This document shows positions 1-64,000 of a stretch of DNA of 64,000 nt, in pieces. The position numbers and the translations under genes were made by a program. The notes beneath the pieces were generated by a model. The model had not been told where the DNA came from. It saw only the letters and a program-made list of their open reading frames with translations, and ran no database searches. Numbering within the stretch: position 1 is the stretch's first letter; every line of letters starts with the position of its first letter. Source of the stretch: Centroberyx gerrardi (lineage: Eukaryota > Chordata > Actinopteri > Beryciformes > Berycidae); assembly GCF_048128805.1 (NCBI RefSeq), contig NC_136012.1, positions 16,779,725 through 16,843,724 on the forward strand. Reading direction: 5' to 3'.

Positions 1-955
1 GATACCATCTCATTCACTCTTTGTTATCTCCCCTGTCGGTAAAACCTTGTGCGCATGCCAAAAACTGGTGTGACTTTGGATGCTGATCTTAACTTCCAGA
101 AGCACATATCTAATATCTCCAAGAATGCCTTTTATCATCTTAGGAATATATCTAAAGTTAGATGCTTCCTGTCACAGTCAGATTCTGAAAAGCTGGTTCG
201 TGCTTTTATTTCCTGTAGACTTGATTACTGTAATGCACTTTTTGCTGGACTGACAAAGCAGGTGTTAAATAAACTCCAGCTTATTCAGAATGCTGCAGCC
301 AGAGTATTAACTAAAACCAAAAGGTTTGAACACATCACTCCTATTTTAACTTCTCCCAGTAAAACAAAGAATTGATTTTAAAATACTTCTTATTGTTTTT
401 AAATCTATGAATGGCTTAGCTGCTTCCTACGTCGTTGACATGCTCACTGAATACACACCGGACAGATCCCTTAGATCATCAAATAAAGTCTCCTCACTAT
501 ACCTTGAATAAATTCTAAATCAGCTTATGGTGCCTTTAGTCATTATGGTCCTACTCTCTGGAATTCTCTACCACATGAACTAAGGTCTGCTACAACAGTG
601 TCTTCTTTTAAAAACAGACTAAAAACATATCTCTTTTCGCAAGCTTTTAGTTAGGTTTAAAGTGTGTGGTTAACGGGAAAACTTTTATTTTAGAATCAGT
701 ATTATTACTATTATTCCCTTTTTAATACCTGCTTATCTTATTCCTTTTTATTGTAATACCTTCTTATCTTATATGTTTGTATCTTTTTTTTTTGTATATA
801 TGTAATACCTTCTTATCTTATATGTTCCTATCTTATATGTTTTTGTCATGTATGATCTTTGTCTATTTTTTGCTTTTTATTTTGAAGCACATTGAGTCTA
901 CGCCTGTCGTATGAAATGTGCTATATAAATAAACTTGACTTGACTTGACTTGACT
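1..955 (+). mobile_element. Truncated L2-type LINE, 3' end
   Basis: This is the 3' end of a non-LTR retrotransposon of the L2 kind common in fish. The frame at 49-375 encodes the end of a reverse transcriptase, including the family-typical stretches LDYCNALFAGL and LQLIQNAAARVL. The frame breaks near 350 and related peptide (KQRIDFKILL...VFKSMNGLA) continues in another frame to about 510, after which stops appear, so the copy is dead. The 3' UTR ends with an AATAAAC-like stretch and the short direct repeat (ACTTG)n at about 930-955, which is typical of L2 tails. The 5' part lies outside the window or was never inserted. Confidence 0.85.
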
Positions 956-1628
956 CATACCAGTTAAAACACCCTTTGCGTTCATCTCAAATGTTAGTTT
1001 TTAGACTCAGGCAGACATTATAGGGTCCTTAAGTGAAAAGTGAATTGATAAAACTAGTCATTCAATCCCCTGCCTGTCCATCCAGCTCCCCAACAAGCAG
1101 CAGGCAAGGAAACAGGTTACCTTCTGCCTACCAGCTGCCTATCCTCAAAAAAGTGCCAGAATTTGTTTCAATTTTCTGTTAAGAGACGTTACTTTTCTCA
1201 TATCTCATTTTTGGGATGGCATACATTGTACTGTTTATTCCCAAATAAAAGATTTTGAAGGAGACAGTGAAGGAAAACTTGAATCTTGGGTCTCAACGAA
1301 CCTCTTAGATTATGTTCTCAGATTGAAAAGCAAAAAAAAAAAATAACTGGTGAACACAACAGCAGTCCTTGTGCATTGAAGCGCCCTGTACCAGCTGGGC
1401 AGGGAGTAATACAGGATGGCTTTTGTGGGAGGAGAGGAGGTGGGCAGACGGGGTGGAGGGAGGTGCAGGGCGAGGGGTGTGAGCTGGGTAACGGGGCTGA
1501 CGGTCCAGGCTGGGGAGTCAGCTGGTCTCCCCAGGCCTGTGATTAATACACTAGGGCTGCTCTGTGCCACCTCCACACCACACCATCCTCACCTCCAATT
1601 AGCATGCTAATGAACCTGCACATGTGTG

Positions 1629-1629
<1 letters not shown>

Positions 1630-1666
<37 letters not shown>

Positions 1667-1781
1667 TGAGAGAGTGTGTGTGTCACCTGAGGGCTCTTTC
1701 TCACTGTGCAGCATAAACAGAAACAGGCTGACATTCAGAAGAATGGCTGCTGCTCTGCTAATTGAGACTGCTTGTGTGCAC

Positions 1782-1825
<44 letters not shown>
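1630..1825. repeat. Two (TG)n microsatellites
   Basis: Dinucleotide TG runs occupy 1630-1664 and 1784-1825 and are separated by about 120 bases of ordinary sequence. Confidence 0.95.
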
Positions 1826-1828
<3 letters not shown>

Positions 1829-2102
1829 GGACTGTGACCCTGGACTTCCTCGCTGCTGTTATGGTAACCGGTTGAAGAGGAATGTTTTCTCTGTCTAGTT
1901 ATACCTGTCATGGTGACCTTTGTTCTCTGCAATTGCAGAGTGGTGGACATGGCCAATCACAGCTCATTCTCCATGGGTAACATGATTTACAGGTCAACCA
2001 TGCAGCAGGAGACATATGCAAATACAAGAACACTGTAAACACACAACGCACAGTAAACACTCTCCCAGACACACTATATCAAAACATGTTTTAGGGTAAA
2101 TA

Positions 2103-2600
2103 AGGTACTACGTGTGGAATTTTAACATCAATAAATCATTACAACATTAATTTTGAAACATTCGTTTACTATCCATAAACAAATGAGACCATCGGCGAGA
2201 AGATTGGCAGCCTCTACCGGTCTCTACACAGCAATTTTATGTTGTGTACCACCGGGTTTTGCTTCGTATACCACAAAACAAAAATCAGTTCTTCCAGTGC
2301 AAACAGAGCTGAAGTTTTCAGAGTTTCTCACAGTGGTAGATGGTAGGTCGAGTGAAAGACCTACAGAAAAATCACTTTCAACCTGTTTGTTTAGGAAAGT
2401 GAAAAAGAGAACAACAGCAACATCTTTTCAACAGGAAGCAATGTGATTTATGGGAAATGTGGTCTTTATTTTGAGAAACACTAGCACTAACAATGTGAAA
2501 TAGAGGCTGCCAATCATCTTGACCATGGTCTCGTGTTTATACCAATTAATTTGATAATGATATATTGATGTTTAGAAATGCTACACATAGCACCTTTAAT
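2103..2600. mobile_element. MITE-like element with about 100-base diverged terminal inverted repeats
   Basis: The left end (about 2103-2216) and the reverse complement of the right end (about 2500-2600) match over about 100 bases with gaps. Shared blocks include AAGGTRCTAYGTGT, AACATCAATAWATCATTA, GAGACCAT and GATTGGCAGCCTCTA. The interior of about 280 bases has no recognisable protein. This fits a non-autonomous DNA transposon. The family is unassigned, and the ends are approximate because the repeats are diverged. Confidence 0.6.
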
Positions 2601-2636
2601 AGTGTTGTTTCAGTGAGATAATTCACACAATCTAAG

Positions 2637-2869
2637 GGATTAATTCACATGAGTCTTGATATCTTAAAGGATATCCCAGTGTTTCTTTGTTGGTGGTGCT
2701 AAACCAAAAACATCTAATTCCACAGTCCAGTGTCCAACAGGGAAAATGTAGCACACACACACACACACACACACACAGGTCTTCAATAAAAAATAGTTAA
2801 AAGCTCTATTTCAACAAAAATTCAAACATTTTGGCCTTTTAGACACTGGACTGTGGATTAATTCACATG
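2637..2869. mobile_element. Short insertion bounded by a 15-bp direct repeat
   Basis: GGATTAATTCACATG occurs exactly at 2637-2651 and again at 2855-2869, enclosing about 200 bases. Inside are a (CA)n run at 2752-2777 and an inverted pair, TCCACAGTCCAGTGTC near 2720 and its complement near 2842-2857. A 15-bp perfect direct repeat is what target-primed retroposition would leave. The inverted pair is equally compatible with a DNA element, so the class is open. Confidence 0.4.
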
Positions 2870-3896
2870 CTCATGGACAGTGATTCATCAGGTGTGACGC
2901 TGTTTAATCTATTTTATCGTGCTTCAACAACACATCGCCTCGCTTACAATATTTTCACATTGAGGAAGACAATATAAGAATTTAAGATTCCTCTACGAGC
3001 GACAGTATAATCCTATTTCCATCTCTGTGCATGTGTGTGTACATGTGCATAGGTGCGTGTATGTATATGTGTGTGTGGATGTGTGTGTGTGTAAGTGCAT
3101 GCATATGTGTGCATATCTGTGTTTGTGTGTGCACAGACACAGTCGGGGAAGCCAGTGAGCAGCAGTGCTACAGTAACCTTTGCAATAATCAGTTCTGTCT
3201 GATGGGCCTCTTTAATTAACCTTGTAGGAAATTAATCCCAGTGTTAAATGGCCAAGAAAAAGATGTTTGATTACCACCGCGAGCCGACTGGGACTTCTCC
3301 CTCTGTCTAATTGCCCAGGAAGAGAGAACAAGAGAAAAAGTAGCAAGAATGAGAAAGGGAGAGAAACAGATAGGGAGAGAGAGGCGAGAGAGGGGAGAGG
3401 GGAGAGCGCAGAGCGGATCCTGTTGTGTCATTAGCGTCTGTGTGAATGTCAGTTAGTCCCCCGAGCGCTGATAAGGCTACTACCAGAAGAGAAGAGGAGA
3501 GAGGAACAGGAGAGGGAACAGGGAAGAGGGGAGAGATAGAGAAGGACATTGAGGGAAAAAAGAGGGGAAAACAGTTGCTGAACTGAAAAAGAAAAATGCA
3601 TCAAACAGGACAGGGAGGCGAGATATGCGGGAGATCCCTGAGCTATTGGGAGGTAAAGCTGATATATTTTGCATTCAGTTTGCCCTCTGCAGTTTTAGTG
3701 ACTCGCAGTTTTTCATCCCTTTTCTACTACCTGTCGCACACTCATCCTGTCTTCCCCTCTACTTAACCCATCCTCCTCTCATCGAGGCCTGTCTGAGCAG
3801 GTGCTTCCCCTCTCTCCTCCCTGTAATGTCACCAGATCTCTGCACTGACCTCAGCTCTCCATGACTCACCCTGCAGTGTGCTGGCTCAGTGTATTG

Positions 3897-3900
<4 letters not shown>

Positions 3901-3934
<34 letters not shown>
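3901..3934. repeat. (GT)n microsatellite
   Basis: Seventeen uninterrupted GT units. Confidence 0.95.
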
Positions 3935-3935
<1 letters not shown>

Positions 3936-4229
3936 GGCTGTGTTCGTTGGTGTGTGTCGACTTCCCGGATCCCTGCAGGTGTCTGTATCAATAACCCAGA
4001 GGGCAGAGCGAAGAGACCCAGCAGAGGAAACCATCATCTGTTCTGTTTGGAGCGCTGGCTGTTGTGTGTCTCTGCTGGGATTCGGTCTGTCTGATCGTGC
4101 CGTCAGAGCGTTTGGCTCAAAGTGGTCTCTCTCTTCAGCGGTCATTAGTATTTTTTTTTACCAGTTATAGGGAAAGAATAAGTCATAGGTTATAGGTTCC
4201 TTCTACTGCAGTTTAAAAAGTTACTTAGC

Positions 4230-4830
4230 CTAGTATTGAGTGTTAAAATCGTATTTTTCTCAAAACAAGTGAAAAAATCTGACACGTGGCAGTGGAGCGA
4301 TCTGCCTTATTCTGCCTTTTTTTCAAGATATTGCCAAGAAAATAATTCAAACAATTGAAACAGCATTGGAAGCAAGAGGAACTACAGTATCTCCCCCCAT
4401 TGGCAGAGTTTTTCAACTATTTTAAAGTGAGAATCTGTGACATTTTCATACAAATAAATATCCATTTTGCTATTCTCTATCGGCAATTGATATAATACAA
4501 TAGTGATTCCACCTACCCAGTTCATGAAAGCTTTTGCAAAACATTTGCTGTTCTGAAACCCAATGTTAAGTAGCTCTTTCCCAGGAAAAATCCTTTGGTC
4601 CACAGGAAGTGATGCATCTTACGTTTCCAGCAACAGCGGCTTGTTTGGAATAAATAGAAGAAGTGGGTAGTTAGCATGAGCAGCGATAGCTACTATCATC
4701 AACAGAAAGTCCAAGGAAATAGACGTCACATCAACAAAATTAGAAGCAGGACCACAAGGATTTTTAAGAAAAATAAGATTTAATGACTAAATATGAGATC
4801 AAATGACTTGTTAGATGTCACGTCTTTGCA
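4230..4830. repeat. Interspersed repeat, copy A (interrupted)
   Basis: Segments near 4294-4316 (GCGATCTGCCTTATTCTGCC) and near 4765-4825 (ACTAAAT...AAATGACTTGTTAGATG) match segments at 19826-19845 and about 19945-19970 in the same order and orientation. In copy A they lie about 450 bases apart rather than about 100, so something was inserted or the copies are rearranged. No coding capacity is visible. The repeat class is unknown to me. Confidence 0.4.
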
Positions 4831-4842
4831 GATTTGCGTTTA

Positions 4843-4844
<2 letters not shown>

Positions 4845-4894
<50 letters not shown>
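4845..4894. repeat. (TG)n microsatellite
   Basis: Twenty-five uninterrupted TG units. Confidence 0.95.
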
Positions 4895-4897
<3 letters not shown>

Positions 4898-5123
4898 ATT
4901 GTTTCCGTCAGACGAACATCCACTAATTCCAGCATCTACAGTTCACCCTGCCTTCTCCTCCTTACAAGCTCGTTAGTGTTAACTCATCAGTAGGGTCAAA
5001 CGCTCTGAAAACACACATTACAACACAGCCAAAAGATCACATTACACCATTTGAATAAATACAAGGCAATTTGTCACTGTCATGTCAGAGTTGCCCCTTT
5101 CTCTCTCTGCCCTCACTGCCACA

Positions 5124-5151
5124 CCCCCCCCCCCCCCCCGCCCCCCCCCCC
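5124..5151. repeat. Poly-C tract
   Basis: Sixteen C, one G, then eleven C. Such a run is prone to polymerase slippage and to assembly error. Confidence 0.95.
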
Positions 5152-5284
5152 TCCTCTCTTCCTCCTGTCCCAGCCTCCTCTGCCCCAGCACAGCAGCAGG
5201 AAGCAGTAATGGTGATTGTATTAACCCCTCGTGGAGAACACTGACCTTCGCTCCTGTTCAGCTGGAGGTAATGACCCAGGAACT

Positions 5285-5318
<34 letters not shown>

Positions 5319-5346
5319 CTCACACACACACACACACACACACACA
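5285..5346. repeat. (CA)n microsatellite, interrupted
   Basis: CA units with one TACACGCT interruption in the middle. Confidence 0.95.
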
Positions 5347-6781
5347 TGCATGCTCAAATGCATGTACGCACGCACAAGGATTCAGCAAAATTTGTCTATT
5401 TCGGACAATAATGGGGCATGTGCGATTAAAAAAGAGATCAGTGAAGAAAAAGGATAACACAACTCACAATAGAATCAGTTAAATGTATCACATTTTGTCA
5501 CAAATTCTGCCACGTCAACGGTTTCCCTTAGTGGTTGCATGAAAAAGAAAGAAGAGGCCTGTGCAATATTTTCAGTATCCTATAGTATTTATATCCTGAA
5601 GAATGAATGTTGAGGGGGAAAAAAATGTTTCATCTCCATTCTCTCTCTTGAGGTTTGAGTTCTCAGCTGGCTTATTTTCATTGGCAGGTAGACAGAAGCT
5701 TAGCTTCTCTTTCACAAATGACTCCCTTTCCAAGTGATGTCTAGCCGAAATATTAAACACATTAACCCAGCCACCTTCACACAGAGATCTATGGTCTTCA
5801 CACAGACCGAGAAAAAAAGTGAGAGAAAAAAACAGTGTCATAAAAATCACCAGAATGACGAGAGACTTCCTAAGAAATGTTCATTGGCTGTTGCAGTATA
5901 AGGAAAGACATTTGTCTCTTTGTTGCTACTGTTGGGAATATATCACATACACATTCAACTTAGTGGTTGTTAGTTTGAATTTTCAGTTTAGATACAATGA
6001 CTGAGGAACTCTGGAAAGGGCCATGTCATTCTATCCAGTTGGCCAGAGAGGAAAGCCTTCAGTAAGGGGATTTCTCAGAGAGAGATGTGTGTGGGGCGGA
6101 AGTCACATGGGGCACCTCCGACTGGACGGGGGTTAGCACAACAGCACGGACCTCCTGCACTCTTTCATCTGGCTGTTTCAACATCCCTCCATCCCCTCCA
6201 CTCCGCTCTCTAAAACAAATCCTCTTCTCTCTGACAACCTACTAACTCTTAAATAAATCCTGCCCTACGTGGGTTCCCATCCATTCCCTCATGACCCAGA
6301 CAATACCCCTTCGCATGCACACACATACACACACACACGCACCCAGAAAGAGCCCCGGGCGGAAGTATGGCCGAGCCAGGCAGACTTTTGACCTGTGTGG
6401 GTGAAGCAGTCAAAGTCCTGATGGACCCAGATGTCCTCTTTGCTTTAAAAAAAAAAAAAAAACAACTCACAGTCTCTCCTTACTTACTTTCTCTCCTTCG
6501 CCTCCTCGCTCGCTCGCCTTTCCCTCCAGCCCCTCTGGAGACTCAGTGATAACCAGGGTAGACGGGAGGAGGAAGGGAGCGGAGGAAAAGAGGGATGGAG
6601 GAAGAGGAGGAGGGTGGAGAGAGGGAGTTGTGATGTCCCGACTCAGGGATATTTAATCCTCTCTGTGAGGGGCGAGCGTCTCTCTCTCTCTGTTTGGCTT
6701 TAGGAGATCAAAGAGGCAGTTCAGATCCTGGCGAGATCGCTCGCTCTCTCCTCCTGGGTGGACCAGAGACTCACACGCACT

Positions 6782-6815
<34 letters not shown>

Positions 6816-9586
6816 CGCTAAGGCACTTGGGGTGACTGGCGAGGATGTCGGCGGTGGGGTGAGCGGTAACGAGGCAGTGATTGATGTGACTTTATGCCTC
6901 TCTACTGGAGATTTGGTCGAAGCATTTCACCATTTATGTCTATACCTCCTCTCTCTCTGGTTCCCCCTCTCTTGCTTCTTCCTTTGACATGGTCACCATT
7001 GTTGGTAAAGGCTCCTCTGTGTCTTTGTTTTCACTGCAATGTAACATCTGGTTTTACTGTGACGGTGTAAAAAAGACGATTTAACCTATTTCAACACCAG
7101 AAACAAAGACACACATATGAAGACAACCAGGACAGTTTTCCTGAGCTTTGAGCACAAGGAGGTCCAAAGGAGTCACACCTAATAATACATCAGTTATACA
7201 AAATAATACATTTTAAGCAGTCATAAGTGTGCCCACAACATCAAGTGTTGTCTCCGGGAATGCTTACAGCGGCCCAGAAATGGCACATTAAACATGTGAA
7301 ACGCAGCACTTTTTAACAGTTGGATGCTGCAGTATTTTCCTCATCCAATGCCTAAACTCAGTTTCACGCCAATTGCAATGAGACACTAGCCAACGAGTGT
7401 TTATAATATCACTTAAAAGATAATTCTCTGAGTCATGAAGTGAGTACAGTTCAGTGCTTTCTGTTTCATAACCCTGGAGGAGTTTGTTAACAGCGGGAGC
7501 TGTAAACCGTATAGCTGATGATAACAGAAGTGATGATTCCACTGTTTCCTTTCTATTTGTATTTTAATTTTGTCAATCCCCTGAAACACAATCACACACA
7601 TGCACACACACACACACGCTCACACACACAAACCCACGGCTCCCCTGCCACTCGGCTTCTGAGGTTTGCAGGTCTCTGATAGGAAGCCTCTGAAATGGAA
7701 AAGAGATAAGAGTAAATAAACAAATAAATACAATAAAACCGAATTTGTGCTGGTTCAATGCACACAGAGGGAGGAGAGGGAGAGAGAAAGAGGGGGGGAG
7801 CACTCTGTAAGGCCTAACGACAAACCGCCGAAGCCGTTAATGCAATTCACAATAAAGCACAGCAAGGTAAATACCTAAGTGAATTCACGCGAGTTCCATC
7901 TATTCACCGAAATCTGTTGAGACTGTACACACTGATAGAGAGACACCATTTGGCTCTCTAACAATGGAGCTATCAGTTACTGCCTTTGTGCTCCTGCGAT
8001 ACGATCTCCGTCCATTTTCATACAACTGAATGGCACGCGTGCACCAAAAAAAATAAAAAAGCATTTTATTTCCATCACAATGATGCTATTCCGTGCCGTC
8101 AGCTAATTCTCCGCGGCACAACAACGCTGCTGCTCTTTCTTTCGCCCTTGTCGACACCTTGGCTGTGGCACCATGCTACACCAAATGTTCTCCATAGCCA
8201 ATCTGCCTTTAAAGCAGTGCCACGGGCTTTGATGTGTGCCCACACCAACACGCCACTCCAACAGCCTTTCTTCTCAGATGTTGCTTAATTACACTATCAT
8301 AGTCTGTTAATTACCTTATCAGCGCTGCATAATCCCATGGTCAGCGTCTGAACGCCATGTATCAAAGCAAACCGAGTCTCTTTCATGTGTTTTTTTTGGT
8401 CCTGATTAGTGCAGCGGTTGTGAGATTGCAGATGAAGTTAGTTATTTTTACACGCACAATTAATGTCGGGCAGAAAAAAAGGGCTATAGGAGTGTTTTTT
8501 GCATAAGCACTATAAGAACCGTTCTTCTGGTTTGCATCCCAGAGAGTGGGTTTCGTGTTGTAGGAGCAAGGGAAACAAGGGAAAGCGTCGGCCTAGCTCA
8601 CAGATACGATGCTAACCGTTTGATCAGTCACTGAGTAGCCGCCTCTTTCCCTGTTGGTTAGCACAGCAGCAGTCCTACAGCTACAGTGTCTGAGTGTTTA
8701 TGAGATTTGGGACCTGGAGGGCCGCGTCAATGAGCAGATTAGAACCAGTGGGCGTACACATCAATATTGAGGGAGGAGATGTTATTTGAGAGGATCGGCT
8801 CCTGTCACATCTGTACGGCCTGCATGTTTGTTTTGCGGTTGTAGGCAAGTGCAGCAAATATACATTGACATTCATAATCATAAATAACCCCAGAAATGAT
8901 AACGCTCTCTGTTGCTGCCTTTGGAATCTGGGAGAATGCGAACGTCAGATTTCTTGATTGGTGTCTGGAATGTTTACCTTGTGTGTGTGTATAGTGTGTC
9001 GCACGTGTGATGTTACCCATACATGGCTCGGTTTTTGACGTGGAGATGGTAATTAAAGAATAATTGGAGAGGCTAGAAAAATGTTTCTCAAGCGTGGAAG
9101 ATGCATGCCTAAATGTTAATTCCACTCAGAATATGTTAATGTATGCACAGATGTTAATGTAGACTCCATGTTGGGTTCCTGTGTTGTGTTTGTGTGTGCC
9201 TCAGTGCCTTTCCCTGCCTCGCATGTGTTCTTCCCCCTCAGCTCCGCCAGTAGCCTACTGGATCTGTCAACTTGGGGAAAATTTCCATTTTGCAGCTAAC
9301 TCTGCAGCCTTTTGATGGATATGTCTTGCCGACTTTTATCTCTCGGTGCGTCTGCAAACTAATTAATATTTTTTTTTCTCTCTCTCTCTCTCTCTCTCTC
9401 CCCTTCAGGCAAATATTTGTTTCCTCAGAAGTGAGCGTGGGCAAACCTTCCTCACAGCTCCATATGCTGCCAGCTGCCAATCAAGTGGGCTGGAACCCTG
9501 AAACTAATCGCCCCCCCCCCCCCTCCTCCTCCCCTGTCTCCTCTTCCTCTCCTTCAGCAAAAATGAAAGAAGAAGGAGGAGAGAGG

Positions 9587-9589
<3 letters not shown>

Positions 9590-9620
<31 letters not shown>
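9590..9620. repeat. (GT)n microsatellite
   Basis: About fifteen GT units followed by a G run. A 186-codon open frame overlapping this region is explained by the simple repeats and is not annotated. Confidence 0.9.
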
Positions 9621-9624
<4 letters not shown>

Positions 9625-10054
9625 GGGGGGTGTTAAAGCAAAGGAAAATAAAGACATTGAAGAAAAGGAATGGTTGAGACATAAGCCCAAAGTAGCTTCT
9701 CCTCTGTTCTCTGTCCACACAGGGAAGATACCACTCTCACTGCTTGTCTCTATTCTAAGCAGTCTTTTTGTTCAAAAGGATAGTATCTTTGGATTTGGCT
9801 TGTTTGCCAGACAGCTCCAGGAGTGTGAGTGAGTGTATGTGTGTGTGTGTGTGTGTGTTACACAGACAGCTGTAGCTGTGTGTGCCAGGGCCTAAACAGC
9901 TTTAGGTCCAGGTGGAGATCAGCAGCAGGTGAATGAGGCAGGCAGCGGCTTACTAAAAGTATTAAAGTTGCGTATTATATCAATCACACCGGCGTATTCA
10001 CCGGGGAGTTTGTTTGTCTCTACTAAAGCTACTGGCTCCCTCACCGTGGCCGTG

Positions 10055-10059
10055 CCCCC

Positions 10060-10090
<31 letters not shown>

Positions 10091-10248
10091 ACACGCACAC
10101 ACACACTCACACACACACACCTCTTTCTCTCTCACTCTCTCTCCCTCCTGTTATCATCATCAGAGAGTGTATGTGTAAGTGATCCTGTCTTTGTGAGGTT
10201 AATTGAAGGCAGGAGCTCTGACTGTCGGAGGCATAATCTGTCTGCATG

Positions 10249-10299
<51 letters not shown>

Positions 10300-10308
10300 G
10301 GGGGGGGG
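10055..10308. repeat. Poly-C/(AC)n and (GT)n/poly-G pair
   Basis: A C run at 10055-10076 leads into (AC)n to about 10120. About 130 bases later, (GT)n at 10253-10296 leads into a G run at 10297-10308. The two composite tracts are near inverted complements and could pair in single-stranded DNA. Confidence 0.9.
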
Positions 10309-10679
10309 TTGTTTGAGGGGTGGGATGTCTTTAATAAGACCACACCAGTTATTTCTACAAAAACAGAAAAAGAAACACACACAGCAACCCTTTTTCTCTT
10401 TTCCCTCCACCTGCTCCCCCTCTACCTAAACTACCCCCCAACAGAGATTAGCAGGGGGGGTATGTGTGTGTGTGTGTGTGTGTGCGTTGGGTGGGTGGAG
10501 GGTGGGGGGGGGGGGGGGTTGCTTGGGGATTTTGGGTGTACAAAAGAAACAAAAAAAAAGCAAGAGTGATGCCATAAGGCTCGCCATTCTCTCATATCAG
10601 CTCTTATCAGGGCAGTCGTTTTTGACAGGAGAAAAGCCTTTATCCGGGAGAGACTGTGTCCGTCTGGCCCCATGAGCGT

Positions 10680-10690
10680 GCACACACACT

Positions 10691-10730
<40 letters not shown>
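10680..10730. repeat. (CA)n microsatellite
   Basis: CA repeat of about 50 bases with one TCTCACA interruption near the start. Confidence 0.95.
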
Positions 10731-10732
<2 letters not shown>

Positions 10733-11097
10733 GAGCCGTGCTCAGGGCCTAGTGGGCTGGGACACACACACAGAGCAGGTAATCGGCTCACCAGGAGAGT
10801 TAGGGGGTTAGAAAAAGGAAGGAAAGGGCTCTCACCAAGTGTATCCCCTCTTTGACTGGATTAGAGCCCACCAGTGTTCTGCCCAGGTGGACGGACGGTT
10901 GAGGGGCCCGCGCAGGTTCATTTTCCCTTCCTAGGGTAAGACCACATCCTGCTGTTTGCTGTCTGACACATCTGATGTATGGAACTTATAGCAAACACTG
11001 GGAGACGAGCAGCAAATCAAAATAGTGTCTAAAAAACTGACTTTCTTAGCATGTGCCCACTCCTAGCCCATGTATATATCAGCAGAACACACACATA

Positions 11098-11462
11098 CAC
11101 TACCAGTCAAAAGTTTGGACACACCTGATTGAATGTACTTTGTTTTTCATTATCTTAAAGCCATTTTGATCTAAAGGCTTACGCTTAAATGCTTGAAATT
11201 TGTTTCTTAGACAAATATAAATAGTGAAGTTGATGCCTATGTATGAATTTCTTTCCAAAGCCTTTTCCTTTCCATCAAGGCAAAGGGCGGCTACTTTAAA
11301 GAATCTAAAATATAAGATCGTTTTGATTTAACACTTTTTTGGTCACTGCATAATTCAATTTGTGTTATTTCATAGTTTTGATGTCTTTGTTATTATTCTA
11401 AAATGTGGAAAATAGTAAAAATAAAGGTAAATGTGGTGTGTCCAAACTTTTGACTGGTAGTG
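11098..11462. mobile_element. Tc1/mariner-type MITE, 365 bp
   Basis: The ends are perfect 28-bp inverted repeats: the left end begins CACTACCAGTCAAAAGTTTG (11098-11125) and its complement closes the element at 11435-11462. Both sides are flanked by TA (11096-11097 and 11463-11464), the target duplication of the Tc1/mariner superfamily. The 309-base interior has no transposase frame, so the element is non-autonomous. Confidence 0.85.
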
Positions 11463-11870
11463 TATACTGTAAATGCACGCTTACATTTGGATATATCTAT
11501 AACCACACATACACACAGACACAGAAATACACACCATGATGTAATACACGCTAATTATCCTCAATCAACAAGATGTATGCTCTTTGCATTCTTTGGGTCT
11601 GGTGGGGTTAATTTGCGAACCCTTTATTACTTTATTATCATGTCATGTCTTTATTCACGTGATGCCTACTACACCATATGCATATTATTATAATACCATA
11701 ATTGCTGACACTTCAAGTGCGAGATTATTTCTTCCTTAAATGAAGTGATAGTGTGTTTCCATTGTTGTGGATGACAGGGGAGGAGACATAAGGGTTAATT
11801 AACTATGATTAGGAAGAGCTACAGTCACTGAACAAGCCAGGGTTCTAGTTCGATTCTCCGTAATTGCTTC

Positions 11871-11906
11871 TTTTCCTTTCCTTTCCTTTCCTTTCCTTTC
11901 CTTTTC
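11871..11906. repeat. (CTTTC)n pentanucleotide repeat
   Basis: About seven TTTCC/CTTTC units. Confidence 0.9.
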
Positions 11907-11985
11907 CACTGACTCTTTCCTCATATTTCTCCCTTCTGTCCACCCATGCATGAGAAGTGTTTTCTTTTGAAGAGGAGAGCTGGAG

Positions 11986-12000
11986 AGCCCTCTGCTGGCT
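11986..12000 (-). promoter_or_regulatory. CTCF-like site (candidate)
   Basis: The minus strand reads AGCCAGCAGAGGGCT, close to the vertebrate CTCF core CCASYAGRKGGC. This is a match by eye only; such cores occur by chance. Confidence 0.25.
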
Positions 12001-12261
12001 GATTGTGGGAATTCAACCACAATGTACCATAATTAGAGGGTATTCAGAGGGTATTCTCTGTCGTCACAGGCGGCACAGCCAAAGTCTGCTTACCTGTAGC
12101 ATTTTATGGCCACGGTGTCATACAATATGTTCCTAAGTAATCCCGCAAATTCTAATCAATACTACACAGGGACACTGCTGTATTTGCAGCGTACATAACA
12201 TGATGTTCCCTTTCTGGTTTCAATAATTAACATAGATTTGTTCTGATGGACAGTTTGATCA

Positions 12262-12263
<2 letters not shown>

Positions 12264-12349
<86 letters not shown>

Positions 12350-12352
12350 ACG
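12264..12352. repeat. Long (TG)n tract ending in (CG)n
   Basis: About 37 TG units run to 12338 and pass directly into CGCGCGCGC and then CACACG. The whole tract is alternating purine-pyrimidine, the pattern that favours left-handed Z-DNA under negative supercoiling. Confidence 0.9.
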
Positions 12353-13784
12353 TGCAAGAATGTGTGTGCTTTTGTGTGTGTTTGATCAGCGAGTTCTTTG
12401 AAGCAAACAGGCTCTCCCCCCCTTCTCGGCAGAGCAGATGAAAGCTGATATGTGTGATTGAGAGTCCACCCGCTTGTTTCCACACGCCGCCCATTCAGAC
12501 CAATGAAAGCTGATCTAATATTGTCGCAGTAATGATACAATCATAAGTCTGCGTTTCCCTTCGGATAACACTGAGCCAAAGAAACAAAAGGCCGTAAGGG
12601 AGTGGGTCATTTTGGGTGTGTGCGTCCATGCGTGTGCCTACATTTTGTATTTGCCTTTCAACTTTTTGCTTTTCAGGAATTAAGAAAAACAACTTTATTT
12701 TCAGGTTGACTTAATTTGCAGCATGGGTTTTGAATAAACTTTACGGGCCCTGAAACTCATAATGGCACAACATCTTACAATTAAAGTGAAATACATGCTA
12801 TATCACAATAAAAACTAAAATCATACATGTTTGAGGTTTTCATAGTAAAGTAGTAGTAGTGCTTTGCTGGCTGGCTTGGCTTGGTTTGAGTCGAACATTA
12901 ATGTTACTGGATGAGGCAGAAAAACATAATAGCGCAAGACGGTAAAAGAAAGAGTGATTAGGGGATTGAATGAGGGAGTGAAAGGCGGCTGGGGAGAGGG
13001 AGGCAGGTGGCCGGCCTGCTTGTACCCCAACCAACCCCAGAAAAAGCTGTTCATTTCTCAAAGCCCCCTAAATCCCCCCCCCCCTCCCCTCTACACACAT
13101 CAATTCTCTCTCTCTCTCCCATATCCATCCCTTTCCCACTCCACCTCCCCCCTACCCAAACCTACCATTTCTATCTCCAGTCCATCCATCCATTCCTCCC
13201 TCCCACCTCACTCCTCTCCAGCTAGCCAGCTTTGATCCTGTGCCAAAATCAGGATAGGGGACACAGCTGGTTCACCCATGCCTCTCTCACCACTGCCTTC
13301 ACTGGGTGAGCTCCTTCTATCGACACATGCCATTTGCAGCGTCCATGAATCAAAACAGACAGTAAAACGCTCTTGAATGAAATACAGCAAATCATTATAA
13401 TTAGACAGCATTATTTATAATTCAAAACAAGGTTTACAATAAACAGCGTTGGCACATCACATATCGCTCCTTTATACCAATATCATATTCACATCACATC
13501 AATCTCAAAAATTCTATATTTTGATATAATTACCTTTAGTGATAGGTGATTTTATTAATAGAACTCAGGCAAAGCTAGTGATGGAAATGATTATTAGTCA
13601 CAAAGTCAAATGAGGTACCAAACCAATGTCTCTGACTGTGTGTCACTTGATGTCCAAAGGGTGGTGCTATAACATCGGCCATTTCTCTCCAGCCAGTATT
13701 TACATCCCAGAATTGTACCACTTAGCCCCAGTGTGGGACATAAAAAGGTCAGTCCTCTGTTCTCCTAGCGGCCAGATGGCCGGC

Positions 13785-14271
13785 TCACTTCCTGGCCCGC
13801 AGCACGCAGCCTACCAGCATGAAGAGCATCCCGGACAGGAGCTCCAGAGGCACGCCGGCCGCCGCCACCATGAAGGACCAGCCGTACAGCACCGAAACCT
13901 GGGCGTCCGGACATGACTCGCCCCTCTCCTGGAGCACGTAGCGCTTCACGTCCACCAGCTCCATCCACAGCACATAGAGCAGCACCACAAACAGGAACAA
14001 ACAGGCTGAGGAGTGAGACAGACAGAGGGGGAGAGAGACATACAGACATACAGACAGACAGACAGAAAGAGAGAGAGAGACTATCATTGCTCTGAGTCAC
14101 TCCAGAGGAATGCAGGACCTATCCGTCTCTAGCACTGTTACCACGGTAGCAATGTTTACACCTGCTGTCGTTATAGCTACAGAACTGCAGACTGACATCT
14201 ACTACTATATGTGTTGGGTATCTGTTTGTCATGTGACAGGTATGAACAGCTGACAGCAGCAGCAGTGGCAG

Positions 14272-14312
<41 letters not shown>

Positions 14313-14389
14313 ATTTGAACACTCCCCTATTCCCCTGGCGCCATATGCCACACACCACAGGCAGATACTACTGTTATGAACTACAGACC

Positions 14390-14456
<67 letters not shown>

Positions 14457-14664
14457 CTCCTACCAGCAGCGAGGAGGAAGGCCCCGCCCAGCCTGTACAG
14501 TTTGTGGCTGAGGAACGGGACGCCACAGAGCAGGAGGAAGCCTCCAGTCAGGGCTAAGACCACCCCGAGGATTATCAGCAAGGTCCAGAAACCACGAAAC
14601 ACTGCAGGACATACAAGCAGGCCACCATCAGAGCAGGAGTCGACTCTATTGTAGTAGCATGAGT

Positions 14665-14696
<32 letters not shown>

Positions 14697-14860
14697 GAGT
14701 GAGTGTGTGGTTCTTTTCTTTTCCTAGAAATTCTGTCTTGCATGATCATTCTGTGGCCATGACCTTTGACCTCCTCACTGGTTACTTTTAGAATGTTGGT
14801 GATCTAGAAATTGAAGCTTTATTGTTGTACTCATTGTAAATGCGTAAAAAATTGAAATGT

Positions 14861-14896
<36 letters not shown>

Positions 14897-17745
14897 ATTA
14901 CCTGCTGTCGCATCATAACTTGGGTGAGGCACCTGTCCTAGTGCGACAGGCAGAGGGAAGAGATAACCATGGATACACACCTTGGATTCTGGCTGGTTGG
15001 CTAAAATAAAAATGGGACATGGTCTGGTGAGGCCCAAACAAACTGCAGACTCCAAGAGTGCATCAGGGAAAAACACCTTTTTGTACTCAGCAGCTACAGA
15101 ATGGAATCTATTGCCATCCCATATTAAAGAAATTGTCACTGCTAACCATTTTAAAAGAGCAGTGAAGGGATGGCTGCTGAGTTGCTGACAGTCAATCATT
15201 AATGCGTTTTTTTGAATGTAAGTTACTTTATATAATGTATATGTTAATGTTTTTTATGTCTTAAAGGATAAGGCCGGTGTTTTTTAATGCATTGCTTACC
15301 AACAAATCCTATGAAAATAACAAAATCAGCAATGATTTTGTTTTGCCAACAAGTCTCGTCCATGTAGCCGGTGCCCAATGCAGCCATGTCCCAGCAGCCA
15401 TAGAACTCCATTGTATTAAAAACACGATTAAAAACACGTCAGAGAGCCATGCTGTTGCTCTGGGAAACATATTTCATCATCACGATACACCGGGCCAGCT
15501 GACTTTTTCCTCACACAACTTAATAAGCCGGCTGTAAACACTTTGCGATCTCAGGAAAGTAGTTCCGTAGCACCAAAAATAGTCCCCGGTGTAATGAAGA
15601 ATTTGTTCCCATTTGAATTTGATTTGGTAATAACTATAACAGTCTGACTTTTCGTGGTAACAGTTAGCGATTTTTAAAATTGAAACGAAGTCTTTGTGAG
15701 CTGTATTTCAAGGTTTTTAGCTTACAATTGGAGCCAATGACTTCCAGGTTGACGGCTAAAAACGGTACGTGGGAAGTCAGAAAGTAACGGGAGTAGAGCA
15801 AACGCATTGTTGATTTTGTTATTTTCATAGGATTTGTTGATGATAAGCAATGCATTAAAAAACACCAGCCTTATCCTTTAAGTGATTCATGCATTGTCAA
15901 GACCTGCCCGTGCTGACCATTGCTTTTTACAACGAGGACCACAATGGAAATAAGTCTTCTTGACTTTATTGTGTGTTGAATTCCTCGACAATTTTATATG
16001 TGTATGGTTGTGGCCTAAGGGCCTTCAAACCTATGTGTATTTTAAAATCTGTCAAATAAAATCAATCAATCAATCAATCAAAAGCTTTATGTGGTTATAA
16101 ACACAAAACCATGTGTGTAATGTTAGTAAATGGTACATTTTAGAGGGGAAAATAAGAAACACAAAATTTATAGAAAAGCCAAAAATAACCCAGAAATTAA
16201 AGTAGATGTCCACAGATTCTGTTTGCTGTTCTCTTTGTGTTTCTCATTTTGCATTTGGTCACTACATAAGTAAGACCACAGAATGGCTTTGTGGCTTTGA
16301 GAACTAAAGAGCTAAACCCACTTTCAATTTGCACATTACATCCAAATATTTAGGGGTGCAAGTTGACAACTCTATGTATTGTATTGTTTTGTATTGTATT
16401 GTTCTTTCTTGTTCTTTCCAGCATGCAGCCACATTAGACAAACCCCAACAAAAACTTTTTGTTGCCTCAGAAGAAAGCTTTCTAGTGTGCATACTGAAGA
16501 GAGTGGCCAAGACTGCATGTGCTGCGGGGTCCGCCTGGAACACACAGCGCCAGAAGAAACCCTCATGGTGCAGAGTGAGAGAAGGAGGAGCAATAGTCAC
16601 CACTCCCTTTACCTAGAACAAAGGAGGAAAAAGAGACATACAGACAGACAGACAGCATCAGACAGGACACTCAAAAACTTTGAAGATGGATGAACCGTAA
16701 GTCCAGTGAGCTTTATCAACACATGGCTGTGTTAGCTGGCTTGTGGTTCTGAGTTTTAGCGGTGCCAAGCCCCGCCGGCACTCAGACATGGCTCTGATTA
16801 TGGCTGTGAGGTTTCTGAGGTGGACTTCTGAAACACGCATGAATGATATTCTCCACTCGCTTGTCAAAACATGATTGATGGCGCTGAATAACATACAGCA
16901 ACTTTATGCATCCTCTTTATTGAAAATGAGAGGTTTTGTTGTGCCGTGATGTTTCTGGTGCTCTTGGGTTAGGGAGGAGTTTGCAGGAGGGTTAGAGTCG
17001 ATAAATATATCATTGGCCTTCCTCAGACATCTGGCATGAAAGAATAAACTGGGTAGGTCCTATAGTGGCATAGCTGCATGCCCCGTCTATGGAGAATGAC
17101 GTCTTGCACTCTTTATACATGACTTTAATTTTAATTCTTTTCTATTCTTATTCTTATTTACTTATTTTGTTTTTGTATTTTATGTCTAAAAACTGTCTTG
17201 AAAGTGTGTCTCTTACTGTGTCAGTGTCTGCACTATGTTTTTATGTTTTTATGTTGCACCAGAGAGACTGGCGAACAAGACTTTTTGTTATACTGGACTG
17301 GTACAATGACAATAAATTGAGTTGAATTGAATTGAATTGAATTGAATTGAATTGAATTGAATTGAACAGTCTCCACACTGTTGGTGTTTCAGTGATAATT
17401 GAATTTCCTACTATTACTACTCCTACTACTACTATACTACTAGTACTACTATTACCACAGATACTTTGGCTTAGTTAGAGGTTGAAACCCAATTTGCTGG
17501 CAGCAAGCAGAGAGTTTTCCATGTATGTATGTATTTGTGTGACCGATATGTGTGTGTGTGTTTCTCTATGTGTAAGCATGTGTCTGTCTTACCTCAGTGC
17601 CATTGGTGTCTTTTTCCTCTGTCAGTGTTGGCCTACAGTTGTCGCTGGCCAGCAGCCAGTAGTCGGTACCAAAGGCCAGGAGGAAGCACAGGGTCCCCAG
17701 AACCCCGAATATCCCCCCAGCCAAGGCCGCTGCTCCCACCCTCAT
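13785..17745 (-). CDS. tmem182: TMEM182 four-transmembrane protein, 5 exons, 242 aa
   Basis: The coding exons on the minus strand are 17745-17593, 16612-16495, 15000-14902, 14601-14464 and 14005-13785. All introns are GT/AG and all phases fit, giving 242 residues against about 229 in human TMEM182. Recognisable family stretches are FGTDYWLL after the first membrane segment, LHHEGFFWRC, FTNQPESK (formed across the exon 2/3 junction), FRGFWTLL and VSVLYGWSF. Four hydrophobic segments are visible: residues about 5-27 and three in exons 4-5. TMEM182 is a claudin/PMP22-like membrane protein linked in mammals to muscle differentiation and beta-1 integrin. It lies 0.76 kb downstream of the exchanger gene on the same strand, as in the human SLC9A2-TMEM182 neighbourhood, where I recall MFSD9 between them; no MFSD9 is seen here. 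Intron 2 is filled by a nested LINE and MITE. A possible poly(A) signal (complement of TTTATT) is at 13551-13556. Confidence 0.88.
14281..14453. repeat. (GT)n and (CA)n microsatellites inside the tmem182 intron 4
   Basis: GT units at 14281-14310 and CA units at 14392-14453, the latter ending about 10 bases from the donor site of exon 4. The two are inverted complements separated by about 80 bases. Confidence 0.95.
15015..16081 (+). mobile_element. L2-like LINE 3' end, interrupted by a MITE
   Basis: At about 15015-15188 the plus strand encodes the end of a LINE reverse transcriptase ORF, with GKNTFLYSAATEWN, LPSHIKEI and FKRAVKGWLL followed by a stop. The 3' UTR is split by the TTAA-flanked element at 15261-15881 and resumes to about 16081, ending in AAATAAAATC and a (AATC)n tail, a standard LINE terminus. 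The copy is 5'-truncated and sits antisense in intron 2 of tmem182. Its truncated end lies roughly 15-20 bases from the exon 3 splice acceptor. Confidence 0.75.
15261..15881. mobile_element. MITE with about 75-bp inverted repeats at TTAA
   Basis: The left end (TTAAAGGATAAGGCCGGTGT at 15261 onward) is repeated in reverse complement at about 15806-15881 over about 75 bases, including the stretch AATCCTATGAAAATAACAAA. The termini are TTAA on both sides, as expected for a piggyBac-like target site. The interior has no transposase. It interrupts the LINE 3' UTR and is therefore the younger insertion. Confidence 0.75.
17090..17366 (+). mobile_element. Probable LINE 3' UTR with (TTGAA)n tail
   Basis: An AT-rich 3' UTR-like segment ends with GGTACAATGACAATAAA and then seven or more TTGAA units up to 17366. 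This is a familiar layout for truncated fish LINE insertions. No protein remains to fix the family. It lies in intron 1 of tmem182. Confidence 0.55.
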
Positions 17746-18507
17746 AACTCCACTTTAAAACCCCTTCACTTTGCTCTCCTGTTTGCTCTCTTCCGTCCGG
17801 CTACTTCTCAGCTCCTCGATTCCACCAGTGTCCACTCTCCAAGCCCTCTGCTCAACCCCGGTCCTAATGAAAACAGGGACGCTCTCCCAGCCACTCCCCG
17901 ACATACTGGGAATAGGGGAAGAGAGGCTAACTGAGGAGGTCAGGGAGGGGGACAAGAGCTATTTTAGGAAGCAGTAAGCCTATCCTAGTCAAATTACCCT
18001 GGGTGTGCTGTGCATTCATAAAGGCAGCAAGAAAGAGAGGAGAGTTTGTTTGTGTGTGTATGTGTGTGTGTGTGTGTGTGTGTAATGTGGGTGGCAAGTG
18101 TGTGCATTTGTGACTGCTAGGTATTTCGAAGCTGGGTGCTACTCTTGGAGTGCCACTTTGGAAATGAATTAGATCGGAGATGCAAATGACCCTCAAAACT
18201 CCACCGCATATCTGGAGAGCCATTCAGGAGTTCATGGAGCTAAGGGAAGGTTTTATTGTAGCTGGCAAACACTCAAAATGAATAAAATCAGAGCCTGGAT
18301 AATTCAGTCCATTTTAACATTTTTAATTGGAAGTTGTCCATAAAATTCCCAAAACCTTTCAACAATCCATTCTTGCACCCCACAACTCTATGGCGAAAAG
18401 ATAAAAAGAATATGAGGTACTTATCACTTTATGGTGCTATTTTTATATGACTGAAGCCATTGCTTTCCATCTCTCTTGCCCCTCTCTCTCTCTCTCTCTC
18501 TCTGGCT

Positions 18508-21500
18508 TTATTGCTGCTTTTCATTCTCCAAAGCAAAGCTTAGTTGTTTCTTAGGTGCTCTTCCCATAGATCCTTGGTGTTGTGGGAACATCTGGTCCTC
18601 TCTGGCAGCCGGGGCATCTGGGTCCACCGGCCCAGTCTGGGCTGGGGCTGCTGGGGGTGGGGAGTCCTGCAGGACCGTCCTGGGGCTCATGGAGCACACT
18701 GCCAAGGGACAAGAGGCTAAAGTGAGTTCAAGAACCACACAATCTGAATAATGACACTGAGGCAATCAGCGGTGTGGTCAGGAGGCAGAGAGAGACGAAG
18801 GGCAGCCTGATGATATGAGTGCCACCTCCATATATGATTGACTGATTTTTATAGAAGTGTCATACACCAATTCTGGTGCCAATCCCACCTGGGTTTATAG
18901 GACACAGTTTACACGAAACAGAACAGAGAAAAAAAGTTATCATATCACAAATAGGCAAGATCTTAAAAGAACAAGATATACTTGACAAATGAAGCACTAT
19001 TTCATATTTTACCTGCTATTTCATGCCTCAAATAAGAAATGAGCAAACTCAAATATCTTAGACCTGAACATAAATTGCAACCTGTTCCCATCATTCAACC
19101 AAAACACTATATCTCTGCCCTGTGATTTTCTAATAGGGGAAGAAGGCTAGAGAGAAAGCAGAGGCTGTTGCAGCAGGAGAGACAAAGCTAAAATTGTGTA
19201 TGCTTTAACAGATTGTTTTCCCGAAAGGTCAGATTAATAAAAAGCTGTGTTTTGGTTGAACTCTCTGTTCAACGTTGAACAGGGAGTTCAACATTTTCCA
19301 TTGTTTTCCTGTCAGTGTCCAATCCCGCAGCAGTATCTTAGGCACAAAAACACAAAGGATCATATTTATATACTGAAAAGTCCTTGAGACTTCAGCCTGG
19401 GTTAGACAATATAATTGGATAAGTTGGAGATGGGATAGAATGATCACATTCAGTTTAGACTCTTGTATTCCAGTGACTTTCATGTATTGATGAGATGTAT
19501 TTCACTTTACCTGTGTGAGACCTGCTGAGTCCTGGCCTCACTCTGTGTGATCCACTGAACTCCCCATCTTCCCCCTATCACAGAGAAAAATATACAGTAA
19601 TATGCTGCAGGGTGTCGGACAATCTCCAGTGTCCTTAACTGCCAAAAATATCTTAACAAGTCATTTAATCTCCCATTGAGTCTTAAAAACTTGTTTTTCT
19701 TTGAATTGGTGAATAAGTCAAAGTCGAGGGGGTTAGGGTTGGACATAATTTCACTTATTTCCAGTGTAAATTAACTTAATTCAAGAATTGAATATGAATC
19801 AAGTGTCATTCTTGACATTAAGAGAGTGATCTGCTTTATTCTGCCCGAATATACTGACACTTGTTTCAAGGAAATTCCTGAAACAAGTGAAATTGAATGG
19901 AAATCAAATAGAATTATCTTACGGCATTGGCAAGTAAGATTTTACGACTAAATGACTTGTTAAAATGGACATCTTTTGCATTGTGCGTCCATGTGTGTTT
20001 GCATTCATATACCTGTGGCCAATGTGTGTGTATGTTATATGTGTATCTCTCTCCCAGACTCTGGTGTCTACGAAGGGGCTTCCTTGTTCTCTCCATGCTG
20101 GTGTCCTGGTGGAGAGTGTGTCTGCTGTAGGCCGGTGTCTGCTAAAGTGGGAACACACACAACCCAAAGGATTGGAAGACGGCTGGTACATACCTGCACT
20201 GCACATACTATAAGGAAAACATACAAATAATGAGAAATAATGTTTCACTGGCTGTGTTTAAAGCAAAGTGTTTGAGAACAATGCACTCACTGGTTGAAAA
20301 TTGGATGAAAAATGAAACGATTAGGCCGTAATAAACATACTCTACTTTGATAATAACAAATACTGATTATATTGGTACTAAAGTGGTTGGTTTGGTGAAA
20401 ACAGAGACACACAAACCAAACCTCCTAATTTACCTTGTTGTTGAAGTTGTGAAGGTTTCTGGAGAGGATGCGCCTGATGCTGTCCATCTCTTCTGGTAGG
20501 AGGGGACGGCTGTGGGAACGAGGGTCGACTCTGAAAGAGAAGGGTGGTCATGGAGACAGACTTTTTTAATTTATCCAAGGATTCAGTTCAAAAGTGTGAG
20601 ACATTGCATCGGTTTTCAAACAGATTCATGACTGAGGTTAGAAGTAGGGAAGGAGAATGGTAATAGACAGAGTCACTTTGAGCAGACATTCTCAGACTTT
20701 TTCCATACCAAACATCCCCACATAGATGCAAATGTGGCTGTCAGGAAATTCTTAAAATTTCCCTAACCCAACGAATTTGGGTCAGTTGGGTTAGGGACCA
20801 CCACTTGAGTGTGGCATGTAACTTTCCTTAATTGTCTGGGAACCTAGGACTCATTCAAGGAACACCTGGAGGTCCCTGAACCCTACTTTGAGAAACATTG
20901 ACTTAGAAAGAGGAATGTTTTCTCACGCGGACGGCGCCTCTTCGTCTCCCCTCTGCTCCCTTCTCTCCAGCTCCTGGTAGACTCGGAGGATGCTGGACCG
21001 AGCCTGGTGATCCTCGCGGATCAGGAAGCGACGAAGGTACTTTCTGTTGAACTGCTCAAACCTCTCTCACACACACATGAAATACATCACAGTTACCAGT
21101 TAATCACTCAACATTATTATGATGAGTCCTGACTCTGGAAATGATTTGAAACTTTAGAATGTGGTTTTTGCTGCCATCTGCTGGTAAATTGAGGTCTTGT
21201 TATTATCAGCATGCTCAACCAAGAATTTGAGGGAAAACGCATACAGAACATGAAAGTAAAACTAACTTGTCTTTCCAGTAATGCTGTCCCCAGTATCCGA
21301 CCACATCCTCTATCCCCGCTAGCAGGTGATCTATGAGCTGGAAAGAACAGAACATTTATATATCATACCAATAGAATTTACTATTGTTAATATGCCCTGT
21401 TTAGCGGTAGATTATTATTTTTTTTTTTAAAGGGTGTTGATTGTTTTCTCTATATATTTCCCTAGAGTAATGGGAATGTGTGTCATGATTTGTGTTTAAA

Positions 21501-24500
21501 GGGACCATTCTACCCTCAAGTCCACCCCTGGTTCTAGTATCTACTCGGAAATTAATCTCAGAAAGAAATTTAAAAAACATATTGCCATTAATTCTGTCAA
21601 TTGTGTTGAACTATTATTTTTATTGATTATAAAAAAAAGTGTCACAAAAACAGAGGAGATCTAGATTACCATGTTCACTTGCAGAGGCTGTGATAGCAGT
21701 GTAAAGTGAAAAGATGATTTACATGACATATTGATTTGTATAACATTGAATGTTTTTAGTAATCAACCCAAGAAAATCAAGTTTATCACTGTGGTTGCCT
21801 TACTTAAAACGAGGAAAGTATATTGATAAGGTATAAAGTAGGCTGCTTTTGAAGAGACATCGATGGATGATTTTGGTTTCCATATTCTCATCACTTAACG
21901 GGTAAGTCTCCCAAAAACTTGGTGTATTCCTCTATGACCAAATTACTGGCCCTCTACCTCACCAGTTATTTCTAGTAGTGTCTCACCCTGCTGTGGATCT
22001 CTTCACTGACAGTAGGCAGCGCTCTCTTCTTCCTCTTCACCTCCAGCAGCTCCACTAGCGGCTTTATAGTCATCCCCTAGAGACCAGAGAGGACCAGACT
22101 CAAAAAAAGAACCCGAAAAATACCCTATAAAACCAAACAACAGCAAAACAAAAACAAAAACTACCACATGAAATAGAGGAACTGATCTTTTCCTCAAATG
22201 TCATATATGTGATAGTCTTCTCCTAACCTGTACAAACACAGTGAAGAGGATGACTACAATAGTTGTTGTGATGAAGAGCCTCTTCTTTGGGAAGTCATCA
22301 ATGAGGAAGACCAGGGAGAAGCAGATTGCCCCTCTCAGGCCACCGTAGGCGATGATGAACTGATCCCTAAACGTCACAGCGTTCCTCCGGAGCTTGTTCA
22401 CCACAGCAGTCAGCAACAGAACGCCTTGAGAGGAGGGGAAATGAGTTGAATCTCCCATTAATATACTGCTGATTAAGTTCTTGGCCAGAGTTAATTTGCA
22501 TTGATCATTTGTACGAGAACTCTGTTGGTGGGAATAGCAAACGTCTAGAAGTGAGCTTGTAACTAGACAATGTGGAAGAGTAACATTTACCTTTAACCTG
22601 TTTGAATCATATGAACCTTTAACCTTTAGAATTATAATCATGTCTTTAATCTTTTAAGACCCAATCACTTATCCTTGAATCTTCAGTTACAATTGGTTTA
22701 AGTCACACGTCCCGCTTTGTACGTCACGTTCCTTCTTTGTTCCACTTTGTACTGGTCATTCACTGCTGCAAGTTATCTGTTTCAAGGCCAAGTACGTCTA
22801 TTGTTTGTTTCACACTATATATTCAACTGCATTTCTCTATACGGTGTGTAGCCTACTTGTTAGGCAGGCTCTGACTTTGTATGCTAACCCATACGTATGC
22901 AATAAAGAAGCTATATTACTCTTTGACACTCCTAATCAGTCCTGATTTCCTCAACAACAGTCGCCAGGGGAAATCAGGGTGAGAGACTGCTTCCTTCTTG
23001 GATAACAAATGTACTGTCGACTTGCCCTTAAGCAAGGCACTTAAACCCTCACTGTTCTGCTAAAGTTGCTCAGTGGCCAACTGTGGAAATACTGGGCCGC
23101 TCCCAGGTGCTGTATAAATGTCTGTAACTGAATGAGTGTGAAGCAGGGTCATGCTGAAAAAGAGTGTATTTCCAAATCTTCCCTGAGTAAATAAAGGGGT
23201 AAAAAATAAAATATGATAAACACGAAGCAGCACCAATTACAAGTGCAGGATATGTTTCAAAGCCTCATGTCCGTACCTGTGGCCCTCCAGACGAGGCAGA
23301 GCAGCAGCGTGGAGCAGACGAAGGGCCAGCTCCACATGTGGACATCCTGTATGGTGGACACGCCCAGGAAGATGAAGATCAACGTTTCACTCACGCTGCT
23401 CCACATCTTCAGGAAGTACTGGATGCTGGTGTTGCTGCGCTCTGACACGTTGGCCTCCACATACTGCTTCATGGTCACAGCGCACGTCACTATGCTGGGG
23501 GAGGAAAGGGGGAAAAGACGCACCAAGATATGAGATATGACCAATTTGACTTTACCAGACAAATCAATCAGTAAAGGTGATCTGTGTTGCAGCAGCACTC
23601 ACGCCATGATACCAGAGAGGTGAAGCATCTCCGAGGTCAGGTAGGACAAATACGAATAGAGGAAGACGAAGAGCGGGGCGATAACCTGGGCTCTGGAGGT
23701 GAACCGCGAGGTGAGGGCCGCCACCAGGCCGAAGAACAGGCCTACAAACAGGCCGCCCAGACCCACCACCACCACCCTGCACCCCCCCAGCAGCACATCC
23801 AGCCCCGACACCGACGGCAGACGGAGGAAGGACTCAAACAGCTTGTATAGCACCTGGGAGAAAGAGAAAGAAGTGGAGGTAAAGTGTTTTATTTCAACCG
23901 GAAATACAAAAACTCTCACTACTTGAAGAACCTTTCTCTTCCGTACACACACACACACCACCTCCCCCCCTCACCACAGTGACGGCGTCATTGAGCAGCG
24001 ACTCCCCGAACACCAAGATATGTAACTGTTCGTTCACGTGGATCTCCTGGAAGACGGAGAGCACGGCCACCGGGTCCACGGCTGCGATCAGGGAGCCAAA
24101 CAGCAGGCAGTGGAGCAGAGAGACGTCTCCCAGAGAGCCGTGGGCCAGCAGACACACACCATACAGAGACAGGCCGATGCCCAGCACGTTCCATAGGGTT
24201 CCCAGCACCGCATACCTGGAGAGAGGCATCAGGCTCAGCTGCATTGCCAAATACGGGAATGATACTGACTCAGCCTCTGCAAGTCCCTCTGGATAAAAAA
24301 CACCAGCTAAATGCTTAAAATGTAGGTTTAAAATGTAAATGATACTGCATCCTGCCATGCTATAAAGTGTATTCAACTAGGTCCAACTCTTAATTTTTGC
24401 ATACACACGCACACACACATAAAGAAATAAACACACTGACAGTCCACCTACCAGAGGATGGTGCCAAGGTTCTCGAAAAACAGCCGCCCCGGCAGGAAGT

Positions 24501-24712
24501 AACCCGCGTCCAAGACGATGGGCGGGAGCAGGAAGAGGAAGAAAGCATCGGCACTGAGAGTTGGCGGGGCGGAGTGGCGGACGCCGTAAATAACTCCTCC
24601 CACCAGCAGGCCGACCATGATGAGGAGACAGCTCTCTGGGACTACCGCTGGAACTCGACCTGACCAGTGGAAACCTGAGGGAGACAGGGAGAGAAATAAG
24701 AGAGGCGAGGTA

Positions 24713-24749
<37 letters not shown>

Positions 24750-25790
24750 TAGACAGAGACAGAGAGAGTTGGTAGGAGAAAGGACAGAAACAAGGACATT
24801 TATAAATTATATTGCCAATATTGATACTTGGATTGCTCACAGAAACATTTCAGCAGCAGTGTCATGACTTTTTGAGCTGCTGGAAGAGTTACTCTGGAAC
24901 CACACTGACAGAGGGCTACTCTCCTCTGCATAATATCACACACACACACACACACACACCGCAGAGTTGGGTAGTAATGGAATACTTGTAACGGCAATAT
25001 GTATTCTAAATACAAAAACATGTAACTATATTCTCTTATGTTACCACAAAAAGTATTCTGATAATATATACAATTCTAATGTTAATTCTGTGAACACTTT
25101 TAAAGTGAAGGTGAGAGATTCAGAAGGCCATTTAAATAGTGGCAGGTTTATTTGGATGCAAATCTGTAATTAATTTCCTGAACTTGTATAATGGTATAAT
25201 TTTTCACTTTTTTTTAATCTGTACCAGTACCCTTATATCTTACATATGGTCATCTGAAAGTAACTGAAATTAATCAGAGTACATTACTGAGTTTGAATAA
25301 TCCCTTGGATTATGTTACTGAATACAGTTTTAAACATAAAGTAACTAGTAACTGTAATGGCATACATTTTCAAAGTAACCTACCCAACTGCATGCACACA
25401 ACATACTGGGGGCCACTGAGTCAAACATTTCCAGTTTAATTGCACAAGTATTAATTCCTCTTGTAACATCTAACCTCCTCCAGTAACATCTAATCAAATG
25501 TGTTGGTTTGTCATGTATGAGTTGAGAAATAGCGGAGGATTACCCAGCTTGGCCAGTGAGGCCAGCATGATCCACAGCACGATCTCAAACGGAGCCTGCA
25601 CATGGTGGTAGTCCACGCTGAAAACCCTCAGAGCCATGGGGAGATCCAGAAACGGGCTGCCATCGCTGCTGTTGAAGCCCAGCTCGGGGGGCTGGTTGTG
25701 GGGCTGTGGGACCTCAGCGGGGGGGGTCAGGCCCGGACATCCCAACAGGCAAGCACAGAGCAGCAGAGCGCGAGTCCACAGTCCACCCAT
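18508..25790 (-). CDS. slc9a2: Na+/H+ exchanger, NHE2-like, 13 exons, 717 aa
   Basis: Minus-strand coding exons: 25790-25544, 24674-24452, 24215-23975, 23853-23603, 23494-23277, 22424-22228, 22076-21987, 21337-21267, 21061-20927, 20530-20434, 20141-20013, 19574-19511 and 18698-18508. All junctions are GT/AG and in phase. The product is an electroneutral Na+/H+ antiporter of the plasma membrane. It begins with a signal-peptide-like segment (residues 1-22) and has the NHE membrane domain, with [16 protein letters not shown] (amiloride-site region), the catalytic AVDPVAVL and [11 protein letters not shown] stretches, and [14 protein letters not shown]. The cytosolic tail starts at [17 protein letters not shown] and keeps IEDVVGYWG (CHP-binding region) and [22 protein letters not shown] and [17 protein letters not shown] resemble NHE2 more than NHE4 or NHE1. 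The tail is about 95 residues shorter than in human NHE2 (about 812 aa). Linkage to tmem182 supports slc9a2. The upstream ATG at 25802 is out of frame. A possible poly(A) signal is at 18252-18257. Confidence 0.82.
19785..19985. repeat. Interspersed repeat, copy B
   Basis: This segment in the exchanger's intron 11 shares GTGATCTGCTTTATTCTGCC and ACTAAATGACTTGTTAA with 4230-4830. It also contains an imperfect palindrome around CACTTGTTTCAAGGAAATTC and GAAACAAGTG, suggesting the end of a DNA element. Confidence 0.4.
20688..20899. mobile_element. Possible hAT-type MITE in exchanger intron 9
   Basis: The left edge (CAGACATTCTCAGACTTTTT) and the complement of the right edge (CAATGTTTCTCAAAGTAGGG) are imperfect inverted repeats of the CAGTGTTTCTCAA type seen at hAT termini. 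An internal 11-bp stem, CCCTAACCCAA with its complement TTGGGTTAGGG, lies near 20760-20797. The sequence is diverged and the limits are uncertain. Confidence 0.4.
21170..21184 (-). promoter_or_regulatory. CTCF-like site (candidate)
   Basis: The minus strand reads CCAGCAGATGGCAGC, close to the CTCF core. It lies in intron 8 of the exchanger. Unverified. Confidence 0.25.
22690..22965 (+). mobile_element. LTR-like fragment in exchanger intron 5
   Basis: A TATATA element near 22820 is followed by AATAAAG near 22900 and a T-rich stretch ending ...TCCTCAACAACAG. This promoter-plus-poly(A) spacing is what a solo LTR of a fish retroelement would show. I could not fix the TG...CA ends or a target duplication and see no internal genes. 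Confidence 0.35.
23030..23190. repeat. SINE/MITE-like interspersed repeat fragment
   Basis: Contains CTTAAGCAAGGCACTTAAACC and GGTGCTGTATAAATG, phrases that recur in fish dispersed repeats. Related AGCAAGGCACTT-type motifs in either orientation occur at about 30230, 40705 and 61315. Confidence 0.4.
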
Positions 25791-27559
25791 CCTGTAGCCA
25801 TGCTGGGATTGACAGGAGAGAGAGAAAGAATAGGAGAGGGGTTATAGAGATAGGGGGATGGCGAGCGCTTGCACATATACACACATACACACACAGACAC
25901 ACACAGACAGAGACACACACACACATGCACACAAAACATTCAACCCAGCCGCAACTCATGCAGCCACTAATGTGCACAGGAATCCCTGAGCTAGCAATGA
26001 TACCCAACCAGCAGTAATGAGCTCAAGGGGCATGCAACACACAACAAATAGTACTGAGGTGTTTGGCTCAGAAGTAATAGATTTAATTTCAATCAAATAA
26101 GCAAGTTACAATGAAACATTACTTTTTATGAGAGTAATGATTTACAGTAGTTATGTTACTTTTGATTTACTACAATCCCGTGGGGGAAGAAATACACAAA
26201 GGCTTTAAGTAAAAGTCAAAGTGCCCTGGAAAAATAGCGCTCTGGTGAATTTGAAAGTCTTCTTTTCAAAATACTTAAGTGATATTTCACTTTAGAAGCA
26301 CATCTACAGTTTTAGTGCACGTACCTCTACAGGAGGTCATGAATGGTTCACTTTGAAATGTGTCTGCTCTGGGGAGTTGTAGCCAGCACCACTTTCTTAC
26401 TTTGATACTGTTATATACTGTATTTCTAATACTTTATAGACTTTATAGACAAAGAAAAAAATCATAGGATGTAGAATATATTATTAGAGAATATAGAATA
26501 GGCTACTATGAAACAATTTCATTACAAAAAATGTGTACGTTTTAAAAGGTACAATTGCCAAATGTCTATGTTCTCAAATAAAGAAATATTTTTTGAGGTA
26601 CAAGAGGATTTGGTTTTGCAACTAAGACAATGTCTTCTCCTTCCTGCCTTTTGGGGAAAATGTTATTATCAAATTCAGTGGTCTATCACCAATCTAAATA
26701 TTGATAATTTCAATAAACTTGCAATCTACTAATTGTCATGGTTAAGGTGAGCTGTCTGTAAAAAGTAATTTGAATTTCTGTTGTTTTTTACACAAAATGA
26801 AGAGAGTACATTGCTTATAAATACAAGTCATTCACATTGCAAATTGGCTCTCAACACTAAAATATGTTGTCTGTGCAGGCTTAAGACTCTTATTAATTTC
26901 GAAAATTTTAAACAGATGGCATGTGAAAATATTTATTTGTCTTCAGTTATAAAATCTGTTGCTGCTTTTGGAAAGATGTTGAATGCTTTTCTCTAGTCCA
27001 AGGGAACAGATTGAAGGGAAATTGTCCTTATCTAAAAGCTGTTTTCAAGGCGAGAAATAATGAGAAGCCATGCTGAAATGTCATTCTGCAGCATAGTGCA
27101 TTCAGAGTGGATAACTTTTGAAAACGCTTTGTCATCTGAATGCTAAATTGGATAGCTTACGTTTGAAATTACAAAGCATGACAAAAATACAGCAAATAAA
27201 GCAAGAGCAATTACAGAAGGACTAATAGAAGATATTGGGAAATTATTTTCCATTTAAAAACTAGAGCTTTAATATAAATAGACACAATGACAGATTTGTG
27301 TTTCCTTCTCAGACAAGGAGAAAAATTCATCTTCTCTTGTGGCCAAACAGGCTTTGCAGCCAGTACAAGATTTTCTTTTTATCTTTGCAAGCCTATCAAT
27401 AAACAAAAATAATGAGTATTGGCTCCCTATGATATTTGCTGTAAATGCTGATTGCCTCAATAAATCTTCTTAATGTCATGGTCACAGTTAGGGTTTGCAT
27501 AAAGAATAAGCTTATGGTCATCAGCATCATTCTGTTTTAATTTCTTTTCTGTGTAACTG

Positions 27560-30500
27560 TACAACAGAGCGGAGATGGAGATCTTTCAAGCTACAGTTCA
27601 GAGTGGGGGGATTCAGAGCAAGAAAGTTATTGTTTTCTGTGGTCTTCACCTCCTCCTCAAAGTACCTCTCATCCAACCAATGCACTGTCTCTGATGGATA
27701 AACAGGGCCTGGTCACTCTGTGGAGGTATTCTGTGTCTTGCTTGCCTCTGGAAAGTCTTGGTGTTATAGATCCAGGATCCATGTTGCTGGGACATTCTCT
27801 TCCCAACGGGTTTGGGGAGATGCAGAGAGAACAGTGTCCTCTCCCTCTCACCCTCTTTCCCAGGCCTAGAGACACACAGGGAGCAGGTACACCAGCTGGG
27901 TGGGTTTGTCTGATAGACTGGTGGGTGGTAAAACAGTCTCAGTGATGTCCTGAGGGACAACACAAAGAAGAACAGGGTGTTTTTATGGCCAACTGCTTAC
28001 TCCCCTATAATAAAAATGGAAGAATATTCTTAGTATTCTATTGCATCGATTGTTTACAAATCACAGCAACAAATAAATATTATACTGACTAAATATAATA
28101 TCGGGCAGTACGGTGGAATCAGTGGTTAGTACTACTGTCGCCTCACAGTCCTGGTTTGATTCCCGGCCCCAGTCTTCCTGTGTTCACGTGGGTTTCCTCT
28201 TGGTGCTCCGATTTTCCCAAAGACCCGAAAGTCAGGTGGACTCAAGACTCTAAATTACCCATAGGTGGGAATTGTCTGTGTATCTGTGTTAGCCCTGTGA
28301 TGGACTGGTGACCTGTCCTGCCTTCTGCCCAAGGCATGCTGGGATAGACTTCTGTACCACGTGACCCTAAATATCATATATCATATCAAATATCAAATCA
28401 TTAATTCATTTATTCAAACAAAGTGTCATAAAGCTGCAGTGCTGCCAGGTGCCTGCTGATACAGAGAGGAGGGCACAGTTTGGTATCCACAGCAACGGCT
28501 GGGACTCTCCTCAGGATCTCCGGGGTCACAACACGCATCTGGACTCTAAGGCATTTGTCATTCCAAAAAATATTAAAAATAGCTAAAGAGCCTTTGTGCA
28601 TACATCTCAAGCAGGTCCTGCTGACTCAGCTGCTGCACACCAGTATCATTTACCAGATGCAGTTTCATCATGAACTGGGTGAGGATGTCCTCCACTAGTT
28701 TATCGCTAAATGTGAGTTTAGTGAGGAGAGAGCATGTTTGTGCCAACCTCATCCTCTAACTGGTCAGTTAGACGATGACAGTTGATCTGGGATCAGCTGG
28801 GCTACGCTGACAGCTACCTGGTAAACAACATAGTGGTGGAGGATGTGAAGACACTGCCATGGCTCCTCAACTCTGGAGCCCAACACCTGTGGAAGAGGTT
28901 GTTTTTAACTTGAGGAGTGGGCTCTGAGGACTCAAACCCTGACACAGACTGTTGTTTAATGTGAATAAGGCAAGAGAAGAAGGCAAAAGAATGATGAGGA
29001 ATCCCTGCCTTTCAATGTTTTGAGGATTTAAATGATACACATTCTTTCACAACAAATCCTTGCTAAAATACCCAAAGAAGCAATTGAGAGAGGATGTACT
29101 TGAGCCTGCCAGGCTTTGACTCAGCTATTTCCACCATGCGCCCTGTTTGGGTGGGTGTTGAGTCTGTAGTTTCTTCAAGGGCACCTGCTGTAATAGCCTG
29201 CGGGTTTATTGTGCATTTGCCTGCTCAGATCTAATCTTTTACTTGTGTGGCACAGATCTTCACAGCTGGGTTTCCTAAAGCACACACAGAGAAGGTAATC
29301 TGGATCCACTGACTGACACTGAGATAAAGGTGGGGTTTTTGGAAACGTAGGCCAATTCATTCATCTGTGGAAAAAGATGGAAATTAGAAGTTCGATGAGG
29401 GTTTCTGTGTTTGACAGATTTGAGCTGACAGTGTCCAATCACACTTTCTAATGTTGGCCTTGTCTGTTGCAGCATCTATCTCAGGATTAAGGTCTTCATT
29501 TCTTGATTTTCAGATCATTTGCAAATGTCAATCTGATAAAATTAAATAGAAACAAAAGGGGGAGGGAGAAAAGGGAATTTATCCTTGGGAGATGAATAAA
29601 TCAAATCAAAACACCCAAGAGCTACTAAGGAAAACCACAATCTTGTACTGCTGGCCGCTGAACAGCTGCTTTGGAGCATTTCAGATTTAAGTGCTCTAAT
29701 GGACTCTTCAGTGATAGCTGTGGGAGTGGAGACCGTTTCCACAGTACAACCAGTACAAACACTACTTTACCTTCATTCACTCAAACTGAGCCTTTTTCAA
29801 CAAGGACAATTTTGTCTAGGTTGACGTCATGCCTGCCATCTCTTTAACTGGTCTTTTCAACAACAACATATGAGTAAATTTAGCCATCTTTCTAAAAAAC
29901 AAGCAAACAAAAAAAAAACACCTGACATTTCAGTAGAAATCTCGAGTCTAAATGAAACTTTTCATTACTTGAAAAATCAACTGTAACATTACAGTAAATA
30001 AAATGCAATTTCTGTCACATCACTTTTAAACCTTGAGGTAATTTTAATAACATTATTTACACATCAATAATGAAGTTAATTTTAAGTTTGGATTTTTTTT
30101 TCTCTGTTTTTAATCAGTTCATTCGCTTTGTTATACATGGTGTGATTAGGAATTAGTTTCTTCATATATTCCTGGTAGACAGACATGAACACATTTCAGA
30201 GCAGAGTGCTGTCAGGAGCAGGTTCAGCGTTTTGCTCAAGAACACTTGAGATTGAAGCTTCCTGTGAGCTTGCAGTTACACCCTGCTGCCATAGGAAACA
30301 TCTGGACGGTTTTAGACAAAGCCTCTTCAAAAGTCCTCTGTGACCCCATTTGTCCACTGGATCATGCTAATGTGAACTTTTTCTACACGGTGGAATGTCC
30401 CAAGACGAAGGGTATCTATACCATCCTCTCTTTAGACCTGGACCTGCAGATGTGGATGTGCCACAGCCTGGGAGGCCCTCTGACCTTTGTCATGAAGCTG

Positions 30501-30560
30501 AGAAATTACAGCACAAAAACCCGAGATCTCCCATATTTACTTCAGCTTGATCCATTGTAA
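27560..30560. pseudogene. Scattered coding-like fragments, no intact gene
   Basis: Several stretches look protein-like but do not join into a gene. On the minus strand at about 28905-28775, 28740-28575 and 28560-28410, successive frames give HILHHYVVYQVAVSVAQL, KLVEDILTQFMMKLHLVN and QMRVVTPEILRRVPAVAVD, each ending at a stop or frameshift. Others lie at 29742-29600 and 27960-27660. On the plus strand 30246-30560 is a 104-codon frame with WTVLDKASSKVLCDPICPLD. I do not recognise any family. They may be a decayed gene, exons of an unrecognised gene, or chance. Confidence 0.2.
28100..28372 (+). repeat. SINE-like repeat with Pol III A/B-box resemblance
   Basis: Begins GGGCAGTACGGTGGAATCAG and continues TGGTTAGTACTACTGTCGCC (A-box-like) and GGTTTGATTCCCGGC (B-box-like, consensus GGTTCGANTCC), then TGGGTTTCCTC and GATGGACTGGTGACCTGTCC. 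I recall this as one of the commonest dispersed repeats of teleost genomes. The tRNA derivation is inferred from the box spacing. Confidence 0.6.
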
Positions 30561-31460
30561 TACGAAACTGCTATGCTACTTGTAATATGTGTATAAATTC
30601 ATATTCACAGTTATACCACATAGACTCCACAGGTATTCATATATTTGTGTCAGCACATTCAGAACACTCTCCTGTTGCAAACCATTACTTTTACGCAATT
30701 TCACAGATAGTATTAGCAGCCATTTTGTTTCTACCATCCCACATCCCATGGAAAAGTGGTGGGATGATATTTGGTAACCACCATTAAGGCCCAACATAAC
30801 ATTTCCTAAGTTAAACAAACAGAGACAAAAAATGCTCCTAGAAATGCCAGAATAGGGAAAACAAAAAAAACCTTCTTAATTTGTTCATTGGGAGGCTAAA
30901 ACAACTATTCATGATTTAATGATTATTTTATTTTTAATTCTTTGTATCAGTGCTTAGGTCTCAGAGGGGTTAACTTATATTACATCTCTATTTACAATGG
31001 TTTCTTATATGCAGTATAAGCTTACACTAGATAACAGTTGTGTTTGATATATTCAATAGGCTACCTTACACACATGCACTTATAAATGTCAATACAATAA
31101 AATTCTAATGTATAACGGGCAAATTCAGGATGATGCAGTACTAAAATCCAACAGCAGATGGCATATGTGAGCAAGTAAATATGAAGCATCATTTCAACAA
31201 GACAGTAAACAAACACATTGTGTTAATTTGGGAAACCAAATGGGACAGAATACTTAAAACTGAAAAACTACAGCGGAAAGCATGCTTTAAATTATTTAAC
31301 TGCAGTTGTATTAAGTCCCAGGTGTGTGTTTGTGCATGTGTGTGTGTGTGTAAACTCGGCTGTGCAGAAGTGCGGAAGTAAAAGAGGGCAGCTGAGCATT
31401 ACATTTACATATGCAGTCCAACTTTTGCAGGGTTTGTGTGTGTGTGTGTGTGTGTGTGTG

Positions 31461-32629
31461 TCACTGCAGATGAGCACTCTCAGTCTCTGAAATCCGTAGC
31501 ACGGGGGAGCTAAAGTTGGATGAGCAGGGAGCTAAATTCTGTGTACTCAGATAACTAATCTTCTTGCCACCTTCCCCTGCTGGCCCGTCTTCCAGCCCAG
31601 CCTCCAGTGAGTCTGGTCCCTGCCGCTGGCTGCTTGGCTGCGGCGGAGGCACCAGGCCGTGCAGGAGGCTGTTCCCCAGATGGGAGTTGCATCGGGCCAG
31701 GCTGTCCGTCAGATGCTGGAGGTACACTTCTTCCAGCTGCTTCTCCAAAAGCCCGTTCAGCACAGAGTTAGACATAGGCTCCAGTCCTGACCCAGGCAGA
31801 TCCAGGCTGGTGGTTACACTGGCCCCCATAACCAGATAACCCTGGTCAGGTACTGAAGACCCCAGCTCCCCTTGCTGCTGCTGGTGGTGGTTAATGCGTA
31901 CTGAATGACAGGGAGCTCCAGAGAGAGGGGGCTGAGCTGAAGAACCGTACCCAGGAATGCTGCCTCTCAGTGGGCTGGGTGGGTCACCCAGCTCCCCCGT
32001 CTCCTGCCCCAGCCGTAGGTCTGGATAATGTTGCAGGAGACTACAGGAGTCTAGGCCAACTGACAGGTCAGGGTCCAGGGTGACGACTGGTGAACAGCCA
32101 GGGATTGAGACACCAACAACAGTCTGAGACACTACACTCAGTCCCTGGCTTTGGGTGGGGCCTAGCTCTTCCTTGTTTGGACCTGTTCACAAAAAATAAA
32201 CTGATTACTGAGATGTTTTTTGTTTTTGTTTTTTACATTTTTGCTATATGGTAAGAAATCATCGTTAAGATTAATATTACATCTGACAAAAGAAGAAATA
32301 ATTTCTATTTCTATCCGAGGGACCAAGGGGATCTAGATTGCGTCAAGTTAAAGTTCATGTATGTGAGTCCATATGGCAAGTTAGACCTCACATTACATCA
32401 GTCGGTAGTTTGCTATATATATTACAACATTTGGGTGGGGGTAGTAGTATTATGGCTCCTTACCTGGTGCTGTTGAAAGTGTGTGTGGGCCTGAGTTTGA
32501 GCCAGGGGGAACTCCGTTGAAAGGATCCATACGGTGACTTTGTGTCTGTGTTCTGTGTGTCTTGGTAGCAGAGACGAGCCTTCTCTCCTCCCTGTACCGC
32601 AGCACTCTGAGAAACCCTTCGCCCAGCAT
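31461..32629 (-). CDS. tasl: TASL (CXorf21)-like IRF5 adaptor, 2 exons, 295 aa
   Basis: Coding exons 32629-32464 and 32182-31461 (minus) join in phase across a 281-base GT/AG intron, giving 295 residues; human TASL has about 301. The N-terminus MLGEGFLRVLRY matches the family pattern of human MLSEGYLSGLEY, the segment known to bind the lysosomal transporter SLC15A4. Near the C-terminal third, NSVLNGLLEKQLEEVYLQH matches the conserved TASL helix. The end reads SSPVLRISETES: L-x-I-S at residues 284-287 corresponds to the pLxIS motif that recruits IRF5 after phosphorylation. The residue before L is Val rather than the usual hydrophilic residue. The middle is low-complexity Ser/Pro/Gly/Gln. The role, inferred from the family, is to couple endolysosomal TLR7/8/9 signalling to IRF5. 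The upstream ATG was chosen because it gives the SLC15A4-binding motif. Human TASL coding sequence is, as I recall, in one exon, so the intron is notable. Confidence 0.8.
31488..31502 (-). other. pLxIS-type motif codons (VLRIS)
   Basis: These codons encode Val-Leu-Arg-Ile-Ser nine residues from the stop of the TASL-like protein. In STING, MAVS, TRIF and TASL the Ser of this motif is phosphorylated and docks an IRF. Confidence 0.6.
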
Positions 32630-34267
32630 GGCACTGGCTGGCTGTCTTCTTTCTTTCTTTCTTTCTATCGCTCTTTTTACCGCCTACTGCTTCTTATCGC
32701 TGTTAGTCTTGAGCACTACTGCGACAGTGCCATTGCGTATATAATTATGTAGCTCAACTGGCCTCTTTCACTTCTGCAATGGAGACTTGGCCCCTCCACC
32801 CACACCCACTCATCCATACGCATATACTTCCCTTATTAATCTATAAATGAAAGTCATGGTTGAGAAAAAAAGAGAACAGTGAATTGGCTTCCAAAATGTC
32901 GATACTGATATTATAAGTCCAGGCCATAATTTAAGTGGCTGAATAACATTTTGGGGAATATCTTGAGGATGTGACAAAGCAGAAATATCAGCAACTCTAC
33001 GAAACTGGAAGTATTGGCTTCTACCTACTGTCAGTCAGAATGCCTATATTTTGATACCAATAAAACCACACGTTAAACATGCCTATGAAAAATGAGTCAG
33101 ATTCTGTAAACTTAAAATCCTTTATTATACATAAAAAATAACACTTTATTATTAGGAAACAGAAGGAATTTTGTTTGACTGTATCATTATTGTAACTTCA
33201 TTATTTCATGCATGACTACATTCAAGATAGGAAAAGTACTGAGAGCCAGGTTTGCAGTTGTATTTGTAGTTTTATTTTGTCCAGAGAAGATATGAACTAA
33301 TCTAAGATTGAACTTGCTTATAGTACCAACACAATGTGAAACTGAATGCTTACAGCAAAACAAAACAGCTATCTCACTTCCATAAAACAAACAAACAAAA
33401 ATCCATCTCACATCCCTCTACCTTTACAGACGTGTAGATTTTGGCATGTATTATCATTTTTTTTTTTTAAACATATATCATCTCATAGAAAACGGTTTGC
33501 TATTAAAACAGCATTAAGACAATATTAAGTAAATAAAAACATAGAGAATGGGACTCTTAACATATAACTCCTACAGAAGGTGCTGCATTTTTGGCTATGA
33601 CATGACTGGTATGACACACTGATCCAGTCTTTTTTGAATGAATTTGTCACAAAGTTTCCAGGATTCAGCAGATAACAACTTATTCAACAATACATTGATT
33701 AATCCTGTTGTGTTGAATTATACTGTCTCCATAAGATTTTGACTAAATGGAGACCACTTTTTTAGAAGCTCATGCCAATATAGATGGAGCTGATGTACTA
33801 TACTGTGGGACAATTTACGGGTCTGTGTTACGATTATGAAAGTGTGTACATTTTATTGTGTCTGATGGTGCGTTCTCAAACAGGGAACTACAGAATGTCT
33901 TGCCCGCCTGTTCACATTCATGCTGATGGATGATTGACATGTCATTAGGCCAATAGGTTTAGTGGGCTGAGGTTAATGGCAGGAAGCAGAACCGTTCCCG
34001 GTGAACTCATCATGCTCTGCTTTAGTACCTCCTCTCACTACAGCTGACAAGGCACAGCTGAACACAGATTAATAAAAAAAACATACAGGAAGAAGTTAAA
34101 AACCACCCACATATCCATAAGTTGAGTGAAATGTTGCTTTTTTTTTTTTTTTTGTTACTTTGTCTGGATCTATTCCAGGTCTGTCTGAGTCTGGGTCCAG
34201 GTCTGGGTCTGGGTCTACGTCTAGGTCCGGGTCTAGGCCTGAGGTCTCAGGTAGAAACACTGTAAAG
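32630..34267. other. Interval between TASL-like and SH3BGRL genes, including SH3BGRL 3' UTR
   Basis: No coding exon seen. 32642-32665 has a (TTTC)n run just upstream of the TASL-like start. The distal part should be SH3BGRL 3' UTR; complements of AATAAA at 33852-33857, about 33145 and 33121-33126 are candidate poly(A) signals. A degenerate GGGTCT/AGGTCT hexamer array lies at about 34178-34240. Confidence 0.5.
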
Positions 34268-43384
<9,117 letters not shown>

Positions 43385-43941
43385 GTTAAATCCCCGATGT
43401 TGACGTCGGTCCAGTAAGCTGTGATAGTCTCGCTCCTTGCAGACACTTTGCAGGCGATTGTTCGGCAATGGGGCAAAAAACTTCCAGACCAAAATCCTGT
43501 CTGTTGTAGGCAGCGCAGACTGTCTGCGCAAATGCTCCTGTTCTCAACACTGGATGGAGCTTGCATTCCTCCTCCGCCTCTACTCCCTCCCCGCCCCTTC
43601 TCCTCTCTCTCTCCCTCTCTCTCTCTCTCTTTGTAGCGCGCACACACACACATACACACACGCGCACGCATAGAGGCGCAATAGGCCTACCCTAGTGGCA
43701 GTAGAACAGACTTATATTGTCTAAATGTTTCACCATCGACCCATTGTCTGCTTGAATAGTGTTTTGGTATGGGGCCAATAACCAGGTCGACTGTCTATAT
43801 ACCTTACAATTGCAGATCTGCTTTGTTATAGATATTAGGCTATTGCAAATGCCGGTATACTTGCATGATGGTGGCCAGACAACAGAGAAAGAGACCTGCT
43901 GTGATTTTCAATAGTTCTGCGCGCTTTGTGTAACAAGCTCT

Positions 43942-43956
43942 GCCACTAGAAGCGCC
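43942..43956 (+). promoter_or_regulatory. CTCF-like site (candidate)
   Basis: GCCACTAGAAGCGCC resembles the CTCF core CCACTAGRKGGCGC and lies between the two divergent genes. Unverified. Confidence 0.25.
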
Positions 43957-44429
43957 GTCTGAGCGGGCTCGTTCATTACATAGGGCTTTGTGGCCACCTA
44001 CAGGCGTCTGTGGCAGACGACGCAAGCCTTTTCTTCAAATGAATTTAGGAAAGCCGACTGACAAACAAAAAATGTGTCGGAGAGGAGTGGGCGCCATATT
44101 GGACTCAAACACGAAGTGCATTAATCGTGAATTTTCCCCCTTGTTCGGTGCTGCAGATGTTAGTCCTGGTTTTACACTAAGCCAGCACAGGCAAAGGATG
44201 CATGCAATTCATGGAGCGTGTTGTCTGACGTCGGGTTTGTGTAACGGTACACACACATAGGCTTACGGCCTCTGAGAATAATTGAACACACTTGTATCTA
44301 GGCAATATGTCCTCGAATGCAATCCTTTCATTCTTGCAGGCTTCCTCCCATCTATCTCTGCAAGAAGCCATTCGCGCAGACCCCAGAACATCACCGGCTC
44401 CAAAATTCCAAGTGTTCTGCAGCTCCGAA

Positions 44430-44447
44430 TGGCGTCACCTGATTGGC
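44430..44447. promoter_or_regulatory. CRE-like TGGCGTCA next to inverted CCAAT box
   Basis: TGGCGTCACCTGATTGGC contains a CGTCA half-site and ATTGG (CCAAT on the minus strand), about 185 bases upstream of the HMGN start codon. The pairing is common in CpG-type vertebrate promoters bound by NF-Y and ATF/CREB factors. Assignment is by motif only. Confidence 0.4.
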
Positions 44448-44628
44448 CCAGAGCCTATCAATCATGCCTTTAGCCGCACCCCTCCCCCCATTCAACCACT
44501 CGCCTCTCTGTTCCTGTGTGTTTACTACACTGCCGAGCATAAGGGAGACACTCGTCTTCACATGCACTGAACCCACTAAAAAAAACAGTTTTTAGTTGTA
44601 TTTGTAAGAAAATCTCCAGGAGATCAAC

Positions 44629-47196
44629 ATGCCCAAGAGAAAGGTATGTATTCTGAAAATAATGAAAATTGTTTGGTTGGAATATCAGCTATTAATGCAA
44701 TGCAAATGATTGTGAAGACATCCCTCTGAGACATTACTTAATTATAACCTAATTTATAACGTCTCTACATCGCTGATAATTTTTGCCTATTTTCTAGATA
44801 TAATGTATATTTTTTTTGTGTTGGAATGAATATTTTCCTGCTCGGGCACAGGCTATAAATCCTGTTTTCTCCTAACAGCCGCTGTCCTTTGGGGAGTCAG
44901 AAGTCTCTTTCGGTCTCCATGCAGTTAAAGCACAAGCAGCAGCCATGCTTTGCAGCTCTTGTCCACCTTCCTCGCCGACCTACCGAGAACAAACGCTTCA
45001 CTTATCGCCAATCGGCCCTCAAACCGCCTAAAAGTGTCACTAGAAAATGCATTAGTGCCTTTACTTTGCATTTTGACCGCAAAAACAAACATTTGCCGTC
45101 GCATTTCGATAAAATTATATATTTTCTCTCTTTGTTCGTAGTCCCAAATGGCTGCGATGGCGTGGCTCTGCCGCGTGGTGGCGCCGCTGAGTCTTAGCTG
45201 GTCCCTCCCCCTCTGAAAGCCTCCCGCGCCAGCTTTCAAATCTGAGCTCCATGCACTGAATGAGAGAAAGAGATGGGGGAGTAAAAGAGAAAAGCAGGGC
45301 CTGGGCCCTCAAAATCTGGGTTCAGAAGCCCACATGGCTCTGCTCTCACAGCCTATTTCTGAAATAACGCACTAACCCAAAATTTCTGGGTTATAATCCT
45401 TTAAAACTATGTGTTTTGGAAATAAATTTGTGTTTTCATATGAAACTAAAAAGTTTTCTCAACTGCTTTGTGATTACTCGTAATATGTGCCTGAAGCATT
45501 TAGCAAATGCTTATTGTTAATATAAAGGCCAGTAACTCTCTAAATGCTACTAATTTTTCTTTACTTTGATTTAACCTTTTATATTTGTGTTTTTCATTTG
45601 CAGGGAACAGATGAGGCCAAGGAGGAGGTAAGAGGAGGGCACAATAAATTACACATCATAGATTTGATTAAATAAAATTTTAATCAGTATGTGAGATATT
45701 CCAGGGCTTTTTCAAGAATAAAGTATGTTTGTATAGAATTCAAAGGTACAGTGTTGTGAATACAGTCCTAATCTAAATAAAGAGCCCATGATAACCATTT
45801 TTGTTCTGTTTCAGCCCAAGAGGAGATCAGCTCGGTTATCAGCGGTAAGAAGCTTTACATACAAACTCACCACTGCTCATTTACATTCACAGAGGCAGTT
45901 AGTAAACATATGAAAGCCAGTAAAAACCTAAAAAGTAGTCACACACATGTGACTAATTAGTTAACCTGTTAAGTAACAGAAACAAAAGAAACAAAAGCAA
46001 GTGTACAACTAGCTTTTATTTTAAAAACCTACTTTAATTTGATTTGCAGCAATGAAAAACTACAAAACACATGATTTTTACATAATAAACTTTAAAAACT
46101 AGTTAACAGTATTTAAAAACTCAAGTAGAGCTGCAGACAATAGTAAAGTTTACTAAATCACATCAGAATTGAATATAATTTCTTATAAAGCTTACATAAT
46201 TACTTAACACACAGTTGAAACCTGATGAACAATTACTTTATAGCAAGTAAGACCTGCTGGTCTGGTAATTAACAAATAAGCCGATGTATCCAACTCTAAT
46301 ATCGACATATTACAAATTAATGGCATAATGAAGAGATTCAGAATAATTAAAGTTATGTTCTGCAATTTTACAAAACATTTCTGCTCAGAGACGGTTTAAA
46401 TTCCACAGTTAACTCATTTACGAAGGATCATCTTAATGTTAGAAGGCTTGAAACAAACAGCCGCTTCAGTCAACAGGCTTCTTATGTGTTTTTATTGGAA
46501 GAGGTTTCCATTCAAGAATCACTATCTGTCCTTGATTCTTTGCTGCCCATTTAAAAACTGCATCAAAGGAGCCTTCAGTCTTCCAGTGCCTTTTAGAGGC
46601 AAAAAAAAAGAGATTGTAAAATAGTCAAGAAAGAAATTGCGTATTTAAGTACAACTGTTTTATCCCTGTTTCCCTCCTTTTTTTCCCCACAGAAACCGGC
46701 CCCACCCAAGCCGGAACCAAAGGTTAAGAAGGCAGCAAAGGTAAGAGATTGAGATACTTTTCCGGTTCTTAATTTCAGTCTCTACACCCCCACAACAAAG
46801 ACTTAGCTGAACTAGGGGGGGGGGGGGGAACAACAGGTAGTGTGAGTATTGAATATTCAGCCTGCTAACGGCCCGTTCTGTGACCCTCGCAGAAAGAGAA
46901 GGCAGTGAACGACAAGAAGGAGGACAAGAAGACCAAGAAGGCGAAGGAGAATGCCGAGGCAGAGGCCAACGAGGAAAACCACTCTGAGAATGGAGAGGCC
47001 AAGACCAACGAGGTGTGTAGACTTAAAAACTTCATCCATCCAACACTTTTACACCTTAGACTTTGGGATAAACACCAGAGCAACAGTCGTAGAAACTCTG
47101 TGTGGAGTTCTGTGTCGTGACCTTGTCCTCTCCCCCTCCGTCCCGCAGGTGGAGGCAGCTCCTGAGGAGGCCAAGGAGGAGGCCAAGTCCGAGTAG
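44629..47196 (+). CDS. HMGN nucleosome-binding protein, 6 exons, 94 aa
   Basis: Coding exons 44629-44643, 45604-45627, 45815-45844, 46693-46740, 46893-47012 and 47149-47196 are all phase 0 with GT/AG introns. The 94-residue product begins MPKRK, carries the nucleosomal-binding signature PKRRSARLSA followed by KPAPPKPEPKVKKAAK, then a Lys-rich bipartite region and an acidic C-terminus (SENGEAKT, EEAKEEAKSE). The six-exon layout and length fit the HMGN family, which binds nucleosome cores and loosens chromatin against linker histone. The neighbouring SH3BGRL suggests correspondence to human HMGN5, but the long acidic tail of mammalian HMGN5 is absent, so I leave the symbol blank. The 3' UTR runs to a poly(A) signal at 47975-47980. 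Confidence 0.93.
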
Positions 47197-47974
47197 CACC
47201 ACTGCCCAAGCTTCCTCCTCCTCTACGACCCCTGACCCCGAACCCCCAGCCAGCCAGCCAGCCCCCCCAAGTCTCTCACATGGTTTCCCTCCAAGGCGTA
47301 TTGTTAACAGAGGAATATTTTTATCAATGATTTTATAAGTATCCGTACAGATTTTTAGCACAAAAAGCAAAGCTGATTATGGAGCGCCTTGCAGATTTGC
47401 AGTGGTCATATCAAGTGTCTGCAAGCAAGATGAACACACTAAAATCTTTTTTAAATGGCATTTCATGATTGTTGAAGGCTTGTTTGGTGTAGAAAGTGCG
47501 TCCCTGCCGGATTGGCTATGTCGTGAGTTGTGTATTCCTGTGTTTTTTCTCCTCCCCGATCTTCCCCCTCCCCGCTCCTCCACAGATTAGACCTTTCCTC
47601 CCCTACAGTTCAGCCTCTATCCATGTTTTATTAACGGTTCAACCATGTATATGGGTGATTCTTTTAGACCTCTAAATGTGCAGTGAGTTCCCTTGCTTCT
47701 GTCTCATGGTCCTGTTTTTTCATTGAATCGTGTTAAAAGCGTGTTGAAGCGTGTTGTCCATAAGAAAGAGGAAGACGAACATGTGAAACATTCCGGGAAC
47801 AGCGATGCCTCTGACCTGTCTCCTAGACGACCCTGCGTGTAAAACAGCTCCTGCTCCATCCATGCTGTCATGTCAGCTTTTCTAAACACTCTGGTTTTTT
47901 TAAATGATTGAATTTGGAACCTTCTCTGACAAATGCAGGTGTCTGGTCCCTCTCTTATGTTCTGGAATTCTCTT

Positions 47975-47980
47975 AATAAA
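47975..47980 (+). terminator. Poly(A) signal of the HMGN gene
   Basis: AATAAA 780 bases after the HMGN stop codon, in a long 3' UTR without other good signals. Cleavage would follow near 47995-48005, close to a TTTTCC/GTCTCT-rich segment. Confidence 0.6.
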
Positions 47981-48993
47981 AAGAAGTCCTGGGAATTTTC
48001 CTCGAACTGACGTCTCGAGTCTCTGTTTTTTTGAACGATACAGTGTGATGCAAGTTGATGGGATTTTCTCAAAGACGGCACATTAAAAGCATCAAAGAAG
48101 GCACAATGTTTATTAAAATTCAAAGATCTTGTTCCAAAACATTTTGGAAGAAAAAAAGACATGCTCCCTGAAATTTACAAGCAAATATTAAAAAAAACAT
48201 GAATCTATCCCCAAGTTTTAACTTTAACTTTTTTGAAAGCATGACTCGACTCATAAAGCTCATAAAGTGTGATTTACTTTGATTCCAGCGATCATTTTTG
48301 CAAGACAAGGCATCAGTATTTTCACACATGGGTATCATCTTGAAATGAAACTCAACACTGCCAACCTAATACTATCTAATGCTATCTTCATAATTAACCA
48401 GATCTGAAAGCATTTCCGTGTTTAGCCCACATTAAAACTATCCAAGGAGTATAATAAAAGATGTATAACCAGACGTCCTTAATGTGCACGGTTACTAGTT
48501 CTTAGATGGAAATGGGCGCAGGTACAACCTAGAAATCAAAAGCTTTGTATCACTTAGAGAAGGGTGAGGCTTCAAGTCTGTGGTTGGGGTCGCTTTCGTT
48601 TCAAGTTCCTCGTCAGATCTTACAAGTGCAATAAAAATGTTACAACATGGAAAAACAACCAGATCCGGTAAATACATGGCGTGCAGCCACAGTTTGCTGT
48701 GACCTCCTTGACTAAATGAAATCTGCCTGTAATGTATTCTCAGAGTAGCTCTACCTGACATTTCCTTTGAGACCGCTGCTTCAGGATACAGATTCTGACT
48801 AACGGAGCCCATTCCTCCCGGTTATTTGCTGTGCTTGTCTTACCAGAGTGGAAGTTCATTGATTCTCCAAACATAGATCTGCATTTGTTAGCTGAGTATT
48901 TAAGATCTGGATCATATGTCCACTATTGGCTTCAAACAAACCATGGCCAGGAGATTTGTTTCACTGATGTGTGAATTGGCTTTGACACAAACA

Positions 48994-49040
<47 letters not shown>

Positions 49041-49789
49041 TCATATTTGTGTTTGTAACATTGTATTAAATATGCTTGAGATATTCTAAGGATCTGAAGG
49101 GAAGTCCACAGACACTTGCTCCTTCATTCTTCATCCTTCACCCTGCTGCTTTGTACTTGCTGTCTATCGCTACAACATTCACCTAAAGGTCATTATATAC
49201 TGAACTCATCAACTGAATGAAGGCCTCTAGTGGAGCCTACCTTGTATGTTCCCACCATGTCAGTATCACAGGACAGAGGGGAAGAATAGTGCGGGGCAGC
49301 ATCCTGTGTAAAAGATGACACGGCCTTGAAATTGTCTCGCCTCTCCTATGGAGGCCTATACCGGCTGAAGGAGCAGACGGTGCCAGCGCAAGGCCTCATG
49401 GGAGTCCTATCCTGTCCTGCCAGAATCTTTGTTCCCCTTTAGGCTTTACACACACACACACACACACATACACACACAAGCACGCTCAGAGACAAACACA
49501 AAGACTCTGCAAGATGCGAAGCGTGAGTGCTATGACCCACATTCACCACAACCTTCAATCATATCACCAGACCTTTAATGTTGTTTTGCTTTTCTATAAG
49601 GTGAGCCCCATATTCAGTACATACATGTAAGGCTGCATGCATTAGTGTGTGTCAGGCGTGTGTGGATTGGGCATGTGAAAGTGCATGTGCGGCCACATCA
49701 AGCGAACAGACTTTCAATGGGCTGCTTACTCTGAGCTTTGTGTGTGTGCATTTGCCTCCAGCATTGGCTGTGCAAATTGTTTTACATTG

Positions 49790-49801
49790 TGTGTGTGTGT
49801 G

Positions 49802-49856
<55 letters not shown>
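49790..49856. repeat. (TG)n microsatellite
   Basis: About 33 TG units with one CG interruption near 49808. A 208-codon open frame passing through it is not considered coding. Confidence 0.95.
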
Positions 49857-49860
<4 letters not shown>

Positions 49861-50291
49861 TTGTGTGTGTGTGCCTAGTGCAGTCTGCTGTAGCCTATAT
49901 CCTTTTGACCTCACACCACCTACAGAAGCCTACATGTGGCCGTTAATTGAAATATGTGAAGCAACATGTTTTATTTGTGGTGAATTCGATCTGCAATCCT
50001 CTTTGTGTAAAAAAAAAAAATCAATTTCTAATCCCTTTCTAGGGGTTGGATATAAATCTCACTGCAGCAGGCCTACTGTCCAACACATCAGCTGTGAGTG
50101 TTTACTTAGTGATGCATCATTGCCTGCATTTTCCAGAGAATGTGATGTCCTGTTAGTTTCAATATTTGCCTCCGCTGAGTGTAGATCATCTGCAGCAGTT
50201 AGAGACCATCTGACCTGCATTGTCATGGCCGAGGCACGGGCTCCATTTTGTCGATATTTTGTTGTGTGGAGGGCGCTGTTGCAGCACATCG

Positions 50292-50305
50292 CCACTAGAT
50301 GGCAG
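50292..50305 (+). promoter_or_regulatory. CTCF-like site (candidate)
   Basis: CCACTAGATGGCAG matches the CTCF core consensus closely. It lies between the convergent HMGN and TENT5 genes. Of the candidates in the window this is the best match. Confidence 0.35.
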
Positions 50306-50946
50306 TCTTGACCTATCTTTGCTGCTGAGGCGCTTGGCTTTGCTCACGGCACCCAGTTGAGCTTTTTACATTGTCTTTACTTCTGTATTACATGTATTAT
50401 TTTACCAGAGGCGTATTCGGTTGATAGCATTGAATAATAGGAGACAGATCACAAATAATATGATGATACAGTACATCAAACGTCGTGTTTTTAAATAAAA
50501 AAAAAAAAAAAAGGATCCCTCCAGGCATTCCAAAATCCCTCATCTCCTCTTTCATTGACAAATCCCCCGAGTCCCTTCATATTTTCTTTTAATCCTTTGT
50601 CAGCGTCATCTATTTGATGCGGGTGTTTCTTTATTTAACCAGACAGTTCATTTAAGAGCAAATTCTCCTACAACAACAGCTCCCAGTCTGTGTACATTAT
50701 GTGTCCTTTTTGTGAGGTATTGATGAGGCGCAGGGCAGCGGGGGCGGTGAAAGGAAATACATTATTGATCAGACAGAAAGTTTCTGATCTCAGCCAAGGT
50801 GGTCTCTCTTTTCTCTTCCACCTTCTTTCATCTCTGCACTCCTTCTGATATTCTTCGGGCTTCTACACCTTCATTGATCCAGCCATTCATCCTGTCTCCT
50901 GTGATCAAGCTCTCTGACTCGTTAACTGCTTTGATACTGGGATTCA

Positions 50947-50982
<36 letters not shown>

Positions 50983-52344
50983 CACATGCATGCAGCCCTC
51001 TCCTAAGGCACTCTGACATCAAACAGCTAATTACTCTAATCTCGTTTTATGTCCCTCTGCGTTTATCTGACTATTCATCTCTATGCAACTCCTGCTTGTT
51101 GCTCAGCCTGTCTTTCCATTCGCCTGCCTGTACGTTGGTCTGTCTGTCTGTCTGTCTGTCTGTCTGCCTGCCCATCTGCTTGTCTACCTGCTTGATCTGT
51201 CTTGTTCTTCCGCCTCTGTCACTTTCTACTGTCTGGTCTGAGTATTCACTATAGAGTTGTCCCCCAGAACCCTGCACAAAGCCCCGGCCGGCACACTCGT
51301 GTCCTCTCTGATTCTCTGATATGTTTTGATATGTTGACTAAAATAGCTTTTTCATTTTTAAACATGCTCATATCCTGTTCTGTCATCCCACGCATTTCCA
51401 GACCCTCCCCTCCCCTTCCCATCCCCTCCATTCACATCTACTGTCCTCATAATCCTGGTCAAATTCTCGCATGCGGGGGCGAAGGGAGTGAGTGTGTGTG
51501 TGTGAGTGTGAGTGTGTGTGTGTGTGGCTGTGTGTACGTGCATTTCTGTGCGTGTCTGTGCTGTGTAGTACAAGGGGGAGGATAATCTCGGTGTAAAGGA
51601 TGAGGATGACCTTTTACGAGGAAGTGACTTAAATGATGTCTTTTCATCACCACGGATACCAGTGTTTGGATGTGGATGAGCATTTGTTGTGGGGAAAAAA
51701 TGTCACACTAGCGCACATTCTCGCACACAAACACACAGAGAATAACAGAAAAAACAACAAGGCAATATGCGCACCCCCATACACACAATCATTTACACTC
51801 ATTTTAGGTAATGGGCACAAAGCCCCCCCACCTGACCTGACCTCAGTGATGCTTGAAGGGAGCAGATGTTTGGTAGTTCTCTAACATGCTACTGTGAGAG
51901 GATGCTGCTGCTGGCTGGATGTCTCTAATTGTTTGTGTTCAACTCCCTTGTTTATCTGCTTGGCTCAGTGCTCTCTATAGGGGTGGGATGTACAAGAGCG
52001 AGTGAATGGGAAGAGCGAGGATGAGAGGGAGAGGAAGAGAAAGTGACGGGAGGTAAGGAAGAAGGGGGGGGGGGGGGTGGAGAGAAAGCAAAGGGAAGAG
52101 GAAGTGTGCAGGGAGAAGAGCTGGATGCAGATGGGGATCTATTCTCTCCGACACGCAGACAAGATGGAAATGAGTGGGCGTCTGTGACGTCAATCAGTGT
52201 AGACACAAACACACAGACACACACATCGAGACACACCCCTCCTCTTCCAGCCCCATGCTGATACACGCTTCGCTGCAAACAGCAGTGCTACGGATCACAC
52301 GCATAAACATCAGCACACACAAACAGCCCCCCACCCCCCACCAA

Positions 52345-52383
<39 letters not shown>

Positions 52384-55300
52384 CAGCTCAGTGTTTCATC
52401 TCTGACCTGACTGAAGATGTCAGCAGCTCGTTTCATCCATTTATACAGTAGAAAAGTGACTGCCGGCAGAAAGCTGTTATGTGCCACAGCCTGAATAAGT
52501 TAATCTAGTGAGAGAACGGTAATAGTGGTTTTCACAGTTTTCACGACAATTTACATATAAGATCATTTATAAGGCAGGAGGCCTGAGAGTTGGCAAAAGA
52601 GAGTTGGCAAACAGAGTTGGCAGGCAGTCTACAAACTACGGAAGGTGTAGGCCCACCTCTCTGTTTATCCCATTGTACTGTGAATAAGACAGTCATTCCT
52701 CACATAAGTTTAGTTTTAACTAGAGCCTTGGTACAAACTTTATGTTGAAAAAATTACATATTACAAATGACATAGGCAAATGCAGTACAGTGGCACATGG
52801 GCTGCTGTGTAAAGAAAAATAACTGGGGAAAGACAACACTAGGCAGCAGGATGCACAGCAGTATATTATAACCTTTATTCCATTACAAATCTGTCTTTCT
52901 ATCTGTCTCATTGGTTGTCTGTTATGTACGCGTGTGTCTGTGTCACATGGCTAACATTATGATCCATTATGCTGAATTTAGTTTGCATAATTAACAAGGT
53001 GAGGTCTCAGTGACCCACAGGTCAGGTTCCTGAATAGGCTTTAGCCTGACACCTGAGAGACAGGCAGACAGCAGAAAGATGATTGGGAAACGTAATCATC
53101 TTTCATTATGTTCTGGATCAGTGCAAAATTTGGATTGTTGTGCAATGAGTGGAAAATGTTGACAGCACAATTTAAGCCTTAAAAATAGCACAGACGTGTT
53201 AATGTTGTTCATAGAATAACAAAGTAACATGACTAAAACGTATTCAGGCTCCACTGTGTGTGGCAAGTATTTGGCAAGTCTGCCTTTAAGAAATCATCCA
53301 TCCATGTCAGAGAGTCGTGACGACACAGACTTCTATCTAGAGAAATGAAAACTATTTTTGAAACACTCCTCTGTGCCTTCCCAATTTTGCTTTTTAAGGA
53401 TGAATTAGTGGATCGAATAAGAGTGCATTAATTTCAGTGCGGTGGCGGTGTGTGTGTGTGTGTGTGTGCGCGTCTGAGTGTGTGTGTGTATGGGGGGATG
53501 GGAGGGGGGGCATTAAAGCTAAGGATGTGGCAGCCACTTGCCTTGCCAATTGCTCTATTTCTTTGAGTAAAATGGTTTTCTTGGCTGTTTCTCATCAAGG
53601 TTTTTATCCTCCTGTACCCTCAGCTGGAAGAGGACTGAGTCATAGCAGTCAAGGAAGCAGGTGGGTGGGAGGCACAGAGTGGGTTGGGTGAGGAGAAAGG
53701 TGGAGGATGTGGGTGGCAAGGGTTGGGAGAAGGGTGAGGGGCAGGTTGGGGTGAATTGAAAATCATGGATGGTGAACATATCCATTTTAGAGGAATATTA
53801 TACCTGGTGTGTATCAGTCAATATCTGTAAAATATAGAATATCCAGTCTGTAACGGAACAATTTGCAAGTCAAGCACTCAAGTGACCTTCTAGCCTTTTT
53901 TTTATAAAGCATCATAATTTATTTTAATTTTGTGCCACCAATCATTCTGCAAGAGTAGGTGCTGCTATTTTTAAATGGTGAATATCTCATTTTGGAATGA
54001 CACTCATCAAATATTGTGCTTATGTGAGACTTTGAAGGGCCGGCAAGCAGTAGGAAATTACAGAGGAATTAATTTGGATGAGCGGATGAAGGGAGAAGAG
54101 GTGTTGGGGGATTAACATAAGTTGGCTGGCAGCCATAATTATCTGGATTCACACTCCTTTTAGATAGAGCAACAGGTTCCAGCCCTTCAGCCTCCTCTAA
54201 CCCCAACTCAATGCTTTTGGTTTCATTTATACTGCAGAAGCTATTATGTGCCCTCCAGCTCATCTTATTTTAGACTAACTTTGAGGTATGTAAAAATATG
54301 TAAATTTGGAAATATGAATAAACTAATAGCCTTTACTTGCATGCTAATAAAATTGCCACAAATTCCTGTTGGACGTAGTTGTATAAATGACGCATACTGA
54401 AATTAAATTTCTCATATACTGGCCAGAGTGCTGTGTATGTGAGAGAGACAGAAAGAGAGAAAGACAGATGTGTGGGTGATGTTCTCTTTTTGTCTCAGTG
54501 AGTTTGAAAATGTTTGTTGAGGGTGGACGGGTGGGCGGGCCATTAGGAAAATTGATGTGCGTTGCGCGTATGTGTGTATGCGCGCGTGCACGCATGTGTG
54601 TGTGTGTGTGTGTGTTCGCCTGCTCTGACATCACTGCTGCCGTCACTGTAGCCACCTCAGAGTGACTCCCATGTGACTGAAGGCCTGACAACCTCCCCCA
54701 CTCTCCCCATCAAACTCCCCTGCTCTCGCTCCTCTCGCCTCGCTTTATCTATAACCTCCCCCCCCTCTCTCTCCCTCTCCCTTGGCTTTCCATCACCCCC
54801 TCACTCTATTTTCTCCTCCATCCATCTCTCTGTCCGCTATCTCTATCTTTTCATTTCACCCACCCTTTTCTCGCCGCTTCTCTCCATCTCTCTCCCCCTC
54901 ATTCGGTGTGTGGGTCTTCCCTGTCTTCCGTCATGGCTCTGTACACCCACCCTGCTGCCTGTCTCTGTCTCTATGGAAACCCCGAGTGGACAAGAGTGGC
55001 TCAGAGGTCTGTGAGACGCTGATACAGACCCTATTAGATCACGCTCTCTCTTTCCCTCTCCCAGAGACACACACATGCGTGCGACCTTGCGCACACGAGC
55101 GCAAGCATGCACGTAAATAGATTGTGTGTGTGTGTGACCATGCCAGTACCTGCCATCACACATAAGCCCCCTCGTGGAAAGAGACACCCCCTTCTCCTGT
55201 TGTGCCCCTGGCTTAATCGGTGGTGTGAAGTGGGAGGAAAGGACAGAGGGTAGGAGGGAATAGGGAGGGAAGCCTATTATTTCATTATATTGTAGGTCTC

Positions 55301-57058
55301 TACAATTACTGAGTGGAGTAGAGGACCACCTGATGCCCCTTTTGCACATATATTCACTCTCAAAGCATTCACACACACACACACACACACATACAAACAG
55401 TACATTCATTCACATACTCTCTCGCTCCCCCTCCCCCCCTCCTCTCTCTCTCCCTCTCCCTCTCTCCCCTTTCAGTCTCACACCTCACGCACCATATTCT
55501 CCTCACATTCACACATTGTTGAGCCCTGCTGTGTTGCGTAGACTGTGCGTCACTCGGGTCCAAATGCATCTGAAGGACAGGTGATTTGTGATAAGAGGCC
55601 TCACACAGACAGCATTTCACAGCTCTGGGTCCCTCTCCTGGGCGCCATCGTGATTTGACGTTCACGCTTAAGTGGATTATTGCAATGTGCAATCATGGGG
55701 AGGGCGTGAGCTGTACGATATGTAGTTTTGGGGAAGAGGAGGCGGGGTGTAGTGAATAAGAATGGAGTAAGAAGGCAAGAAAGGTGACAAAAGTGAGATC
55801 GGAGTTCTCGTTACAGCTAGGGCTTAGTTACTTTGAAAGAATTCAGTTTTTCTCACATCTGTGGGTTTGTTGAGTTTATTTTATCAAAATGTACATGAAT
55901 AAACTACAACAAAGGACTACATTAAAGAAGACATCAAAACAGGCAGCAATAACAGGGGTCAACAACTGAACACACTCCCAACCCAGCCCCAGGCCCACCC
56001 CATTACACCCCCAGTGCAGTGATATAAAGACATGCCAACCATGTCTCACATTTAGGCACTTGATTTCCCTACCAAACCATCTTTGGTCATAGTCGCTGTT
56101 GCACGGCTTTAAACTTAGATTCAAACAGGTTTGAGGTGAATTTGAACTTGTCTCATGTTGATTCTGACTGTGTGGTTTAGTGGATGCTGATTCATGCTGA
56201 GAGGAGTCATACACGTTTCAATGTAAATCCTTCAGTTTAGACAGATCGTTCTGTGTCTGCCATGTTTAGAGATGACCCAAAGATGGCTATAACCTGACCA
56301 CCTCCGTTAAGTAAACTTTAGCATAAGTAAATCAGAACACTAGCTGGTACAGTACTTCACATGATTACGGAAAAGGACTCCACGAGAGAAAGGAATCAAG
56401 CACTACATTTTAACACGATTTACCTGAAAACAATACAGTGTATTTGTACACAATATACTGTATTCAATAAGCTGTACAGTCTATTGCAAAGGCATTGTTA
56501 TTGGCATTTTTCTGTAGGTACGAGCCAGTCTGTTTACCAGTGAGTAATGTCTTGGAAATTCTTGCAAAAATAGATCAAATTTTCATATCTTTTACTAAGT
56601 TATGAAAAGCCTTTGCTTTGACTTGGGGATGTGATCTATATATTTAGCTATTCATGCAATGTCTTACTTTGTGTGCGTGTGTGTGTGTGTGTGAGTGTGT
56701 GCATGTGTGTGTGTGTGTGTGTGTGTGTGCATGTATGTGTATTTGTCAGTGTATGTATGTGCATGCATGTGTGTGTGTTTTGATGAAGGTACTGTACACA
56801 CTGGTAGACTTATCCCTCAATATTTTTTTTTTCCAGAATACATCCCCTTCAGTAAAGGAATAACAAAGTTACATTAAACTGTTTAAGAAGCATAGTACTC
56901 ACACAGTATTTGGCAGTGAGAGAACAGTCCTAATTTATCCATGCACAATATCAACCACAGGCGAGGTCCACATTCTGAACAAACCCATTAAGAACAACAC
57001 AGTAAGAACATGAAAAGGGTGAACAAGGATTCAAGAACCTGGAAGTGTGTGTGTGTGC

Positions 57059-57101
<43 letters not shown>

Positions 57102-57440
57102 TGCGAATGTCAACACCACAGCTGGTTTCCCGGGGAGACCAAAGGGCTGTGACTCATACGGTGCATACAGCATTTCCTGGAATTTGAACAATATCGGAAG
57201 AATTATTATTTTCCCACAAAGCCAAGATAATTACATATAATCATGTTAGAACCTTACAGAGTAGTTAGTGAGTCTATAGTAAAAACCCACTCAATCCCAC
57301 CCCCATAGGTCTATTATAGACCAAACAGTTTATCCCTGGATTATATTTCCATTTTCCTGCTTTCACAATGGCAAGCACCTTCCCCTTGTTTTTTTTGTTT
57401 GTGTGTGAATGTGTTTGTGTGTGTGTGTTTTGAATGTGTT

Positions 57441-60400
57441 TTAGACTAGTCCAGTCTGTGTGTGCAGGTGCAAGGGGTAAGGTTGGTACAGCAGAGTTGA
57501 TCCTCCTTGGGGTATGTAGTAGCTGCAGTAGCTGGGTTCTGCTAGGTAGGGGGCACTGTGCTCGGCAAGGTACGGGGCAGGCTGGTAGAAGCACGTGACG
57601 TGGTCTGTGTTGGGGATAATGTTCTGCTCTCCTAGAACCTTCAGCGCCAGCACTGTGATCATGTTCAGCGTCTGCCGCCTCTCGTGTCCCATCAGACACA
57701 CCGTGCTGTCGTCCACCACGCGGCGCAGCGTCATCAGGTACTGGTACTTACTTCTCTCCTCTCCGATGAAGTGGTTCTTCAAGTAGGACAGGATCTTCCT
57801 CTGCTGCTCCTGCACGTCGGGGAAATCTATGAAGAAGCGCGAGCACATGTAGCGCTCCAGTGTCTTAATCTGAGTCTCGCTGGCTGGTCGGTAGTCCCTG
57901 ACTAACAGGTTGCTGTATTTCAACAGACCGCCACCTCGAATCTCCTCAGGATTCCTGGTGGCAATCAGACGGTAGCGCAGGTGGTCCATGGCTGCCTCAA
58001 AGTCACCGTACATGCTCTCTGCCAGGACCTCGACCGCAGGGACCGAGCCAGATGCCCGTGGAGCTTTGCTCTGTTCAGGCATGTCTGCGGTTACCTTGGG
58101 GGCCTCTTTGTTCTCAGGCACAGAGCTGGATGCCTCAGTGGCTTTCGGCGGGGCTGATTCCCCTGTCTCTCCGGGCTGCACGTCTGAGGTGGAGCTTGGG
58201 ATTGTGAGTGGAAATGAGACAGGCTCTGGAACCCGAGGCAATGATGAGATATTATCTTGTTCCTTTTCATCCTCCGACAGTAGGAGAGGTACGTCTGGCT
58301 GAGGGGAAGACTGTATAATCTGGCCCTCACTCTCTGTGTTCAGTATCAAAGGCTCCAGGTCTGAAGATACCTGAGGTACAAGGTCCTCTGACTCCACCGG
58401 CGGAGTGAGGCAGAGGAGGGGTGGGCTGAGGCAGGGGGAAGGGGGACTGAGGCAGGGGGAAGGGGGGCTGAGGCAGGGGGAAGGGGGGCTGAGACAGAGT
58501 GGAGGAGGGCTGAGGCTAAGCATAGGAGGAGTGAGGTAGGGAGGTGAGCTGAGGCTGGACGAGGTAGGGCTGAAACTCAGGGGAGGAGAGCTAAAACTGG
58601 GAGGAGGGCTGATGCTCAACATAGGAGAAGTGAGGCAATGGGAGGGAGGGGTCAGACATGGGGGAGGGCTGAGGCTGCGGGGCGAGGGAGTGAAGCAGGG
58701 AGGAGAGAGACTGAGTACGGGAGGGGTGAGACAGGCAATGGGAGGGGTGACAGAGTGGAAAGACGGAGGTGAGCTGGGGGCGGTCTCTTTCTCAACAGCC
58801 ACTGACAGGCTGCTGGGTGGCTGATCCAAGTCCATGGTTTTGGCCTGTAGTTCTCTGTTCTCATCCTCATCACTGAGCTCTGCCTCTGAGGTATGTGTGG
58901 GATCCTGGGTGTTTGTGTCGCATTTATCAGTGTGAGAACCTAATGTGTCTAGTGAGTCAGGAGGCTCTGATGTTTTGGCCGGAGATGAAGTTTCACTAGG
59001 GGCACAGGAGGAGGACTCTATCTGACTTTGTTCATCACAAGCCACCTGTGTAGATAGTGCCTCTTTCAGGTTCAGAATAGCTGTTTGACATAAAACCTCG
59101 GTGGTTAGCTGGGAAGATGATCGCTCTTGAGGTAAAGCAGGCATGGGATCTACAGTGGAGATGGGGCTTAGATCAGGGGCTGGATCGGGGGCTGAGATGA
59201 GGTCTAGGTTTGGAGCCAGGTCAGGGGAAGGGTTGGATTTAGGCTCAGGGTTTATTTTGGTAGGGATAGTGGTTGTGGTGGTAGGGGCAAAGTCTGGGCT
59301 GGGAGCTGTAACGGGGTTGGACATAGTGCTTGGTTCTGGGTTAAAGGCTATCTCAGGTTCAGGGCTAGGGCTAGGATTTGGATCTAGACTGGCAGCTATC
59401 ACAGGTTCAGTTTCAGAGACCGGGTTGGGGTTGGGGTTTGGCGTAACCTTCCTACACATCCTCCGAGGGGGTTTAGGAGAGGAGTGTTTGAGCACCACCA
59501 TCTGAGATAGTCTACTTGAGGCTTTACCAGGGGGAAGAGAGGAGGTCTTTTTGTCTGAAACAAGGCCGGGTGGTGCAGGTAATATATCCTGAGTGTCTGG
59601 TGGGTTTACTGTGTCCAGTGTGTTGGCTGTTTTTTCTGAGTTATCTGTGTGTAGTGTCTCCAGTGTATGCTGTGTGCCAGTAGGCTCTGTGTTGTCTGCT
59701 GGAAATGTAAGAGATAAGGAGGAGGTGGAGCAGGAATCATCTACAGCCAGTGTCTGTTCTATATCCTTTTCTTCTGTTGTTGAAATCTCTTCTGTCATTT
59801 CAATTATTTCTGCATCATTTTTCCTCTCTGCTTGTATCTGCTTCCCTGTCTCTATTTCCATTTTTCTCTCATCGTCTAAGTGTGTATGCGTCTCTATCTC
59901 TGCATGTGTAGATGTGCTAGTGTCTGGAGCAGACAAGTGTTGTGTTTTATCTTCCTCATTGCTTCTCTGATCCTCACTAAAACACTCTGTGAAGTCTGTT
60001 TTATCTGAGTGTTCTTTACTGTGCGATTCTTCCGCCAGGTTTAAGGACTCTGTCTGGGTTGGGTCGGGGTTTTCTGGCGGTTCTGAGCATCCCATCTGGT
60101 TTATGAGTTCTTTGTGTTCAACAAGGGGTTCGGGCTGGTTAGGCGGTTCTGTCTGGACAGAGGGTTCCTCGTGATTTGAATGTGCTGATTGTTTACCATC
60201 AGAAAGCTGGGTTTCTTCTGAGCACTCTACCTGCGCGGAGCATTCGGTCTGGTCTGGAACCTCCGGGTCCTGTTTGACTTCTGCCTGACTTGGTGGTTCG
60301 GCTTCGTCAGAGTGTTGTTTCTCTTCTAAGAGAGGGCCTACAGGTGTCTGCTCAGAGATGTCCACCTCTTTGACGTTTTCTCTGTGTTCTGAGGGTTCTT

Positions 60401-61733
60401 TCAGTTCTGCGAGTTCCTTCTGCTTTTTGTCTTCTTCCTGCTTGGAGTGTTTTGAATGCTCAGTCTGTTGTGAGAGTTCAGGCTGAGGTTCTTTTTCATG
60501 TGAGTCCTCCATCTCTTCGTTCTGTTCGGTCTGGTTGATCTGAGCCCCCTCGTTGCTGCACAACTCTCTACTAGTGGATTCCAGCCTCTCTGTTTGTGGA
60601 GCAGTGGCATGTTCAGGCAGAGAGAGAGAATCTTTGTTCTGATTCTCTACGGTCTGCTCCTTAAGGTCCATGCTATTGTCTATGTGCTGTGATTCCTGCT
60701 GCAGATAGGACTCCAGCAGACGGTCCAGAATGATCTGGAAGGAGTCGACGCTGAACTCAAACTGCCGTCTGAGCGCGCTCACAAACTTGAGCTCCAGGTT
60801 TTTGCCGCTGTTGTTGGAGAGGGAGATGAGGCTCCAGCGGTCGTGTTCATTGAAGACCTTGACCATCTTCTGGACGTAGGCCTCCTTCATTGTGGCGCTG
60901 CTGATCCTCTCTCTGTTGACCCCAGCAGGCAGGCAGTCCAGCAAGCAGCCCAGCACGGACTCCTTGATCACCTGGGAGGAGCACAGGTCAACACCATGAC
61001 AGCTATAACTAATGGTAGCAGTCTGACTGTTTTATTGCATGTATTATGGGACTGATATTGTGATACTCTTGTGGTTTACTTTCCAATAGAATGCAATTAA
61101 CCAATAGTAGTAGTATTGATTCAACCTTGTGATAAAATTGAATATATGAACTATTGGCATTGTCAATATAACACTAACAGAATTTATAGTGCAACACTGT
61201 AATACTTTATTGATCAGTGTATGGAAATTTGCTTGTCCCTCCTCTACAGAGAGGTCAGAGGTCAGGGTCAGCTGCAGAACAGCAGCCCTTGAGCTGGTAG
61301 GGATTCAGTGTCTTGCTCAAAGACACTTCAGCAGGGCGGATGCGTGCCAACCTGGAGGCTTGAACCCTATGCCACCATTCAATATAAGCAGTGCAGTATA
61401 TCACAGTCTCATTCATACCTGGAAATCCTCCTGTCTGGGCAGTTCCACACCAAAGATGATGTCCAGGTCCTTGTAGCTGGTTCCGTTGTCTCGGACTAGG
61501 ACGTGGCTGGCCGTGGAGCCGTTAAGGCGAACATCCCTCACTGTAATGCCCTGCTTCTCCAGCCTGGCCCGCACCGCCGTGATGATGTCACGAGGACGCA
61601 GCTCCAGCGTGGGGAAGTTCCCGCGGCCATGGATCGGAACCACCTCGGACAGAACCTGATCGAGAACCTCCACCTGCTCAGCGTTCAGGCTGTGGAATCG
61701 CTGGCTGGATCTGGTTTCAGACATGCTGCTGCC
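57441..61733 (-). CDS. TENT5 (FAM46) poly(A) polymerase with giant internal insertion, 2 coding exons, 1278 aa
   Basis: Coding exon 61724-61419 (the exon starts at a splice acceptor at 61733) joins in phase to 60971-57441. The protein is a non-canonical poly(A) polymerase of the TENT5 family, which extends tails of ER-targeted mRNAs. Catalytic features are intact: [26 protein letters not shown] (G69-S70) and DLDIIF (D86, D88), and the third acidic residue in NLELKFV (E162). Residues 132-192 ([10 protein letters not shown] to [13 protein letters not shown]) finish the N-terminal core. Residues 193-1078 are the insertion annotated separately. The helical C-terminal part resumes at [14 protein letters not shown] and holds [45 protein letters not shown] and NVT-type CFYQPAPY. 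Usual family length is about 390. Linkage to SH3BGRL and HMGN suggests the TENT5D locus of human Xq21, but sequence also resembles TENT5C and 5A, so no symbol is given. Confidence 0.85.
58044..60701 (-). other. In-frame about 886-codon low-complexity insertion inside TENT5
   Basis: The reading frame stays open for 2.66 kb between the two halves of the TENT5 core, where human TENT5C has a linker of roughly 14 residues. The first half is rich in Glu, Gln, Ser, Thr and His with motifs such as [17 protein letters not shown] and looks disordered and acidic. A basic patch, [10 protein letters not shown], lies near 59455. Next come NPNPNP and PEP-rich stretches, then from about 58800 to 58400 a Pro/Ser/Cys/Leu array of [11 protein letters not shown] type. 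No known domain, signal peptide or membrane segment is visible. The frame has no stop in 2.66 kb, which argues for coding use. Confidence 0.8.
58405..58500 (-). repeat. 21-bp tandem repeat encoding CLSPPSP units
   Basis: Plus-strand units of the form CTGAGGCAGGGGGAAGGGGG repeat about 3.5 times with 21-bp period. On the minus strand they encode seven-residue CLSPPSP units, and more diverged copies extend to about 58760. The period is a multiple of three, so copy-number change would keep the frame. Confidence 0.85.
61189..61390 (+). repeat. Dispersed fish repeat in TENT5 intron 1
   Basis: Contains TACTTTATTGATCAGTGTATG, GGAAATTTGCTTGT, GTCTTGCTCAAAGACACTTC and AGCAGGGCGGATGCGTGCCA, an arrangement I recall from a widespread teleost repeat. 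It sits between coding exons 1 and 2. Confidence 0.5.
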
Positions 61734-63320
61734 CTGCAGAGAGGGAAGGAGGGAGTGAATGAGAGTTTATTACAACTCCCAAACAAAATGTGCTATGTTT
61801 CTAACACTCTCTCCCTCTCTCACGCACACACGCTGAAAAACACACGCACACATGTGCACTCGCTCACACTTGTATGCGCACTCCCTGCCAGTCTGCTGTC
61901 TGCAAGTCACAGCTTGGCTGACAGCTTTTCCACAATGCTAATGTAACTGCTGTGTTGACAAGCTGACGGGGGAGCGATCCATGTAGATGAGCTTTGCATA
62001 AATATTCCTCCACTGCTCAACCAGATCACAACAAATTAAGGGGAGGAGTTTCACTGGAATCACAGAATCTGAGTCAACCACATTACAGTATTATTTACGC
62101 AAGAGTTTTATATTACATCAATTAGTCCCTTTATTTACAGTCCGTCTCATCCAGATGAAATATCTTTCAGCCTTATCTGGATCAGTGTCTGGCCATTGTC
62201 TGAGCCAGTGTTTTTCAAAACATTACAGAGAGAGAAAAAAAAAGCATTAATTTAATTAAATTAGTACTTGCTTTCATCTATGACACAAGAGTAAAAAAAA
62301 CAAAACAATAATAAGCCAAATGTGAAGGCAGACTGAATCTGTGTTTATTGATTGTTTCCTCCAGGGGAGCAAGGGTTAAGCTGAATGAGTCATCACCAGC
62401 AGACTGCATTAATCACACCAACGTCACTAATTAAAGACACACATCTGTTTTTGTGCCCCAGTGTGTGGAGCACATGTGTATACATTATAAACAATAACCC
62501 CACACACATTCATGTGCTGTGCACACAAGCTTTTATATAACATCTTTGTAAATAGAGCACACACACATATATAATTCAACGACAGCATGTTTATTTTGTC
62601 AGAAGCATTGAGTATGTCCAGTATAGGCACTGAATTGTAACTAACTTAATTGACATTAAAAGACTGCTGTAATACAAATTGGAACAAAGTGGGATTTGAT
62701 ATCAGCCAATTATTTTGTTTGGTTGTTTCCCCCTGTGTAATCCTCCTGCCAATTACACACACAGCCTCTGCTTCCAGACTTCATCAATCAGTCTGTATAA
62801 GTAGAGACATTTTTGAATAAGCCAAACAACATTTGCCTAACCAACTCAGTCTGTGAAGCCTCTGTTGTGTGTTTGAGTGTGTGACTGTGGGCGCATGTGA
62901 AAGTGTTCCAGGGAGAGAGTGCTTGTGTTTGAGTGTGCAACTGCGGTTCAAAGCAAGCCATTATGATCTATTGTTTACTTTAATCAATAGTTATCACTTA
63001 GTGCTACAGCTGAATGTTGCTGATTGCTGTGATTCATCGATACTTGGAGGGTAAACATCAGAGTACTAATGAGCAGTAATGGAATGGTTTCTCGTAGCAG
63101 TTTATAAATCAGACATCAGAGGGCTATAATCTGTAACAACCTCAATCAGAATCTGTTATGGCTATAAATCATGTGATGCCACCATGTTGCAGATATTTCA
63201 ACTAACATTGAAGAACAACGCTTTCTTTTTGCTATATAGCCTCTGTAATGCTACAAAAGAAAAGCATACTGAGATTCAGGCAACCTCTCTACCCATTCAA
63301 AGATAATTGAGTATGCTTAC

Positions 63321-63690
63321 CAGAAGGCTGAGTTGGGTCTGAGAACGCAAAGCCCCTATAAAACTGTTGTGGCTGAGACATCAATCTGCGCCCCCGCTTT
63401 AACAAGGTGGGCTTGAAGTTGAGCGAAATAGCAATCGAGCAGCCAGCGGCGACAAATAACGTTCAAGGTGTTGGCACGGATCAAACAAGAGAAACAATGT
63501 GTTGAGGAGGAAGAGAGGCAGCACTGCGGGGTTGTTTTGCTCTTGGCCCCTGTATCTCCCCCTCCCCTTTCGCACTCTTCTGCAAACTTGCAGCCTGAGT
63601 GACTCATCCAGGCGTATCGTCTCGGCTCGCGCAAAATCTACGGCCATCGAAAACTCAACAAAGCCAACTGCATCATGCAAACTAGACTAA
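63321..63690 (-). other. Probable 5' UTR exon of TENT5
   Basis: A good donor (CTTCTG then GTAAGCAT) lies at 63321/63320 on the minus strand, and the first coding exon begins at an acceptor (CTCTGCAG at 61736-61734, exon from 61733) only nine bases before its ATG, so an upstream non-coding exon is required. The segment upstream of the donor is GC- and CpG-rich compared with its surroundings. Its 5' end is not determinable; an ATTTTATTTTATTT stretch beyond 63690 marks a composition change. A 93-codon frame within it is probably fortuitous. Confidence 0.45.
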
Positions 63691-64000
63691 ATAAAATAAA
63701 AATAAAATAAAATAAATACTCCAGTGTTCTCTCAACCGAAGTTGCCAGAAAGTCTCGGGTGTAAAAATCAGTAAAGTAGCATACAAGAGACCAAAGGTTT
63801 CTGTCCTATATACAGTAGACTCTAAATTAGTAAGATAGAGTAAACCTACACATATGCAACCCAGACTGTATGAGCCATCCTGCCGTCTAAATATTAGCTA
63901 ATCCTTATTTGTTTGTATTCTCCCATTCGCTAACATAATTATGGTCCCATGCACTATGGCAAATTGTCAACATACTTAGGCTACAACTCGGCAGTGATTG
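63691..64000. other. Right edge, non-coding
   Basis: AT-rich sequence starting with an AAATAAAATAAAAT simple repeat. No exon or recognised repeat beyond that. Confidence 0.5.

Follow-up and report, generated by a model that had tools for sequence, protein, structure and literature searches.

Results

The window, by which we mean the whole 64,000-nucleotide stretch of Centroberyx gerrardi DNA analysed here, carries on its minus strand a TENT5 poly(A) polymerase gene, predicted from sequence alone to encode 1278 residues in two exons. Its reading frame stays open from 61031 down to the stop codon at 57441 and belongs to the longest stop-to-stop frame of the window (1196 aa; the runner-up has 241 aa). 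Exon 1 (61419..61724, 102 residues, MSETRSS...QEDFQ) encodes the first part of the nucleotidyltransferase (NTase) domain and matches PF07984 over 61420-61724 (E 1.3e-34), covering profile positions 1-89. It is followed by a predicted phase 0 intron of 447 bp (60972..61418; CAG/GTATGA ... CTCCTCCCAG/GTG), whose donor and acceptor score 7.97 and 9.01 with a splice-site matrix and which gave no repeat match among the loci compared. Exon 2 (57441..60971, 1176 codons and the stop) encodes the remaining NTase domain, a large insert, the helical domain and the C-terminal tail, and neither AATAAA nor ATTAAA occurs in the stretch scanned past the stop (56700-57440). Exon 2 matches PF07984 in two stretches (E 2.2e-110), the best of which spans profile positions 192-321 of 321. 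Both flanks of the insert align with solved TENT5A/B/C chains: the NTase domain end (60702..60971, VIKESV...LLESYL) with TENT5B, TENT5A and TENT5C (E 1.4e-37 to 9.8e-32), and the helical domain with its tail (57444..58019, starting ESMYGDF) with TENT5C, TENT5B and TENT5A (E 5.2e-74 to 4.6e-61). The core recognized in the earlier note is thus that of a real TENT5.

All five catalytic residues named for FAM46A (Gly122, Ser123, Asp139, Asp141 and Glu215; PMC10075960) have equivalents in the window protein, namely Gly69-Ser70 of the GS motif (61515..61520), the metal-binding aspartates of Asp86-Leu-Asp88 (61461..61469) and the catalytic base Glu162 (GAG, 60792..60794). The earlier note was right that these residues are preserved; it had placed them on both sides of the insert, whereas all five lie upstream of it.

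The insert (58020..60701, minus strand, with limits set by the alignable boundaries) comprises 894 codons and is in frame, in agreement within eight codons with the roughly 886 first noted at 58044-60701. As had been proposed, it replaces the short linker of the TENT5 family, which is 17 residues long in five of the seven TENT5 genes found in the genome. The insert is located at the junction of the NTase and helical domains. It contains no in-frame stop, whereas 300 dinucleotide-preserving shuffles contain 35.9 on average and 21 at minimum; with about 36 stops expected and none observed, the open frame is not a product of chance. The other five frames across the same stretch contain 16 to 60 stops.

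Against Pfam, the insert shows no match to known families. Rich in Pro, Ser, Glu and Thr, it begins with an acidic Glu/Ser-rich part and later becomes Pro-rich with many Ser-Pro/Thr-Pro sites, and includes a tandem repeat of a 21-bp unit in 5.3 copies (58406..58516, CLSPPSP). In a charge-hydropathy comparison, the insert as a whole classes as disordered (mean hydropathy 0.406 vs a boundary of 0.453), as do four of its six sub-windows; the other two, residues 793-942 and 943-1086, class as folded. AlphaFold2, run on the 1176-residue exon 2 protein without an alignment, was uninformative (pLDDT 35.5, pTM 0.28). Ser/Thr-Pro sites number 33 vs 29.9 expected from composition, and 4 vs 6.8 in the insert of the sister gene described below; since the counts are as composition predicts, proline-directed regulation is weakly grounded. 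Third-position GC is 0.49 in the window insert and 0.44 in that of the sister gene, against 0.77 and 0.82 in the respective cores, so both inserts depart from core codon usage. A codon-position-3 excess among the repeat copies, 75/71/160 on overlapping pairs, came to 3/2/4 on two non-overlapping pairs and was rejected as evidence.

Five of the seven TENT5 genes found in the genome belong to A, B and C, and the window gene forms a fourth clade beside them together with the remaining gene, L002. Our tree includes a row that we take to be human TENT5D. Grouping of the window gene, L002 and this row against the other eight rows has support of 98/97, and when the row is left out, the pair still stands apart from A, B and C (100/99). 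The row fits the available part of PMC13291444 in length (389) and in residues D210, I289 and F355. Near the window gene, also on the minus strand, lie an SH3BGRL exon (35628..35801; PF04908; best PDB match 1u6t, SH3BGRL, ahead of SH3BGRL2) and a TASL-like exon (31617..31811; PF15133, E 2.4e-07, 31.2 bits vs a cut-off of 27). Human SH3BGRL and TASL are, we presume, X-linked, as is TENT5D. Given the clade with human TENT5D and the neighbouring SH3BGRL and TASL exons, the window gene and L002 appear to be teleost TENT5D co-orthologues, and by sequence comparison the window gene is most likely TENT5D, which refines the earlier, more general assignment. An identity as TENT5B, first drawn from a neighbouring Na+/H+ exchanger exon, was set aside after the tree, as L005 and L007 are the genes that group with the TENT5B chain, with support of only 84/82. 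Five weaker matches to the exchanger exon occur elsewhere, none of them on the C11 contig of L002, and the exon therefore indicates no shared neighbourhood for the pair. With the helical-domain part as query, the viral contigs gave no pattern match, and the genome contigs gave 13, none of which was confirmed.

L002 consists of one exon, being contiguous where the window gene has its intron, and has Gly (codon GGG) in the column of the catalytic Glu. At the same codon position as the window gene it carries a stop-free insert of 405 codons (15.6 stops expected; minimum of 7 in 300 shuffles), again rich in Glu, Ser, Pro and Thr and on the disordered side by mean hydropathy (0.404 vs a boundary of 0.443). 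Neither gene keeps the 17-residue linker, and the five other paralogues found have no insert at this position. The giant insert thus characterizes both members of a gene pair rather than a single locus, and with a shorter counterpart at the same spot it looks like a genuine part of the protein. Between the two inserts there is no significant similarity: a gapped alignment scored 124, a value reached by 45 of 500 shuffles, and the best composition-adjusted ungapped match (16.2; a 16-residue segment against SPKLQRKMSRKTISKP) was equalled in 228 of 400 local shuffles and in 144 of 400 global ones and is not claimed as a conserved island. Common descent of the inserts accordingly rests on position and character. 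The core is under purifying selection, as comparison of the two genes with each other gives NG86 dN/dS of 0.19/2.49 over 192 core codons and 0.13/0.98 over 184.

Discussion

Our analysis confirms the observation of a TENT5 gene with a giant in-frame insert and partly supports its earlier interpretation as an enzyme with a very large loop. We consider it likely that the insert is a disordered, rapidly evolving loop where the two domains meet, which probably modulates partners or localization while catalysis is retained. An assembly error, or two fused loci, would account for an insert without a match to known families, but it is barely credible: L002 lies on a different contig and is interrupted at the same codon, which argues against mis-assembly and against a private accident alike; the frame is open across both insert junctions; the window contains no N; and 60 residues of the insert, used as a query, hit the genome at the window locus only. 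Somewhat less improbable, though still quite improbable, is an exitron or retained intron, with the insert or most of it removed by splicing and an ordinary or shortened TENT5D as the main product. The insert length is a multiple of three, and internal splice-like sites pair in frame in both genes, so partial removal is possible in each. By arithmetic, joining a 5.26 donor located 505 nt into the window insert to a 7.3 acceptor would excise 1902 nt, and joining a 5.16 donor at +40 nt to a 4.13 acceptor 128 nt before the end would excise 1047 nt from the insert of L002, where a further acceptor (4.25) lies at -58 nt; these are raw matrix scores. At the insert ends of the window gene, however, the sites are inadequate: from -60 to +150 nt around the start the best donor scores -0.44 (7.97 for intron 1), too low to be usable, and the acceptor at the end is weak (2.55 vs 9.01). 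Stop-free runs of 894 and 405 codons, moreover, are not what an intron would be expected to show.

A more serious contender, which we regard as quite plausible though short of an even chance, is that the linker merely tolerates length and was expanded by slippage, repeat growth and point change, with no function beyond sparing the fold. The great difference in length between inserts that share no detected sequence, the 21-bp array and the closeness of insert third-position GC to the overall GC of the window (0.44) are all in keeping with such filler. So are the in vitro dispensability of an insert in TUT1 (PMC5467268, in its available part) and the finding, in the accessible text of PMC12457776, that longer internal exons gain indels more often, mostly ones encoding structure-less regions and half of them from tandem repeats. 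On the other hand, long open inserts were kept in both copies and the 17-residue linker in neither; preservation of the frame is not decisive here, because filler in a constrained gene would show the same. Two independent gains of an insert after the duplication, in place of a single gain before it, would be compatible with the other readings and seem rather unlikely. The lack of alignable sequence between the inserts, their unequal lengths (894 vs 405) and the missing intron of L002 speak for separate origins. Against this, the inserts share their position in the two genes of a single clade, the five other paralogues found have none there, and the two inserts are similar in composition.

Returning to the disordered loop as the preferred reading, we propose that in both TENT5D copies the short linker between the catalytic NTase domain and the helical, FNDC3-binding domain has become a long disordered loop, of 894 residues in the window copy and 405 in L002. 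The window protein, its predicted translation and folding granted, would have two lobes that still fold together around the loop and, as the five catalytic residues are present, should be active as a poly(A) polymerase in the cytoplasm. Leaving the domain junction, the loop would probably act as a flexible arm whose composition matters rather than its exact sequence, and may tune the location, binding or lifetime of the enzyme, possibly under proline-directed kinases. Recruitment of RNA, of ribosome or ER partners or of signalling proteins, as conjectured in the earlier note, is a further conceivable role. A bolder and improbable extension is that TENT5D of teleosts diverged into two different devices, both organized around a giant hinge loop. 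One would be an active polymerase whose 894-residue arm gathers partners or forms condensates with target mRNAs. The other, L002, lost the catalytic Glu yet retains a loop of 405 residues and a core under purifying selection, and would serve at the same site as a catalytically dead partner, a scaffold or a competitor.

The window protein resembles human TENT5D (FAM46D) in core sequence, catalytic residues, phylogenetic group and, presumably, SH3BGRL and TASL as neighbours, and its tail ends in QPYPLH where the human sequence has QPYHPLH; it differs in having 1278 residues with 894 inserted, against 389 with a 17-residue linker. With TENT5A/B/C it shares the NTase and helical domains of PF07984, and differs from the 17-residue linker of all five A/B/C genes found in the genome, a length that we treat as a variable and not a defining feature of TENT5. 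According to the available part of PMC13291444, size differences among human TENT5 members lie in the termini, truncations of human TENT5D place the NTase/helical boundary at 209/210 (between ESMYG and D), and FNDC3 binding and ER location depend on its C-terminal region. A precedent for the interruption is TUT1/Star-PAP (TENT1), in which, in the part of PMC5467268 available, a predicted disordered proline-rich stretch likewise breaks the polymerase core and its deletion leaves 96% of kcat/Km; however, TUT1 belongs to another TENT family, and its stretch lies inside the palm domain, with 70 residues (235-304) removed for crystals, and not at the NTase/helical junction. In line with the earlier note, we found no description of a TENT5 with this architecture in the titles and abstract openings searched.

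TENT5 enzymes stabilize transcripts that encode secretory proteins, and male sterility is associated with TENT5D (PMC13291444, available part). A naturally occurring TENT5 with room for hundreds of extra residues where its domains meet allows cooperation between the two domains to be tested directly, along with the question of whether poly(A) polymerases are steered by disordered loops. With the catalytic Glu missing from L002, the pair would also lend itself to testing non-catalytic roles.

The insert is an in-frame part of a TENT5 gene

Exon 2 of the window gene (57441–60971, minus strand) is an uninterrupted reading of 1176 codons in a frame that stays open as far as 61031. This frame matches PF07984 (TENT5) in two stretches (2.2e-110), and both of its ends match the PDB chains of TENT5C, TENT5B and TENT5A. 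Joined to exon 1 (61419–61724) through a predicted 447-bp phase-0 intron, it gives a protein of 1278 residues. The insertion into the TENT5 core that the earlier note had read from the sequence is real and beyond chance: the 894 codons between LLESYL and ESMYGDF (58020–60701) contain no stop, against a mean of 35.9 and a minimum of 21 in 300 dinucleotide-keeping shuffles.

Splice sites were scored with simple matrices. The gene's own intron scores 7.97 and 9.01, and the best sites close to the insert ends reach −0.44 (donor) and 2.55 (acceptor); removal of the whole insert by splicing is unlikely in this gene. Judged by raw scores, partial in-frame removal is conceivable from this insert (donor 5.26, acceptor 7.3, 1902 nt apart) and from that of the sister gene L002 (5.16 and 4.13, 1047 nt apart), the spacings being in frame by arithmetic.

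Probable membership in the TENT5D clade

When the host assembly (778,876,752 bases, 278 contigs) was searched with the helical-domain part, seven of the 10 candidates scored proved to be TENT5 loci. L004 and L006 group in the tree with the TENT5A chain (92/91), L005 and L007 with TENT5B (84/82) and L003 with TENT5C (95/91); a fourth clade consists of L002 and the window gene. A human TENT5D sequence joins these two with support of 98/97 against the other eight rows; its length of 389 and its residues D210, I289 and F355 agree with those named in PMC13291444.

Intron positions, judged from match ends, differ among the paralogues: EDFQ|V in the window gene (60972–61418), after TLK in the A copies and near RQIV in the B copies, with L002 and L003 lacking an intron. 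Such differences suggest intron gain or loss within this small family.

Exons of SH3BGRL and of TASL, an innate-immune adaptor that is X-linked in human, are present within the window (TASL-like exon, 31617–31811, minus strand, PF15133). By the human map positions, these neighbours would agree with an X-type TENT5D neighbourhood. The SH3BGRL exon has a 100% match on the window's contig only; C6 and C18 hold two weaker relatives, and C11, the contig of L002, holds none. A Na+/H+ exchanger exon (22228–22359, minus strand, PF00999) has five weaker relatives at other sites of the genome; these two exons revealed no neighbour common to the window and C11. The window also holds, on the plus strand, a fragment resembling by eye a LINE reverse-transcriptase C-terminus (43–375) and an HMGN-like fragment below the Pfam cut-off (46935–47006, E 0.34).

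The sister gene carries its own insert

L002 is a single-exon reading of 782 residues, identical to the window gene at 139/192 positions of the N-terminal core and 146/184 of the C-terminal core. It carries a stop-free insert of 405 codons at the corresponding point (300 shuffles lead one to expect 15.6 stops and never give fewer than 7), where the five other paralogues have a 17-residue linker. No other evidence speaks as strongly for the window insert being genuine coding sequence rather than a fusion made in assembly. The divergence between the two genes in their cores (dN 0.19 vs dS 2.49, the latter near saturation; dN 0.13 vs dS 0.98) shows that the cores are under purifying selection. 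At L002 residue 162 the catalytic Glu column holds Gly (GGG), with GS and both Asp kept; the other six of the seven TENT5 genes retain Glu. L002 is possibly a pseudo-polymerase.

Position and nature of the insert

D210 of human TENT5D is the Asp of ESMYGD; the window insert stops immediately upstream of this motif. In PMC13291444, human TENT5D was truncated as D210x and delta209, constructs that take 209/210 as the NTase/helical boundary. Because it ends right before this motif, the insert is an inter-domain loop. The FAM46A catalytic residues named in PMC10075960 correspond, in the window protein, to G69, S70, D86, D88 and E162; they are preserved, as the earlier note had held, but all lie upstream of the insert rather than on both sides of it.

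The insert is rich in Pro (14.5%), Ser (14.4%), Glu (11.5%) and Thr (8.6%), with one Tyr and no Trp. By charge and hydropathy it falls as a whole on the disordered side, with two of six sub-windows on the other. GC3 is about 0.3 lower in the inserts than in their own cores (0.49 vs 0.77 in the window gene, 0.44 vs 0.82 in L002), and CpG observed/expected is 0.30 in the window insert, 0.66 in the L002 insert and 0.37 in the window as a whole. There is one 21-bp tandem array, and a 60-residue piece judged least repetitive has no other occurrence in the genome at E ≤ 0.01. The Pfam scan of the window insert gave no match. Several results weigh against the arm reading discussed below: the alignment of this insert with that of L002 is no better than shuffles, and Ser/Thr-Pro sites show no excess. 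A codon-3 signal among its repeats was lost in a non-overlapping control, the predicted structure model was uninformative, and two public collections, scanned once each, yielded no relative.

Discussion

Among the literature matches listed (titles and abstract starts), no internal TENT5 insertion is described; database gene predictions might already include such proteins. PMC13291444 places size differences among human TENT5 members in the termini. A stickleback Fam46d differs in brain expression with social housing, according to PMC4569571.

That the insert is tolerated filler, a neutral expansion free of function, has a substantial though minority chance. The most probable picture is that the window protein works as a polymerase and that a long disordered arm extends from the junction of its domains. 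In TUT1, a predicted disordered proline-rich stretch within such a core is tolerated and dispensable for catalysis (PMC5467268). Since the ER location of human TENT5D is set by its C-terminal region through FNDC3, with binding retained but reduced in pieces lacking the NTase (PMC13291444), this arm would connect the catalytic half with the docking half, and could adjust the choice of partner, location or stability.
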